A stretch of DNA of 64,000 nt. Origin: Pseudomonas sp. KU43P (GTDB lineage Bacteria > Pseudomonadota > Gammaproteobacteria > Pseudomonadales > Pseudomonadaceae). Below, piece after piece: positions 1 through 64,000 of the stretch. Under the pieces are notes generated by a model, which saw nothing but the letters and a program-made list of their open reading frames with translations, ran no database searches and had not been told where the DNA came from. Position 1 is the stretch's first letter; each line of letters begins with the position of its first letter. The DNA lies in the NCBI RefSeq assembly GCF_033095865.1, contig NZ_AP019365.1:378001-442000 (forward strand). Reading direction: 5' to 3'. The translations under genes were made by a program, and so were the position numbers.

Positions 1-1242
1 ACGGATGGCGAAGTACAAGCCCGCACTGTCCTGGCCACCACTGTCGCCAACGGTGGAAATGGCTTCACCGGCCTTGACGATGTCACCGGCGCTCTTGAGC
101 AGGCTCTGGTTGTGGCCGTACAGGCTCAGGTAACCATTACCATGGTCGAGAATGACCAGAAGTCCAGCGCCACGCAACCAGTCGGCAAACACCACGCGCC
201 CGCCGTGTACGGCGTGTACCTGGGTCCCGGGGTTGGCGCTGATTATCACCCCGTCCCATTTGGCGCGGGCATCGGTGCCGCGGGCATCGCCGAAGCGTGC
301 CAGCAATCGACCATTGACTGGCCACGGAAGTTTTCCTCGTGCGGCAGAAAATGCGCCGCCATAGCTTGCGCCGTCGCTGGATACTATCGGGCCCAGGGTG
401 GTGCGGGCCTTTTTCGGCGGTTCGGCATCGTTGCGAGCGGCCAAGGCTTCCTGTTGGCGCCGCTTCTCGGCTTCCTGCTGGGCCAGCAGGGCTTTCTTGC
501 GTGCCTCCTCGGCTTCGCGAGCCTGGCGAGCCAGGGTTTCCTCGATGGTCTTGAGTACTTTGGCCAGGTCGGCCTGGTCCTGTTCACGGGCCTGCAATTT
601 CTGGTCGCGGTCTTTTACGTCGCTGTTGAGCTTGGCCAGCACCTGCTGGCGCTTGCCACGTTCGGATTCCAACGCCTGGCGGCGGGTGTCGAGGTCGGCG
701 CGCTGGCTCAGCAATTGCTCCTGCTGGCGGCCTATGTCCTGTTCGACGTTGGCCAACTGGCGCAAGGTTTCGTTGAAAGCGCGCAGTTGCTCGGTGCGCG
801 CCTTGCTCAGGTAGTCGTAGTAGCTGAGGGTACGGGCGAACTTCTCAGGATTCTGCTGGTTGAGCAGCAGCTTGAGGTATTCCTCGCGGCCGTTGTTCTG
901 GTAGGCGGAGCGGGCCTGGATGGCGATCAGTCGCTGTTGTTCACTGCGGGCGCTCTGGAGTTTTTTTTTCTCGGAATCAAGGCGCTCCAGCTCGCCTTCA
1001 GTCTTTTTTAGTTCTTGTTGCAGGGCCTCCACCTGCTTTTCCAGGTTGCCGATGTCGGTTTCGGTGGCCTTGAGGTCTTTCTGTACGCCGGCCTTTTCTT
1101 CCTGGAGCTTGCCCAGCGTCTTCTTGAGCTCGGCGATGTCCTGGCGGGTGGCGTCCAGTTGTTGCTGGGTCTGTGCGCGCTCATCGGCGAAGGCCGGGCT
1201 GAGCAGGCAAGACAGGGCGAGTAGGATCAGGGCGCGGAACAT
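1..1242 (-). CDS. envC: Murein hydrolase activator EnvC family protein (3' end outside window)
   Basis: The visible 414 residues begin with a Sec signal peptide (hydrophobic core about residues 4-18, AFA-type cleavage site). A long coiled coil rich in Gln, Lys and Glu follows (about residues 20-260), then the start of a LytM/M23 fold with the motifs KWDGVIISA, LDHGNGYLSLYGH and AGEAISTVGDSG. EnvC-type proteins act in the periplasm and activate cell-wall amidases at division; they usually lack a full zinc site. I see the HGNGY and YGH segments but not the end of the domain, so I cannot say whether this copy is catalytic. The ATG at 1242-1240 precedes the signal peptide directly. The gene lies downstream of gpmI in the same direction, but a terminator-like hairpin separates them. 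Confidence 0.88.
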   Translation of the reverse strand, partial: MFRALILLALSCLLSPAFADERAQTQQQLDATRQDIAELKKTLGKLQEEKAGVQKDLKATETDIGNLEKQVEALQQELKKTEGELERLDSEKKKLQSARSEQQRLIAIQARSAYQNNGREEYLKLLLNQQNPEKFARTLSYYDYLSKARTEQLRAFNETLRQLANVEQDIGRQQEQLLSQRADLDTRRQALESERGKRQQVLAKLNSDVKDRDQKLQAREQDQADLAKVLKTIEETLARQAREAEEARKKALLAQQEAEKRRQQEALAARNDAEPPKKARTTLGPIVSSDGASYGGAFSAARGKLPWPVNGRLLARFGDARGTDARAKWDGVIISANPGTQVHAVHGGRVVFADWLRGAGLLVILDHGNGYLSLYGHNQSLLKSAGDIVKAGEAISTVGDSGGQDSAGLYFAIR

Positions 1243-1296
1243 GGGGTTTGGCGTACCAGGGATGGAGACTGGCCTAGTATGCCCGCCCGGGCCTGC

Positions 1297-1335
1297 AAAA
1301 AAAACGCCTCGCTGCGGGTGCGGCGGGGCGTTTGT
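1297..1335 (-). terminator. Rho-independent terminator between gpmI and envC
   Basis: On the minus strand a GC-rich hairpin (arms AAACGCC and GGCGTTT, imperfect inner stem) is followed by eight T residues. It would end the gpmI transcript before envC. Confidence 0.6.
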
Positions 1336-1350
1336 CTGGAATTCATGTAC

Positions 1351-1423
1351 ACAGGGGCCGCTGCGCGCCCCAATCGCCGGCAAGCCGGCTCCCACAAAGG
1401 GCAGGCCGGGAAGCGGCCCCTGT
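1351..1423. repeat. REP palindrome with flanking inverted repeat
   Basis: The REP core CGCCGGCAAGCCGGCTCCCA lies between an 11-base inverted repeat (ACAGGGGCCGC at 1351 and its complement ending at 1423). It sits just after the gpmI stop codon. Confidence 0.75.
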
Positions 1424-1430
1424 GCCTCGA

Positions 1431-2966
1431 TCAGGCCTCGACCAGAATCGAAGTGCCAGTCATTTCAGCAGGCTTCTCCAGCCCCAGCAGTGCGAGCATG
1501 GTCGGTGCCACATCGGCCAGCACGCCACCTTCGCGGACCTTGACCTTGCGCTTGCCCACATAGATGAAAGGTACCGGCTCGGTGGTGTGCGCGGTGTGCG
1601 CCTGGCCGGTGCATTCGTCTTCCATCTGCTCGACGTTGCCGTGGTCGGCGGTGATCAGCGCTTCGCCGCCAACCTTGTCCAGCGCCTCGACGATACGCCC
1701 GACGCAGCCGTCCAGGGCCTCGACGGCCTTGACTGCGGCGTCGAACACACCGGTATGGCCGACCATGTCGCCGTTGGCGTAGTTGACCACGATCACGTCA
1801 TAACGCTGCTGCTCGATGGCCTCGACGATGCGGTCGGTGACTTCCGGCGCGCTCATTTCCGGCTGCAGGTCATAGGTAGCGACCTTCGGCGACGGGATCA
1901 GAATGCGCTCTTCGCCTTCGAATGGCTCTTCGCGGCCGCCCGAGAAGAAGAAGGTGACGTGGGCATACTTTTCGGTTTCGGCAATGCGCAGCTGGGTCTT
2001 GCCGTTCTTCGCCAGGTATTCGCCCAGCACGTTGTGCAGGCTGGCAGGGGCAAAGGCCGCCGGGGCCGGGATTTTCGCCGAGTACTGAGTCAGGCCGATG
2101 TAGGCCGCCAGTTTTGGCAGACGGGCACGGGGGAACTCGTTGAAATCCGTTTCGACGAATACACGCGACAGTTCGCGGGCACGGTCGGCACGGAAGTTCA
2201 TGAAGATCACCGCATCGCCGTCTTCGACCTTCACCGCGTCGCCGATACGGGTGGCTTTGACGAACTCGTCGCTCTCGTCACGGGCATACGCGGCTTCGAG
2301 GCCGGCCACGGCGCTTTCGGCGGTGTATTCGGCAACGCTGTCGACGATCAGGTTGTAGGCGGCGCTGACGCGGTCCCAGCGGTTGTCACGGTCCATCGCG
2401 TAGTAGCGGCCGATCAGGCTAGCGATACGGCCCTTGCCCAGCTTGGCGAAAGTGGCATCGAGCAGTTCGATGGACGATTGCGCGCTGCGTGGCGGGGTGT
2501 CACGGCCATCGAGGAAGGCATGCAGGTAGATCTTCTCGGCACCACGCTGCGCGGCCAGTTCGGCCATGGCGATCAGGTGGTCCTGGTGGCTGTGCACGCC
2601 ACCGTCGGAGAGCAGGCCGAGAATATGCACGGCCTTGCCGGCACCCGCTGCCTTGTCCACGGCGCCGGTAAGCACCGGGTTCTGGAAGAACTCGCCATCG
2701 CGAATGGCCTTGGTCACTCGGGTGAAGTCTTGGTAGACGACACGGCCGGCGCCGAGGTTCATGTGACCGACTTCGGAGTTGCCCATCTGCCCGTCCGGCA
2801 GGCCGACATCCATGCCTGAGCCTGAGATCAAGCCATTGGGCTGACTCGCGCGCAGGCGGTCATAGACCGGTGTGTTGGCGGCAAAGATGGCGTTGTATTC
2901 GGGGCTTTCGCTGTGACCGAAACCATCCAGGATGATCAGGACAAGGGGTTTGGGGGTGCTCGTCAT
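1431..2966 (-). CDS. gpmI: 2,3-bisphosphoglycerate-independent phosphoglycerate mutase
   Basis: This 511-residue enzyme interconverts 3- and 2-phosphoglycerate in glycolysis and gluconeogenesis. It belongs to the alkaline-phosphatase superfamily and uses two Mn ions and a phosphoserine intermediate. Visible signatures are LIILDGFGH at the N-terminus (metal-binding Asp), [15 protein letters not shown] with the nucleophilic Ser, [41 protein letters not shown] and [11 protein letters not shown]. The length is standard for the family. I chose the ATG at 2966; a TTG one codon upstream is also in frame, but ATG is the conventional start. It is divergent from the rhodanese gene at 3174. Confidence 0.96.
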
Positions 2967-3111
2967 CAATCAAACTCACGGTTGTTCAAAGATGATAAAG
3001 ACACGCATTTTAGGGCAAATGCGCCACCTGCGGCGAATAATCGTCCTGTTCGCTGACCAACGTCGCCAGCCTGCGTAACATGAAGGCACCGTTCCGGCCG
3101 GCCTGACGGGC

Positions 3112-3140
3112 TTTGGTGGTCATGGGGGGCTGTGTATACT
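3112..3140 (+). promoter_or_regulatory. Candidate sigma-70 promoter for the rhodanese-grxC-secB run
   Basis: TTTGGT (3112-3117) and TATACT (3135-3140) are separated by 17 bases and lie 33 bases before the ATG at 3174. This rests on sequence match only. Confidence 0.4.
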
Positions 3141-3173
3141 GGCCGGCATTTTCAATCGCCTGGAACACCGCTG

Positions 3174-3587
3174 ATGGTTGCTCACCTGATTCAATTCGCG
3201 ACAGATCACTACATCCTGGTTGCGATCTTCGTCGTTTTGCTGGTTGCCTTGCTGGTCAATGAAATTCGCCGCGGCGGCCAGAGCCTGAGCAATGGCCAAC
3301 TGACCGCGCTGGTCAACGCCGACAAGGCCCTGGTCATCGATATCCGCCCGACCAAGGACTACTCCGCCGGCCATATTGTCGGTGCGGTGAACATTCCGCA
3401 GGACAAGCTGGCCAACCGCATGGCCGAGCTGGACAAGCACAAGGAAAAGACCCTGATCGTCGTCGACGCGATGGGCCAGCAGTCCGGCATGATCTGCCGC
3501 GACCTGCTCAAGGCTGGTTACACCGCCGCCAAGCTCAGCGGTGGCGTTTCCAGCTGGAAAGCCGATAACCTGCCCCTGGTGAAGTGA
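3174..3587 (+). CDS. Membrane-anchored rhodanese-like protein
   Basis: The 137-residue protein has one N-terminal transmembrane segment (about residues 12-30, LVAIFVVLLVALLV) followed by a single rhodanese domain with the motifs VIDIRPTKDYSAGHIVGAVN and IVVDAMGQQSGMI. The active-site loop reads DAMGQQSG, so the catalytic Cys of true sulfurtransferases appears to be replaced. Sulfur transfer by this domain is therefore doubtful, and a binding or structural role is possible. The start at 3174 places the membrane segment at the N-terminus; upstream in-frame codons would add a non-conserved stretch. The grxC start follows one base after the stop, which suggests co-transcription with grxC and secB. 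This arrangement is usual in pseudomonads. Confidence 0.85.
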   Translation: MVAHLIQFATDHYILVAIFVVLLVALLVNEIRRGGQSLSNGQLTALVNADKALVIDIRPTKDYSAGHIVGAVNIPQDKLANRMAELDKHKEKTLIVVDAMGQQSGMICRDLLKAGYTAAKLSGGVSSWKADNLPLVK

Positions 3588-3588
3588 T

Positions 3589-3843
3589 ATGAAGCCCGTC
3601 ATCGTCTACTCCAGCGACTATTGCCCCTACTGCATGCGCGCCAAGTACCTGCTCGAGAGCAAGGGCGTGGCCTTCGAGGAGATCAAGGTCGACGGCAAGC
3701 CGCAGGTACGCGCCGAGATGAGCCAGAAAGCCGGGCGTACCTCGGTGCCACAGATCTGGATCGGCACTACCCACGTTGGAGGCTGCGATGACCTTTATGC
3801 CCTGGAGCGCGCCGGCAAGCTCGACGCGCTGCTGGCGGCCTGA
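3589..3843 (+). CDS. grxC: Glutaredoxin 3
   Basis: This is an 84-residue single-domain glutaredoxin. It contains the dithiol active site CPYC (residues 11-14), the cis-Pro motif TSVPQIWIG and the glutathione-binding GGCDDLYALE. It reduces protein disulfides and glutathione mixed disulfides in the cytoplasm with electrons from glutathione. The length is normal for GrxC. It sits between the rhodanese gene (one-base gap) and secB (39-base gap). Confidence 0.95.
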   Translation: MKPVIVYSSDYCPYCMRAKYLLESKGVAFEEIKVDGKPQVRAEMSQKAGRTSVPQIWIGTTHVGGCDDLYALERAGKLDALLAA

Positions 3844-3882
3844 TTTGCACTGCATTCAAAAACATTAGGATAAGGATCTGCC

Positions 3883-4368
3883 ATGACTGACCAACAGACC
3901 AACGGCGCAGCCGCCGAAGACAACAGCCCTCAGTTCTCCATGCAGCGCATCTACGTGCGCGACCTGTCGTTCGAGGCGCCGAAAAGCCCGCAGATCTTCC
4001 GCCAGCAGTGGGAGCCAAGCGTTGCCCTGGACCTGAACACCAAGCAGAAAGCCCTGGAAGGCGACTTCCACGAAGTGGTGCTGACCCTGTCGGTGACCGT
4101 CAAGAATGGTGACGAAGTAGCCTTCATCGCCGAAGTCCAGCAGGCTGGTATCTTCCTGATCAAGAACCTCGACGCGTCTTCGATGAGCCACACCCTCGGT
4201 GCGTTCTGCCCGAACATCCTGTTCCCGTATGCCCGCGAGACTCTGGACAGCCTGGTGACCCGTGGTTCGTTCCCGGCCCTGATGCTGTCGCCGGTGAACT
4301 TCGACGCCCTGTACGCGCAAGAAATGCAGCGCATGCAGGACGCCGGCGAAGTGCCGACAGTACAGTGA
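3883..4368 (+). CDS. secB: Protein-export chaperone SecB
   Basis: The 161-residue protein matches SecB throughout, including [39 protein letters not shown] and the C-terminal block [15 protein letters not shown] with SRGSFP-like [19 protein letters not shown]. SecB is a cytoplasmic homotetramer that holds preproteins unfolded and passes them to SecA for Sec export. An AGGATAAGGA stretch precedes the ATG. The grxC-secB order is typical of pseudomonads. A strong terminator follows directly. Confidence 0.97.
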
Positions 4369-4381
4369 TTCTGCCGGTATG

Positions 4382-4409
4382 AAAAAAGCGCCCTTCGGGG
4401 CGCTTTTTT
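4382..4409. terminator. Bidirectional terminator between secB and trmL
   Basis: A perfect 12-base stem with a TTCG tetraloop: AAAAAAGCGCCC at 4382-4393 and its complement at 4398-4409. T-runs on both strands serve the convergent genes secB and trmL. Confidence 0.9.
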
Positions 4410-4415
4410 GTTCCC

Positions 4416-4877
4416 TCAGCTTCCGGCAAACCCCTGCTGGCGCCACGCCTCGTACACCGTAACCGCGACGGTATTGGACAGGTTCAGGCTTCGGCAGCCT
4501 GGTCGCATGGGCAGGCGCAGGCGCTGTTCGGCTGGCAGGGTGTCGAGCACCTCGGCCGGCAGGCCTCGGCTCTCGGGCCCGAACAGGAAGGCATCACCTG
4601 GCTGGTAGGCCACTTCGTGGAACGGATGCGAGCCCTTGGTGGTGAAGGCGAACAGCCGCGGGTTACCCAAGCTTTCCAGGCATCCGGCCAGGCTTTCGTG
4701 GCGCTTGAGCGTGGCATACTCGTGGTAATCCAGCCCGGCGCGGCGCAGGCGCTTGTCGTCCAGCTCGAAGCTGATCGGTTCGATCAGGTGCAGCTCGCAA
4801 CCGCTGTTGGCGCACAGGCGAATGATGTTGCCGGTATTCGGCGGAATTTCTGGTTGAAAGAGGATGACGTGAAACAT
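4416..4877 (-). CDS. trmL: tRNA (cytidine(34)-2'-O)-methyltransferase
   Basis: This 153-residue protein is a small SPOUT (trefoil-knot) methyltransferase. Its signatures are QPEIPPNTGNIIRLCANSG at the N-terminus, FGPESRGLP, and the C-terminal knot motif RSLNLSNTVAVTVYEAWRQ. TrmL methylates the ribose of the wobble base in tRNA-Leu isoacceptors using S-adenosylmethionine. Its length is typical. The ATG at 4877-4875 overlaps the start codon of the divergent gene at 4876 on the other strand, so the two genes share the CATG tetranucleotide. Confidence 0.94.
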   Translation of the reverse strand: MFHVILFQPEIPPNTGNIIRLCANSGCELHLIEPISFELDDKRLRRAGLDYHEYATLKRHESLAGCLESLGNPRLFAFTTKGSHPFHEVAYQPGDAFLFGPESRGLPAEVLDTLPAEQRLRLPMRPGCRSLNLSNTVAVTVYEAWRQQGFAGS

Positions 4878-5313
4878 GCACGGCTCCAAGCATGAAGATG
4901 GCGAGCATTCTACCCCTGAAGCGGACCTGCGATCGAAGGGCTTCCCGCGTGTGCTGCTGTCCCTGGCGATCGTCGGTGTCATGGTAGGGCTGATGATCGG
5001 GCGCCTGACCTCTCCGGATGAGCGCGTACTGGAGCAGGTGGACGTGGTGCAGGATGGGCTCGACCTGTGGTTCAACGAAGAGCCGAAGCTGCACGGTGAG
5101 CATGTGGAAGGAACGGTCGCGGTGTTGTTCGAGGCCGATGGCAAAGCCCAGCGTGGGCAGTTGAGCCTGCAGGGCAAGCCTGTTGGGTGGCGATTGCAGA
5201 AGAGCGAAGAAGGGCTGCTGCTGACTCTGGTCGCCGCTCGCCCCCTGCAGGGCGAGTGGGCCGGTGCAGAGGACGCTGGGCGTTGGCGTGTGCAGGTGCG
5301 ACTGCACGAATAA
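4876..5313 (+). CDS. Small single-pass membrane protein of unknown function
   Basis: The 145-residue protein has a charged cytoplasmic N-terminus (about 23 residues), one transmembrane segment (about residues 25-43, VLLSLAIVGVMVGLMIG) and a mainly beta-rich C-terminal part of about 100 residues, presumably periplasmic, with PKLHGEHVEGTVAVLFEA and GRWRVQVRLHE. I do not recognise a characterised family; similar proteins are found next to trmL and ntrC in pseudomonads as far as I recall. Its ATG overlaps that of divergent trmL. The last codons lie inside a 61-base tandem duplication that continues past the stop. Confidence 0.72.
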   Translation: MHGSKHEDGEHSTPEADLRSKGFPRVLLSLAIVGVMVGLMIGRLTSPDERVLEQVDVVQDGLDLWFNEEPKLHGEHVEGTVAVLFEADGKAQRGQLSLQGKPVGWRLQKSEEGLLLTLVAARPLQGEWAGAEDAGRWRVQVRLHE

Positions 5314-5421
5314 AAGAGGGGATTTCCCGGCCTGCCTGTACCGAGGTCCCCAAAACTGGAGCGACTGCGAATAAAAGAGGGGTTCACCCGGCCTGCCTGT
5401 ACCGAGGCCCCCAAAACTGGA
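5299..5421. repeat. Two-copy tandem repeat of 61-62 bp overlapping a gene end
   Basis: Copy 1 (5299-5360) and copy 2 (5361-5421) share GCGACTGC, GAATAAAAGAGGGG, CCCGGCCTGCCTGTACCGAG and CCCCAAAACTGGA with few differences. The first copy contains the last four codons and stop of the membrane-protein gene. The rest of the gap to 5709 holds a REP pair and no gene I can support. Confidence 0.8.
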
Positions 5422-5584
5422 GATATCTGGGTTATTGCAGGGGGCGTGCCAGTTTTGAAAAGCCCGGGAATATTGGGGTTTGAGGGGGATTCGGACGGGT
5501 TTCGCGGGGATTTGTGCCTTGGGGCGGTGCAGGAGGCACAGGATCGGTGCAGGGTTGGGGCAATATGGACAGGTTGCAGGTCTA

Positions 5585-5692
5585 TTGTGGGAGCCGGCTT
5601 GCCGGCGATCAACGGCGAAGCCGGTGCCTTGAATTGCGGCGCCTGCATCGCCGGCATGCCGGCTCCCACAAGGTCAGGTGACGCCGGCTCCC
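5585..5692. repeat. REP element pair downstream of ntrC
   Basis: A REP core in the orientation GTGGGAGCCGGCTTGCCGGC is followed by inverted and degenerate copies (GCATCGCCGGCATGCCGGCT). It lies between the convergent ends of the membrane-protein gene and ntrC. Confidence 0.7.
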
Positions 5693-5709
5693 AGAAAGTC
5701 AGCTAAGGA

Positions 5710-7146
5710 TCAATGGTCCTCGCCATCGTCATCATCCCCACCATCCACATTCATCCCCAGCTCCTTGATCTTGCGGGTCAGGGTATTTCGCCCCCAGCCC
5801 AGCAGTACCGCCGCATCGCGACGTCGGCCTGCCGTGTGCTTGAGCGCCGTCTCGATCATGATCCGTTCGAAGCTGGGCACGGCACTGTCGAGCAAATTCG
5901 ATTGGCCGCGTGCCAACGCCTGGTCGGCCCACTGACGCAGCGCCTGCTCCCAGTTGGTGACCGGGGCTGCATCCTGCGGCAGGTTCAGCAGTTCCGGTGG
6001 CAGGTCACCAATCAGCACTTCGCGGCTGGAGGCCATCACGGTGATCCAGCGGCAGGTGTTCTCCAACTGGCGCACGTTACCGGGCCATGGCAGGTTGCGG
6101 ATGAACTCTTCGGTTTCCGGCTTCAGCAGTTTCGGTTCGACGGCCAGCTCCTGTGCAGCGCGGCCCAGGAAGTGACGGGCCAGGGCCGGAATATCCTCGC
6201 GGCGGTCGGCCAGGCGCGGGATATGAATGCGGATGACGTTGAGGCGGTGGAACAAGTCTTCGCGGAACTTGCCGGCTTGTACGAGGGATTCAAGATTCTG
6301 GTGAGTCGCCGCGATGATCCGCACATCGACCTTCACCGGCACATGGCCGCCGACGCGGTAGAACTCGCCATCGGCCAGCACCCGCAGCAGGCGGGTCTGG
6401 GTATCGGCCGGCATGTCGCCGATCTCGTCCAGGAACAGCGTGCCGCCATCAGCCTGTTCGAAACGCCCGCGCCGCAGGTTGGCGGCACCGGTGAACGCAC
6501 CTTTCTCGTGGCCGAACAGCTCTGACTCCATCAGATCCTTGGGGATCGCTGCCATGTTCAGTGCGATGAACGGTGAGGCTGCACGGGGGCTATGGCGATG
6601 CAGGGCGTGGGCTACCAGCTCTTTGCCCGTACCGGATTCGCCGTTGATCAACACGGTGATATTGGAGTGGCTCAGACGGCCAATGGCGCGAAACACTTCC
6701 TGCATCGCCGGCGCTTCGCCGATGATCTCCGGGGTGCGGGCAAGCGCCTGCGGGGCATCGAGGCCTTGCTGTTCCTGGGCGTGCTGGTTGGCACGTTTGA
6801 CCAGCGACACGGCTTCGTCGACATCGAACGGCTTGGGCAGGTACTCGAAGGCCCCGCCCTGGTAAGAGGCCACGGCACTGTCCAGGTCGGAATGGGCAGT
6901 CATGATGATGACCGGCAGCCGCGGGTGTTGCTCGCGGATCTGTGCCAGCAGGTCCAGCCCGCTGGCGCCTGGCATGCGGATGTCGGAGATGATCACATCC
7001 GGCTGCTGCCGGGCCAGGCGTCCCATCACGCCATCGGCGCTGTCGAAGCTCTGGGTGGTCATGCCTTCCTGTTGCAGGGCTTTTTCCAGTACCCAGCGGA
7101 TGGAGCGATCATCATCGACGATCCATACGGTTTCACTTCGGCTCAT
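5710..7146 (-). CDS. ntrC: Nitrogen regulation response regulator NtrC
   Basis: The 478-residue sigma-54 activator has three parts. The receiver (residues 1-120) carries the phospho-acceptor Asp in VIISDIRMPGASG. The AAA+ domain (about 140-375) has Walker A GESGTGKE, the sigma-54 contact loop GAFTGA and Walker B GGTLFLDEIGDMP. The C-terminal Fis-type helix-turn-helix contains GRRRDAAVLLGWGRNTLTRKI. Phosphorylated NtrC activates glnA and other nitrogen genes. A short acidic tail (GGDDDDGEDH) ends the protein. The ATG overlaps the ntrB stop by four bases (ATGA), so the two are translationally coupled. NtrC-type sites are visible upstream of glnA in this window. Confidence 0.97.
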   Translation of the reverse strand: MSRSETVWIVDDDRSIRWVLEKALQQEGMTTQSFDSADGVMGRLARQQPDVIISDIRMPGASGLDLLAQIREQHPRLPVIIMTAHSDLDSAVASYQGGAFEYLPKPFDVDEAVSLVKRANQHAQEQQGLDAPQALARTPEIIGEAPAMQEVFRAIGRLSHSNITVLINGESGTGKELVAHALHRHSPRAASPFIALNMAAIPKDLMESELFGHEKGAFTGAANLRRGRFEQADGGTLFLDEIGDMPADTQTRLLRVLADGEFYRVGGHVPVKVDVRIIAATHQNLESLVQAGKFREDLFHRLNVIRIHIPRLADRREDIPALARHFLGRAAQELAVEPKLLKPETEEFIRNLPWPGNVRQLENTCRWITVMASSREVLIGDLPPELLNLPQDAAPVTNWEQALRQWADQALARGQSNLLDSAVPSFERIMIETALKHTAGRRRDAAVLLGWGRNTLTRKIKELGMNVDGGDDDDGEDH

Positions 7147-8228
7147 GAGGCGGTGGCTCCTTGTTCCAGGGGCAGGAAGATCGAGAAGGCGGTATGACCC
7201 GCATGGCTTTCACACTCGATCAGGCCCTGGTGCTGGCTGATGATGTTCTGGGTAATGGCCAGGCCCAGCCCGGTACCGTCCGGGCGTCCACTGACCATGG
7301 GATAGAAAAGGGTGTCCTGCAGTTCCGCTGGAATGCCGGGGCCGTTGTCGATGATCTCGACCCGGGCCACCAGGCGATGACGCACGTGGCCAATGGTGAA
7401 CTGGCGAACCGCGCGGCTGCGCAATGAGATGCGGCCCAGGCGCAGTTCGTTTTGCGAGCTGATGGCCTGCATGGCATTGCGCACGATGTTCAATACCGCC
7501 TGGATCATCTGTTCGCGGTCGATCAGCACGTCCGGCAGGCTGGGGTCGTAGTCGCGCACCAAAGTGATGCATCCCTGGCTCTCAGCCTCGACCAGGCTGC
7601 AGACCCGCTCCAGCACTTCGTGGATATTGGTCATGGCTAACGATGGCAGCTTGTTCGACCCGAGCATGCGGTCCACCAGGTTCCGCAGGCGGTCTGCTTC
7701 CTCGATGATCACATTGGTGTAATCACGCAGCCCCTCTTCGGGGAGCTCGCGTGCCAGGAGCTGCGCCGCGCCACGGATACCGCCCAGCGGATTCTTGATT
7801 TCGTGGGCCAGGCCCCGCACCAGCATCTTGGTGGTTTCCTGCTTGCTCAGCTGCGCTTCTTCCTTGGTGATACGCAGCAGGCGATCGCGGGGGTGTACCT
7901 CAAGCAGCAGCAGGGTATTGCCCTGGTGCAGGATCGGCGTCACGGCGTAGTCGACCGTGATGGTCTGCCCGGTCAGCGAGGTCAGTTGCGCTTCGCGCTT
8001 GGTGAAGGGGTGTGCTTGCTCCACTGCCTGGCGCAAGGAGTTGAGCGCCTCGGTCGACTCGGTGAACAGCTCGCTGATGAATTGCCCATGGCTGCGTTGG
8101 CCGCTGACCGCCAGCAGCATTTCGGCGGCCGGGTTCATGTATTCCAGGCGCAGCTCCGCGTTGAGCAGGAGCGTGGCCGTGGTCAGGTTGTCCAGAAGCA
8201 GACGGTGCTGTGCATCGCTGATGGTCAT
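7143..8228 (-). CDS. ntrB: Nitrogen regulation sensor histidine kinase NtrB
   Basis: The 361-residue soluble sensor has an N-terminal PAS domain (about residues 5-115), a dimerisation/phospho-acceptor helix with His in VRGLAHEIKNPLGGIRGAAQ, and an HATPase domain with N-box IVRNAMQA, G1 DNGPGIP and G2 SGRPDGTGLGLAI. It has no transmembrane segment, as expected for a kinase controlled by the PII protein. It phosphorylates NtrC under nitrogen limitation and dephosphorylates it when PII signals nitrogen excess. It is the first gene of the ntrBC pair. Confidence 0.96.
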   Translation of the reverse strand: MTISDAQHRLLLDNLTTATLLLNAELRLEYMNPAAEMLLAVSGQRSHGQFISELFTESTEALNSLRQAVEQAHPFTKREAQLTSLTGQTITVDYAVTPILHQGNTLLLLEVHPRDRLLRITKEEAQLSKQETTKMLVRGLAHEIKNPLGGIRGAAQLLARELPEEGLRDYTNVIIEEADRLRNLVDRMLGSNKLPSLAMTNIHEVLERVCSLVEAESQGCITLVRDYDPSLPDVLIDREQMIQAVLNIVRNAMQAISSQNELRLGRISLRSRAVRQFTIGHVRHRLVARVEIIDNGPGIPAELQDTLFYPMVSGRPDGTGLGLAITQNIISQHQGLIECESHAGHTAFSIFLPLEQGATAS

Positions 8229-8457
8229 ATGGCGTCGTTGACCTCTTTTGGCGCTGGCAGGCCCAGGCGAGGGCCAGGGGCGGGCGCGCTATGGATCCGC
8301 TGATGCCAGGAAAATGCAAGAAACAAACCAAGGCTCCGAAAAGAAGCGGCATTTCCGGATAAAGACCCGGAATTGCGCTCATTCGGACCAAAATGCCCTG
8401 GTTTACCGTTTCACGTGACCTCTTTTGGGCTGCATGACGGCGCACGGGGCGTGTTTA

Positions 8458-8474
8458 TGCACCAATATAGAGCA
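8458..8474. promoter_or_regulatory. NtrC-like dyad upstream of ntrBC
   Basis: On the minus strand TGCTCTATATTGGTGCA differs at one base from the symmetrical form TGCACTATATTGGTGCA. It lies about 230 bases before ntrB, just after the chorismate mutase stop. I found no good GG-N10-GC sigma-54 element between it and ntrB, so its role is uncertain. The rest of the 8229-8483 gap shows nothing else I can name. Confidence 0.4.
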
Positions 8475-8483
8475 TTCGCGGCT

Positions 8484-9026
8484 TCAGCGTTTCGCGCACA
8501 GGTGGGCGGTGGCGCGAATCAGGGCTTGGTGCCGAAGTGGGTCGTTTGTGCGCGTTGCCAGGGCATGGGCCAATTCGCGAGGACAGTTGCCCAGTTGCAA
8601 CTGGTCAAGGCGGCTCAGCTCGAGCAGTAGTGCTGTCTGCAGCTCGTCCAGGCGTGGACGAATTTCATTGGCAAGGTCGAGCCGGGCGGCCGGCGGCCTT
8701 TGTCCGAGCGAGTTCCAGCGGTCGATCAGGCTGTACTGAACAAGTTTGTTGGCTTCGATCTGGTCGTTGAAGAAGGCGGCGGCGCGCTCAGGCGTGAGGC
8801 CGTAGTCGGGTGCCATTTCGCTTACTCGCGAAAGCACTTCCTGCTCGCGCGCCGGCGCGGTGACCGGCAGGTTGTGGTCCCACTTGTGAACCGCCACCGA
8901 GCTGGCCAGGTCCAGCCGCTGTTCGATGCTGGACATCAGCGGGAGGAAGGGAGAGGGTGCAGGCGGATGTGCATGGCAGCCGAGCAAGACGAAGCTGAAG
9001 GTAAGGGGAAGCAGGGCAAGGCGCAT
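8484..9026 (-). CDS. aroQ: Exported AroQ-gamma type chorismate mutase, predicted lipoprotein
   Basis: The 180-residue protein begins with a hydrophobic signal ending in the lipobox LLGC (Cys about residue 17), followed by a Pro-rich linker and an all-helical domain. The helices carry RLDLASSVAVHKW, REQEVLSRV and AAFFNDQIEANKLVQYSLIDRW, the pattern of secreted chorismate mutases (conversion of chorismate to prephenate outside the cytoplasm). I chose the ATG at 9026 because GGAG stands seven bases before it; the ATG at 9038 is in frame but has no comparable site and would put that ribosome site inside the gene. Family assignment is from pattern recognition. The physiological role of exported chorismate mutase is poorly understood. 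Confidence 0.82.
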   Translation of the reverse strand: MRLALLPLTFSFVLLGCHAHPPAPSPFLPLMSSIEQRLDLASSVAVHKWDHNLPVTAPAREQEVLSRVSEMAPDYGLTPERAAAFFNDQIEANKLVQYSLIDRWNSLGQRPPAARLDLANEIRPRLDELQTALLLELSRLDQLQLGNCPRELAHALATRTNDPLRHQALIRATAHLCAKR

Positions 9027-9110
9027 GGTGATCTCCATATTCTAGGAGACTTAAGTGTGCCCATGCGGTCAACTTCTGCTTGTAGGACGCGTCCGATTCA
9101 CGCTGAGCAG

Positions 9111-9142
9111 AAACAAAAACGGCCTTCAGAAGAAGGCCGTTT
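9111..9142 (-). terminator. Terminator downstream of glnA
   Basis: A perfect ten-base stem (AACGGCCTTC at 9118-9127 with its complement at 9132-9141) and a four-base loop. On the minus strand it is followed by a T-rich tail. Confidence 0.88.
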
Positions 9143-9176
9143 CCGGTGATTTCATCGACGCAAGGCGCCGATCAAA

Positions 9177-10583
9177 TCAGCAGCTGTAGTACAGCTCGTA
9201 TTCCAGCGGGTGAACGAAGGTGCGGACCTTGATTTCTTCTTCGCTCTTCAGTTCGATGAAGGCATCGATGAAGTCGTCGGAGAACACGCCGCCCTTTGTC
9301 AGGAACGCACGGCCTTTATCCAGCTCTTCCAGAGCTTCTTTCAGGCTACCGCAAACCTGCGGGATGTCCTTCGCCTCTTCAGGCGGCAGGTCGTACAGGT
9401 TCTTGTCGGCTGCATCGCCTGGGTGGATCTTGTTCTGGATGCCGTCCAGGCCAGCCATCAGCAGGGCTGCGAAGGCCAGGTACGGGTTGGCCGATGGGTC
9501 CGGGAAGCGCGCTTCGATACGGCGGGCTTTCGGGCTGCCGACGTAAGGAATACGGATCGAAGCGGAACGGTTACGGGCCGAGTAGGCCAGCATGACCGGG
9601 GCTTCGAAGCCTGGGACCAGGCGCTTGTAGGAGTTGGTCGACGGGTTGGTGAAGCCGTTCAGGGCCTTGCCGTGTTTGATGATGCCGCCGATGAAGTACA
9701 GAGCGGTGTCGGACAGGCCGGCATAGCCTTCACCCGAGAAGGTGTTCTTGCCGTCTTTCCAGATCGACATGTGCACGTGCATGCCCGAGCCGTTGTCGCC
9801 GTACAGTGGCTTCGGCATGAAGGTGGCGGTGCGGCCGTAAGCGTCGGCAACGTTGTGCACGACGTATTTCAGGGCCTGTACTTCGTCAGCCTTCTTCACC
9901 AGGGTGTTGAACTTGACGCCGATTTCGTTCTGGCCGGCAGTCGCCACTTCGTGGTGGTGAACTTCGACGGTCTGGCCCATTTCTTCCAGTGCGTTGCACA
10001 TGGCAGTACGGATTTCGTGGTCGTGGTCGAACGGCGGAACCGGGAAGTAGCCGCCTTTCACGCCTGGGCGGTGGCCTTTGTTGCCGCCTTCCACATCAGC
10101 GCCGGTCATCCACGAGCCTTGCTCGGAGAAGATCTTGAACATCGAGCCGGAGATGTCCGACTGGAACTTCACTTCGTCGAAGATGAAGAACTCAGGCTCC
10201 GGGCCTGCGAATACGGTGTCACCGATGCCGGTGCTCTTCAGGTACTCTTCGGCGCGCTTGGCGATGCCGCGCGGGTCACGATCGTAGCCCTGCATGCTCG
10301 ACGGGTCGACGATGTCGCAGGTGATGATCAGGGTCGGCTCTTCGGTGAACGGGTCCAGCACGGCAGTGTCGTCAACCGGCATCAGGATCATGTCGGAAGC
10401 TTCGATGCCTTTCCAGCCAGCGATGGAGGAGCCGTCGAACATCTTGCCGACTTCGAAGAAGTCTTCGTCCAGGCCATCACGCGCTGGCATGGTCACGTGA
10501 TGCTGAATGCCTTTGGTGTCCGTGAAACGCAGATCAATCCACTTGACGTCATGATCTTTGATGAGTTGAACCGACTTCGACAT
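9177..10583 (-). CDS. glnA: Glutamine synthetase, type I
   Basis: This 468-residue enzyme makes glutamine from glutamate, ammonia and ATP and acts as a dodecamer. Visible motifs are [13 protein letters not shown] near residue 55, EFFIFDEV, the metal-site block [34 protein letters not shown], the NRSASIRIP block and the adenylylation-site motif [10 protein letters not shown] with the Tyr expected near residue 397. The ATG at 10583 follows GGAGGACAAC; upstream in-frame codons run through REP DNA and are not coding. The leader holds a sigma-54 promoter and two NtrC-type sites. A terminator follows at 9111-9142. Confidence 0.98.
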
Positions 10584-10682
10584 GTTGTCCTCCGGATGGT
10601 CTAGAGCGCGGTGGGCCGCTGCCCTGGAAAAAAGGGTGTTGCCGGGCGCGGATAGTCGGCCAAGCTTACCTGCCTCACAAGG

Positions 10683-10700
10683 GAGCAAATTGCATGCCAG
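10683..10700 (-). promoter_or_regulatory. Sigma-54 promoter of glnA
   Basis: CTGGCATGCAATTTGCT on the minus strand matches the -24/-12 consensus. GG is at 10698-10697 and GC at 10686-10685, exactly ten bases apart. The predicted transcript start is near 10674, about 90 bases before the glnA ATG. Confidence 0.85.
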
Positions 10701-10772
10701 TGCCCGAAAATGGCGAGGGCGGGATAAAAGGGGGCGTTTGCGGGCTTCTGCTGCCGCGTTGCTCGGGGAAAA

Positions 10773-10820
10773 TGCACCTTTAAGATGCGGGTTTCTGCCT
10801 TGGTGCACCAATAGCGTGCA
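10773..10820. promoter_or_regulatory. Paired NtrC binding sites upstream of glnA
   Basis: Site 1 (10804-10820) reads TGCACGCTATTGGTGCA on the minus strand, a near-perfect dyad. Site 2 (10773-10789, TGCACCTTTAAGATGCG) is a weaker copy. Their centres are 31 bases apart, three helical turns, and lie at about -107 and -138 relative to the predicted start. That is the spacing known for the enteric glnA enhancer. Confidence 0.8.
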
Positions 10821-10852
10821 TTTAAATGAGGTAGTGCTTCCTTTGAGGGCCT

Positions 10853-10942
10853 CATCGCCGGCAAGCCGGCTCCCACCAGGCAACCCTGCGTCTGAGACCT
10901 GCACCTCCCCTGTGGGAGCCGGCTTGCCGGCGATAAGGCCGG
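10853..10942. repeat. REP pair in the glnA-thiI divergent gap
   Basis: Two inverted REP cores (CGCCGGCAAGCCGGCTCCCA and GGGAGCCGGCTTGCCGGCGA) are separated by about 30 bases. They lie upstream of the glnA enhancer and before the thiI promoter region. The whole 10584-11054 gap holds only this and the control elements listed. Confidence 0.85.
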
Positions 10943-11003
10943 TGCAGGCAATATAAATCCAACCTTCTGTACAAAAGTTGGTCAAATCCTGAGCAATTTC
11001 CGA

Positions 11004-11009
11004 TATAAT
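11004..11009 (+). promoter_or_regulatory. Consensus -10 box upstream of thiI
   Basis: A perfect TATAAT lies 46 bases before the thiI ATG. No good -35 is found at 17 bases; TGGTCA at 10979 is 19 bases away. Confidence 0.5.
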
Positions 11010-11054
11010 TCGCGCCCCTCATTTTCGGCAGGCCCTGCGCGCGCTGTTAAACCA

Positions 11055-12509
11055 ATGAAACTTATCGTCAAAGTCTTCCCAGAGATCACCATCAAGAGCC
11101 GGCCGGTGCGCAAGCGCTTCATCCGCCAGCTCGGCAAGAACATCCGCAACGTGCTCAAGGATCTGGATCCTGAGCTCGCGGTCGATGGTGTCTGGGACAA
11201 TCTCGAAGTGGTCACCCGCGTCGAGGACGAAAAGGTACAGCGCGAGCTGATCGAGCGCCTCACCTGCACCCCGGGTATCACCCACTTCCTGCAGGTCGAG
11301 GAATACCCGCTGGGTGACTTCGACGACATCGTCGCCAAGTGCAAGCAGCACTTCGGCCACCTGCTGGCCGGCAAGCGCTTCGCCGTGCGCTGCAAGCGTG
11401 GCGGCCACCACGACTTCACCTCGATGGACGTCGACCGCTATGTCGGCAGCCAGTTGCGCCAGCAGTGCGGCGCCGTGGGCATCGACCTGAAAACCCCCGA
11501 AGTGCTGGTGCGCATCGAAATCCGCGACCAGCGCCTGTACGTTATCCACAATCAGCACCAAGGCATCGGCGGCTATCCGCTGGGCGCCCTGGAGCAGACC
11601 CTGGTACTGATGTCCGGTGGCTTCGACTCTACCGTGGCAGCCTACCAGATGATGCGTCGTGGCCTGATGACGCACTTCTGCTTCTTCAACCTCGGCGGCC
11701 GCGCCCACGAGTTGGGGGTGATGGAAGTTGCCCACTTCCTGTGGAAGAAGTACGGCAGCAGCCAGCGCGTGCTGTTCATCAGCGTGCCGTTCGAAGAAGT
11801 GGTCGGCGAGATCCTCAACAAGGTCGACAACAGCTACATGGGCGTGACCCTCAAGCGCATGATGCTGCGCGGCGCGGCGCACATGGCCGACCGTCTGGAA
11901 ATCGAAGCGCTGGTTACCGGCGAGGCGATCTCCCAGGTATCGAGCCAGACGCTGCCGAACCTGTCGATCATCGATTCGGCCACCGACAAGCTGGTGCTGC
12001 GCCCATTGCTGGCCAGCCACAAGCAGGACATCATCGACCAGGCCACCGAAATCGGCACCGCCGACTTCGCCAAGCACATGCCTGAATACTGTGGCGTGAT
12101 CTCGGTGAATCCGACCACCCATGCCAAGCGTCACCGCATGGAGCATGAAGAGAAGCAGTTCGACATGGCGGTGCTCGAGCGCGCCTTGGAACGTGCCAAA
12201 TTCATCTCCATCGACCATGTGATCGACGAGCTGGGCAAGGACGTGGAGGTGGAGGAAGTGCGCGAAGCGCTGCCGGGCCAGATCGTCATCGATATCCGCC
12301 ACCCCGACGCCCAGGAAGACGAACCGCTGGTGATCGACGGCGTCGAAGTCCAGGTCATGCCGTTCTACGCCATCAACAGCAAGTTCAAGCAGCTGGATGA
12401 AACCCGCCAGTACCTGCTGTATTGCGACAAAGGTGTGATGAGCCGTCTGCACGCACACCACCTGCTCAGTGAGGGACATGCCAATGTGCGTGTTTATCGT
12501 CCGGCATAA
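11055..12509 (+). CDS. thiI: tRNA 4-thiouridine sulfurtransferase
   Basis: The 484-residue protein has an N-terminal ferredoxin-like/THUMP region (residues 1-165), a PP-loop pyrophosphatase domain with [19 protein letters not shown] (about 180-200) and a C-terminal rhodanese domain (about 400-484) with the persulfide Cys in [15 protein letters not shown]. It adenylates U8 of tRNA and transfers sulfur from IscS to form 4-thiouridine, and it can also feed thiazole synthesis. A rhodanese-extended ThiI is the form expected in gammaproteobacteria. The ATG at 11055 is followed at once by the conserved [15 protein letters not shown]. Confidence 0.97.
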
Positions 12510-12635
12510 GATGCCAGGGCTGTATGGCGGCAGCATCCGCCATCGCCCTCCCGACCGCCGGGCCCGCTGAGCCTTTTAACTTCATATTGGCCGCCTAGAC
12601 TGGCGGCAACCGAATCCTCTGATCGAGATACAGTT

Positions 12636-14456
12636 GTGATCGAAAATCTGCGTAACATCGCCATCATCGCCCACGTTGACCATGGTAAAACCACCCTGGT
12701 CGACAAACTCCTGCGTCAGTCCGGCACCCTGGAGCGTAACGAGCTCAACGACGAGCGCGTCATGGACTCCAACGACCAGGAAAAAGAGCGCGGCATTACC
12801 ATTCTGGCGAAGAACACCGCCATCAACTGGAACGGCTACCACATCAACATCGTCGACACCCCCGGCCACGCCGACTTCGGTGGCGAGGTTGAGCGTGTAA
12901 TGTCGATGGTCGACTCCGTGCTGCTGCTGGTCGACGCCCAGGACGGCCCTATGCCGCAAACCCGCTTCGTGACCAAGAAGGCTTTCGAAGCCGGTCTGAA
13001 GCCAATCGTCGTGATCAACAAGGTCGACCGTCCGGGCGCGCGTCCTGACTGGGTTCTGGACCAGATCTTCGACCTGTTCGACAACCTCGGTGCCACCGAC
13101 GAACAGCTGGACTTCAAAGTCGTCTACGCCTCGGCCCTGAACGGCATCGCCGGCCTGGACCACACCGCCATGGGCGAAGACATGACCGCGCTGTACCAGT
13201 CGATCGTCGACAACGTACCCGCACCGGACGTCGACCGTGACGGTTCGTTCCAGATGCAGATCTCCGCACTGGATTACAACAGCTTCCTCGGCGTTATCGG
13301 CGTTGGCCGTATCGCCCGTGGTCGCGTCAAGCCGAACACCCCGGTTGTCGCCATCGACACCAACGGCAAGAAGCGCAACGGCCGTATCCTGAAGCTGATG
13401 GGTCACCACGGCCTGCACCGTGTTGACGTCGAAGAAGCCCAGGCCGGCGACATCGTCTGCATCAGCGGTTTCGACGAGCTGTTCATCTCCGACACCCTGT
13501 GCGCCCCGGACGCGGTAGAAGCGATGAAGCCGCTGACCGTTGACGAGCCGACCGTTTCCATGACCTTCCAGGTCAACGACTCGCCGTTCTGCGGTAAAGA
13601 AGGCAAGTTCGTCACCAGCCGTAACATCAAGGATCGTCTGGACAAGGAGCTGCTGTACAACGTTGCTCTGCGTGTTCAGGAAACCGATTCCCCTGACAAG
13701 TTCAAGGTATCGGGCCGTGGTGAACTGCACCTGTCGGTACTGATCGAAACCATGCGCCGTGAAGGCTTCGAGATGGCCGTAGGTCGTCCTGAAGTGATCA
13801 TCCGCGAAGTCGACGGCGTCAAGCAGGAACCGTTCGAGAACGTCACCATCGACATCCCTGAAGATTCGCAGGGCAAGGTCATGGAAGAGATGGGTCTGCG
13901 TAAGGGCGACCTGACCAACATGGTTCCGGATGGCAAAGGCCGTGTGCGCCTGGAGTACAACATTCCAGCCCGTGGTCTGATCGGTTTCCGTAACCAGTTC
14001 CTGACCCTGACCAACGGTGCAGGCATCCTGACCTCGATCTTCGATCGCTACGACACCATGAAGTCCGGCCAGATGTCCGGCCGCCTGAACGGCGTACTGG
14101 TTTCGGTCGAGACCGGCAAGGCACTGACCTACTCGCTGGAAACCCTCCAGGCGCGTGGCAAGCTGTTCGTTGAACACGGTCAAGAAATCTACAACGGTCA
14201 GATCATCGGCCTGAACAGCCGCGACAACGACCTGGGCGTGAACCCGACCAAAGGCAAGAAGCTCGACAACATGCGTGCTTCGGGCAAGGACGAAGTCATC
14301 GCCCTGGTGCCGCCAGTTCGCCACACCCTGGAACAGGCCCTGGAATTCATCCAGGACGACGAGCTGTGCGAAGTGACGCCGAAGTCGATCCGTCTGCGCA
14401 AGAAGATCCTGGACGAAGGCGAGCGTACCCGCGCTGCCAAGAAAGCCAAGAACTGA
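12636..14456 (+). CDS. typA: Ribosome-associated translational GTPase TypA/BipA
   Basis: The 606-residue GTPase starts with GTG followed by [19 protein letters not shown], so the P-loop AHVDHGKT is at residues 12-19. Switch [10 protein letters not shown] and the [10 protein letters not shown] specificity motif follow, then EF-G-like domains and the BipA-specific C-terminal part ([24 protein letters not shown]). TypA binds ribosomes and helps 50S assembly and growth under stress or cold. The length is typical. A strong hairpin terminator follows. Confidence 0.97.
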
Positions 14457-14474
14457 GTTAGCTCAGGCTGAATG

Positions 14475-14508
14475 AAAACGCCCCCGGTCGAAAGGCCGGG
14501 GGCGTTTT
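14475..14508 (+). terminator. Terminator downstream of typA
   Basis: A 13-base perfect stem (AAAACGCCCCCGG at 14475-14487 with its complement at 14496-14508) and an eight-base loop, ending in a T-run. Confidence 0.92.
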
Positions 14509-14574
14509 TGTTTGCCTTATGGAAAGTGCCGGTAGGAAGCGGCTGTGTTTCGTGGGTGCGTATTCGACCGTAAG

Positions 14575-14611
14575 CCTAGGTGCCTTGTGGCGCTTGGACA
14601 CCCTGCCTAGG
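14575..14611. promoter_or_regulatory. Spaced dyad upstream of the PqaA-like gene
   Basis: Two CCTAGG palindromes (14575-14580 and 14606-14611) stand 31 bases apart, with an inverted GGTG/CACC pair between them. They lie 31 bases before the ATG at 14642. It could be an operator; no regulator is implied by the sequence. Confidence 0.35.
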
Positions 14612-14641
14612 TTAGTCGGCTCTAACCTTGGAGCTGGAAGC

Positions 14642-16069
14642 ATGAACTGTCGTTACTGGTTGGTTATCCCGTGTCTTGCCGTTGGTTTTCAGGCGAGTGC
14701 GCAGCAGGACTGCAGTGGTCTGCGCCCGCAGGAAGTGGCCCGCTGTCATGTCGAAAAGGTGAGGCAGGCCCCGCTGCAGTACCGGCTTGAGCAGAAGACC
14801 CCCGCAGAGGGCTACACCCTCTATCAATACCGGATGACTTCCCAGACCTGGGCGCCTGAGCCTGTGGTCGAACCCCGCCTGTGGGAGCACCGCGTCGAAC
14901 TGTTCGTGCCTGACGTGGCCTTGCCTGAAAAGGCACTGGTGGTGGTGAACAACGGTGTGAGATTCGGCGAAGAGCAACAAACCCCTGATTACTCGCCCGA
15001 GGCGTTGGGCGTTGTTGCCGTGCAGGCGCGCACCGTTGTGGCGTCGATCAGCGATGTGCCCAACCAGTACGTCACCTTCAGTGATGCGCAAGCGCCGATG
15101 CGCGAGGATGATGCCGTGGCCCACACTTGGGCGCACGCTCTGCACAACGACGCTGCCGCCCCGGAGCTACCGCTGCACTTGCCAATGGCCGCCGCCGCAA
15201 GCCGGGCCATGGACCTCACGACGGATGCATTGCCCGAACTTCGCCTGGAGCGATTCATCATCACCGGCGCATCGAAGCGCGGCTGGAGTTCCTGGCTGAC
15301 GGCCGTGGCCGATGATCGGGTGATCGCCATCGTGCCCAGCGTCATCGATGTTGCCGACACTTCCCGCATGTTGGCAGGCTTGCGCAAGCGCTATGGCGGT
15401 TCATGGCCCTTGGCGCTTTGGCCCTACCAGGCTGCGGGGGTGTTGCAGCAGTTGGGCAGCCCGGCCTTCGAGCGGTTGATGGGGCTGATGGACCCGATGC
15501 AATACCTGGATGAACCCGAGGCTCGACTGGAGATACCGAAGTACCTGGTCTCCGCCAGCGGGGATGATTTCTTCGCCCCTGACCCCGCCACGGACTATCT
15601 ACAGCGAATGCCTGGCCAGACCAGCCTGAGGGTGTTGCCGAATTCGGACCATGGCGGCGTGCGGGCGCATGTCGCCTCTACACTCGTGCCTATGGTTCAG
15701 CGGATCCAGGCCCGTTTGGCGCTGCCTCGCGTGCAGGTAACGCCGAGCCAAGCGTCAGGGCATGTGCAGGTACGGTTATCGGAAATGCCCGTGGCACTTA
15801 AGGTGTGGACTGCGGAAAATCGCACGGACCGGGATTTCCGCCATGCCTGTGGGGTGCGCTATACATCGCAGACGATCACGCCCAGCGAAGCCTTCAGCCT
15901 CGACTGGACGCCGCCGGCGCAAGGCTGGCAGGCGCGGTTCGTGGAAGCGCGGTTTGCCGATGGGTTCATTGCTACCAGCCCGGTCAGCGTGTTGCCGCAG
16001 ACTTATCCCGAGCATCCGCCGGCAGATCAGGGTGGTGCTTGCCGGAGCTTCCCTGCTGGCGGAAAGTGA
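14642..16069 (+). CDS. PhoPQ-activated pathogenicity-related (PqaA-type) alpha/beta hydrolase, secreted
   Basis: The 475-residue protein starts with a Sec signal peptide (about residues 1-21, ending in QASAQ). The body carries VELFVPD, LVVVNNGVRFG and the family signature ITGASKRGWSSWL, where the Ser of GASKRGW is the presumed nucleophile of an alpha/beta-hydrolase fold. LVSASGDDFFAPD and LPNSDHGG later in the chain fit the acid and His regions. These proteins were named for PhoPQ regulation in Salmonella; the substrate is unknown to me. The start at 14642 has GGAG eight bases before it, and the signal peptide begins there. It stands alone between the typA terminator and a REP pair. Confidence 0.83.
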   Translation: MNCRYWLVIPCLAVGFQASAQQDCSGLRPQEVARCHVEKVRQAPLQYRLEQKTPAEGYTLYQYRMTSQTWAPEPVVEPRLWEHRVELFVPDVALPEKALVVVNNGVRFGEEQQTPDYSPEALGVVAVQARTVVASISDVPNQYVTFSDAQAPMREDDAVAHTWAHALHNDAAAPELPLHLPMAAAASRAMDLTTDALPELRLERFIITGASKRGWSSWLTAVADDRVIAIVPSVIDVADTSRMLAGLRKRYGGSWPLALWPYQAAGVLQQLGSPAFERLMGLMDPMQYLDEPEARLEIPKYLVSASGDDFFAPDPATDYLQRMPGQTSLRVLPNSDHGGVRAHVASTLVPMVQRIQARLALPRVQVTPSQASGHVQVRLSEMPVALKVWTAENRTDRDFRHACGVRYTSQTITPSEAFSLDWTPPAQGWQARFVEARFADGFIATSPVSVLPQTYPEHPPADQGGACRSFPAGGK

Positions 16070-16104
16070 GGCAGGCCCATCACATCGATGAGCCTGGGAT
16101 GAGT

Positions 16105-16202
16105 GCGCAGCCCCTGTGTGAGCCGGCTTTCCGGCGATAACCGGCATAGCCGGTGCCATGCCCGCGTTGTCTTCATCGCCGGCAAGCCGGCTCCCACAGG
16201 TA
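16105..16202. repeat. REP pair between convergent genes
   Basis: Two inverted REP cores, the first degenerate (GAGCCGGCTTTCCGGCGATA) and the second standard (CGCCGGCAAGCCGGCTCCCA). They separate the PqaA-like gene and the Cys-cluster gene. Confidence 0.8.
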
Positions 16203-16225
16203 CTGCAGCGGTCCTGGGTATCGAA

Positions 16226-16630
16226 TCAGCGGACGTTGGCCTTCGGTTTGTAGGCGCAATACCCCGGCCGCGGGCCGACTTTCGGGTGATTGCGGCAGGT
16301 ATCCGGGCGCTTGTCATAAATGGTGCACAGCCGGCTCTTACGATCCAGATAGAGGCAATCGTCGTTGCTCATGCGGGTCAGGGTGAAGATCCCCGACTTC
16401 TGGTTGAAGCGCTCGATGATGCCGTCTTTCTGCAGGCGTTTGGCGATGTTCTTCGGCGGCTCGTCCTTTTCGAACTCGTCCACCACGCCAATGCGAATCA
16501 GGTCTTTGATCTTCACTTCCACCGGCAGGGTGCAGCAGGTCGAATGGCAGCCCCCGCACATGTGGCTGGCATAGCGCTGCCAGGTTTCCAGGCGGTCGAC
16601 TTCGGCCGCGGCAATCAGGGTCGTTTTCAT
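16226..16630 (-). CDS. YkgJ-family cysteine cluster protein
   Basis: The 134-residue protein carries the zinc/iron-chelating cysteine cluster of this family: CGGCHSTCC near residue 25, then DDCLYLD, LCTIYDKRPDTCRNHP and GYCAYKP. The spaced Cys residues suggest a bound metal or iron-sulfur cluster. The biochemical role is not established. The ATG at 16630 was chosen because the conserved region begins soon after; a longer in-frame start near 16753 would run through the divergent promoter region of glgP. Confidence 0.8.
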   Translation of the reverse strand: MKTTLIAAAEVDRLETWQRYASHMCGGCHSTCCTLPVEVKIKDLIRIGVVDEFEKDEPPKNIAKRLQKDGIIERFNQKSGIFTLTRMSNDDCLYLDRKSRLCTIYDKRPDTCRNHPKVGPRPGYCAYKPKANVR

Positions 16631-16819
16631 CGTTATATATAAGGCTGGATCACGGTGTTGGGGCGCGCGATCATACCGGAGTTGTTCAATTTGTGAACAA
16701 CCTTTTGCCGGATTCGCAAAGCGGGCATGAAAACTGCGAACCGTGGCTGTCACTCCCTGTCGAAGGGTCTAGTCTCAACACTCTCCCTCCGCTTTCGTCA
16801 ACTTGCCCGAGGATGCCGC

Positions 16820-19270
16820 ATGTCCCAGGAACCCAAAGCACGTGACGCCGAGGTGGCCGAATTTCGCGCCGCTGTACTGGACAAGCTGACCTATGCGGTC
16901 GGCAAGGACCCGGAACACGCCTTCGACCACGACTGGTTCGAAGCCATCGCCCTGGCGGCCCGCGACCACATGGTCGACCACTGGATGGACCATACTCGCC
17001 AGGCGTACCGACGCAGCCAGAAACGGGTGTACTACCTCTCCCTGGAATTTCTCATCGGTCGGCTGCTGTATGACAGCCTGAGCAACCTTGGCCTGCTGGA
17101 CATTGCCCGCGATGCGTTGCAAGGCCTGGATGTGGACCTTGAGCGCATCCGCCTGCTCGAGCCGGATGCGGCCCTTGGCAATGGCGGCCTGGGCCGGCTG
17201 GCCGCGTGCTTCATGGAAAGCATGTCGACCCTCGGCATCGCTGCCCACGGTTACGGCATCCGCTATGAACACGGTCTGTTCCGCCAGGCAGTGGTCGATG
17301 GCTGGCAGCAGGAGCAGACCGAGAACTGGCTGGACTTCGGCAACCCCTGGGAGTTCGAGCGGGCAGAGGTGATCTACCCGATCAGTTTTGGCGGCAGCGT
17401 GGAAACGGTGAACGACAGCCACGGTACGCAACGCCAGGTGTGGTGGCCAGGCGAGACGGTGCGGGCGGTGGCCTACGACACACCGGTGGTCGGCTGGCGA
17501 GGGGCCAGCGTGAATACCTTACGCCTGTGGCGTGCGCGGGCCCTGGAAGAGCTGCACCTGGAGCGCTTCAATGCCGGCGATCATCTGGGCGCCGTGGCCG
17601 AAGTGGCGCGAGCCGAGAGCATCTCGCGGGTTCTGTACCCGGCGGACAGCACCGAGGCGGGGCAGGAACTGCGCCTGCGTCAGGAATACTTCTTCGTGTC
17701 GGCTTCGCTGCAGGATCTGCTGCGCCGCCACCTGAACATGCACAAAGACCTGCTCAACCTGCCCGATGCCGCCGCCATCCAGCTCAACGACACCCACCCG
17801 TCGATCGCCGTGGCCGAATTGATGCGGCTATTGGTCGACCAGCATGAGGTTCCGTGGGAAAAGGCCTGGGAGCTGACCGTCGGTACGCTCGCCTACACCA
17901 ATCACACTCTGTTGCCCGAAGCGCTGGAAACCTGGCCGGTGGCCCTGATGGAACGCATGCTGCCGCGGCACATGCAGATCATCTACCTGATCAACGCCTT
18001 CCACATCGACGGTCTGCGGGCCAAGGGCCTGCACGATTTCGACGTGTTGCGTGCGGTGTCGCTGATTGAAGAAGAAGGCGGCCGTCGGGTGCGCATGGGC
18101 GCCCTGGCGTTTCTGGGTTCACATAGCGTCAACGGCGTGTCGGCGCTGCACAGCCAGCTGATGAAGAGCACGGTGTTCGCCGAGCTGCACAAGCTCTACC
18201 CGCAACGGATCAACAACAAGACCAACGGCATCACCTTCCGCCGCTGGTTGTACCAGTCCAACCCGCAACTCACGGCGATGCTGGTCGAGGTCCTGGGCCC
18301 CGACCTGCTGGACGACCCGGAGGGCCGCCTTGCCGACCTGGCGCCGTTCGCCGACAAGAGCAGCTTCCGCAAGGCCTTCGCAGCCCAGCGTCTGCACAGC
18401 AAGCGCGCGCTCGCCAGCATCATCCAGGACCGCATCGGGGTCACCGTCAACCCGGAGGCACTGTTCGATGTGCAGGTAAAGCGTATCCACGAATACAAGC
18501 GCCAGCTACTCAACCTGCTGCACACGGTCGCCCTGTACCAGGCCATCCGCAACGACCCCAGTACCAACTGGGTGCCGCGGGTGAAGATCTTCGCGGGCAA
18601 GGCTGCGGCGAGCTACCACCAGGCCAAACTGATCATCAAGCTGGCCAACGACATCGCCCGGGTGGTCAACAACGACCCGACAGTGCGCGGCTTGCTCAAG
18701 GTGGTGTTCCTGCCCAACTACAACGTCAGCCTGGCCGAAAGCATCATCCCGGCGGCAGACCTGTCCGAGCAGATCTCCACTGCAGGCTACGAGGCCTCGG
18801 GCACCAGCAACATGAAGTTCGGCCTGAACGGTGCGCTGACCATCGGCACCCTGGATGGTGCCAACGTGGAGATGTGCGAGCAGGTGGGGGCGGACAATAT
18901 GTTCATCTTCGGCCTGACCGCGCAGCAGGTCGAGGCGCGCAAGCGGGCCAACGATTTTGGCGCGGGTGCCGCGATTGCCAGCTCCCATCGTTTGAACGAT
19001 GTGTTGCAGGCGATCCGCAGCGGTGTGTTCTCGCCGGATGATCCGGGACGTTACGCGGGGCTGATCGACGGCTTGGTGGCCTATGACCGATTCCTGGTAT
19101 GTGCCGATTTCGATGCCTACTGGGATGCCCAGCGCCGGGTCGAGGAGCTGTGGCATGCGCCGCAGGAGTGGTGGCGCATGGCGGTGCTGAACACGGCGCG
19201 GATGGGCTGGTTTTCTTCGGACCGGACCATTCGCGAATATGCCACCGAGATCTGGAAGGCGTTGGATTGA
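16820..19270 (+). CDS. glgP: Glycogen/maltodextrin (alpha-glucan) phosphorylase
   Basis: The 816-residue enzyme releases glucose-1-phosphate from alpha-1,4-glucans using pyridoxal phosphate. It shows YYLSLEFLIGRLL, LGNGGLGRLAACFM, YGIRYEHGLF, the NDTHPSIAVAELMR block, VKRIHEYKRQLLN and the PLP block EASGTSNMKFGLNGALTIG, with the cofactor Lys expected in NMKF. The length is standard. The ATG at 16820 follows GAGGATGCCGC; the in-frame upstream codons from 16727 give no family sequence. No other glycogen genes are adjacent; its neighbour fbp suggests a carbon-storage or gluconeogenic setting, but the two are separated by a REP pair. Confidence 0.95.
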   Translation: MSQEPKARDAEVAEFRAAVLDKLTYAVGKDPEHAFDHDWFEAIALAARDHMVDHWMDHTRQAYRRSQKRVYYLSLEFLIGRLLYDSLSNLGLLDIARDALQGLDVDLERIRLLEPDAALGNGGLGRLAACFMESMSTLGIAAHGYGIRYEHGLFRQAVVDGWQQEQTENWLDFGNPWEFERAEVIYPISFGGSVETVNDSHGTQRQVWWPGETVRAVAYDTPVVGWRGASVNTLRLWRARALEELHLERFNAGDHLGAVAEVARAESISRVLYPADSTEAGQELRLRQEYFFVSASLQDLLRRHLNMHKDLLNLPDAAAIQLNDTHPSIAVAELMRLLVDQHEVPWEKAWELTVGTLAYTNHTLLPEALETWPVALMERMLPRHMQIIYLINAFHIDGLRAKGLHDFDVLRAVSLIEEEGGRRVRMGALAFLGSHSVNGVSALHSQLMKSTVFAELHKLYPQRINNKTNGITFRRWLYQSNPQLTAMLVEVLGPDLLDDPEGRLADLAPFADKSSFRKAFAAQRLHSKRALASIIQDRIGVTVNPEALFDVQVKRIHEYKRQLLNLLHTVALYQAIRNDPSTNWVPRVKIFAGKAAASYHQAKLIIKLANDIARVVNNDPTVRGLLKVVFLPNYNVSLAESIIPAADLSEQISTAGYEASGTSNMKFGLNGALTIGTLDGANVEMCEQVGADNMFIFGLTAQQVEARKRANDFGAGAAIASSHRLNDVLQAIRSGVFSPDDPGRYAGLIDGLVAYDRFLVCADFDAYWDAQRRVEELWHAPQEWWRMAVLNTARMGWFSSDRTIREYATEIWKALD

Positions 19271-19271
19271 G

Positions 19272-19372
19272 CCGTGGGGCCGCTTTGCGGCCCAATCGCC
19301 GGCAAACCGGCTCCCACAGGTATTTGCAGCGCCGCTTACACTGTGGGAACCGGCTTGCCGGCGATCAGGCTG
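19272..19372. repeat. REP pair between glgP and fbp
   Basis: Inverted REP cores CGCCGGCAAACCGGCTCCCA and GGGAACCGGCTTGCCGGCGA are joined to GGGGCCGCTTTGCGGCCC. They lie directly after the glgP stop. Confidence 0.85.
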
Positions 19373-19526
19373 CGCAGCAGCCCCAACTGACCATTGGCCT
19401 GGCACGCGCTGAACTACCGACCTATTGTGCCGTCTGACAGCCCAGGCGAGTCTCATCGCTCGCTAGCTCGCAACTCTCCCTGTAAACTGCGGGGGTTTTT
19501 CTCCCCCCATCCTTTCGGAGCCATAC

Positions 19527-20537
19527 ATGTCCCGCGTTACCCTGAGTCGCTATCTGATTGAGCAGACCCGCAGCAACAATACCCCTGCCGATCTGCGCTT
19601 CCTGATCGAAGTGGTGGCGCGTGCGTGCAAGGAAATCAGCCACCATGTCTCCAAAGGCGCCCTGGGCGGCGTGCTGGGCAGCATGGGCACCGAAAACGTG
19701 CAGGGCGAAGTACAGAAGAAGCTCGACGTGATTTCCAACGACATCCTGCTCGAAGCCAACGAGTGGGGCGGCCACCTGGCCGGCATGGCGTCCGAGGAAA
19801 TGGACAACGCCTACCAGATTCCGGGCAAGTACCCGAAGGGCGCCTACCTGCTGGTCTTCGACCCGCTGGACGGCTCGTCGAACATCGACGTCAACGTTTC
19901 GGTCGGCACCATCTTCTCGGTATTGCGTTGCCCTAATGAGTACCTGAGCCAGAACGAAACCCTCAACGAAAACGCCTTCCTCCAGCCAGGTACCGAGCAG
20001 GTCGCCGCCGGTTACGCCATCTACGGCCCTCAGACCATGCTGATCCTGACCCTGGGCAACGGCGTCAAGGGCTTCACCCTGGACCGCGAACTGGGCAGCT
20101 TCGTACTGACCCACGAGAACATCCGCGTACCGGAAACCACCGCCGAATTCGCCATCAACATGTCCAACCAGCGTCACTGGGAAGCCCCGGTACAGCGCTA
20201 CGTGGGCGAGCTGCTGGCCGGTGAAACCGGGCCGCTGAAGAAGAACTACAACATGCGTTGGATCGCCTCGATGGTGGCCGACGTGCACCGCATCCTGACC
20301 CGTGGCGGCCTGTTCATGTACCCGCGTGATGCTCGTGAGCCGAGCAAGCCGGGCAAGCTGCGCCTGATGTACGAAGCCAACCCGATGTCGTTCATCATCG
20401 AACAGGCAGGCGGCGCGTCCACCAACGGTTACGATCGCATCCTCGACATCAAGCCAGAAAGCCTGCACCAGCGCGTGTCGGTGATTCTCGGCTCGAAGGA
20501 AGAGGTCGAGCGTGTGACCGCCTACCACAAGGAGTAA
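19527..20537 (+). CDS. fbp: Fructose-1,6-bisphosphatase, class I
   Basis: The 336-residue enzyme hydrolyses fructose-1,6-bisphosphate in gluconeogenesis. The metal-binding core is [20 protein letters not shown] (about residues 110-130). [20 protein letters not shown] and [15 protein letters not shown] complete the class I signature. The length is normal. TCGGAG precedes the ATG. The DUF924 gene starts three bases after its stop, so the two probably form an operon. Confidence 0.97.
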
Positions 20538-20540
20538 ACC

Positions 20541-21137
20541 ATGCTCGCACCTTGGCAGCCGTTGCTGGAGTGGTGGTTCGGTTGGGGCAACAATGCCCAG
20601 GCCGTGGCTGACGAGAAGAGCACGCTGTGGTTCGGCAAGCATCACGATGCCGAAGCCCAGGCGCTGTTTGGCGACCTGGTCGAGCACGCCCTGGCGGGCG
20701 GGCTGGACGAGTGGCAGCAGAGCCCGCAGGGCTGGCTCGGCCTGCTGATCCTGCTGGATCAGCTGCCGCGCATGCTCTACCGCGACACGCCGCGCGCCTT
20801 CGAAGGCGACCGGCGCGCACAGGTAGTGGCCATGCAAGGCTTGCAGAAGGGCTGGGACTACCAATTGCTGCCGATCCAGCGGGTGTTCGTGCTGCTGGTG
20901 CTGGAGCATGCCGAGGTGCTGGACTGGCAGAACCTGAGTGTCGAGCGTTACCAGATCCTGCTGGATGAGCAGCCGGAGGCGAACCGCCGGTTGTTCGAAG
21001 GCTTCCTCGACTATGCCGAGCAGCATCAGCGGGTGATTGCCCGGTTCGGGCGCTTCCCACATCGCAACCTGATGCTGGGCAGGCCGAGCACCAGTGAAGA
21101 GATGGACTTTTTGCTGGAGTCTGGGTCGAGGTTCTGA
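20541..21137 (+). CDS. DUF924 family protein
   Basis: The 198-residue helical protein carries the family features EWWFGWG near the N-terminus, the central LGLLILLDQLPRMLYRDTPRAF and the C-terminal HQRVIARFGRFPHRN block. The function of DUF924 proteins is not established; the fold resembles tetratricopeptide-like helices. Its ribosome site (GGAG) lies in the last codon of fbp, and the gap is three bases, so it is probably co-transcribed with fbp. Confidence 0.85.
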   Translation: MLAPWQPLLEWWFGWGNNAQAVADEKSTLWFGKHHDAEAQALFGDLVEHALAGGLDEWQQSPQGWLGLLILLDQLPRMLYRDTPRAFEGDRRAQVVAMQGLQKGWDYQLLPIQRVFVLLVLEHAEVLDWQNLSVERYQILLDEQPEANRRLFEGFLDYAEQHQRVIARFGRFPHRNLMLGRPSTSEEMDFLLESGSRF

Positions 21138-21140
21138 GAC

Positions 21141-21240
21141 CGTACGGGGCTGCTTTGCAGCCCAATCGCTGGCAAGCCAGCTCCTACACCGGTCTGTGTG
21201 GGAGCCGGCTCGACGGCGATAGGGCCGCATAGCGGCCCCC
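21141..21240. repeat. REP pair, mixed-sequence type
   Basis: The first arm is the GCTGGCAAGCCAGC variant and the second the GCCGGC type with a changed loop (GCCGGCTCGACGGC). GGGGCTGC and GGGGCCGC stems flank it. It separates the convergent DUF924 and chemoreceptor genes. Confidence 0.8.
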
Positions 21241-21247
21241 AGCTTTC

Positions 21248-23140
21248 TCAGATCCTGAAACTCCCCACCAGATGCTTCAACCGCTCGACCTGATGCTCAA
21301 GGTCGGTGCAGGCACGCAAGGTGCTCTGAAGGTTCTGCACCCCTTCCTGATTCAGCGTATTGATCTCGGTAATGTCGACATTGATCGACTCGACCACGGC
21401 TGTCTGTTCCTCCGTGGCGGTGGCTACCGACTGGTTCATGCCATCGATCTCGCCAATGCGCTGGGTCACGCTGCCAAGTCGTTCGCCAGCCTGGTTGGCG
21501 ATCCCCACGCTGTGATCGCTGTGCTCGCGGCTCTGGTTCATGGTGCTGACCGCCACCTGGGCACCGGCCTGCAGTTCTTCGATCAGGCGCTGTACCTGCT
21601 GCGCCGATTCCTGGGTACGGTGGGCCAGGTTACGCACTTCGTCGGCCACTACGGCAAACCCACGGCCAGCTTCGCCGGCACGAGCCGCCTCGATCGCGGC
21701 GTTCAGCGCCAGCAGGTTGGTCTGCTGCGAAATGCCGCTGATCACATCCAGGATCTGGCCGATATTGGCCGTGTGCGCATTCAGCGTCTCGATGTTGCCG
21801 CACGAGTCGCTGATACGCGCCGATAGCTGGTTCATCACGTCGATGGTGCGCCCGACCACCTGCTGGCCATCCTCGGCCAGGCCACGGGCCTCGCTGGAGT
21901 GCTGCGACGCCAATGCTGCGTTCTGGGCGATTTCCTGCGCCGCGGCGCCGAGCTGGTTGATCGCGGCCGCCACACTGCTGGTGCGGCTGGATTGCTGGTC
22001 GGCGTTAAGGATCGAGGCGTTCGAGGCGCTCACCACCTGGGTGGCGACAGCGTTGACCTGGCCGGTGGCCGAGGCCACTTCGCGAATCGATTCGTGAATA
22101 CGCTCGACGAAGCGGTTGAACGATTGCCCCAGGCTACCGAACTCGTCCTGAGCGTGGATGGTCAGGCGGCGGGTCAGGTCGCCTTCACCTTCGGCAATGT
22201 CGTGCATGGCGCGGCCCATCAGGTGCAGCGGCTCCATCAGCACGCGAATCAGCAGGCCAAGCAAGGCGATGATCACCACCACGGCGATCAGCGTCGCCAC
22301 GATTGCCGAAGTGCGCAGCTCGCCGAGCATGGCGAAGGCGGCGTCCTGGTCGACCACCAGCGCCACGTACCAATCCGCCGACGGCACACCATCGACGTGG
22401 GTGAAGCTGATGAACTGTTTATGGCCATCCAGCTCGACTTCCTTCAGGCCGCTGCCGATGCGCGGTGTGTCGGCCGGGTAGACATCGGCCAGGCTCTTGA
22501 GCGCCAGGTCGGCCTTGGGGTGGATCAGGATCTTGCCCTCGCCGTTGACGATGAAGGCGTGGCCATGGCCGTCGAAATCCAGGGTGTTGATCAGGTTGCT
22601 GATGGTTTGCAGGTCGGTGTCGACACCGCTGACGCCGAGCAGCCGGCCCGCTTGCTGAACCGGAGTGGCCAGGGTAATCACCAGCTTGCCGGCGGAAGCC
22701 GAGATGTAGGGCTCGGTAACGATGGTGCGGGTGCCTGCGCTGGCGGCCTTGTACCAGCCGCGTACCCGCGGGTCGTAGTCGGCGGCGCGGTTGCCCACTG
22801 GCACCGATTGCATGCTGCCGTCCTGGCCGCCGAAATAGGTGAGCTGGAAATTGTTGCCATACACGGGCAGCGCCAGGCTGCGGTCAAGGCTGCCCTTGCC
22901 AGGGCCATCGATGGCGATCTGCTGGGCCAGCGAGTCGAGCAGCTGGATACGGCTGTCGAGCCAGTTGCGAATGGTGCCGGCAGTCAGGTTGCCCAGTTCC
23001 TGCAGCGTGTTTTGCGTATCGCTGCGCAGGGACTGGCGCTGACGGTAATCGTTGAACAGGACGAAACAGGTGAAGGCAACGGCTACCACGAGGGCAGCGG
23101 CCAGCAGGATCTTGTGGCTGAACTTCAGGTTCTTGGTCAT
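21248..23140 (-). CDS. Methyl-accepting chemotaxis protein with periplasmic dCACHE sensor
   Basis: The 630-residue receptor has TM1 (about 11-29), a periplasmic double-CACHE domain (about 35-275), TM2 (about 278-300), a HAMP domain (about 300-355) and a cytoplasmic signalling helix with the hairpin tip [20 protein letters not shown]. The ligand site shows Y122, R127, W129, Y130, Y145 and D174, which line up with the amino-acid-binding residues of PctA-type receptors. The position of PctA Asp146 is Ser147 here, so the ligand may differ from plain amino acids. The ATG at 23140 is followed by a normal TM1; the in-frame region upstream to 23230 is non-conserved. No chemotaxis genes are adjacent. 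Confidence 0.9.
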
Positions 23141-23364
23141 TTTTTTGCGGTCTGCACAAGGCACGTCGGAGGGGAGGCTGCGGCAATTCGCCACAGCCGC
23201 TCGCTGTGTCGTCCGCAGCGGCAGAAACATTAATCGTTTGCGCAGGGCCAGCCGACCAACGGCGTAGAACGAAAGAGGGGGTGGTAGGGAACCAGGGAGG
23301 GATTTTCCCGTCGAAGGTCACTGCAGGCCACTCGCCTGTATCCACCTTTCAGGAGTGTTCCTTC

Positions 23365-23619
23365 ATGTCGTTGCGTTCCCTCGCCCTGTTGTCCTTGTGC
23401 GTCGTCCTGACTGCGTGCAGCAAGATCAATCAGGAAAACTATTCCAAGCTCAAGGCCGGTATGAACAAGGCAGAGGTCGAGCAGCTGCTCGGCACGCCCA
23501 CCGAGTGCTCTGGCGCACTGGGCATGAGCAGTTGCACCTGGGGGGACGAGAAGAGCTTCATCAGCGTGCAGTACGCCGCGGACAAGGTGCTGATGTATTC
23601 AGGGCAGGGCCTCAAATGA
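23365..23619 (+). CDS. Small BamE-like lipoprotein
   Basis: The 84-residue protein has a signal ending in the lipobox LTAC (Cys about residue 18), then a short domain with KLKAGMNKAEVEQLLGTPTEC and CTWGDEKSFISVQY. The KxGM...EVxxLLGxP pattern is that of the SmpA/BamE-like fold, also used by DUF3862-type proteins. Outer-membrane or periplasmic anchoring is predicted; the exact role is unknown. An AGGAG site precedes the ATG. Its stop overlaps the start of the lipocalin gene (ATGA), so the two are translationally coupled. Confidence 0.8.
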   Translation: MSLRSLALLSLCVVLTACSKINQENYSKLKAGMNKAEVEQLLGTPTECSGALGMSSCTWGDEKSFISVQYAADKVLMYSGQGLK

Positions 23620-24188
23620 CGCGTGTGCACCTGCTGCTGGGGTTGTGCCTGGTGATGCTGCTGGGTGGCTGTGCCACCTCGGCCAACGACCCGCTGGTGC
23701 CGAAGACCGCGGGCAATGTCGACCTCAAGCGCTACCAGGGCAAGTGGTATGAGCTGGCACGCTTGCCGATGCCTTACCAAAGCGAGTGCGCCCAGTCCGA
23801 GGCGCATTACAACCTCAAGCCCGATGGCTCGTATGGCGTGCTCAACCGCTGCCGTACGATGGGCGACGAATGGTTGCGTGCCGAAGGCCATGCCAACATC
23901 CAGGAGCCGGGGCACACCGACAGATTGTGGGTTGAGTTCGATAACTGGTTTACCCGCATCGTGCCGGGCCTGACCAAGGGCGAGTACTGGATCCTATACG
24001 TGGATGATCGCTACCGCACCGCGATCGTCGGCAGCCCGGATCGTAAGTACCTGTGGATTCTTTCGCGCACGCCGACACTGCCTGCCTGGGAGCGCGAGAG
24101 CCTGCTGTCCAAGGCGCGGCAGCAAGGCTATGACACCAGTCGGTTGATCTGGCGTACGCCAGACAAGCAGATCGTGCAGATGCATTGA
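23616..24188 (+). CDS. blc: Outer-membrane lipocalin lipoprotein
   Basis: The 190-residue protein has a lipobox LGGC (Cys about residue 19), then a bacterial lipocalin domain with the signature LKRYQGKWYELARLP, SEAHYNLKPDGSYGVLNRC, EYWILYVDDRYRTAIVGSP and the closing LWILSRTPTLP. Blc-type lipocalins bind fatty acids or lysophospholipids at the outer membrane and are often stress-induced. It overlaps the upstream small lipoprotein gene by four bases. Confidence 0.92.
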   Translation: MTRVHLLLGLCLVMLLGGCATSANDPLVPKTAGNVDLKRYQGKWYELARLPMPYQSECAQSEAHYNLKPDGSYGVLNRCRTMGDEWLRAEGHANIQEPGHTDRLWVEFDNWFTRIVPGLTKGEYWILYVDDRYRTAIVGSPDRKYLWILSRTPTLPAWERESLLSKARQQGYDTSRLIWRTPDKQIVQMH

Positions 24189-24199
24189 GTTAGAACGCG

Positions 24200-24262
24200 C
24201 GGGCCCTATCGCCGGCAAGCCCGATCCTTGTGGGAGCCGGCTTGCCGGCGATAGGGCCCTCA
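24200..24262. repeat. REP inverted pair after blc
   Basis: GGCCCTATCGCCGGCAAGCC faces GGCTTGCCGGCGATAGGGCC across about 22 bases. It lies between the convergent genes blc and hutF. Confidence 0.88.
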
Positions 24263-24273
24263 CTGACTACTCA

Positions 24274-25638
24274 TCAACCCAGCAGCTGGCGCAATACCTC
24301 GACAAACGCCCGCGCACTGTCCTTTTCCTGCTCGTGCCGCCCCTGGCGCACCACCCATTGCCCGTTGACCATCACATCGCGCACCTGGCGATCGCCACCA
24401 GCGAACAGCCAGCGGTTGAGAATCGCATCCCCCTGGGCCATGGCGATGTACGGATCCTGCCCATCCAGCACCAGCCAATCGGCACGTTTGCCCACCGCCA
24501 GTTCGCCCACCGGGTGCCCCAGCACCTGTGCACCGCCGCTCAAGGCAGCGTCGTAAAGCGTCCGCCCGACCATAGGCTGGTCTTCGCGATAGAGCCGGTT
24601 GCGCCGCTGGTCACGCAGGCGCTGGCCGTATTCCAGCCAGCGCAACTCCTCGACCACGCTCAGTGAGACATGGCTATCCGAACCGATGCCCATGCGCCCA
24701 CCCTGGGCCAGGTAGTCCACTGCCGGGAAGATACCGTCGCCCAGGTTGGCCTCGGTGGTCAGGCACAGGCCCGCCACCGCGCCGCTGCGCGCCATTGCAG
24801 AAACTTCATGCGGGTCCGCATGGGTGGCATGCACCAGGCACCAACGCGCATCCACATCGACGTGTTCGTACAGCCACTGCAACGGACGCTGGCCGCTCCA
24901 GGCCAGGCAGTCGTCGACTTCCTTCTGCTGCTCGGCGATGTGAATGTGGATCGGGCATTGCTGGTCGCCCGCCGCCAGCACGTCGCTGATCTGCCCTGGG
25001 GTGACGGCACGCAACGAGTGGAAGCACAGGCCCAGCTGCTGCGCAGGTTGCGCGGCCAGCAGCGGGGCCAGCTGCGCTTGCAGGCGCAGGTACTGCTCGG
25101 TGGAGTTGATGAAGCGCCGCTGCCCCTCGTTGGGCGCCTGGCCGCCGAAGCCGCCATGGCTGTACAGTACCGGCAGCAAGGTCAGGCCGATGCCGGTGCT
25201 GGCGGCGGCAGCGCTGATGCGGCGGGACAGTTCGGCAGGGTCGGCATAGGCTTTGCCCGCCTGGTCATGGTGCACGTAATGAAACTCGGCCACCGAGGTA
25301 TAGCCGGCCTTGAGCATCTCGATATAGAGCTGGCGGGCGATAACCTGTAATTGATCCGGGGTGACCTTGCCGACCAGCCGGTACATCAGCTCGCGCCAGG
25401 TCCAGAAACTGTCGTTGGGGTTGCCCGCCACTTCCGCCAGGCCCGCCATTGCGCGCTGGAAGGCATGGGAGTGCAGGTTGGGCATGCCGGGCAGCAACGG
25501 CCCGCTCAGCCGCTCGGCACCTTCGGCGCTCGCATCGGCTTCGATTGCGGCCAGTTGGCCATCGGCAGTTACCTCGAGGCGGACATTATTGGCCCAACCG
25601 CTGGGCAGCAGGGCACGTTCGGCAAAGTAGGCGGGCAT
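24274..25638 (-). CDS. hutF: Formimidoylglutamate deiminase
   Basis: The 454-residue amidohydrolase-family enzyme converts N-formimino-glutamate to N-formyl-glutamate and ammonia, the fourth step of the five-step histidine pathway. Metal-site motifs are GMPNLHSHAFQRAMAG near residue 55, HIHIAEQQKEVDDCLAW, LVHATHADPHEV and GIGSDSHVSLS. The length fits HutF. It is divergent from hutC across a 107-base gap that contains a HutC-type palindrome. The presence of HutF with HutG means the locus uses the formylglutamate route. Confidence 0.95.
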   Translation of the reverse strand: MPAYFAERALLPSGWANNVRLEVTADGQLAAIEADASAEGAERLSGPLLPGMPNLHSHAFQRAMAGLAEVAGNPNDSFWTWRELMYRLVGKVTPDQLQVIARQLYIEMLKAGYTSVAEFHYVHHDQAGKAYADPAELSRRISAAAASTGIGLTLLPVLYSHGGFGGQAPNEGQRRFINSTEQYLRLQAQLAPLLAAQPAQQLGLCFHSLRAVTPGQISDVLAAGDQQCPIHIHIAEQQKEVDDCLAWSGQRPLQWLYEHVDVDARWCLVHATHADPHEVSAMARSGAVAGLCLTTEANLGDGIFPAVDYLAQGGRMGIGSDSHVSLSVVEELRWLEYGQRLRDQRRNRLYREDQPMVGRTLYDAALSGGAQVLGHPVGELAVGKRADWLVLDGQDPYIAMAQGDAILNRWLFAGGDRQVRDVMVNGQWVVRQGRHEQEKDSARAFVEVLRQLLG

Positions 25639-25661
25639 TGCGCTATCCTGTTATTGTTTAA

Positions 25662-25675
25662 CTTGTATATACATA
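25662..25675. promoter_or_regulatory. HutC operator in the hutF-hutC divergent gap
   Basis: CTTGTATATACATA contains the palindrome TGTATATACA and matches the perfect operator before hutU at 11 of 14 positions. It could repress hutF and autoregulate hutC. Confidence 0.7.
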
Positions 25676-25745
25676 TACAGCCGTTTGCCTGCCGGGTAAA
25701 CTCCGGCAAGCTACCGTCAATCAATTCGCACAAGGATCTAACGCC

Positions 25746-26492
25746 GTGCCGACACCTCCTGTCTCCGCGCTGGTAGCCCAGATGGGCGAGGGCCCGGCGC
25801 CGCTGTATGCCCGGGTCAAGCAGATGATCGTCCAGCAGATCGAAAATGGCAGCTGGCCGCCCCACCACCGGGTGCCTTCGGAAAGCGAGCTGGTCAGCGA
25901 GCTGGGCTTCAGCCGCATGACCATCAACCGCGCCCTGCGCGAACTTACCGCCGAAGGGCTGCTGGTGCGCATGCAGGGCGTGGGCACCTTCGTTGCCGAG
26001 CCCAAGACCCGCTCCGCGCTGTTCGAGGTCAACAACATCGCCGACGAGATCGCCGCGCGTGGCCACCAGCATAGCTGCCAGGTCATCGTCCTGGCCGAGG
26101 AAGCGGCCGGTTCCGAGCGCGCCCTGGCGCTGGACATGCGCGAGGGCCAGCGGGTGTTCCACTCGCTGATCGTGCACTTCGAGAACGGCGTGCCGGTGCA
26201 GATCGAAGACCGCTACGTCAACGCGCAGATCGCCCCGGACTACCTCAAGCAGGATTTCACCCGCCAGACACCCTATGCCTACCTGTCCCAGGTGGCCCCG
26301 CTGACCGAGGGCGAGCACGTGGTCGAGGCCATTCTCGCCGAGCCCGACGAGTGCAAGCTGTTGCAGATCGAACGGGGCGAGCCTTGCCTGCTGATCCGCC
26401 GGCGCACCTGGTCCGGTCGTCAGCCGGTGACCGCTGCGCGTTTGATCCATCCCGGTTCCCGTCATCGCCTTGAAGGACGTTTCAGTAAATGA
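25746..26492 (+). CDS. hutC: Histidine utilisation repressor HutC
   Basis: The 248-residue regulator has an N-terminal GntR winged helix (about residues 15-85, with VPSESELVSELGFSRMTINR) and a C-terminal UTRA effector domain of the HutC type (FHSLIVHFENGVPVQIEDRY, CLLIRRRTWSG). HutC represses hut genes and releases DNA when it binds urocanate. The GTG start at 25746 gives the family's usual N-terminus. Operator-like palindromes stand upstream of this gene and of hutU. It overlaps hutD by four bases. Confidence 0.96.
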   Translation: MPTPPVSALVAQMGEGPAPLYARVKQMIVQQIENGSWPPHHRVPSESELVSELGFSRMTINRALRELTAEGLLVRMQGVGTFVAEPKTRSALFEVNNIADEIAARGHQHSCQVIVLAEEAAGSERALALDMREGQRVFHSLIVHFENGVPVQIEDRYVNAQIAPDYLKQDFTRQTPYAYLSQVAPLTEGEHVVEAILAEPDECKLLQIERGEPCLLIRRRTWSGRQPVTAARLIHPGSRHRLEGRFSK

Positions 26493-27061
26493 GCCAGTTG
26501 CAGTGCTTGCGTGCCAAAGATTACCCGCGCATGCCGTGGAAGAACGGCGGTGGGTTCACCGAAGAGATCACCCGCGATGCCGGCGATGGCCTGGACGGCT
26601 TCGGCTGGCGGCTGTCGATCGCCGATATCGAGGCGTCCGGTGGGTTCTCCAGTTTCCCCGGTTATCAGCGGATCATCACCGTGCTGCAGGGCGATGGCAT
26701 GCGCCTGACCGTGGATGGCGAGCAGGCCCGGCCGCTGTTGCCGTTCGATGCCTATGCCTTTGCTGGCGAAAGCCAGGTGAGCTGCACGCTGCTGGGCGGG
26801 CCGATTCGGGACTTCAACCTGATCTATGCGCCGGGGCGCTACCGGGCGCGGTTGCAGTGGTTCAACGGCGGTAGCCGGCTCTTCAGTGCTGCCAGCACGG
26901 TGCTGGTGTTCAGTGCACAGGCCGAGTTGCAGGTGAGCATTGATGGCCAGGCGCAGTCGTTGGGCTTGTATGACTGCCTGCAGCGCAGCGGTAACGACCG
27001 GTTGCTTGAAGTGGATGTGCTGGGGCGCTGCTGCGTGATCGAGCTGACCCAGATTTCCTAG
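26489..27061 (+). CDS. hutD: HutD family cupin-fold protein
   Basis: The 190-residue protein shows the HutD signatures YPRMPWKNGGGFTEEI near the N-terminus, FGWRLSIADIEASGGFSSFP and YQRIITVLQGDGMRL. The fold is a double cupin. In Pseudomonas it has been proposed to moderate hut expression, perhaps by binding urocanate or formylglutamate; the mechanism is open. It overlaps the hutC stop (ATGA). Confidence 0.93.
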   Translation: MSQLQCLRAKDYPRMPWKNGGGFTEEITRDAGDGLDGFGWRLSIADIEASGGFSSFPGYQRIITVLQGDGMRLTVDGEQARPLLPFDAYAFAGESQVSCTLLGGPIRDFNLIYAPGRYRARLQWFNGGSRLFSAASTVLVFSAQAELQVSIDGQAQSLGLYDCLQRSGNDRLLEVDVLGRCCVIELTQIS

Positions 27062-27065
27062 TGGC

Positions 27066-27142
27066 TTCGCTGGCCCTATCGCCGGCAAGCCGGCTCCCAC
27101 ACCGATCCTTGTGGGAGCCGGCTTGCCGGCGATAGGGCCAGT
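27066..27142. repeat. REP inverted pair between hutD and hutU
   Basis: Two perfect inverted REP arms (CCTATCGCCGGCAAGCCGGC and its complement) are separated by about 20 bases. It may reduce transcript flow from hutCD into hutU. Confidence 0.88.
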
Positions 27143-27157
27143 AAATCCACCACAAGA

Positions 27158-27196
27158 GTTACCCGGTAACGCTTCCAAATGAAGCATCCTGTTACC
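27158..27196. promoter_or_regulatory. Candidate activator-binding dyads upstream of hutU
   Basis: The perfect dyad GTTACCCGGTAAC (27158-27170) is followed 20 bases later by a further GTTACC (27191-27196). The cluster lies 150-180 bases upstream of the sigma-54 promoter, as expected for an enhancer-binding protein. CbrB or NtrC are the candidates known for hut; the motif differs from the NtrC site before glnA, so CbrB is the better guess. Confidence 0.5.
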
Positions 27197-27340
27197 GATC
27201 GCCTCAGGATGGCGCAATGCTGTCCAGCCTCAAGCAATCTTTTTAACCGCTTACGAAGATTTTTTTCTGCCCCTCGATCCCTCGATTTTCCTGGCTTGCA
27301 ACCCTCTCTCCCGATGCTCGATGCCCTCCAGGAACCCTAC

Positions 27341-27358
27341 TTGGCAATTCAATTGCAT
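27341..27358 (+). promoter_or_regulatory. Sigma-54 promoter of hutU
   Basis: TTGGCAATTCAATTGCAT has GG at 27343-27344 and GC at 27355-27356 with ten bases between. The predicted start near 27368 falls inside the HutC palindrome. Confidence 0.75.
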
Positions 27359-27361
27359 ATG

Positions 27362-27375
27362 CTTGTATGTACAAG
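27362..27375. promoter_or_regulatory. HutC operator at the hutU transcription start
   Basis: CTTGTATGTACAAG is a perfect 14-base palindrome of the type bound by HutC. It covers the predicted sigma-54 start, so repressor would block initiation directly. Confidence 0.85.
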
Positions 27376-27444
27376 TAAAGCCAAGTGCGCGAAAGTGGAT
27401 AGGCCGTCCCCATTCGCGCTGTACGCACCCGAGGAGCACTTTTC

Positions 27445-29124
27445 GTGACTGACAACAAACTGAACAAATTCCGTGACGTCGAGATCCGCGCCCCGCGTGG
27501 CAACAAGCTGACGGCCAAAAGCTGGCTGACCGAAGCGCCGCTGCGCATGCTGATGAACAACCTCGACCCACAGGTCGCCGAGAACCCGAAAGAACTGGTG
27601 GTTTACGGCGGCATCGGCCGCGCTGCGCGCAACTGGGCCTGCTACGACAAGATCGTCGAGAGCCTGACCAACCTCAACGACGACGAAACCCTGCTGGTGC
27701 AGTCGGGCAAGCCGGTCGGTGTGTTCAAGACCCACGCCAACGCCCCGCGCGTGCTGATCGCCAACTCCAACCTGGTGCCGCACTGGGCCAACTGGGAACA
27801 CTTCAACGAACTGGACGCCAAAGGCCTGGCCATGTATGGCCAGATGACCGCCGGCAGCTGGATCTACATCGGCAGCCAGGGCATCGTCCAGGGCACCTAC
27901 GAAACCTTCGTCGAAGCCGGCCGCCAGCACTACGGCGGCAGCCTCAAGGGCAAGTGGGTACTGACCGCCGGCCTCGGCGGCATGGGCGGCGCCCAGCCAC
28001 TGGCCGCGACGCTGGCCGGCGCCTGCTCGCTGAACATCGAATGCCAGCAGAGCCGCATCGACTTCCGCCTGGAAACCCGCTACGTCGACGAACAGGCCAG
28101 CGACCTCGATGACGCCCTGGCGCGCATCGCCAAGTACACCGCCGAAGGCAAGGCCATCTCCATCGCCCTGCATGGCAACGCCGCAGAAATCCTGCCGGAA
28201 CTGGTCAAGCGTGGCGTGCGCCCGGACATGGTCACCGACCAGACCAGCGCCCACGACCCGCTCAACGGCTACCTGCCGGCCGGCTGGACCTGGGAGCAGT
28301 ACCGCGACCGCGCGCAGACCGAGCCGGCTGCCGTGGTCAAGGCTGCCAAGCAGTCCATGGCCGTACACGTGCAAGCCATGCTGGACTTCCAGAAGCAAGG
28401 CGTGCCGACCTTCGACTACGGCAACAACATCCGCCAGATGGCCAAGGAAGAAGGTGTTGCCAATGCCTTCGACTTCCCAGGCTTCGTGCCGGCCTACATC
28501 CGCCCGCTGTTCTGCCGTGGTATCGGCCCATTCCGCTGGGCCGCGCTGTCGGGCAACGCCGAAGACATCTACAAGACCGACGCCAAGGTCAAGGAACTGA
28601 TTCCGGACGACGCCCACCTGCACCGCTGGCTGGACATGGCTCGCGAGCGCATCAGCTTCCAGGGCCTGCCGGCGCGTATCTGCTGGGTTGGCCTGGGCCT
28701 GCGCGCCAAGCTGGGCCTGGCGTTCAACGAAATGGTGCGCAGCGGCGAGCTGTCGGCGCCGATCGTGATTGGCCGCGACCACCTCGATTCGGGTTCGGTA
28801 TCCAGCCCCAACCGTGAAACCGAAGCCATGCAGGACGGTTCGGATGCCGTGTCCGACTGGCCGCTGCTCAATGCCCTGCTCAACACTGCCAGCGGTGCTA
28901 CCTGGGTGTCCTTGCACCACGGCGGCGGCGTGGGTATGGGCTTCTCGCAGCACTCTGGCATGGTGATCGTGTGCGACGGTACCGATGAAGCGGCCGAGCG
29001 CATTGCCCGCGTGCTGACCAACGACCCGGCCACCGGGGTGATGCGCCATGCCGACGCGGGCTATCAGATTGCAATTGATTGCGCCAAAGAGCAGGGGTTG
29101 AACCTGCCGATGATTACTGGCTGA
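27445..29124 (+). CDS. hutU: Urocanate hydratase
   Basis: The 559-residue urocanase converts urocanate to 4-imidazolone-5-propionate with tightly bound NAD. Visible motifs are [88 protein letters not shown] and the C-terminal [19 protein letters not shown]. The length is normal. The GTG start has GAGGAG 7-8 bases upstream. A full control region precedes it: dyads, a sigma-54 promoter and a HutC palindrome. It begins the run hutU-hutXWV-hutH1-hutH2-hutI-hutG. Confidence 0.97.
27451..27458 (+). promoter_or_regulatory. Possible Crc/Hfq catabolite-activity motif at the hutU start
   Basis: GACAACAA, beginning in the third codon, matches seven of eight positions of AAnAAnAA. Such A-rich motifs at translation starts mediate catabolite repression in pseudomonads. 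Confidence 0.4.
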
Positions 29125-29126
29125 TG

Positions 29127-29223
29127 GGCCCTGGGGGCTGCTGCGCAGCCCTATCGCCGGCAAGCCAGCTCCCACAGGGGGTGGGAGCTGGCTTGCCAGC
29201 GATAGGGCCGCAAAGCGGCCCCC
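29127..29223. repeat. REP inverted pair after hutU
   Basis: GGGCTGCTGCGCAGCCCTAT leads into CGCCGGCAAGCCAGC, then the inverted arm GCTGGCTTGCCAGC and a GGCCGCAAAGCGGCC stem. The first arm is a mixed type with one non-pairing position. Confidence 0.85.
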
Positions 29224-29287
29224 GATTCGGCCATTTTTCCTTGCAAGGACTGCCGATTTCCACTTTCAAGTTTGGGAGCGTCACGCA

Positions 29288-30256
29288 ATGAAAACCAACA
29301 AGACCTTGCTTGCCTCGCTGTTCGCCCTCGGCCTGCTCGGCGCTGCCGGCAGCAGCCAGGCCGCCGGCTGGTGCGAGTCTGGCAAGCCGGTGAAGTTCGC
29401 CGGGCTGAACTGGGAAAGCGGCATGCTGCTGACCGACGTGATGCAATTCGTATTGAAGAACGGCTACGGCTGCGAGACCGATAGCCTGCCCGGCAACTCC
29501 ATCACCATGGAAAACGCCCTGGGCACCAACGATATTCAGGTGTTCGCCGAGGAATGGGTTGGCCGTAGCGAGGTCTGGAAGAAGGCCGAGGCCGCTGGCA
29601 AGGTGGTCGGCGTCGGTGCCCCGGTGGTGGGCGCAGAAGAGGGCTGGTACGTCCCCCGTTACGTGATCGAGGGTGACGCCAAGCGCAAGCTCGAAGCCAA
29701 GGCGCCGGACCTCAAGAACGTGGCCGACCTGGGCAAGTACGCCAGTGTGTTCAAGGATCAGGAAGAACCGAGCAAAGGCCGCTTCTACAACTGCCCGGCC
29801 GGTTGGACCTGCGAGCTGGACAACAGCAAGATGCTCAAGGACTACGGTCTCGAGAGCAGTTACACCAACTTCCGCCCTGGCACCGGCCCGGCGCTGGATG
29901 CCGCCGTCTTGTCGAGCTACAAGCGCGGCGAGCCTATCCTGTTCTACTACTGGACCCCAACCCCGCTGATGGGCCAGGTCGATCTGGTCAAGCTGCAGGA
30001 GAAAGAAGGCGTGGATAAATCGGTGTCGATCAAGGTCGGCCTGTCCAAGACCTTCCACGAGCAGGCGCCCGAGCTGGTCGCGGTGCTGGAGAAGGTCAAC
30101 CTGCCGATCGATTTGCTGAACCAGAATCTGGCGCGCATGACCAAGGAGCGGATCGAGTCGCCCGCACTGGCCAAGGCGTTCCTCAAGGAACATCCTGAAG
30201 TCTGGCAGGCCTGGGTCAGCGATGAGGCTGCCAAGAAGATCAACGCGGCGCTTTGA
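29288..30256 (+). CDS. hutX: ABC transporter substrate-binding protein, OpuAC type (probable histidine transporter)
   Basis: The 322-residue periplasmic binding protein has a Sec signal peptide (about residues 1-26, ending in SSQAA). It belongs to the glycine-betaine/quaternary-amine binding group (WCESGKPVKFAGLNWESG, FAEEWVGRSEVW, YWTPTPLMGQVDL). Its place inside the hut operon, followed directly by permease and ATPase genes, points to histidine or a related substrate; this matches the HutXWV systems described in rhizobia and pseudomonads. Substrate is inferred from context only. Confidence 0.85.
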   Translation: MKTNKTLLASLFALGLLGAAGSSQAAGWCESGKPVKFAGLNWESGMLLTDVMQFVLKNGYGCETDSLPGNSITMENALGTNDIQVFAEEWVGRSEVWKKAEAAGKVVGVGAPVVGAEEGWYVPRYVIEGDAKRKLEAKAPDLKNVADLGKYASVFKDQEEPSKGRFYNCPAGWTCELDNSKMLKDYGLESSYTNFRPGTGPALDAAVLSSYKRGEPILFYYWTPTPLMGQVDLVKLQEKEGVDKSVSIKVGLSKTFHEQAPELVAVLEKVNLPIDLLNQNLARMTKERIESPALAKAFLKEHPEVWQAWVSDEAAKKINAAL

Positions 30257-30282
30257 GCGTCCTCAGCTGATGAGTGGAACCT

Positions 30283-31134
30283 ATGTTTCCTGACAACCTG
30301 ACATTTTCCATCGCCGACTGGGTCAACGGTTGGGTCGACGCCCTGGTGACCAACTACGGCGACGTGTTCCGGCACATTTCCGACACCCTACTGTGGGCCA
30401 TCGTCAGCCTCGAAGGCGCGCTGCGCGCCACCCCGTGGTGGCTGATGCTCGGCGTCGTGGCGGTGATTGCCTGGCACGCCACCCGGCGCATTCTGCCGAC
30501 CCTGGTCATCACCGGGTTGTTGTTCCTGGTGGGTGCAGTAGGCCTGTGGGACAAGCTGATGCAGACCCTGGCACTGATGCTGGTGGCGACGCTGATTTCG
30601 GTGCTGGTGGGCATCCCGCTGGGCATACTCTCGGCCCGCAGCAACCGCTTGCGCGCCGTGCTGATGCCGCTGCTGGACATCATGCAGACCATGCCCAGCT
30701 TCGTATACCTGATCCCGGTGCTGATGCTGTTTGGCCTGGGCAAGGTGCCGGCGATCTTCGCCACGGTGATCTACGCCGCGCCGCCGCTGATCCGCCTGAC
30801 CGACCTGGGCATTCGCCAGGTCGACGGTGAAGTGATGGAGGCGATCAACGCCTTCGGCGCCAACCGCTGGCAGCAACTGTTCGGCGTGCAGCTGCCGCTG
30901 GCCTTGCCGAGCATCATGGCCGGCATCAACCAGACCACCATGATGGCCCTGTCGATGGTGGTGATCGCCTCGATGATCGGTGCCCGTGGCCTGGGCGAGG
31001 ATGTGCTGGTAGGCATCCAGACCCTCAACGTCGGCCGCGGCCTCGAAGCGGGCCTGGCCATCGTCATTCTCGCGGTGGTGATCGACCGCATTACCCAGGC
31101 CTACGGCCGGCCACGCCATGAGGTGAGCAAATGA
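30283..31134 (+). CDS. hutW: ABC transporter permease, ProW/OpuA type
   Basis: The 283-residue inner-membrane protein has an N-terminal amphipathic stretch followed by several hydrophobic segments (residues about 45-275) and the permease EAA loop MEAINAFGANRWQQLFGVQLP. It forms the channel for the binding protein encoded just upstream. I took the ATG at 30283; a GTG three codons earlier is possible. It overlaps the ATPase gene by four bases (ATGA). Confidence 0.88.
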   Translation: MFPDNLTFSIADWVNGWVDALVTNYGDVFRHISDTLLWAIVSLEGALRATPWWLMLGVVAVIAWHATRRILPTLVITGLLFLVGAVGLWDKLMQTLALMLVATLISVLVGIPLGILSARSNRLRAVLMPLLDIMQTMPSFVYLIPVLMLFGLGKVPAIFATVIYAAPPLIRLTDLGIRQVDGEVMEAINAFGANRWQQLFGVQLPLALPSIMAGINQTTMMALSMVVIASMIGARGLGEDVLVGIQTLNVGRGLEAGLAIVILAVVIDRITQAYGRPRHEVSK

Positions 31135-31961
31135 GCACGCAGGCGATCAGCAAGATCGAAGTGAAGAACGTCTTCAAGATCTTCGGCGACCGCGCCGACG
31201 AAGCCCTGCAGATGATCCGCAACCAGCAGGGCAAGGAGCAGGTGCTGGCGCAGACCGGCTGCGTGGTCGGGGTCAACGACCTGTCGCTGTCGATCGGCAG
31301 CGGCGAGATCTTCGTCATCATGGGCCTGTCCGGCTCGGGCAAGTCGACCCTGGTGCGCCACTTCAACCGCCTGATCGACCCCACCAGCGGGCAGATCCTG
31401 GTCGACGGCGAAGACATCCTGCAGTACGACATGGAGGCCCTGCGCGAATTTCGCCGGCGCAAGATCAGCATGGTGTTCCAGAGCTTCGGCCTGCTGCCGC
31501 ATCGCAACGTGCTGGACAACGTCGCCTATGGCCTCAAAGTACGCGGCGAGAGCAAGCAGCTGTGCGCCGAGCGGGCCATGCAGTGGATCGAGACCGTGGG
31601 CCTGAAGGGCTACGAGAAGAAGTACCCGCACCAGCTGTCGGGCGGCATGCGCCAACGTGTGGGCCTGGCCCGGGCGTTGGCGGCGGATACCGACATCATC
31701 CTCATGGACGAGGCGTTCAGCGCCCTCGACCCGCTGATCCGTGCCGAAATGCAGGACCAGTTGCTGGAGCTGCAGAAGACCCTGCACAAGACCATCGTGT
31801 TCATCACCCATGACCTGGACGAAGCGGTGCGCATCGGCAACCGCATCGCCATTCTCAAGGATGGCCGCCTGATCCAGGTCGGCACGCCGCAGCAGATCCT
31901 TCACAACCCGGCCGACGAGTACGTCGACCGCTTCGTCCAGCGCCGCGCGGTCGCGGTATGA
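31131..31961 (+). CDS. hutV: ABC transporter ATP-binding protein, ProV type
   Basis: The 276-residue ATPase has Walker A GLSGSGKST, the Q-loop VFQSFGLLPH, signature LSGGMRQRVGLARAL, Walker B IILMDEAFSALD and the H-loop FITHDLDEA. It is shorter than betaine-type ProV and lacks the C-terminal CBS pair used for osmotic gating. That fits nutrient uptake rather than osmoregulation. The gene overlaps hutW and is followed within ten bases by hutH1. Confidence 0.9.
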   Translation: MSTQAISKIEVKNVFKIFGDRADEALQMIRNQQGKEQVLAQTGCVVGVNDLSLSIGSGEIFVIMGLSGSGKSTLVRHFNRLIDPTSGQILVDGEDILQYDMEALREFRRRKISMVFQSFGLLPHRNVLDNVAYGLKVRGESKQLCAERAMQWIETVGLKGYEKKYPHQLSGGMRQRVGLARALAADTDIILMDEAFSALDPLIRAEMQDQLLELQKTLHKTIVFITHDLDEAVRIGNRIAILKDGRLIQVGTPQQILHNPADEYVDRFVQRRAVAV

Positions 31962-31969
31962 GGAGCGCC

Positions 31970-33493
31970 ATGTCGCAAGCTGCAACCGTGGTCTTCACCG
32001 GCGCCGCGCTGCGCTGGCAGGACATCGCCGCCGTGGCCCGCCATGGCGCGCGCCTGGAACTGGCGCCGCAGGTGTGGGCGCGCATCGACAATGCCCAGGC
32101 CATCGTGCGCCATATCGTCGAAAGCGGTGAGCGCGCCTATGGCGTCAACACCGGGCTTGGCGCGCTGTGCAACGTCTCCTTGCAGGGTGAGCAGCTCGCG
32201 GCGCTGTCGCGCAACACCTTGCTTAGCCACGCCTGTGGCGTCGGCCCGGCGCTGCCGGATGAGCAGGCGCGGGCGATCATCTGCGCCGCCATCGCAAACT
32301 ACAGCCACGGCAAGTCCGGCATCCACCGCCGCGTGGTCGAGGCGTTGCTGGCGCTGCTCAACCACGGCATCACGCCACAAGTACCGTCCCAGGGCTCGGT
32401 CGGATACCTGACCCACATGGCCCATGTCGGCGTGTGCCTGTTGGGCATTGGCAAGGTGAGCTACCGCGGGCAGATCGTCGAGGCCGCCCAAGCGCTGGCC
32501 GCAGAAGGCCTGGCACCGGTGCAGCTGGGCGCCAAGGACGGCCTGTGCCTGGTCAACGGCACACCCTGCATGACCGGCCTGGCCAGTCTCGCGCTGGACG
32601 ACGCCAGCCGTTTGCTGCAATGGGCCGACGTGATCGGCGCCATGAGCTTCGAAGCCTTGCGCGGCCAGATCGCCGCCTTCGACCCTGAAATCATCGCGCT
32701 CAAGCCGCACCCGGGCATGCAGGTGGTGGGCGAGAACCTGCGCGCCTTGCTCGAAGGCAGCGAAGTGATCGCCACCAGCAAGGGCATCCGTACCCAGGAT
32801 GCCCTGAGCATCCGTTCCATCCCCCAGGTACACGGTGCCGCTCGTGACCAGTTGGCCCATGCCGCCCGGCAGATCGAGGCGGAGCTCAACGGCGCCAACG
32901 ACAACCCGTTGCTGCTGGGTACCCCGGACGACTTCCGGGTCGTGTCCCAGGCCAACCCCCATGGCCAATCGGTAGCCATGGCCGCCGACCTGCTGGCGAT
33001 CGCCATGGCCGAGATCGGCTCGATCGCCGAACGGCGACTGGATCGCCTGGTCAACCCGCTGGTCAGCGGCCTGCCGGCCTTCCTGGTCAGCAACCCCGGC
33101 GTCAACTCGGGGATGATGATCGCCCAGTACGTGGCTGCTTCGCTGTGCGCGCAGAACCGCCAGTTGGCGCAGCCGGCGGTACTCGACAACTACGTGACCT
33201 CGGGCGTTCAGGAAGACCACCTGAGCCTGGGCACCAATGCCGCGCTCAAGCTGCATCAGGTGCTGGACAACTGCACTCAGGTGCTGGCCATCGAGTACCT
33301 GCTGGCCGCCCAGGCCTTCGAATTCCTCAAGGAACAGCGTTTCGGCGCTGGCACCGATGCTGCCTGGCGCCTGCTGCGCGAACAGGTGCCGGCCTACCTG
33401 GAAGACCGTTGGCTGGCCCCCGACATCGCCCGCGCCGCCGCGCTTTTGAAAGCTTCGCAAGGGCCGCAGCCGGTGCTGCCGGCACTGCACTGA
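31970..33493 (+). CDS. hutH1: Histidine ammonia-lyase paralogue lacking the MIO triad
   Basis: The 507-residue protein is collinear with Hut[44 protein letters not shown]. However, the segment that should read [11 protein letters not shown] reads [12 protein letters not shown] (residues about 142-153). The Ala-Ser-Gly that cyclises to the MIO cofactor is absent. The QDPYSLR motif of the true enzyme is QDALSIR here, and GNFHAEP is ANPHGQS, so two further active-site residues differ. Retained residues include the loop Tyr, the His of SHACG, the Asn of LVNGT and the Glu of QED. It cannot use the MIO chemistry and may be a regulator, a binding protein or an enzyme of another reaction. The reading frame is intact. 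I chose ATG 31970 behind GAGGAG; ATG 31958 is an alternative. Confidence 0.88.
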
Positions 33494-33513
33494 ATACGCA
33501 AAGGAGTCTGAAC

Positions 33514-35046
33514 ATGGAAGCGTTGAACCTTGTGCCCGGCCGCCTGACCCTGGCCCAGCTGCGCCGTATCCACTTGGCACCCGTGCAGTTGAGCCTGGAT
33601 GCCAGCGCCGGTGCGGCCATCGACGCCAGCGTCGCCTGCGTCGAGCGGATCATTGCCGAAGACCGCACGGCCTACGGCATCAATACCGGTTTCGGCCTGC
33701 TGGCCTCGACCCGCATCGCCAGCCACGACCTGGAGAACCTGCAGCGTTCGCTGGTGCTGTCCCACGCCGCCGGTATCGGCGCGCCGCTGGACGACGCCAT
33801 GGTGCGGTTGATCATGGTGCTGAAGATCAACAGCCTCAGTCGTGGCTTCTCCGGCATTCGCCGCAAGGTCATCGATGCGCTGATCGCCCTGGTCAACGCC
33901 GAGGTGTACCCGCACATCCCGCTCAAGGGCTCGGTGGGCGCCTCCGGTGACCTGGCGCCCCTGGCACACATGTCGCTGGTGCTGCTTGGCGAAGGCAAGG
34001 CGCGCTACCAAGGGCAATGGTTGTCGGCCAATGAAGCCCTGGCCGTGGCCGGCCTTGAACCGCTCACCCTGGCAGCCAAAGAGGGGCTGGCGCTGCTCAA
34101 CGGCACCCAGGCTTCTACCGCCTATGCGTTGCGTGGCCTGTTCCAGGCCGAAGACCTGTTCGCCGCCGCCATCGCCTGTGGTGGCCTGACCGTGGAGGCT
34201 GTACTGGGCTCGCGCTCGCCCTTCGATGCGCGCATCCACGCCGCCCGTGGCCAGCTTGGCCAGATCGATACCGCGGCGTGCTTCCGCGACCTGTTGGGTG
34301 AGTCGACCGAGGTGTCCCAGTCGCACAAGAACTGTGGCAAGGTCCAGGACCCGTACTCGCTACGCTGCCAGCCACAGGTCATGGGCGCCTGCCTGACCCA
34401 GCTGCGCCAGGCTGCCGAGGTGCTGGGCATCGAAGCCAATGCGGTGTCGGACAACCCCCTGGTGTTCGCCGCCGAGGGCGACGTGGTGTCGGGTGGTAAC
34501 TTCCATGCCGAACCGGTTGCCATGGCCGCCGACAATCTGGCCCTGGCCATCGCCGAGATCGGCGCGCTGAGCGAGCGGCGCATCTCGCTGATGATGGACA
34601 AGCACATGTCGCAGTTGCCGCCGTTCCTGGTGGAAAACGGCGGGGTCAACTCCGGCTTCATGATCGCCCAGGTCACGGCTGCCGCCCTGGCCAGCGAGAA
34701 CAAGGCGCTGTCGCACCCACACAGCGTCGATAGCCTGCCGACTTCCGCGAACCAGGAAGACCATGTGTCGATGGCCCCGGCCGCGGGCAAGCGCTTGTGG
34801 GAAATGGCCGAGAACACCCGTGGTGTATTGGCCATCGAATGGCTCGGTGCCTGCCAGGGCCTGGACCTGCGCGAAGGGCTTAAAACCTCGGTGAAGCTGG
34901 AGCAGGCGCGCCAGGTGCTGCGCCGCGAGGTGCCGCATTACGACCACGACCGCTTCTTCTCACCGGATATCGAGGCGGCCAGTGCCTTGCTGGCCGAAGG
35001 CAAGTTGACCGCGCTGCTGCCGGCCGGCGTGCTGCCAAGCCTGTAG
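33514..35046 (+). CDS. hutH2: Histidine ammonia-lyase
   Basis: The 510-residue enzyme deaminates histidine to urocanate, the first pathway step. The MIO triad is intact in [16 protein letters not shown] (Ser about residue 144). Tyr in [10 protein letters not shown], His in SHAAGIG, Asn in [29 protein letters not shown] and Glu in ANQEDHVSM are all present. The protein closely matches the P. putida HutH sequence as I recall it. AAAGGAG precedes the ATG at 33514. Only 20 bases separate it from hutH1, with no hutT permease gene between the two. Confidence 0.97.
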
Positions 35047-35047
35047 G

Positions 35048-35142
35048 GGCGGATGTGGGAGCCGGCTTGCCGGCGATGAAGGCACCGCGGAGCATGGCAC
35101 CAGCTGCGCCGGTGATCGCCGGCAAGCCGGCTCCCACAAGAG
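35048..35142. repeat. REP inverted pair between hutH2 and hutI
   Basis: TGTGGGAGCCGGCTTGCCGG faces CGCCGGCAAGCCGGCTCCCA across about 35 bases, inside the hut operon. Confidence 0.87.
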
Positions 35143-35180
35143 CCCTCCGTCAGAACAGCGATGAACATCGGAGTTTGTGT

Positions 35181-36386
35181 ATGAGAACCCTCTGGCAAAA
35201 CTGCCACGCGGCAACCATGGCCCAGGGTAGCTACTCGGCCATCGAAGACGCCGCCATCGTCAGCAACGCAGGCCTGATCGAATGGATCGGGCCACGTGCC
35301 GACGTGCCGCCGCTGGAAATCGCCCGCACGGTCGATCTCAATGGCGCCTGGGTCACCCCAGGCCTGATCGACTGCCACACCCACGCGGTATTCGGTGGCA
35401 ACCGCAGCGGCGAGTTCGAGCAGCGCCTGCAGGGCGTGAGCTATGCCGAAATTGCTGCTCAGGGCGGCGGCATCGCCAGCACCGTGCGCGCCACCCGCGC
35501 AGCCAGCGAGGACGAATTGTTCGCCAGCGCCCGGCAACGTGTGCAGGCATTGATGCGTGATGGCGTGACCACGATCGAGATCAAGTCCGGCTATGGCCTG
35601 GACCTGGCCAACGAGCGCAAGATGCTGCGCGTGGCCCGCCGCCTGGCCGACGAGCTGCCGCTGGCGGTGCGCGCCACGTGCCTGGCCGCCCATGCCTTGC
35701 CACCGGAATATGCCGGCCGGGCAGACGACTACATCGCCCACATCTGCAACGAGATGCTCCCGGCCCTGGCCGAGGAAGGGCTGGTGGATGCGGTGGACGC
35801 CTTCTGCGAGCACCTGGCGTTCTCCCCGGCACAGGTCGAGCGGCTGTTCATCAAGGCGCGCGAATTGGGGCTGCCGGTCAAGCTGCATGCCGAACAGCTG
35901 TCATCGCTGCACGGCTCCAGCCTGGCGGCGCATTATCAGGCGTTGTCCGCCGATCACCTGGAGTTCATGACCGAAGAAGATGCCATCGCCATGGCCAAAG
36001 CCGGCACGGTCGCCGTATTGTTGCCTGGCGCGTTCTACTTCCTGCGCGAAACGCAACTGCCGCCGATGGAGGCGCTGCGCCGCCACGGGGTGAAGATCGC
36101 CCTCGCCAGCGACCTCAACCCCGGCACTTCGCCTGGCTTGTCGCTGCGGCTGATGCTGAACATGGGCTGCACATTGTTCCGCATGACCCCGGAAGAGGCC
36201 TTGGCGGGTGTCACCTTGCATGCCGCTACTGCGCTAGGCCTGGGCGACAGCCATGGTTCGCTGGAAACCGGCAAGGTGGCGGACTTCGTCGCCTGGCACA
36301 TCGAACGCCCTGCCGACCTGGCCTACTGGCTGGGCGGTGACCTGCCCAAGCGTGTGGTGCGCAAGGGCCACGAGATTTCCAACTGA
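35181..36386 (+). CDS. hutI: Imidazolonepropionase
   Basis: The 401-residue amidohydrolase opens 4-imidazolone-5-propionate to formiminoglutamate, the third pathway step. Motifs are [21 protein letters not shown] (the HxH metal pair), [26 protein letters not shown] and [16 protein letters not shown] with the metal Asp. The length is typical. I chose ATG 35181, which begins the conserved [12 protein letters not shown]; in-frame codons upstream lie in the REP element. It is followed ten bases later by hutG. Confidence 0.96.
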
Positions 36387-36396
36387 GCGAGGCAAT

Positions 36397-37200
36397 ATGG
36401 ACAAGGTACTGAGTTTTCACCAGGGCCATTTGCCCCTGCTGATCAGCATGCCCCACGCCGGGCTGAAACTGACCCCAGCGGTTGAGGATGGCCTGGTCGA
36501 GGCGGCACGCAGCCTCCCCGATACCGATTGGCATATCCCGCGCCTCTACGATTTCGCCCGTGAGCTGGGCGCCAGCGTGGTGGCGGCGGAGTACTCGCGC
36601 TTCGTCATCGACCTGAACCGGCCGGAAGACGACCAGCCGCTGTATGCCGGCGCGACCACCGGTTTGTACCCGGCGACGCTGTTCGAGGGCGAGCCCTTGT
36701 TCGAGGAGGGGAAGGTGCCCTCGGCGCAAGAGCGGGCCACCTATCTGGAACAGATCTGGCGGCCGTACCACGACACCCTGCGCAATGAACTGGCACGCCT
36801 GCGTGAGGCGTTCGGCTATGCACTGCTGTGGGACGCCCATTCGATCCGCTCGCACATCCCGCACCTGTTCGACGGCAAGCTGCCGGACTTCAACCTCGGC
36901 ACCTTCAATGGTGCCAGTTGCGACCCTCGGCTGGCCGAGCGGCTGCAGGGTGTATGCGCCGAGGAAAGCGCCTATAGCCATGTGCTGAACGGGCGCTTCA
37001 AGGGCGGCCACATCACCCGCCACTATGGCCATCCAGGCGAGAACATCCACGCCGTGCAGCTGGAGCTTGCGCAAAGTACCTACATGGAAGAGTGCGAACC
37101 TTTCGCTTATCGCGAGGAACTTGCGCAGCCGACCCAGAAGGTACTGCGCAAGCTGCTGGAAACCACCGTGGACTGGGGGCGTGAGCGCTACGGGCGTTGA
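36397..37200 (+). CDS. hutG: N-formylglutamate amidohydrolase
   Basis: The 267-residue enzyme hydrolyses N-formylglutamate to glutamate and formate, the last step of this route. Signatures are PLLISMPHAGLKLTP, VVAAEYSRFVIDLNRP, LLWDAHSIRS and GGHITRHYGHPGENIHAVQLEL. It belongs to the FGase family that pairs with HutF, not the arginase-like formiminoglutamase. It ends the hut operon. Its last 13 bases overlap the 3' end of the convergent giant gene. Confidence 0.96.
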   Translation: MDKVLSFHQGHLPLLISMPHAGLKLTPAVEDGLVEAARSLPDTDWHIPRLYDFARELGASVVAAEYSRFVIDLNRPEDDQPLYAGATTGLYPATLFEGEPLFEEGKVPSAQERATYLEQIWRPYHDTLRNELARLREAFGYALLWDAHSIRSHIPHLFDGKLPDFNLGTFNGASCDPRLAERLQGVCAEESAYSHVLNGRFKGGHITRHYGHPGENIHAVQLELAQSTYMEECEPFAYREELAQPTQKVLRKLLETTVDWGRERYGR

Positions 37201-40200
37201 GCCGGATCACTCGAAGAGCGCGGCTTGCGATCAGGGTCGGCGAAGGCGGTGAGTTCGCGGATCAGGTGTGATTCGCGGGCCTTCCGGCTTCGTTCCAGGG
37301 CATTGAATTCCTCGCTCAGGTCATCCAGTGACCGTTCGGGATAGCGTTCGGGGAGTTCGCTCACCTGGTCTCGGTAATGGCTTTCGATTTGTGCGAAGCG
37401 CTCCGAGTAGGACTGGCGCAAGTGTTGAACCCAAACTTCGTTGGCGGCAGCAAAACGCAGAAAATCCTCGCCGAGTTCCCCGCGCCGGACCTGCAACTCT
37501 GCATCGATCAATTCCTCGAAACTGGGGTTGATCGCATACATCAGCCTATCGACGGGCTGGCCAAGTTGCAGTGGCCCATTCAGTTCGCGCAGGTAGGTCA
37601 GGCGTACCTCGGCTATATCCCGGTCGCCAGCTTCGCGCGTGGCCACCTCATCTACCGTGCGCACGCGATACAGGCGGCGCAGCTCACGATACAAGTTGGC
37701 CTCGCTGTCTTCGCCATCAAACTTCAAATCTTCGCTGGCAATGTAGAACTCGATGTTCTTGAAGGTCAGCAGGGCGCCGTCATAGCAGGTATGGTCGCCG
37801 TCTTCTTGGATCAAGGCTTCGCTGGCCTGGATGTTGAAAAGCGCCCGATCGTCCGGATCAAGCAACGCCCTGACCAGTACCTTGCGAACGCGTTCGCAGA
37901 ACGCCAAGCGGGTCTGGTCATTCTGGTAGGCAGCGGTATTTTTCAATCGGCCTACAAGGGCCAGCAGATCCTGGGCATCGCCTGCTTCCTCAAGTTGCTC
38001 CCAGGTGTCGCGCAGGGCTTCGTTTTCCACCTCCGAAGCCAGGAGCCAGTCCGTGAGCCTGGGTGTATCTTCGATGGGCAGTCCACCCACCTCGTCGCGA
38101 ATCGCGCTGAGCAGGTCCTCGTACCATTCGTCGACGGCATCGAGCCTGAGCGTAAAGCTGCTACGGCTCTCCGATGACACGCGTGCGCGGTGGACGACAT
38201 CCTCCCTCAATGGGTTGCCGTTCAGGCGGATGGTGCTGATGGGCACGCTGTTATCGAGGTTTTGCATGATGAAGGGAGGCAATTCCCTGAGCTGGTTATC
38301 ACTCAGGTCCAGCATTTCCAGGGGTAACAGGCTATTGACCCAGGTTGGCCAATGCTCGAGGCCCATTTCGTTGAGGTTGATGCGTCGCAGTGTGATGAGT
38401 GTATGCGGGACATTGACGATTGTGCCGGCGCGGTTGTTTCTGAGGTCAAGTATTTGCAGCCGGTGCAGTGGCGCCAACGCATCCATGAAGTGCTGATCGA
38501 TCTCCAGCCCGACATTACGCAGTGCCAGAAAAGTCAATTGAGAGGATTGCTGCAGCGCCATCGGCAGGTCATGCGGTGCCCGCACGAACGTGTCCAGGGT
38601 CAGGCGGGTCATGCCAGGGAAGCGACTGAGCAGATCTTGCAGTTGCGCGGTGGTACCGCTGACATTTTCGAGGCAGAGGGTAGTTACGCGCTCGCAGAAG
38701 AACGTGGGTAACCGAGTCGGGAACAATTCCAGTGCTACGCCTGTCAGGCGTAACGGGATGCTGGTTTGGCCGGTTTCCTGACTGCTCCAGAACGCGTTCA
38801 GCGCTGTAGCGATGTCCCTTCTGCCGTTGTACACGGCTTGGCTGACCACTGCGGCCGAGGAGGACGCGTTGAGGTAATTGTCCAGATGATCGCGAAGCCG
38901 TTGTCGCAGCGTCAGATGCTGATTCAGCTGCTCAAGGAAGGCATCGGGCTGGTCCCACTCGAAGTGCTGGCCCCAGCCGTCCTGGTCGAGCATCACCGGC
39001 AGCATGTGGTCATGGCTGATGGCGTTGCCTTGCAGGAGCAACCGGGGATGGTGCGGAACGCCGTGTGTCCTTTCCAGCAGGAAGTGGGGCAGCAACGTGA
39101 TCTGGTTGTTGCGCAGGGAAATCTGCTGCATGCGGGAGGCGCTACTGTAGCCGAGCCCATCCGGCCAGTGTCCCAGCTGCATGTTGTCGAGGCCAAGATA
39201 ATCCAGGCTCAAGCGACTGAAGTCGGGCGGATTGTCGTCGGAGAGGCGGTTCCCGCTGAGGTCCAGGTGGCGCAGGTCGTTCAGGTTCGCGAGGCTGTCG
39301 ATATCGACCATTGAAATGATGATGTTCTGGTGGGTCAGGCGTAGCGTTTGCAGCGAGGGCAACTGCTCTGCGATCAACGGCAAGCTGAACTGGAACGGCG
39401 AAGGCAATGCATCTTGCCGGTAGGGGCGGCTGATCTCCAGCGTTCTCACGTTGGCGAATTGCCGCAGCATGCTGTTCAACCGTGGAGTGTGCTCGCGCAC
39501 GCTCTGATAGCGTTCAGGCTGGGTTTCGAGCAGCTGCAGGTCGCTGACGCCTGCAGTGAAGAAGGTCGGCAGCCGAAGCGGAAAGTCCAGCAGCGACAAC
39601 CGCTCCAGGCGCAAGGGCGTGACCAGGCTTTCGTGTGCTGCAAAGGCGCGATCGTACCAATGCTGGGTAATGGCATTCGCCATGTGCTCGAAGTCGTTGG
39701 CGCTGTAGCTGGGCAATACGGCCGCCATCTGCCGCCAGTGGCTCAGGCTGGACTGCAGTTGGCTGCGTTGCTCCAGCAGATTGTCGAGTTGCCCACTGAT
39801 CGCGTTGCGATCGAGGCTGCGGCTTTCCAGTGATGCCAGGATCTGCTCGGCGGGACGTGGCGTGGGGGTGTGCAAACTGATCTGCCTGATCCTGGCGAGC
39901 AGTGTTTGCCGCGAAATGCTGATGACGCGCGGGCGAGTACCGCCCAATGGGTAGCCGAGACGCCCGTCGGCCAGGCGCATGGGTGAGCGGAAACCGGGCT
40001 CCACTGGCTGCATGCCCAGAATCTGCCTCAGCGCTGGGCGCGGCAGCAGGTCAGCTTGCTGAACCATTGCCTTGAATGCCAGGTTGTTGTCGATCCCCAG
40101 CGCCGTGCGCTGCGCTTCGCTGAGCGCTTCGAACAGGGCACCCTGCAACGAGGCGTGGGTTTTCAGTGGAGCATCGGAGGGTTCACTGCTCATCAGTATG

Positions 40201-42698
40201 TAGCCGGCCTGGGCACTGATGATCGTTGGACCCTGCGCTGCATCAGGGCCGATGCGGGAACGTTGGCTGGGCGAGTAGATGCGCTGTTCCAGGGTGATGC
40301 CGAGATTCACTGGCCAGCCAGGTAACTGCCCGAGGGTGTGCAGCACCAAGCAATCGGTGTCCCAGTTGCGCAACTGGTTCAGGTACAGCCCTTCGTAGGC
40401 GCGGTTGAGCCTGATCTGCTGCTGGAGAAGGCGGATCTCATCGGCCAGGCGCCTGGGCACCTTGCCATTGTCCAGCTCGCCCAGTTCGCTGGCGGTGGCA
40501 TTGTTCAGCAGCTCCTCGATGACGGGGGAGGGCAGCTGCCGATAGCGTGCGTGGAGCATTTCGGCCCCCGGCACCTGGCTGGCGGGCAGGCGCTGGTACT
40601 GCAGCTGGAATTCGCGCTGAACCTCGCCGGGCAATGCCTGCGTGTTTGCCTGTTCAAGGCGCTGGTAAAGCTTGAAGCGGGTAAAGGTATCTTCCAGCTG
40701 GCCGGGCAAGCGCTGGCTGTCGCACAGCACTTTGCGCAGGACATCCTCGTCGATGTCACTTACCCGCAAGGTGCGCCGTACGGTGTTCTCGTCGAAGTGT
40801 TCGTTACCTGCCCCCGAGCGGCGCACCAGTTGGTTTGCCTGCCATTGCTCGGGGCGGTCCAAGGGATGTAGCCAGCTGTCGGTACCGTTGTGACGCAGCG
40901 GTGGTTGGTAGGCGTCCGCCCGGGTCGGGTGTTCGATAACGTAGCCATCGTCCTGCGCAGCACGCCTCACCGAATAGGCTTGGCCGTCCAGAACAAGCCA
41001 CGCTCTGCCTTGGTGATGCCGTAGCCCCAGGTTGTCTGGCTGCAGTGTGGCGGGAAAATCGATGGGCTGGGCATAGGGCGCTAGATCGGTCTGCCAGAGC
41101 CTGGTCTGGCCTTGCGGGAGCTCCACGTCATCGAGCTCTTCAATGAATGACGGTATTTCTACCGGCAGGGGTTCGACCAGCTGCCTTGGGTCAAGGGTGC
41201 TTGCACCGCCCTGGATCGCCTTGAGGGCCAAGGTGAAGGCGGCCATCTCTGCCACGTTCCTCACCACGTCCATCAGGTACTGGTAGGCCTGCTGCCGATC
41301 GTCATGGGCCCAGCTTTCGATACCCTCGTAGACCTCATAAGCCAGTTGCAATGCACAGACACCCAGCATGACCTCGCCAACGGCAGGTATGAAGAGCCCG
41401 GCGACATTGAGTGCGGTGAGTGCTTTTTGCAGCAAGTGCTCGCGGTAACTCACTGCAGTGATGGTATCGATGAGGGTTGTGGGGATGGCGTGGAAGGCGG
41501 CGTCTTCTTCGTGGCGAAAGACTTTTTCCGTGACCAGCCCCTGCAACAGGGAACCACTGAGCTGGCGTGCTTGCAGGTGCAACGTCGCGTGAGGATCTGC
41601 GATACGTTCATGAGTACCTTTCTGCGTCAGCGTCCATGGCATCAGCCGGTCCAGCAACCGGGTCTGCAGATGTGCCTTGTGGCGCTCTTTCATGCAGTGG
41701 TCGAGGTATCTGATATCGCCGAGCAAACGGTCGCGCAACCATTGCTCGCATGCTGTCTTCGATGCGAATTCGCGAAGCGGTGTCTCAGGGTCGGCGGGAA
41801 TGTAAAGCGCCACCGAAGATTCCCCATCGGCTGATCGGTAATCGAGCAGGCGCACATGGGTCAGTTGTACATCCCACAGCGTAATGACACCGAACGTCAG
41901 GGTGGGAGCGTGCACCGGAACATCCAGAGGCAGCGCCAGGGCTGCCTCGTAGAGGCCCTGGCTGATGTCGTTCTGCAGCCGGGCAAGGTGCAGGCTCTGG
42001 GTGAACGTGCAGCGCTCAAGCTCGGCAAGCTTCTGGCCGGTCACCTTGTTGCTTTCACCGCTCTTCAGGTCGCTGTAATGGATGGCCTGCAGTTTTGCCT
42101 GGTACTGGCCACCGATATCCAGTTCACGGCACATGCGGGCAAACCGTTCGGGGGCCATGTCGAGGGTGTTGGGGATCGGTACCGTGCCCATGAAACCTTT
42201 GTGGTCGAGGATCACCGACTTCTTGAGCAGGGCATTGGCGTTATCCATACCCCCTGGCTCGGCTGCGCTGGCCTCGAAGTTGCGCAGCGCACTCTCCAGC
42301 AAGGAATGGGTGGCAAGCGTGTAGGCCTGCAAATCCTCTCCTGGTTGATGGTCGAGGTGCCGGACGTCCAGCAGGTGGTTGTCGGTGACATCCAGTTCGA
42401 TGCCGAAGGTTTCCTTGATGGCAATGGCCAGCTGTTCCTTGGCAAAGGTTTGCAGGTCAGGCAGAGACTGATACAGGGCCTGCACCTCAAGCATGGCGGC
42501 CTGCACGCGCGCATGCTCGCTCGCCAGTGCCCGGGCGATGGCAGGTTCGGCCTGGCAGGCCTGCTGCAGCTCGGCTGCACGTGCGCTCATCACCTGGTTC
42601 ATCAGGGTATGGGTCGATGGCGGAGCGTTTTTCATCCAGTCGGGGGTTTTTCCGGCGATCAGCGCATAGGGGATGCCGTTGTCTTTTTCCAAGGTCAT
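37188..42698 (-). CDS. Giant LRR protein with C-terminal NEL-type E3 ubiquitin ligase domain
   Basis: The 1836-residue protein has these parts: an N-terminal DUF6543/dermonecrotic-toxin-like region (about 60-420, with VILDHKGFMGT, CRELDIGGQYQAKLQAI); a hydrophobic stretch (about 425-460); a module around 570-620 (WLVLDGQAYSVRR, HNGTDSWLHPLD) that recurs in the gene at 61038; two leucine-rich-repeat clusters (about 1100-1215 with LRHLDLSGNRLSDDNPPDF, and 1410-1500 with LEMLDLSDNQLRELPPF); and a NEL domain (about 1510-1836). The catalytic CxD motif is CYD with Cys1638, in a setting like that of IpaH/SspH ligases (DWLLASEVENEALRDTWEQL). NEL enzymes ubiquitinate proteins of eukaryotic hosts. No secretion apparatus lies nearby. 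It stands alone, divergent from pip. Confidence 0.87.
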   Translation of the reverse strand: MTLEKDNGIPYALIAGKTPDWMKNAPPSTHTLMNQVMSARAAELQQACQAEPAIARALASEHARVQAAMLEVQALYQSLPDLQTFAKEQLAIAIKETFGIELDVTDNHLLDVRHLDHQPGEDLQAYTLATHSLLESALRNFEASAAEPGGMDNANALLKKSVILDHKGFMGTVPIPNTLDMAPERFARMCRELDIGGQYQAKLQAIHYSDLKSGESNKVTGQKLAELERCTFTQSLHLARLQNDISQGLYEAALALPLDVPVHAPTLTFGVITLWDVQLTHVRLLDYRSADGESSVALYIPADPETPLREFASKTACEQWLRDRLLGDIRYLDHCMKERHKAHLQTRLLDRLMPWTLTQKGTHERIADPHATLHLQARQLSGSLLQGLVTEKVFRHEEDAAFHAIPTTLIDTITAVSYREHLLQKALTALNVAGLFIPAVGEVMLGVCALQLAYEVYEGIESWAHDDRQQAYQYLMDVVRNVAEMAAFTLALKAIQGGASTLDPRQLVEPLPVEIPSFIEELDDVELPQGQTRLWQTDLAPYAQPIDFPATLQPDNLGLRHHQGRAWLVLDGQAYSVRRAAQDDGYVIEHPTRADAYQPPLRHNGTDSWLHPLDRPEQWQANQLVRRSGAGNEHFDENTVRRTLRVSDIDEDVLRKVLCDSQRLPGQLEDTFTRFKLYQRLEQANTQALPGEVQREFQLQYQRLPASQVPGAEMLHARYRQLPSPVIEELLNNATASELGELDNGKVPRRLADEIRLLQQQIRLNRAYEGLYLNQLRNWDTDCLVLHTLGQLPGWPVNLGITLEQRIYSPSQRSRIGPDAAQGPTIISAQAGYILMSSEPSDAPLKTHASLQGALFEALSEAQRTALGIDNNLAFKAMVQQADLLPRPALRQILGMQPVEPGFRSPMRLADGRLGYPLGGTRPRVISISRQTLLARIRQISLHTPTPRPAEQILASLESRSLDRNAISGQLDNLLEQRSQLQSSLSHWRQMAAVLPSYSANDFEHMANAITQHWYDRAFAAHESLVTPLRLERLSLLDFPLRLPTFFTAGVSDLQLLETQPERYQSVREHTPRLNSMLRQFANVRTLEISRPYRQDALPSPFQFSLPLIAEQLPSLQTLRLTHQNIIISMVDIDSLANLNDLRHLDLSGNRLSDDNPPDFSRLSLDYLGLDNMQLGHWPDGLGYSSASRMQQISLRNNQITLLPHFLLERTHGVPHHPRLLLQGNAISHDHMLPVMLDQDGWGQHFEWDQPDAFLEQLNQHLTLRQRLRDHLDNYLNASSSAAVVSQAVYNGRRDIATALNAFWSSQETGQTSIPLRLTGVALELFPTRLPTFFCERVTTLCLENVSGTTAQLQDLLSRFPGMTRLTLDTFVRAPHDLPMALQQSSQLTFLALRNVGLEIDQHFMDALAPLHRLQILDLRNNRAGTIVNVPHTLITLRRINLNEMGLEHWPTWVNSLLPLEMLDLSDNQLRELPPFIMQNLDNSVPISTIRLNGNPLREDVVHRARVSSESRSSFTLRLDAVDEWYEDLLSAIRDEVGGLPIEDTPRLTDWLLASEVENEALRDTWEQLEEAGDAQDLLALVGRLKNTAAYQNDQTRLAFCERVRKVLVRALLDPDDRALFNIQASEALIQEDGDHTCYDGALLTFKNIEFYIASEDLKFDGEDSEANLYRELRRLYRVRTVDEVATREAGDRDIAEVRLTYLRELNGPLQLGQPVDRLMYAINPSFEELIDAELQVRRGELGEDFLRFAAANEVWVQHLRQSYSERFAQIESHYRDQVSELPERYPERSLDDLSEEFNALERSRKARESHLIRELTAFADPDRKPRSSSDPAQRP

Positions 42699-42880
42699 GG
42701 TGAGCCCTAAGTGAAGTGGAAGGCTCAGCGACTATGGCCATGCGCCTGGCGCGCATGTGGTAGATAATTCCGCTCGGTGACGCCTCGAACTTTGCCGTTC
42801 TACGGTACGAGGACATGCTCAAAGCGCAATTCAGGTTTATGATGCCCAACGGCAGACAATATCCTCACACGGAGTGCGCA

Positions 42881-43852
42881 ATGCAGACCCTGTACCCGCA
42901 GATCAAACCCTACGCCCGGCACGATCTGGCCGTGGAAGCGCCGCATGTGCTTTATGTCGACGAGAGCGGTTCGCCGGAAGGTCTGCCGGTGGTGTTCATC
43001 CACGGTGGCCCGGGCGCGGGTTGCGATGCCCAGAGCCGCTGCTATTTCGACCCCAACCTGTACCGCATCATTACCTTCGACCAGCGCGGCTGTGGTCGCT
43101 CCACGCCCCATGCGAGCCTGGAGAACAACACCACCTGGCACCTGGTCGAAGACCTCGAACGCATTCGCAAGCACCTGGGGATCGACAAATGGGTGCTGTT
43201 CGGCGGCTCGTGGGGCTCGACCCTGGCCCTGGCCTATGCCCAGACCCACCCCGAGCGGGTGCATGGCCTGATCCTGCGGGGCATCTTCCTGTGCAGGCCT
43301 CAGGAGATTCAGTGGTTCTACCAGGAGGGCGCCAGCCGCCTGTTCCCAGACTACTGGCAGGACTACATCGCGCCGATCCCGCCGGAAGAGCGCGGTGATC
43401 TGGTCAAGGCCTTCCACAAGCGCCTCACCGGCAACGACCAGATCGCCCAGATGCACGCTGCCAAGGCCTGGTCCACCTGGGAAGGCCGTACCGCGACCCT
43501 GCGCCCCAACCCGCTGGTGGTCGACCGCTTCTCCGAGCCGCAACGGGCTTTGTCTATCGCGCGCATCGAATGCCACTACTTCATGAACGATGCCTTCCTC
43601 GAGCCGGACCAGCTGATCCGCGACATGCCCAAGATCGCCCACCTGCCGGCCGTGATCGTGCATGGCCGCTATGACGTGATCTGCCCGCTGGACAACGCCT
43701 GGGCGTTGCATCAGGCCTGGCCGAACAGCGAGCTCAAGGTGATCCGCGACGCAGGCCACGCCGCCTCCGAGCCGGGTATTACCGATGCCTTGGTACGTGC
43801 GGCCGACCAGATGGCCCGCCGCCTGCTCGACCTGCCCCTGGAAGAAGCATGA
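42881..43852 (+). CDS. pip: Proline iminopeptidase
   Basis: The 323-residue alpha/beta hydrolase removes N-terminal proline from peptides. It shows the oxyanion motif [20 protein letters not shown], the nucleophile elbow [10 protein letters not shown], the Asp in [10 protein letters not shown] and the His in [10 protein letters not shown]. The ATG at 42881 has CGGAG ten bases upstream. The in-frame start at 42815 would add a non-conserved stretch. It overlaps dtd by four bases (ATGA). Confidence 0.95.
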
Positions 43853-44286
43853 GGGGGTTGTTGCAGCGCGTGCGAGGCGCGCGGGTAGAAGTGGCCGGCG
43901 AGATCGTCGGTGCCGTTGACCAGGGCCTGTTGGTGCTGGTGGCGGTCGAGCCTGAAGATACCCGCGAGCATGCCGATAAGCTGTTGCACAAGCTGCTCAA
44001 CTACAGGGTGTTCAGTGATGAGCAGGGCAAGATGAACCTGTCGCTCAAGGATGTCGGTGGTGGTTTGCTGCTGGTGTCTCAGTTCACCCTGGCCGCAGAC
44101 ACCCGCAGCGGCATGCGCCCGGGCTTCTCTACCGCCGCGCCGCCGGCGCTGGGGGCGGAGCTGTTCGACTACCTTTTGCAACAAGCCCAGGGCCAGCATG
44201 CCACGGTGGCGAGCGGGCGCTTCGGTGCAGACATGCAGGTGCACCTCGTCAATGATGGCCCGGTGACATTTCTGTTACAAATATGA
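43849..44286 (+). CDS. dtd: D-aminoacyl-tRNA deacylase
   Basis: The 145-residue enzyme cleaves D-amino acids (and glycine on tRNA-Ala) from tRNA, protecting translation. Its signatures are [12 protein letters not shown] at the start, [17 protein letters not shown] with the catalytic-pocket SQFTL, and the C-terminal [10 protein letters not shown] with the Gly-cisPro motif. The length is normal. It is translationally coupled to pip. Confidence 0.96.
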
Positions 44287-44289
44287 GGT

Positions 44290-44325
44290 AAAAAAACCCT
44301 TTGTTTATAGGAAAACAAGGGGTTT
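44290..44325 (+). terminator. Terminator downstream of dtd
   Basis: AACCCTTTGTTT pairs with AAAACAAGGGGTT across a short loop, preceded by an A-run and followed by TTTTG. The stem has one mismatch. The rest of the gap to opgG (to 44549) shows no gene I can support. Confidence 0.6.
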
Positions 44326-44549
44326 TGTACGATAAATAGTTGGTTCAGCCTGATGCGTTGTAACGCGTCCTGCTGGATAATCGCGCGCTGCGTGAGCCTG
44401 CGTTCGCAGGTTCGTTTCACTCTGACTCGAGCATTGTCTGGATCCGTTTGGGGAATCATTACGCCCTCACGGGGTCCGAACAGTGCTCGCCAACCCGGCA
44501 TTTGTCGCTGGCCGTTGGTTTCATGATCTGTTTTCGGCGAGGGTTGCTC

Positions 44550-46289
44550 GTGATTGTTAGTCCCCAAAAAGCATCAAGTATCCCCGGCACTCGGCTGCGC
44601 AAGGCCCTGATGGCCAGTGTCGCACTGGTCGGCCTGATGAGCGCGGGCCAGCTGTGGGCATTCAATCTTGACGATGTTGCAGCCAAGGCAAAGGATCTGG
44701 CCGGCCAGAAGTACGAAGCACCTAAAAGCAATCTGCCGGCAGTCTTCCGCGACATGAAGTTCGCCGACTACCAGAAGATTCACTTCCTGCAGGAAAAGGC
44801 CGAGTGGGCCAAGGACAAGACCCCGTTCAAGCTGTCGTTCTATCACCAGGGCATGCATTTCGACACGCCGGTGAAGATCAACGAAGTCACGGCGAGCAAG
44901 GTCGAGGAAATCAAGTACGACCCGAGCCGCTTCGAGTTCGGTGACGTGCCGCACGACCCGGAAACCACCAAGAACCTGGGCTATGCCGGTTTCCGCGTGC
45001 TGTATCCGATCAACAAGGCCGACAAGCAGGACGAGATCATGACCCTGCTGGGGGCCAGCTACTTCCGCGTGGTCGGCAAAGGCCATGTGTACGGCTTGTC
45101 GGCCCGTGGCCTGGCAATCGACACCGCACTGCCATCGGGCGAGGAATTCCCGCGCTTCACCGAGTTCTGGGTAGAAAAGCCCAAGCCGGCCGACAAGCAT
45201 CTGGTGATCTACGCGTTGCTCGACTCGCCGCGCTCCACCGGCGCTTATAAGCTGATCCTGCGTCCAGGCAGCGACACCGTGGTCGACGTGCAGTCCCGCG
45301 TGTTCCTGCGTGACCATGTCAGCCGCCTGGGTATCGCGCCGCTGACCAGCATGTACCTGTTCGGCCCCAACCAGCCGTCCAAGGTCCTGAACTACCGCCC
45401 GGCCCTGCATGACTCCGAAGGCCTGTCGATTCACGCGGCCAACGGCGAGTGGCTGTGGCGCCCGCTGAACAACCCGAAACACCTGGCCGTGAGCAACTTC
45501 AGTGTCGAGAACCCGCGTGGTTTCGGCCTGATGCAGCGCCAGCGCGCCTTCAGCGACTATGAAGACCTCGATGACAACTACCAGAAGCGCCCGAGCGCCT
45601 GGATCGAGCCGAAGGGCGACTGGGGCAAGGGCACCGTCGACCTGGTCGAGATCCCGACCGCGGACGAAACCAACGACAACATCGTTGCCTTCTGGAGCCC
45701 CGAGACGCTGCCTGAGCCAGGCAAGCCGATCGAGTACGCCTACCGCCTGCACTGGACCATCGACGAACAGCAGTTCCAGGCGCAGGATCTGGGTTGGGTC
45801 AAGCAGACCCTGCGTTCCACCGGTGACGTCAAGCAGTCCAACCTGATCCGCCAGCCGGACGGCAGCGTTGCCTTCCTGGTCGACTTCGCAGGCCCGGCCC
45901 TGGCCGCCCTGCCGGAAGACACCGCGGTACGCAGCCAGATCAGCGTCGGTGACAACGCCGAGGTGGTCGAGAACAATCTGCGCTATAACCCAGAAACCAA
46001 AGGCTGGCGCCTGACCCTGCGGTTGAAGGTCAAGGAAGCCAACAAGGCCACCGAAATGCGCGCAGCACTGGTCCGTGACGTACCGGTCGAGCCGGCCAAG
46101 CCTGCCCAGGACAGCAAGCAGGACAAGGCGGCTGCCAAGCACGCCAAGCACGAAAAAACTGCCAAGGCGCAGGAGCCAGCCAAGGCCGAACAACCAGCCG
46201 CCGATGCGGCGTCCACCAACGGGACCCCGGCCACCACGGAAAAAGTGCTGACCGAGACCTGGAGCTATCAGTTGCCTGCCGATGAGTAA
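44550..46289 (+). CDS. opgG: Glucan biosynthesis protein OpgG
   Basis: The 579-residue periplasmic protein has a signal peptide (hydrophobic core about residues 17-32, [11 protein letters not shown]). The OpgG body follows: [47 protein letters not shown] and [20 protein letters not shown]. It is needed for assembly and branching of osmoregulated periplasmic glucans with OpgH. The C-terminal tail (about 540-575) is rich in Lys, Ala and Pro ([20 protein letters not shown]). I chose the GTG at 44550, giving an N-terminus [12 protein letters not shown]; upstream in-frame codons lack family sequence. Its end overlaps opgH by eight bases. Confidence 0.93.
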
Positions 46290-48855
46290 CTCAAGCGCAA
46301 GGCCGGAATCGCTTGGCGAGTACCTGGCCCACCTCCCACTGAGCGACGAGCAGCGCGCGGAACTCGCCAGCTGCACATCGTTCGGTGAGCTGCACCAACG
46401 CCTGGCGGCCAAACCGGCCGCCGATTCCGCCGAGGCCGTGCAGGCCTCGGTGGGCTCGCGCCTGACCGTGGGCAGCGCCGCCGAGCTGGAAGACGCCGAA
46501 ATGCTCGGCGTCGACGGCAGCGGCCGCCTGTGCCTCAAGATCGCGCCGCCGATCAAGCGCACCAAGGTCGTTCCCGAGCCGTGGCGCACCAACGTGTTGA
46601 TCCGCATGTGGCGGCGCCTTACAGGCCGTCCCAACGCCCCGCAGCCCGTCCAGCGCGAGCTGCCAAAGGCGCGCTGGCGCACGGTTGGCTCGATCCGCCG
46701 CTATATCCTGCTGGCCCTGATGATCGGTCAGACCATCGTTGCCGGCTGGTACATGAAGGGCATCTTGCCGTACCAGGGCTGGTCGTTCGTCGACCTCGAC
46801 GAGGTGGTCAACCAGCCGCTTTGGGATACCGTGGTGCAGGTCTGGCCGTATGCCTTGCAGACGTCCATTCTGATCCTCTTCGGCATCCTCTTCTGCTGGG
46901 TATCGGCGGGCTTCTGGACCGCACTGATGGGCTTCCTCGAGCTGCTCACCGGGCGTGACAAGTACCGTATTTCCGGCAGCAGTGCCGGCAGCGAGCCGAT
47001 CGCCCCCGAGGCACGCACTGCACTGGTGATGCCCATCTGCAACGAAGACGTGCCGCGTGTGTTCGCCGGTTTGCGCGCCACCTTCGAATCGGTGGCCGCC
47101 AGCGGCAACCTCGACCGCTTCGACTTCTTCGTGCTCAGCGACACCAACGACACCGATATCGCCGTGGCCGAGCAACAGGCCTGGCTGGACGTGTGCCGCG
47201 AAACCAAGGGCTTCGGCCGCATCTTCTACCGCCGCCGCCGTCGCCGCGTGAAGCGCAAGAGCGGCAACCTCGACGACTTCTGCCGTCGCTGGGGTGGCGA
47301 GTACAAGTACATGGTCGTGCTCGACGCCGACAGCGTCATGAGCGGCGAGTGCCTGAGTAGCCTGGTGCGCCTGATGGAGGCCAACCCGGACGCGGGCATC
47401 ATCCAGACCGCGCCGAAGGCGTCGGGCATGGACACCCTGTATGCGCGCATGCAGCAGTTCGCCACCCGCGTGTACGGCCCACTGTTCACCGCCGGCCTGC
47501 ACTTCTGGCAGCTGGGCGAGTCGCACTACTGGGGCCACAACGCGATCATCCGCATGAAGCCGTTCATCGAGCACTGCGCCCTGGCGCCGTTGCCGGGTAA
47601 GGGTGCGTTCGCCGGTGCCATTCTGTCCCACGACTTCGTCGAAGCCGCGCTGATGCGCCGTGCCGGCTGGGGCGTGTGGATCGCCTACGACCTGCCGGGC
47701 AGCTACGAAGAACTGCCGCCGAACCTGCTCGACGAGCTCAAGCGCGACCGCCGCTGGTGCCACGGCAACCTGATGAACTTCCGCCTGTTCCTGGTCAAGG
47801 GCATGCACCCGGTGCACCGTGCGGTGTTCCTCACCGGGGTGATGTCGTACCTATCTGCGCCGTTGTGGTTCTTCTTCCTGGTGCTCTCGACCGCGTTGCT
47901 GGCGACCAACACGTTGATGGAACCGCAGTACTTCATCGAACCGTACCAGCTCTACCCCCTGTGGCCGCAGTGGCACCCGGAGAAGGCGGTTGCACTGTTC
48001 TCCACCACCATCGTGCTGCTGTTCCTGCCCAAGCTGCTCAGCATCGTGCTGATCTGGGCCAAGGGCGCGGTCGAGTTCGGCGGGCGTATCAAGGTCACCT
48101 TGTCGATGCTCATGGAGATGCTGTTCTCCATGCTGCTGGCGCCGGTACGCATGATCTTCCACACCCGCTTCGTGCTGGCCGCGTTCCTCGGCTGGGCCGC
48201 GACCTGGAATTCGCCGCAGCGTGACGACGACTCCACCCCGTGGAGCGAGGCGGTGCGCCGTCATGGCCCGCAGACCCTGCTGGGCTTCGCTTGGGCCGGG
48301 CTGGTGGCGTGGCTGAACCCGAGCTTCCTGTGGTGGCTGGCGCCGATCGTCGGTTCGCTGGTGCTGTCGATCCCGGTGTCGGTGATCTCCAGCCGCACGC
48401 GCCTGGGCCTGGCGGCCAAGGACGAGAAGCTGTTCCTCATTCCAGAGGAATACGCAACGCCCCAGGAGCTGCTGGCAACTGATCAGTACACCCACGAGAA
48501 CCGCTGGCATGCTCTGCATGACGGCTTCGTGCGCGCGGTGGTCGACCCACGGCAGAACGCCCTGGCCTGTGCCATGGCCACTGCCCGTCACGGTCAGGCC
48601 GCACCGATCGAGGCATTGCGTACCGAGCGCGTGGCCAAGGCGCTCGAGGTCGGGCCGAAAGGGCTTGATCTCAATACCCGCTTGGCCCTGCTCAGCGACC
48701 CGGTAGCGCTGACCCGTCTGCACGAGCAGGTCTGGGCCCAGCACAATGCGGCGTGGATCGACGTGTGGCGTGCGTCGATCAACAACGACCCGCATTCGCC
48801 GCTGTTGCCGTTGCATCCAGAAAGTGAAGGGCAGCCGGCACTCGTCGGCGCCTGA
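46282..48855 (+). CDS. opgH: Glucans biosynthesis glucosyltransferase H
   Basis: The 857-residue inner-membrane glycosyltransferase (GT2) makes the beta-1,2-linked backbone of periplasmic glucans from UDP-glucose. Two membrane segments (about 135-160 and 195-220) precede the catalytic domain ([58 protein letters not shown], which supply the D, D, D, QxxRW-type residues), and further membrane segments follow (about 510-690). It overlaps opgG by eight bases, so the two form an operon. Confidence 0.96.
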
Positions 48856-48861
48856 CAGACC

Positions 48862-48967
48862 TTGGGGCCGCTTTGCGGCCCTTTCGCCGGCAAGCCGGCT
48901 CCCACAGGTACTGCGAAGCCTCAGGGCTGTGGAGCACCTCTGGGAGCCGGCTTGCCGGCGAAAGGGG
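48862..48967. repeat. REP inverted pair after opgH
   Basis: GGGGCCGCTTTGCGGCCC joins the arm CGCCGGCAAGCCGGCTCCCA, and the inverted arm GGGAGCCGGCTTGCCGGCGA follows about 38 bases later. It separates opgH from the ABC transporter operon. Confidence 0.88.
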
Positions 48968-49131
48968 TTAGCCAATCTCCCTGCTATCTGCGGATTTTGG
49001 CCAACAAAGTCCCCCCCGGCTCTAGGTCCCAGGGCCGCCATGCGTTAGCATCCCTCTCCGATAAAACACGCCGGCCGGTACGGCCGTGCCAACAATAAGA
49101 TTCGCTACTTTCTTTGCTAGGGGACTTGGTG

Positions 49132-49932
49132 ATGATGAAGAAATACCTTTCGCGCCTGCTGGTCGGCGTCACCGCGCTGGTCGCGGTCGCTTCCGCTCAG
49201 GCCGGGGCCATCGACGACGCGGTCAAGCGTGGCACCCTGCGGGTGGGCATGGACCCCACCTACATGCCGTTCCAGATGACCAACAAGCGCGGCGAGATCA
49301 TCGGCTTCGAAGTCGATATCCTCAAGGCCATGGCCAAATCCATGGGCGTCAAGTTCGAGGCCGTTTCCACCGCCTATGACGGCATCATCCCGGCCCTGCT
49401 GACCGACAAGTTCGACATCATCGGCAGCGGCATGACCCTCACCCAGGAACGCAACCTGCGCCTGAACTTCAGCGAACCCTTCATCGTGGTCGGCCAGACA
49501 CTGCTGATCCGCAAGGAGCTGGCGGGCGAGATCAAGTCGTACAAGGACCTGAACAACGAGAAGTACCGCCTGACCTCCAAACTTGGAACCACCGGCGAAA
49601 TGGTTTCCAAGAAGCTGATCGGTAAAGCCAAGTACCACGGCTACGACAACGAGCAGGAAGCGGTCATGGACGTGGTCAACGGCAAGGCTGACGCTTTCGT
49701 CTATGACGCGCCATACAACGTGGTGGCAGTGGAGAAGGCCGGCGCCGGCAAGCTGCTGTTCCTCGAAGAACCCTTCACCTACGAGCCGCTGGCCTTCGGC
49801 CTGAAGAAAGGCGACTACGACAGCATCAACTTCATCAACAACTTCCTGCACCAGATCAAGCATGACGGGACCTACGATCGTATCCACGACAAGTGGTTCA
49901 AGAACAAGGACTGGCTGAAGGAAATGGAATAA
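49132..49932 (+). CDS. Polar amino acid ABC transporter, substrate-binding protein
   Basis: The 266-residue protein has a Sec signal peptide (about residues 1-23, ending ASAQAG) and a type II SBP_bac_3 domain. Motifs are GTLRVGMDPTYMPFQMTN, GFEVDILKAMAKSMGVK, SGMTLTQERNLRLNFSEPF and KLGTTGEMVSKKL. The family binds polar amino acids in the periplasm. The exact ligand cannot be read from sequence. AGGGGA stands upstream of the ATG at 49132; 49135 is an alternative. It heads a three-gene operon. Confidence 0.92.
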   Translation: MMKKYLSRLLVGVTALVAVASAQAGAIDDAVKRGTLRVGMDPTYMPFQMTNKRGEIIGFEVDILKAMAKSMGVKFEAVSTAYDGIIPALLTDKFDIIGSGMTLTQERNLRLNFSEPFIVVGQTLLIRKELAGEIKSYKDLNNEKYRLTSKLGTTGEMVSKKLIGKAKYHGYDNEQEAVMDVVNGKADAFVYDAPYNVVAVEKAGAGKLLFLEEPFTYEPLAFGLKKGDYDSINFINNFLHQIKHDGTYDRIHDKWFKNKDWLKEME

Positions 49933-50009
49933 GGCCTAGGCCACAAGCCCAGCCTTTGACCCCGACGCGCAGGCAAACCCTGCGCGTTCGCATTTACGGA
50001 AGTACCCAC

Positions 50010-50972
50010 GTGATCAAACACAAGAAAGCCCAGTGGCCCTGGCATGCGCTGACCGCGCTGGTTCTGGTGGGCCTGGCGTTCAGCCTGTACATGGCCACTT
50101 CGATGATTTCCTACGAGTGGCGCTGGAACCGTGTACCGCAATACTTCGCCTACCAGGCCGAGGAAGCGCAGCGGGCAGCCGGCTACGGCACCGTGCAGGA
50201 CATCGTCGTCTCCGGTGACACCGCGCGTGTCACGCTGAAGGACGAAAACGGCGATGAACAAGTACTCGACGTGGACAAGGACAGCCTGCAACTGAGCCGC
50301 GGCGACGATGTCTCCGAAGGCGACCAGATTGGCGTGACCCGCCACTGGGCAGCGGGGCCGCTGGCATGGGGCCTGTGGACAACCTTGTGGATCTCGGTGG
50401 TTTCTGGGGCGCTGGGCCTGGTGATCGGGCTGTTCGCCGGGTTGTGCCGGCTTTCCAACAACCCGACGTTGCGCGATCTGTCGACCGTGTACGTCGAGCT
50501 GGTGCGTGGCACGCCGTTGTTGGTGCAGATCTTCATTTTCTACTTCTTCATCGGCACTGTGCTCAATCTCTCCCGCGAGTTTGCCGGCGTTGCGGCTCTG
50601 GCACTGTTCACGGGTGCCTACGTGGCGGAAATCGTGCGTGCCGGCGTGCAGTCGATTGCCAAGGGCCAGAACGAGGCTGCTCGCTCCCTGGGCCTGAATG
50701 CCAGCCAGTCGATGCGCCACGTGATCCTGCCGCAGGCGTTCAAGCGCGTGCTGCCACCGCTGGCCGGGCAGTTCATCAGCCTGGTCAAGGACACCTCGCT
50801 GGTGTCGGTGATCGCCATCACCGAACTGACCAAGAGCGGCCGCGAGGCCATCACTACCTCGTTCTCGACCTTCGAGATCTGGTTCTGCGTGGCAGGCCTG
50901 TACCTGCTGATCAACCTGCCGCTGTCGCACCTGGCCAGCCGGCTCGAGCGGAGGCTTGCGCAAAGTGATTGA
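50010..50972 (+). CDS. Polar amino acid ABC transporter, permease
   Basis: The 320-residue permease has TM1 at about residues 9-28, then an unusual soluble insertion (about 30-115, with [20 protein letters not shown]) before the standard HisM-type core (from [13 protein letters not shown]) and the EAA motif [21 protein letters not shown]. The core is of usual length; the insertion makes the whole about 90 residues longer than common permeases. I chose the GTG at 50010. The 3' end overlaps the ATPase gene by eight bases. Confidence 0.9.
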
Positions 50973-51699
50973 AGTCCGTGACCTGCTGAAAGTCTTCGAC
51001 ACCCGCGGCCAGGTGGTGCGCGCGGTGGATAACGTCACCACGCAAGTGGCCAAAGGTGAAGTGGTGGTGGTGCTCGGCCCGTCCGGTTCGGGCAAGTCGA
51101 CCTTCCTGCGCTGCCTCAATGGCCTGGAGCATTTCGATGAAGGCCACGTGGCCATCGACGGCCTGCGCCTGGACGACCCCAAGACCGACATCAATGCCTA
51201 CCGCCGTGAAGTTGGCATGGTGTTTCAGCACTTCAACCTGTTCCCGCACATGACCGTGCTGGAGAACCTGTGCCTGGCGCAGAAGGTGGTGCGCAAGCGT
51301 AGCAAGGCCGACCGCGAGGCGAAGGCTCGTGCGCTGCTGGAGAAGGTGGGTATTTCGCAGAAGGCCAATGAGTACCCGTCGCGCCTGTCGGGTGGTCAGC
51401 AGCAGCGGGTAGCGATCGCCCGGGCGCTGGCGATGGACCCCAAGGTGATGCTGTTCGACGAGCCGACCTCTGCGCTCGACCCGGAGATGGTCGGCGAGGT
51501 GCTGGATGTGATGAAGACCCTGGCCCAGGAAGGCATGACCATGGTCTGCGTGACCCACGAAATGGGCTTTGCCCGGGAAGTGGCGGACCGAGTGCTGTTC
51601 TTCGATCACGGCAAGCTGCTGGAAGATTCGGCGCCGGTGGCGTTCTTCGATTCGCCTACAGATCCGCGCGCCCAGGCCTTCCTCCGTCAGGTGCTGTAA
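50965..51699 (+). CDS. Polar amino acid ABC transporter, ATP-binding protein
   Basis: The 244-residue ATPase has Walker [11 protein letters not shown]-loop [10 protein letters not shown], signature [15 protein letters not shown], Walker [16 protein letters not shown] and the switch His in VCVTHEMGF. It is of the HisP/GlnQ type. The GTG at 50965 follows GGAGG by ten bases; a TTG at 50956 lies too close to that site. Its last three codons plus stop (GTG CTG TAA context) form the beginning of the first unit of a tandem REP array. Confidence 0.95.
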
Positions 51700-52954
51700 C
51701 TGGTGGGGCTGCCTTGCAGACCAATCGCTGGCAAGCCAGCTCCCACCGCTATTGCACAGGCCTCATGGGCGGTGCTGTAACTGGTTGGGCTGCCTTGCAG
51801 CCCAATCGCTGGCAAGCCAGCTCCTACCGCTATTGCACAGGTTTCAAGGGCGGTGCTGTAACTGGTGGGGCTGCTTTGCAGCCCAATCGCTGGCAAGCCA
51901 GCTCCTACAGCTATTGCACAGGTTTCAAGGGCGGTGCTGTAACTGGTGGGGCTGCCTTGCAGCCCAATCGCTGGCAAGCCAGCTCCTACAGCTATTGCAC
52001 AGGTTTCAAGGGCGGTGCTGTAACTGGTGGGGCTGCCTTGCAGCCCAATCGCTGGCAAGCCAGCTCCTACAGCTATTGCACAGGTTTCAAGGGCGGTGCT
52101 GTAACTGGTGGGGCTGCCTTGCAGACCAATCGCTGGCAAGCCAGCTCCCACCGCTATTGCACAGGCCTCATGGGCGGTGCTGTAACTGGTGGGGCTGCCT
52201 TGCAGCCCAATCGCTGGCAAGCCAGCTCCCACCGCTATTGCACAGGTTTCAAGGGCGGTGCTGTAACTGGTGGGGCTGCCTTGCAGCCCAATCGCTGGCA
52301 AGCCAGCTCCTACAGCTATTGCACAGGTTTCAAGGGCGGTGCTGTAACTGGTGGGGCTGCCTTGCAGCCCAATCGCTGGCAAGCCAGCTCCTACAGCTAT
52401 TGCACAGGTTTCAAGGGCGGTGCTGTAACTGGTGGGCTGCCTTGCAGCCCAATCGCTGGCAAGCCAGCTCCTACAGCTATTGCACAGGTTTCAAGGGCGG
52501 TGCTGTAACTGGTGGGCTGCCTTGCAGCCCAATCGCTGGCAAGCCAGCTCCTACAGCTATTGCACAGGTTTCAAGGGCGGTGCTGTAACTGCTGGGCTGC
52601 CTTGCAGCCCAATCGCTGGCAAGCCAGCTCCTACAGCTATTGCACAGGTTTCAAGGGCGGTGCTGTAACTGGTGGGGCTGCCTTGCAGCCCAATCGCTGG
52701 CAAGCCAGCTCCCACAGCTATTGCACAGGCCTCAAGGGCGGTGCTGTAACTGGTGGGGCTGCCTTGCAGCCCAATCGCTGGCAAGCCAGCTCCCACAGCT
52801 ATTGAACAGGCCTCAAGGGCGGTGCTGTAACTGGTGGGGCTGCCTTGCAGCCCAATCGCTGGCAAGCAGCTCCCACAGCTATCGCACAGGCCTCAAGGGC
52901 GGTGATGTCCCTGTGGGAGCTGGCTTGCCAGCGATTGGGCCGCAAAGCGGCCCC
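51690..52954. repeat. Tandem array of about 15 REP-containing 81-bp units, ended by an inverted REP
   Basis: Units start at 51690, 51771, 51852, 51933, 52014, 52095, 52176, 52257, 52338, 52419, 52499, 52579, 52659, 52740 and 52821. Most are 81 bases; the units from 52419, 52499, 52579 and 52821 are 80. Each begins GGTGCTGTAACTGGTGGGGC and holds a REP arm of the variant CGCTGGCAAGCCAGCTCC in one orientation. At 52901 the pattern breaks and an inverted arm with GGCCGCAAAGCGGCCCC closes the array. Units 1-5 resemble units 6-10, giving a 405-base super-repeat. The 1263-base gap contains no gene; the open frames across it are a by-product of the 27-codon period. Confidence 0.95.
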
Positions 52955-52962
52955 GTGCGATC

Positions 52963-54525
52963 TCAGAGCTTGAACCGCCCCACCAACCCCTGCAAATGCG
53001 TTCCCAGTCGCGCCAGCTCGACGCTGGAACTGGCCGTCTCCTCGCTCGCCGCCGACGTCTGATCGGAAATATCCCGCACATTCATCACACTACGGTTGAT
53101 CTCCTCGGCCGTGGCGCTCTGCTGCTCGGCCGCCGTGGCGATCTGCTGGTTCATCGCCTGGATCGACGACACCGTGCGCGTGATGGTATCGAGCGAAGTT
53201 CCTGCCCGGCGGGTCAGCTCGACACTGCTGTCGGTGAGCTGGCGGCTGGCGTCCATCACGCTGGCCACGCGCTGGGTACCGCTTTGCAGGCCGGCAATCA
53301 GCTCTTCGATTTCTTCGGTGGACTGCTGAGTGCGCTGGGCCAGGCTACGCACCTCATCGGCCACCACGGCAAAACCGCGGCCAGCTTCGCCCGCACGGGC
53401 TGCCTCGATGGCCGCATTGAGCGCCAGCAGGTTGGTCTGCTGGGCCACCGACTTGATCACATCGAGCACGCTGCCGATCTTGTCACTCTCGGCCTTGAGC
53501 TGATTCATCGCTTCGCTGGAGTTGACCACTTCGCTGGCCAGGCGCTCGATCTGCGCGACTGCCTCGCTGACCACGCGGTCCCCTTCACGGGCCTGCTGGT
53601 CGGCCATCAGCGCTGCCTCGGAGGCCTGTTCGGCATTGCGCGCCACTTCATGCACGGTGGCGGCCATTTCATTCATGGCCGTGGCCACCTGATCGGTTTC
53701 GACCTTCTGGTTGTTGACCCCGGAGCTGGTCTGCTCGGTGACTGCCGACAACTCTTCGGCGGCGCTGGCGATCTGGGTGACGCCATCGCCGATGCCGCCG
53801 ATCAGCTCGCGCAGGCCCTGGGTCATGCGCTGCATGCTGGCCTGCAACTGGCCTAGCTCGTCGCGACGGCTGGTCGGCAGGTCCTGGCGCAGGTCGCCGT
53901 TGGCCACACGCTCGGCGGCGGCCAGGATGTGGCGCAGGGGGATGATGATCTGCCGGGTGATGGCCCAGGCAGCCAGCAGGCCCAGCAGCAATGCCAGGCC
54001 GGTGGCGCCGGCGAGCATGGCCTTGGCCTGGCGGGCGCCGGCGTCGCGGACCTTGGTCTGCGACTCGGTCATGGCCTGGCTGGTTTGCAGCAGCACCGTG
54101 CCCTGATCGGCCATGCGCTGGAGGATCTGCTCGCTGGGGTTCTGCTTGAGCTCGATAAATGCCTGTCGATAGAGGCGAACCGCCTCAAGCTGCTGTTGCA
54201 GCCGCTGGTGGTCGACGGCCTGCTCGATCTGGCTCAGCATGAGCGTGACCTGGCGTTCGACATTGTTCAGCGCCTGATCCAGTTCGTTTATCGAGGCCTG
54301 GTCGGGCTGGCGCTGATAATGCTGGCGGGCAATACGCAAGTCTTGCGTGTATCCGTAGATGATCGAGATATTGCCCAGCTTGTCACCGCGGTTGATGATG
54401 CTGTCCATGCCAAGCCACCCGGTCAGGGTGATGGCCAGGGTCAGTAGTAGCACCAGGCCGAAACCCAGCCCTAGCTTGCGATTGACGCTCACATTCCCCA
54501 GCGATTGGGATAACCATTGGTACAT
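52963..54525 (-). CDS. Methyl-accepting chemotaxis protein with four-helix-bundle sensor
   Basis: The 520-residue receptor has TM1 (about 17-38), a helical periplasmic domain of about 130 residues (40-168), TM2 (about 171-191), a HAMP domain (about 190-245) and a signalling helix with tip [20 protein letters not shown]. The sensor length fits a 4HB domain rather than a longer HBM or CACHE domain. The ligand cannot be read from sequence. GGGAG precedes the ATG at 54525. The amino-acid ABC operon beyond the REP array is convergent, so shared control is not implied. Confidence 0.9.
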
Positions 54526-54624
54526 TTTCGACTCCCCGGCAACTTGGCAGCACGGAATATTGTTGTGTTGCCAGGCCATCGGCTTGCGCCGAGGAAACTT
54601 GATGGGGAAAAGCTGACCCGTTTG

Positions 54625-55332
54625 TCAGAAAATCCTTGAGAGTAAGGCAGTTACGGCGGTTTCGACACGCAGGATACGCTCGCCCAACTGCACGGGTGCC
54701 AAACCAGCCTTGCCCAGCAGGTCTACTTCGTAGGGGATCCAGCCGCCCTCAGGGCCGATGGCCAGGGTGACCGGGCCCTCGACCGCGCGCGGGCAGGCGG
54801 GGTAGGGGCCTGGGTGGCCGACCAGGCCGAGTGTGCCGCTGGCGATGGCGGGCAGTCGATCCTCGACGAACGGCTTGAAACGCTTCTCGATGATCACCTC
54901 GGGCAGCACCGTGTCGCGGGCCTGTTCCAGGCCGAGGATCAGGTTCTCACGAATGCTTTCGGGATTGAGGAAGGGCGTCTGCCAGAAACTTTTCTCCACC
55001 TTGTAGCTGTTGACCAGGATCAGCCTCTGCACGCCAAGGGTGGCGACAGTCTGGAACAGCCGGCGCAGCATCTTCGGGCGTGGTACGGCCAACACCAGCG
55101 TCAGCGGCAGTTTGGCCGGTGGTTGCTGGTCGAAGGCGACTTCAAGTTCGGCTTCGTGCTGTTCCAGGCGTACCACGGTGGCACCGCCCATCAGGCCATT
55201 GATACGGCCCACGCGTAGCGTGTCGCCTACCGTGACGCGGTGGATGTCCTGCATGTGGGTAAAGCGTCGATCAGCGAGAACGACGCGGTCGGCCGACACG
55301 AAGTCGGCCTCTTCGAGGAGCAACAGGTTCAC
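54625..55332 (-). CDS. rsmE: 16S rRNA (uracil(1498)-N(3))-methyltransferase
   Basis: The 235-residue SPOUT methyltransferase modifies U1498 in the ribosomal decoding region. It has the N-terminal PUA-like part ([26 protein letters not shown] start region) and the knot with [10 protein letters not shown] and [17 protein letters not shown]. The length is typical. It overlaps tatC by four bases at 55329-55332, so it is co-transcribed with the tat genes. Confidence 0.95.
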
Positions 55333-56120
55333 GGTTGGGTCGCAGGTGGCTGGTCGTTGTGGTCGTCGGTGGCTTGATCGGGCTCATGGCTGCGCTTGCG
55401 AATCAGGCTGCCGCACAGCACGCCGATCTCGAACAGCAACCACATGGGCACGGCGAGCAAGGTCTGGGAGAAGATGTCCGGTGGGGTAAGGATCATGCCG
55501 ACCACGAAGCAGCCGATGATCACGTAGGGACGGATCTTCTTCAGGTAGTTCACATCGACCACGCCGATCCACACCAGCAGCACCACTGCGACGGGGATTT
55601 CGAAGGCGACGCCGAAGGCGAAGAACAGGGTCATGACGAAATCGAGGTAGTTGGCTATGTCGGTCATCATCGCCACGCCGGCCGGTGTGGCCGCAGCGAA
55701 GAATTTGAACATCAGCGGGAACACCAGGAAGTAGGCGAAGGCCATGCCGGCATAGAACAGCACGATGCTCGACACCAGCAGCGGAATGGCGATGCGCTTT
55801 TCATGGCGGTACAGCCCCGGCGCGATGAAGCCCCAGATCTGTTGCAGGATGAACGGTATGGCCAGGAACAGCGAAACGATCATGGTCAGCTTGAACGGCG
55901 TCAGGAACGGCGAGGCCACGTCGGTGGCGATCATCGTCGCGTTGGCCGGCAAGTGCTCGCGCAGGGGCGCCGAGACCAGGGTGTAGATCTGCTGGGCAAA
56001 AGAAAACAGCCCGGCGAAGATCAGGAAAATGGCAGCCACGCAGCGCAGCAGGCGGGTGCGCAGCTCGGTCAGGTGCGAGACCAGCGGCATGGGCTGGTCG
56101 TCTTGCGGATTTTCGCTCAT
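55329..56120 (-). CDS. tatC: Sec-independent translocase TatC
   Basis: The 263-residue inner-membrane protein has six predicted membrane segments. Conserved parts include [16 protein letters not shown] at the N-terminus, which forms the twin-arginine signal-binding region, the Pro-rich periplasmic loop after TM1 ([10 protein letters not shown]) and [20 protein letters not shown]. TatC recognises twin-arginine signal peptides and recruits TatA. It overlaps both tatB and rsmE by four bases. The C-terminal tail is polar ([16 protein letters not shown]). Confidence 0.97.
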
Positions 56121-56494
56121 GGGGCTCGCGGCGGTTGAGGCTGTTCGGGTTGCTCAGGTACAGGCACCGTGGCTGCCGGCGCTGCGGACGCTGGCGTGGC
56201 GGCGGGCTGCTCGGTAGCGACCGTGGCGGGCGGCTGGGCAGGCGGCGTCAGCGGGTTGAGGATGCGCTTGGCTTCCTGCTCCATCTGCAGGATGTGCTCG
56301 TTGTGCAGCTGGCGGCGGATGTCGTCTGCACCGATTTCGCGCTCGACCTCCATCTTGATCGCGTTGAAGCTGCGTTTCAGCCGGCCGATCCACAGCCCCG
56401 CGGTACGCGCGGCGCCAGGCAGGCGCTCGGGGCCGAGCACCAGCAAGGCTACCAGGCCGACGAGCAGCAGCTCGCTGAAGCTGATGCCGAACAT
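56117..56494 (-). CDS. tatB: Sec-independent translocase TatB
   Basis: The 125-residue protein has an N-terminal membrane helix ([20 protein letters not shown]) followed by [20 protein letters not shown] and an amphipathic helix. The C-terminal 45 residues are rich in Pro, Ala and Thr. TatB works with TatC as the substrate receptor. It overlaps tatC by four bases; tatA ends three bases upstream. Confidence 0.95.
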
Positions 56495-56497
56495 GGC

Positions 56498-56785
56498 TCA
56501 GTCTTTCCGCTGCGGCTCTTGGACCGGCTGGGCCTGGCCCTCGATGGTATGGCCTTGCGCCTGCGGCGCTGCGGCTTGCTGCTGGGCGGTCTGCACCGGT
56601 GGAATCGGCTGGGCGGGCGGCGGGGTCTGCTCGGCCGGCTTGTTCTCTTCTTCGTTCATGGCCTTGCGGAAGCCCTTGATCGATTCGCCCAGGTCGCTGC
56701 CGAAGTTCTTCAGCTTCTTGGTGCCGAAGACCAGTACCACGACGACCAGCAGGACGATCCAGTGTTTCCAGTCAAAAATACCCAT
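56498..56785 (-). CDS. tatA: Sec-independent translocase TatA
   Basis: The 95-residue protein has a short N-terminal membrane helix ([14 protein letters not shown]), the hinge [20 protein letters not shown] and an acidic/Gln-Pro-rich tail. TatA multimers form the protein-conducting element of the Tat pathway. The length is usual. It is the first of three tat genes on the minus strand and lies 25 bases after hisE. Confidence 0.95.
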
Positions 56786-56810
56786 GGTGCTCTCCTAGAA
56801 TGCTATTCGG

Positions 56811-57146
56811 TCAGGCCGACGGCTGACGCGCGGCCTTTTCATCATGCCCGGAGAGGCCGAAACGGCGCTCCAGTTCATCGAGTACGGCTTGTGGATGCTG
56901 GCCCAGCGCGCTGAGCATGACCAGGCTATGAAACCACAGGTCGGCGGTTTCGTAGATGACATCACTGTAATCCTGGCTGACCGCGGCGTCCTTGGCGGCA
57001 ATGATGGTCTCGACCGACTCTTCGCCGAGCTTTTCGAGAATCTTGTTCAGGCCCTTGTGGTACAAGCTGGCCACGTAGGAGCTGTCAGGCGCCGCTTGCT
57101 TGCGCGCTTCGAGTACTTCGGCCAGGCGGGTAAGGGTGTCGCTCAT
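56811..57146 (-). CDS. hisE: Phosphoribosyl-ATP pyrophosphatase
   Basis: The 111-residue enzyme hydrolyses phosphoribosyl-ATP to phosphoribosyl-AMP, the second step of histidine synthesis. The all-alpha MazG-like fold shows [31 protein letters not shown] and [18 protein letters not shown] chose ATG 57146 ([12 protein letters not shown]). It follows hisI by one base; HisE and HisI are separate proteins here, not fused. Confidence 0.95.
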
Positions 57147-57147
57147 G

Positions 57148-57540
57148 TCAGTGTCCTGCGCTGTAGATGGCATCCGGGTCTTTCAACACCGGGTCGACGG
57201 TTTGCCACTGGCCGTCTTCGAAGACGCGGTAGAAACAGCTTTCGCGGCCAGTATGGCAGGCGATATGGCCTAGCTGCTCGACCATCAGGATGATCACGTC
57301 GGCATCGCAGTCCAGGCGCATTTCGTGCAGCTTCTGCACATGCCCCGATTCCTCGCCCTTGCGCCACAGCTTGCCACGCGAACGCGACCAGTAGATGGCG
57401 CGTTGCTCGGCAGCGGTCAACGCCAGCGATTCACGGTTCATCCAGGCCATCATCAGTACGCGTCCGGTCTTGTGGTCCTGGGCGATCGCCGGCACCAGGC
57501 CGTCGCTGTTCCACTTGATCTCGTCCAGCCAGTCTTTCAT
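57148..57540 (-). CDS. hisI: Phosphoribosyl-AMP cyclohydrolase
   Basis: The 130-residue zinc enzyme opens the adenine ring of phosphoribosyl-AMP, the third step of histidine synthesis. Visible motifs are [40 protein letters not shown] and [14 protein letters not shown] with the metal Cys and His residues. GGAG stands nine to ten bases before the ATG at 57540. It lies just after ubiB. Confidence 0.96.
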
Positions 57541-57613
57541 CGTCGACTCCAAAACCGAGCCCGCTCCTGTGCCGGGCCCTTTGCGCTAGTGTGCCAGCCA
57601 GCAGCCCGGCTGG

Positions 57614-59236
57614 CTATTGGCGCACGATCAGGTACAAGCCTGCGGCCAGCATCAGCCACGCCGGCCAGGCGGCGGGGGCGGCCAGGCTAGCCGCCTCGGC
57701 GGCCCCCGCCGCCAATACCGCACCGCCGCCGAGCAGGCCGGCGCCGAGCAGGCGCAGCGCCCAGCGGTCGCCCTGGGCGCGGCGCCGTTCCGGCAGTTGC
57801 GGGTCTTGCAAGTGCGGCTGCGACAGGCGTTCGAGCAGGTCCCGGGTCATGCCGGCCAGGTGCGGCAACTGCTCGGCCTGGCTGTAGATGTTGCCGAGCA
57901 CGGCCTTGGGGCTCATGCGGTCGCGCATCCAACGTTCCAGGAAGGGCTTGGCGGTGCTCCACAGGTCGAGGTCGGGGTACAGCTGGCGGCCCAGGCCTTC
58001 GATGTTGAGCAGGGTCTTCTGCAGCAACACCAACTGCGGCTGGACCTCCATGTTGAAGCGTCGGGCGGTCTGGAACAGGCGCATCAGTACCTGACCGAAG
58101 GAAATGTCCTTCAAGGGCTTTTCGAAGATCGGCTCGCATACCGTGCGGATCGCCGCTTCGAATTCGTTGACCTTGGTGTGCGCCGGCACCCAACCCGAGT
58201 CGATGTGCAACTGGGCGACCCGGCGGTAGTCACGCTTGAAGAATGCGATCAGGTTGCGCGCCAGGTAGTCCTGGTCCTCGGCGGTGAGACTGCCGACGAT
58301 GCCGCAGTCGATGGCGATGTACTGCGGGCTCCACGGTTTGACCGTGCTGACGAAGATGTTGCCGGGGTGCATGTCGGCATGGAAGAAGCTGTCGCGGAAT
58401 ACTTGGGTGAAGAACACCTCCACACCGCGCTCGGCCAACAGCTTCATGTCGGTACGCTGGTCGGCCAGGGTCGCCATGTCGGTGACCGGCACGCCGTAGA
58501 TGCGCTCCATCACCAGCACCTTGGGGCGGCAGTGATCCCAGTACACCTGCGGCACGTACATCAGCTCCGAGCCTTCGAAGTTGCGCCGCAGCTGGCTGGC
58601 GTTGGCCGCCTCGCGAAGCAGGTCGAGTTCGTCGTAGATGGTCTTTTCGTAATCGCCGACGATTTCCACCGGGTGCAGGCGACGGGCGTCGGCCGAAGCG
58701 CGTTCGGCGGCCTTGGCGATCAGGAACAGCCAGGCGAGGTCCTGGGCGATCACCGGCTTCAAGCCCGGACGCACCACCTTGACCACCACTTCTTCGCCGC
58801 TCTTGAGGCGGGCGGCATGCACCTGGGCCACCGAGGCCGAGGCCAATGGCTCGACGTCAAAGCGGCTGAACACCTCGCCCACCTTGGCGCCCAGTTGCGC
58901 CTCGATCAAGGCCACGGCCTTCTGTGGGTCGAACGGTGGCACGCGGTCCTGCAGCAGCATCAGCTCGTCGGCGATGTCGGTGGGCAGCAGGTCACGGCGG
59001 GTCGACAGCAACTGGCCGAACTTGATGAAGATCGGCCCCAGGTCCTGCAGCGCCAGGCGCAGGCGCGCTCCGCGGCTGAGCTCGGAAGGCTTGCGCGGCA
59101 GCCAGCGCCAGGGCATGAGCAGGCGCAGGCTCATCAACCACCAGGGCAGCGGCAGGTCGAACAGCAGGTCATCGAGACGGTAGCGGATCACCACACGCTG
59201 GATGCGGAAAAGACGGCGGACGGCGAGCAGCTTCAT
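57614..59236 (-). CDS. ubiB: Ubiquinone biosynthesis protein UbiB (atypical kinase/ATPase)
   Basis: The 540-residue protein belongs to the ABC1/ADCK atypical kinase family that supports ubiquinone synthesis, probably by mobilising membrane-bound intermediates. The family KxGQ motif appears as [16 protein letters not shown] near residue 70, with [21 protein letters not shown] (the Ala-rich loop), [11 protein letters not shown] and DCGIVGSLT. The C-terminus has two hydrophobic helices (about 495-540) for membrane anchoring. The gene overlaps ubiJ by four bases. Confidence 0.96.
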
Positions 59237-59856
59237 GCGTTATCGCTGGTATCAAGGGATCGGGAGAGGCGCTGAAGGCGCGCCTCGAGGCGTTCTATAT
59301 CGACCTTCAGGCTGTCGAGCTCGCTGAAGGCGGCTTCGGCTTCACGCTTGCCCACCAGGGTGCGCGATTCTTCGGCCAGGTATTCGGAGAGATTCTGCCC
59401 GAAGCGCGCCAGGCCCTGGCGAGTCCAGCTTGCGCGCAGGCGCACATGGCCGGCAAGCAGCGCCGTGGCGACCGGGCCGAGCCAGCGCTGCAGCTCGTGT
59501 TCCCAGTCCAGCTCCAAGTCCTGCAGCACGCCGAACAGGTCGAGCAGCACGGCGCTGTCGCCATGCAGTTCGACCTGCGGAGTGTGTAGCACACCGGTCT
59601 TGTCCTTGGCCACGGCCAGTTGCAGCAGGCTCCCGGCAGGTGCGCGCAGGCTGCAATCGACATCGCCTTCCCAGTGGGCGGCGAGCATCAGGCCCTCTTC
59701 ATCGGGCAGGATGAAGACCTGCAGGGCCGGCTGGCGGCAATCGATCTCGATGACCTTGCCTTCCAGCGCGGCCAGGCGCGGCAGAGCCGTGCTGTCCATG
59801 CGCAAGACGCGGTTCAAGCCATGTTCGACGCTGGCGAGCAGCCCTGCGAGCAGCAT
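59233..59856 (-). CDS. ubiJ: Ubiquinone biosynthesis accessory factor UbiJ
   Basis: The 207-residue protein has an N-terminal SCP2 lipid-binding domain (about residues 15-115, [21 protein letters not shown]) and a C-terminal region ending in a coiled coil (about 165-205, [20 protein letters not shown]). UbiJ binds ubiquinone intermediates in a soluble complex with the other Ubi enzymes. It sits between ubiE (one-base overlap) and ubiB (four-base overlap), the standard order. Confidence 0.94.
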
Positions 59857-60626
59857 CAGGGCTTGATTCCCCGGTGCACGGCGACGATGCCGCTGGTCAT
59901 GTTGTGGTAAGTGACACGGTCGAAGCCGGCATCGACCATCATGGCCTTGAGGGTTTCCTGGTCGGGGTGCATGCGGATCGATTCGGCGAGGTAACGGTAG
60001 CTCTCCGAGTCGTTGGTGATCAGCTTGCCGGCCAGTGGCATGAAGGCGAACGAGTAGGCGTCGTAGGCCTTGGACATGAACTTGTTGGTCGGTTTGGAGA
60101 ACTCCAGCACCAGCAGACGGCCACCCGGCTTGAGCACGCGCAGCATCGAGCGGATGGCTTCGTCCTTGTGAGTGACGTTGCGCAGGCCGAAGGCGATGGT
60201 CACGCAGTCGAAGTGGTTGTCCGGGAACGGCAGCTTCTCGGCGTCGGCCTGGACGAACTCGATGTTGCCGGCCACACCACGGTCGAGCAGGCGGTCACGG
60301 CCCACCTTGAGCATCGATTCGTTGATGTCGGCGAGCACCACCTGCCCGGTCGGGCCGACCAGGCGCGAGAACTTGGCGGCCAGGTCGCCGGTACCGCCGG
60401 CGATGTCCAGCACCCGGTTGCCGGCGCGCACGCCCGACAGCTCGATGGTGAAGCGCTTCCACAGGCGGTGCATGCCGCCGGAAAGCACGTCGTTCATCAG
60501 GTCATACTTGGCAGCCACCGAGTGGAACACTTCGGCGACTTTCTTTGCCTTCTGGCTCTCGGGTACGTCCTGGTAGCCAAAATGTGTGGTGGGTTCGGCG
60601 TGTTCGCCTTTGCGCTGGTCGTTCAT
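59856..60626 (-). CDS. ubiE: Ubiquinone/menaquinone biosynthesis C-methyltransferase UbiE
   Basis: The 256-residue SAM-dependent enzyme methylates the quinone ring. Motifs are [20 protein letters not shown] (UbiE signature 1), [18 protein letters not shown] (SAM motif I) and [20 protein letters not shown] (signature 2). The length is normal. It heads the minus-strand run ubiE-ubiJ-ubiB-hisI-hisE-tatABC and is divergent from the PHA-system gene at 60751. Confidence 0.97.
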
Positions 60627-60653
60627 ATCGCTTCACCGGAAAAAATTACCGCC

Positions 60654-60682
60654 ATTCTAGGGTGATCGGGCGGATTTGTCTT
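60654..60682 (-). promoter_or_regulatory. Candidate sigma-70 promoter of ubiE
   Basis: On the minus strand AAGACA (60682-60677) and TAGAAT (60659-60654) are 17 bases apart and lie about 30 bases before the ATG. Confidence 0.4.
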
Positions 60683-60750
60683 GGCGGGGTGTGCCGCGGA
60701 GCGGGGGCGGGCATAATGCCAATTATGTCTACATACCCAGGATCACCCGC

Positions 60751-61026
60751 ATGACCCAGATCAGCGTCGAACGCAAACACACCCTCGGCCGCGAAGCCGC
60801 CCGTGCCAAGGCCGAGGCGCTGGTAGACAAGCTCAGCCGCGAATACGACCTCAAGGCCACCTGGAATGGCGACCGCGTCGACGTGGCACGCAGCGGTGCC
60901 AATGGCAGCGTTCACATTGACGAGGACAGCATCCGCGTCGACTTGAAGCTCGGCATGATGCTGTCGATGATGAGCGGTACCATCAAGGGCGAAATCGAGC
61001 GGGCGCTGGACAAAGCGCTGGCCTGA
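60751..61026 (+). CDS. Polyhydroxyalkanoic acid system family protein (PHA_gran_rgn)
   Basis: The 91-residue protein starts ISVERKHTLGREAARAKAEA and shows YDLKATWNGDRVDVARSGANG and a C-terminal helix GEIERALDKALA. This is the pattern of the small PHA-granule-region family, often near pha genes in pseudomonads. The function is not established. The ATG at 60751 is preceded by CAGGATCACCCGC, a weak ribosome site. The giant gene converges from the right, with its stop 11 bases away. Confidence 0.83.
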   Translation: MTQISVERKHTLGREAARAKAEALVDKLSREYDLKATWNGDRVDVARSGANGSVHIDEDSIRVDLKLGMMLSMMSGTIKGEIERALDKALA

Positions 61027-61037
61027 CGCCTCTGCAT

Positions 61038-64000
61038 TCAACTGTCGGGGAAAGGAATCAGCTCCTCGACCTGCTTGAGGCGCAGATCTCCCCGATAGAT
61101 CTGGTAGCGCTCTGCGGGGGCCAGAGCACGTTGCAAACGCTCCTCGCGGCTCATTGCGTCCGGGAACTTCAAATGGCCCTTGGCAAAGCGCCGGGCGTTG
61201 ATACTGGGGCTGGTGTAGTGAAAATGGGCTTCCCAGAGTTTCTGCCTTGGTTGCAGGCGGTAAACGTCATACACATCCAGATAGTCGTTGGCCTTGAGCT
61301 TCTTGCGGCTTTTGGTCAGCTTCACCTCGACTTCGCCAGCCTCTACCAGAAAGCGCAACGCTTTGCTGTCGGGGTGCCGGGTGTCTAGGTAGGCAATGGT
61401 CAACAGGCGCTTTTTTTCTGCCTGTACCTCGGTCATTGCCTGTTCCAGCCTGGTAGCCAGTGCATGCCCTTGATCCGGGCCGGCACGCAAAGGGGCGGCG
61501 ATGTCCGCCATGTCCTGAATATAGAAGTCGAGTTGGTCCGCCAGGCTGTTTGGTCCGTCCAGGTGACGGGCAGCGTGGGCGACCCTGGTGGATTTCTGGG
61601 TCAGCAGGTCGTTGGCCGTGCGGCGAAGGCGAGCGTAGTCAGGTGCTGGCGCAGCTTGCGGCACGGTTTCCCAGTGTTCACCTTGTTGCTGGTAGCGCGC
61701 AACCGTCTGTTCCGTCAGTGGGTCGATCTGCACGGCTTCGCTGTCTTCATCCGCCTGCTCGACGACCAGGGATTTGCCCCGGTTGGTGCGGATCACCTTA
61801 CGCCTGCCGGGGCGCACCCTGTGGGTCAGGGGTTGTTCGGGCAGTGCATCCTGCAGATCGGCCGCAGCAGAAACGAAGGCAAGGTCATGCTCGGTCAGGT
61901 TTATCAGTGAATGCAGTTCAGCGATGTATTCGTTGAGCCTGCGGCTGTCCACCGCCGGTAAGTTGCGCGAAAGCAGGTACTCGGCATTTCCCAGTGTCAG
62001 TTTGTATTCACCCAGTGCGCTTTCCAGCGGTGCTTCCTGTTCTTCTGGCTTCAGGTGGGCAGCAGCCAGGCTGTCGTGGCTCAACATCGCTTCGTGCAGA
62101 TGTGTGCTGCGCAGGGTTTTCTGCGAAAGCAGGGTGCTTTCGAAGTTTTCCGCGGTGAGCTGGTCTCGCATCACGATCAACTGATACAGGTCGCTGAGGA
62201 TCTGTGCGCGGGTGATCATGGTCGAATAACGTCTGTTCTGGATGATGGTGTCGAGTTTCTTACGCTTGCCAGAGAACTGGATCTTCCCATCTGTCAGCGC
62301 TTCGCCGAGGTTTTGGTCAAGGCGTTGGCTGACGTTGAAGATGCGTCGATGAGTAGCCAAAGCGGCTTCGACGCGCTTGCTGTAGTCCAGGTAGAGTACC
62401 GCCTGCTCCTGGCCTGAAGGCAGCTGCACAAGCCGACGTGACTGGTCCTTGAGTGCGTCATAGTCAGTCATGTCGAGCAGGCGGCGGAACTGCTGCAGGT
62501 CCGAGGTCAGCAAATTTTCCCACCATTGACCACGGGCAAACGAGGCCGCGGCCTTGGGGTCGAACCTGGCGTATTTCGGGTCGCTCATGTCTGCGTATAG
62601 CTGCGCCTGCCTCCTTATCAGTTCCGCCTGCTTTTCGTAGGTGAGTGCCAGCACATCGAAGTTGGTACGCGCCTCGTTGCGCAGGACGCGTAGCGCCTGT
62701 CGCTGTGCCTGCAATGCTTCTGGCAGGTTGTCGAGCGTAGTGCCGGGGTACTCATTCACAGCCTGCTGAAACGCAAGGTGCGCCTGATCATAGGCTTTTA
62801 CCCGCTCCAGGTAGCCATCAATGAACGTTTCGGTGCTGAGGAGTTTCTTGTCATTTTCCGTTCGGCTTTCCAGCATTTTCCTGAAGGCTTCTTGTTTTTC
62901 TTCGAGCAGTGCCCTGGCCGTTTTTGGCATGCCACCGGCCATGTGCAGGTCGAGCATCCACTCGCCGTTCCAGCGCGTAAGCCAAGGGCCGCGGCTGCGT
63001 TCGCGGCCGACGATGTAGTAGCCGTCGGGCTCTGCACCCCAGGTCTGCGACCATTCGCTATGGCTGATATCCGGGCCAATGATGCGTATGCCACCATAGG
63101 TCTCTTCGACTTCATAGGCGACACCCTGCAGCTTCACGTAGTAATGCTCGTCGATCTTGTACAGGCCGCGCATACGGCCACTGGACAGTGCGCTGCGCCC
63201 GTTCAGGCTAGCGTTGGCGCGCAAGGTGTCGAGGGCTGAGCGAGCCTCGCGAGGCAGGTTGCCGAGCCGCTGGTCATGGCCCCATTGGCTGACGTTGAGC
63301 GTAGTAGGCTGGAGTTGCTCGATTGAGGCTTGCCAAGAGGTTTGTTCGGGTGGCTGCGCCGCTGTTTCGCGCGGTACACGGCGCGGCGTGGGTTGAAAAG
63401 GCTGTTCAGTTTCCGGCTTGGCAGTGGCAGGGCCATGGGCGAGCAGCATGGCCAGGTTCAGCAGGAGGTCTGCGCCAGCGAGCAACTTTTCTTCGGTAGT
63501 GCCCTGGGTCAATGTCGTCAGGTCATCCTTGATGCTGAGCAGGGCGGTCACCAGCCAGGCCAGTACACCCAACGGGCCCCGCAGCAGTGGGGTGGCCGTA
63601 TTGAATGCCAGCCAAGCGAACCGTACGACCAGTGCCCAGCGTTGCTGTGCGTTCGAGACACTCTGCCAGGAGGCCAGCAGCAGGAGCATGTCAGCCCTGG
63701 CTTTGAACATCATTTCGTCCAGTGCATCGGACCATGGCGTGAACGCCAAGGTGACCGGGGCCCTCAAGCGCTCGATGGCATCTGCAGCCAGCGCGGAAGC
63801 GGGCCCCAGCAGATGCGCCAGTTCGATGAGGCCGGCATGAAGGTGCGGGTGGTTGAAGCCATCATCGGCATAGATGGGGCGGGCATCGTCATCCAGCCAC
63901 GGGAGGATGTCCTGCTGCAAAGCAGGCTCGGTCCTGATGCTTGTAATCAGCCGATCGCGGCTGTCGAACTGCCTGACAGCCTGCGCAGTGCTCATGGGCC
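61038..64000 (-). CDS. Giant DUF6543/toxin-family protein (5' end outside window)
   Basis: At least 985 residues are visible from the first in-window ATG at 63995; the frame stays open to the edge. Features are a hydrophobic stretch (about 115-210, LLRGPLGVLAWLVTALL), the module VKLQGVAYEVEE...GPWLTRWNGEWMLDLHMA (about 280-350) that also occurs in the NEL protein, then long helical regions with coiled-coil character, and a C-terminal block KAHFHY-like LWEAHFHYTSPS, GHLKFPDAMSREERLQ. By comparison with the NEL protein about 300 N-terminal residues are missing, so the true start is probably beyond the window. No LRR or NEL domain is seen in the visible part. Target and delivery are unknown. Confidence 0.78.
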   Translation of the reverse strand, partial: PMSTAQAVRQFDSRDRLITSIRTEPALQQDILPWLDDDARPIYADDGFNHPHLHAGLIELAHLLGPASALAADAIERLRAPVTLAFTPWSDALDEMMFKARADMLLLLASWQSVSNAQQRWALVVRFAWLAFNTATPLLRGPLGVLAWLVTALLSIKDDLTTLTQGTTEEKLLAGADLLLNLAMLLAHGPATAKPETEQPFQPTPRRVPRETAAQPPEQTSWQASIEQLQPTTLNVSQWGHDQRLGNLPREARSALDTLRANASLNGRSALSSGRMRGLYKIDEHYYVKLQGVAYEVEETYGGIRIIGPDISHSEWSQTWGAEPDGYYIVGRERSRGPWLTRWNGEWMLDLHMAGGMPKTARALLEEKQEAFRKMLESRTENDKKLLSTETFIDGYLERVKAYDQAHLAFQQAVNEYPGTTLDNLPEALQAQRQALRVLRNEARTNFDVLALTYEKQAELIRRQAQLYADMSDPKYARFDPKAAASFARGQWWENLLTSDLQQFRRLLDMTDYDALKDQSRRLVQLPSGQEQAVLYLDYSKRVEAALATHRRIFNVSQRLDQNLGEALTDGKIQFSGKRKKLDTIIQNRRYSTMITRAQILSDLYQLIVMRDQLTAENFESTLLSQKTLRSTHLHEAMLSHDSLAAAHLKPEEQEAPLESALGEYKLTLGNAEYLLSRNLPAVDSRRLNEYIAELHSLINLTEHDLAFVSAAADLQDALPEQPLTHRVRPGRRKVIRTNRGKSLVVEQADEDSEAVQIDPLTEQTVARYQQQGEHWETVPQAAPAPDYARLRRTANDLLTQKSTRVAHAARHLDGPNSLADQLDFYIQDMADIAAPLRAGPDQGHALATRLEQAMTEVQAEKKRLLTIAYLDTRHPDSKALRFLVEAGEVEVKLTKSRKKLKANDYLDVYDVYRLQPRQKLWEAHFHYTSPSINARRFAKGHLKFPDAMSREERLQRALAPAERYQIYRGDLRLKQVEELIPFPDS

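Follow-up and report, generated by a model that had tools for sequence, protein, structure and literature searches.

The hut cluster of the window (the whole 64,000-nucleotide stretch of Pseudomonas sp. KU43P DNA analysed here) contains hutH1, the product of which belongs to the histidine ammonia-lyase (HAL) family, has lost its catalytic MIO part and is under purifying selection. HutH1 is predicted, with somewhat better than even confidence, to be an active lyase that works without MIO on a histidine-derived betaine, most likely converting hercynine to urocanate and trimethylamine; we infer activity, substrate and product alike. The transporter encoded just upstream of hutH1 would import the histidine betaine, HutH1 would eliminate trimethylamine from it without MIO, the likeliest substrate being hercynine (N,N,N-trimethyl-L-histidine), and the urocanate produced would both enter the HutU-HutI-HutF-HutG route and lift HutC repression. 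In ammonia-lyases, an Ala-Ser-Gly triad cyclises to form MIO, which turns ammonia into a good leaving group. Since trimethylammonium already is one, MIO would be dispensable for HutH1, as it is in ergothionase, whose activity without MIO implies that loss of the cofactor need not end catalysis when trimethylamine leaves.

The broader proposal, that HutH1 opens an undescribed hercynine pathway combining import by ProU-, BCCT- or amino-acid-type transporters, MIO-free removal of trimethylamine and delivery of urocanate to the hut enzymes, is given not quite an even chance. If true, it would explain the presence of two hutH genes in many pseudomonads, reveal a further way in which bacteria make trimethylamine, give hercynine a metabolic fate and correct the annotation of hutH, given that HutH1 passes the equivalog cut-off without the cofactor residues; genome-based predictions of histidine use from hutH copy counts would need care. 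Hercynine is reported to be made en route to ergothioneine. A search of titles and the beginnings of abstracts in the open literature, with subscription journals mostly outside its reach, found no description of a hercynine lyase, and histidine betaine with urocanate, or hercynine with urocanate and Pseudomonas, had no open-literature match.

The hut cluster and the triad deletion

The cluster runs hutF (minus strand), hutC, hutD, hutU, hutX, hutW, hutV, hutH1, hutH2, hutI and hutG (Table 1), the identities of hutF, hutC, hutD, hutU, hutI and hutG being presumed from sequence and place. All eight solved structures matched by HutX are, by name, glycine betaine, betaine or choline transport proteins, save one named just as an ABC permease subunit. 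Beside hutG lies a 1836-aa ORF (window 37188-42698, minus strand) with apparent leucine-rich repeats. Elsewhere, the genome holds a third PF00221 gene (L003:1366-3060, equivalent to C1:349990-351357, minus strand), which is of the [14 protein letters not shown] type and has Ala-Ser-Gly intact; because the 10 scored members of its class carry Gln414 and Lys382, it probably acts on another substrate.

Table 1. Positions of hut genes and altered motifs in the window
Feature	Position	Strand	Basis or remark
hutF	24274..25638	-	Name from sequence and place
hutC, urocanate-responsive repressor	25746..26492	+	Name from sequence and place; role from a review
hutD	26489..27061	+	Name from sequence and place
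hutU, urocanate hydratase	27445..29124	+	Name from sequence and place; would act on what HutH1 and HutH2 produce
hutX, substrate-binding protein	29288..30256	+	Best structure matches are glycine-betaine/proline-binding proteins
hutW, permease of ProU/choline type	30274..31134	+	Profile score
hutV, ATPase of ProU/choline type, immediately preceding hutH1	31131..31961	+	Profile score, upstream-gene survey
hutH1, MIO-less HAL-family protein, 507 aa	31970..33493	+	Alignment, profile score, AlphaFold model
[11 protein letters not shown], where the three Ala-Ser-Gly codons are deleted	32393..32425	+	Junction between 32404 and 32405
QDALSIR (QDPYSLR in the true enzyme)	32795..32815	+	Leu for Tyr280; Gln277 and Arg283 kept
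ANPHGQS (GNFHAEP in the true enzyme)	32951..32971	+	Pro for Phe329
hutH2, canonical histidase with Ala-Ser-Gly	33514..35046	+	Alignment, profile score, residue table
hutI	35181..36386	+	Start is an internal Met of ORF 35055-36386; name from sequence and place
hutG	36397..37200	+	Start is an internal Met of ORF 36253-37200; name from sequence and place

The initial annotation had described hutH1 as an intact, open frame without the MIO triad, situated between the transporter and the real hutH and altered at two further motifs (QDPYSLR to QDALSIR and GNFHAEP to ANPHGQS), and the ORF and alignment data bear this out in each respect. The frame may begin at ATG 31958, which overlaps the hutV stop, or at ATG 31970, the latter giving 507 aa, which is the length of most homologues among the best 120 of 7066 matches. 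The AlphaFold model, a monomer, has a pLDDT of 89; a complete active site would require the tetramer. Antisense to the gene runs a 559-aa open frame (window 31901-33580, minus strand). In a global alignment, HutH1 and HutH2 are collinear end to end with a gap of exactly three residues at Ala-Ser-Gly, YLTHMAH lying opposite DLAPLAH, although the alignment program drew the gap one place along, after Tyr; the change in the triad is a deletion more than a substitution. HutH1 has the HAL/PAL fold and retains the substrate-positioning residues of MIO-dependent histidases, i.e. Y53, H83, N195, Q277, R283, E414 and M382, whereas the triad, Tyr280 and Phe329 are missing. At 539.8 against a cut-off of 539.15, it passes the NCBIfam hutH equivalog TIGR01225 by 0.65 bits, which would explain its usual name.

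These residues were compared across 401 HAL-like sequences, comprising 147 with YxxHMAH (142 distinct cores), 121 (94 distinct cores) plus 10 with Ala-Ser-Gly, 116 with GAAD and seven others; 25 of the 121 are gapped at positions 53 and 83, and the YxxHMAH class, being defined by its motif, lacks Ala-Ser-Gly by definition. Within that class, Tyr280 is replaced by Leu in 147/147 and Phe329 by Pro in 145 (Ala in the other two), while H83, N195, Q277, R283, E414 and M382 are kept in every member and Y53 in 146, with one gap. The F329G form of the Pseudomonas putida enzyme is reported not to form MIO, so that Pro at this position fits a non-MIO protein. Retention of Met382 as in HAL, where ergothionase has Gly, would point to an unsubstituted imidazole. 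Another MIO-less variant, GSVGYLGPEGH, occurs in genome G107 (L056:885-2432), where it keeps Tyr280, directly follows an ABC ATPase gene and has MIO histidases as its closest solved structures.

Conservation, transporter company and distribution

Among the 120 homologues listed (the best of 7066 matches), all keep [11 protein letters not shown], which answers affirmatively the question, raised in the initial annotation, of whether YLTHMAH is conserved. HMAH is invariant in 14/14 aligned HutH1 proteins and present in 83 of 86 scored loci, the other three being unread. Orthologs at ≥58 % identity occur in 104 of the 149 genomes sampled within the genus, none with an internal stop. Across 53 sources with both genes (1211 pairs passing the divergence filter), HutH1 has a median dN/dS of 0.140 (highest pair 0.599) and HutH2 one of 0.086; the decay and stop codons that might have spoken against a selected role are absent from the genus orthologs. 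Together, the fixed motif and the stop-free orthologs exclude chance or sequencing error. A phylum-wide search of 398 genomes for the exact HutH1 motif picked out at least 13, among them the genome of the window itself, this count being a lower bound since an exact match was needed.

The link to transport suggested in the initial annotation was also upheld, in that a transporter gene stands directly upstream of hutH1 in 92 of 94 loci (tblastn). The survey consisted of the best 80 of 484 confirmed relatives, 13 hand-picked loci and the window (93 after removal of one duplicate), and the loci are not independent, as Pseudomonas is the named genus for 67 of the 93, with eight more carrying its genus code. 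Upstream genes were of the ProU/betaine-type ABC (hutXWV) in 69 loci, BCCT in 15, amino-acid-type ABC in eight and other in two, with BCCT and OpuAC identities taken from Pfam on representatives; the genes accompanying HutH1 are mostly those of betaine uptake. Because of long antisense ORFs, length-based gene calling resolved 60/89 loci, whereas a GC3-weighted caller resolved 86/89 and tblastn 94/94; in one gene-caller cluster, hutI was mixed with a transporter-like gene that lies between hutU and hutX. Neither hutU nor hutG is present within the examined stretch of 14 of the 94 loci, and eight of these are ProU-type hutXWV-hutH1 cassettes, seven with a LysR gene of a single cluster divergent to hutX. 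The two loci without a transporter (L056 and L057) belong to a branch at about 50 % identity. The L057 gene run includes a Rieske oxygenase scoring best against glycine betaine monooxygenase (585 bits, below the 670 cut-off); the solved structures nearest to it are 3vca ('ring-hydroxylating dioxygenase') and 4qup ('monoxygenase; demethylase').

The gene upstream of HutH2 was uninformative as a control, 51 of the 66 HutH2 places counted directly following hutH1, and co-occurrence across genomes was therefore used. Among Pseudomonas genomes, HutX (≥74 % identity) is found in 95 of the 104 that have HutH1 versus one of the 45 that lack it (Fisher p about 1e-27, shared ancestry ignored), and in none of 35 genomes that lack HutH1 and have just a weaker HAL-like match (E about 1e-90 to 1e-105); those 35 matches were taken as ordinary HAL, the motif having been read in G146 alone, where Ala-Ser-Gly is present. 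Nine genomes have HutH1 and no HutX; four of them keep hutW-hutV directly upstream, two (G063 and G041) have a BCCT gene, two (G120 and, through L175, G080) have an amino-acid ABC and one (G133) has a BCCT-cluster gene, if it is the same record as L132. Given these counts and the presence of other transporters elsewhere, the transporter tracks HutH1 and not histidase. The sole HutX genome without HutH1 among the 149, G043, has hutC-hutXWV (L213:3680-8507), and no HAL match appeared in its protein search; this group adjoins a class II tRNA-synthetase-like ORF.

Beyond Pseudomonas, Salinicola corii (G452, L048/L123) has hutC, hutF, hutU, a BCCT gene, hutH1, hutI and hutG, with hutU, hutI and hutG 88, 64 and 58 % identical to those of the window. 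Its genome, rated 100 % complete, contains three PF00221 genes, encoding HutH1, a GSLGAAD protein and an Ala-Ser-Gly protein, none of which is a canonical HutH; the last is 33-35 % identical to either window protein and falls in the class with Gln 414 and Lys 382. The operon's own urocanate would need HutH1, unless the third PF00221 protein is a histidase. The GSLGAADLAQ protein, a second MIO-less HAL-like product, is encoded at the end of the hut operon (L048:4510-6045, minus strand, equivalent to L123:13993-15528, plus strand) and, as the ORFs read, a binding-protein-like gene comes next and then more ABC transporter genes. Of solved structures, ergothionase matches this protein best; most of its named homologues belong to Rhizobium, and they are often called histidine ammonia-lyase. 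When 369 genomes of the taxonomic class were searched with the Salinicola protein (E <= 1e-90), six matched, two of HutH1 type (57-64 %, one being the window's own) and four at 40-42 %; with just two such genomes, the family is rare beyond the groups mentioned here.

The plasmid collection gave 185 matching records at E <= 1e-100, and nine relatives were read, from Erwinia, Burkholderia (two), Rhizobium (three), Aminobacter, Agrobacterium and Priestia. The family annotated hutH in Pseudomonadota is also on Bacillota plasmids. By motif, all nine lack Ala-Ser-Gly, have the same shortening and carry Leu at 280; the HMAH position reads THAAA, NHQAH, THNAH or VHNAH. Upstream stand an amino-acid-type ABC in five, a ProU ABC in one (Agrobacterium) and an MFS gene in one (Priestia, where hutU, hutI and an agmatinase-family gene come before it), while the Aminobacter relative has no same-strand transporter upstream and one record is without annotation. 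Two binding proteins of the amino-acid ABCs were scored and are most like the lysine/arginine/ornithine type. On the Rhizobium tumorigenes plasmid (L217:9484-12003), the MIO-less hutH is followed by an N-methyl-L-tryptophan oxidase-type gene, with a GlnII-like glutamine synthetase gene on the opposite strand, which hints at use of methylated amines.

Weighing a betaine lyase against other readings

Counting for a betaine lyase are the lost MIO triad beside retained substrate-binding residues, purifying selection and gene company mostly of betaine-type transporters, as well as the S. corii hut operon, which contains HutH1 in a genome without canonical HutH, and the Agrobacterium run, which couples an MIO-less HutH1-like protein with a ProU ABC and a urocanate-hydratase homologue. 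Counting against it are the pairwise scores, which place HutH1 nearer to MIO enzymes than to ergothionase, the amino-acid-type ABC found as partner in eight of the 94 loci and in five of the nine plasmid relatives, the difference at 329 (Phe kept in ergothionase, Pro in HutH1), a grouping with ergothionase that has an SH-aLRT of just 91 with long branches and L088 changing sides, and the G043 hutC-hutXWV without HutH1. In addition, a review passage lists hutXWV without mention of betaines; there, hutH1 and hutXWV are presented as an insertion between hutU and hutH, and hutXWV as a further high-affinity transporter. The locus of Pseudomonas aeruginosa PA7 with HutH1 is L181. PA5093 of P. aeruginosa is probably a second HAL-like gene and may be the HutH1 gene. 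A 2025 paper (PMC12772324) calls PA5093 hutG and reports its mutant to be impaired on histidine and urocanate. Either that name or the assigned role should therefore be re-examined; the mutant may concern HutH1, in which case its phenotype would count against a role limited to hercynine.

A rather unlikely alternative is that HutH1 is a non-catalytic pseudoenzyme, a binder of histidine or urocanate that would control the transporter, HutC signalling or HutH2. The conserved open frame under purifying selection, the kept binding residues beside the lost MIO and Tyr280, and a transporter gene next door in 92 of 94 loci would all suit such a protein; however, some cassettes have no hutU or hutG within the examined stretch, S. 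corii has HutH1 in its hut operon and no canonical HutH in its genome, and ergothionase is active though it too lacks MIO and Tyr280. From the interpretation in the initial annotation, the conserved non-MIO role other than histidine deamination therefore stands, whereas a catalytically dead partner of HutH2 is less supported, and mixed tetramers with HutH2 are disfavoured as a general role, given S. corii and the cassettes. Also unlikely is a MIO-less lyase acting on ergothioneine, on oxidised ergothioneine or on a partly methylated histidine. The MIO-less relative with a solved structure is ergothionase, the Agrobacterium relative has as neighbours a urocanate-hydratase homologue, an amidohydrolase and a molybdenum S/N-oxide reductase, and the R. 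tumorigenes gene precedes one of N-methyl-L-tryptophan oxidase type, but the partners in Pseudomonas and Salinicola are hutU-I-G (with the identities given above for S. corii), and Met382 is that of HAL and not the Gly of ergothionase.

It is highly improbable that HutH1 deaminates histidine by other MIO-free chemistry, such as a metal held by the HMAH histidines. The constancy of HMAH in the 14 aligned proteins and the 83 loci, as well as the narrow pass of the TIGR01225 cut-off, are in keeping with this; yet the second His is not strict, as the plasmid relatives show (THAAA, NHQAH, THNAH or VHNAH), growth of strain SBW25 on histidine does not need hutH1, according to the review, and mutation of hutH (PA5098) is reported in PMC12772324 to impair P. 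aeruginosa on histidine. A decaying hutH duplicate, with which a median dN/dS somewhat above that of HutH2 (and the single high pair) might agree, is refuted by conservation and dN/dS, i.e. 104 of 104 genus orthologs without an internal stop, purifying selection and a replacement motif fixed across families; its probability is negligible. A betaine lyase thus remains the preferred reading.

Comparison with known lyases and hut systems

In pairwise comparison, MIO enzymes resemble HutH1 more than ergothionase does, with scores of 359 bits for 7tqr, 319 for P. putida HAL and 225 for ergothionase, to which HutH1 is 29 % identical in structural alignment; the Agrobacterium relative likewise scores 273 against an MIO enzyme versus 168 against ergothionase. 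In trees, HutH1 forms one clade both with the active-site columns (100/98) and, after these were dropped and two more MIO enzymes added, without them (SH-aLRT 97). The grouping of HutH1, ergothionase and GAAD proteins received 91/75 in the first tree and an SH-aLRT of 91 in the second, on long branches and with few MIO lyases, and the MIO-less L088 protein, placed with the MIO-less proteins in the first tree, moved to the MIO side in the second. A single common loss of MIO in HutH1 and ergothionase is possible on these trees, though not firm, as ergothionase sits on a very long branch.

Relative to the P. putida HutH structure 1b8f, HutH1 is without the MIO triad and has Leu for Tyr280 and Pro for Phe329. 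Like HutH1, ergothionase (6s7j/6s7q, Treponema denticola), reported to lack MIO, has a HAL fold without the triad, has Leu at 280 and keeps Y53, H83, Q277, R283 and E414. Unlike HutH1, it misses one residue at the triad instead of three, keeps Phe329 and has Ser at 195 and Gly at 382, the last being known from the one ergothionase compared; HutH1 shares its Leu280 and not its Gly382, Met382 being kept in 147/147. The GSLGAAD family of Rhizobium and Salinicola resembles HutH1 in its broken triad and in Leu at 280 (116/116), and differs in having Arg at 83, a one-residue gap and a place in a separate clade near ergothionase. The likeness of the SBW25 hutH1 to the window gene is one of name and place, the review passage in question having no word of MIO or a betaine substrate. 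The Agrobacterium run (L220/L223) consists of a urocanate-hydratase homologue, a Mo S/N-oxide reductase, an amidohydrolase, a ProU ABC and an MIO-less HutH, and it probably corresponds to the published ergothioneine-sulfonate pathway. Its MIO-less HutH, 43.9 % identical to HutH1, matches it in the three-residue shortening, in QDPLSLR and in having a ProU ATPase gene directly upstream.
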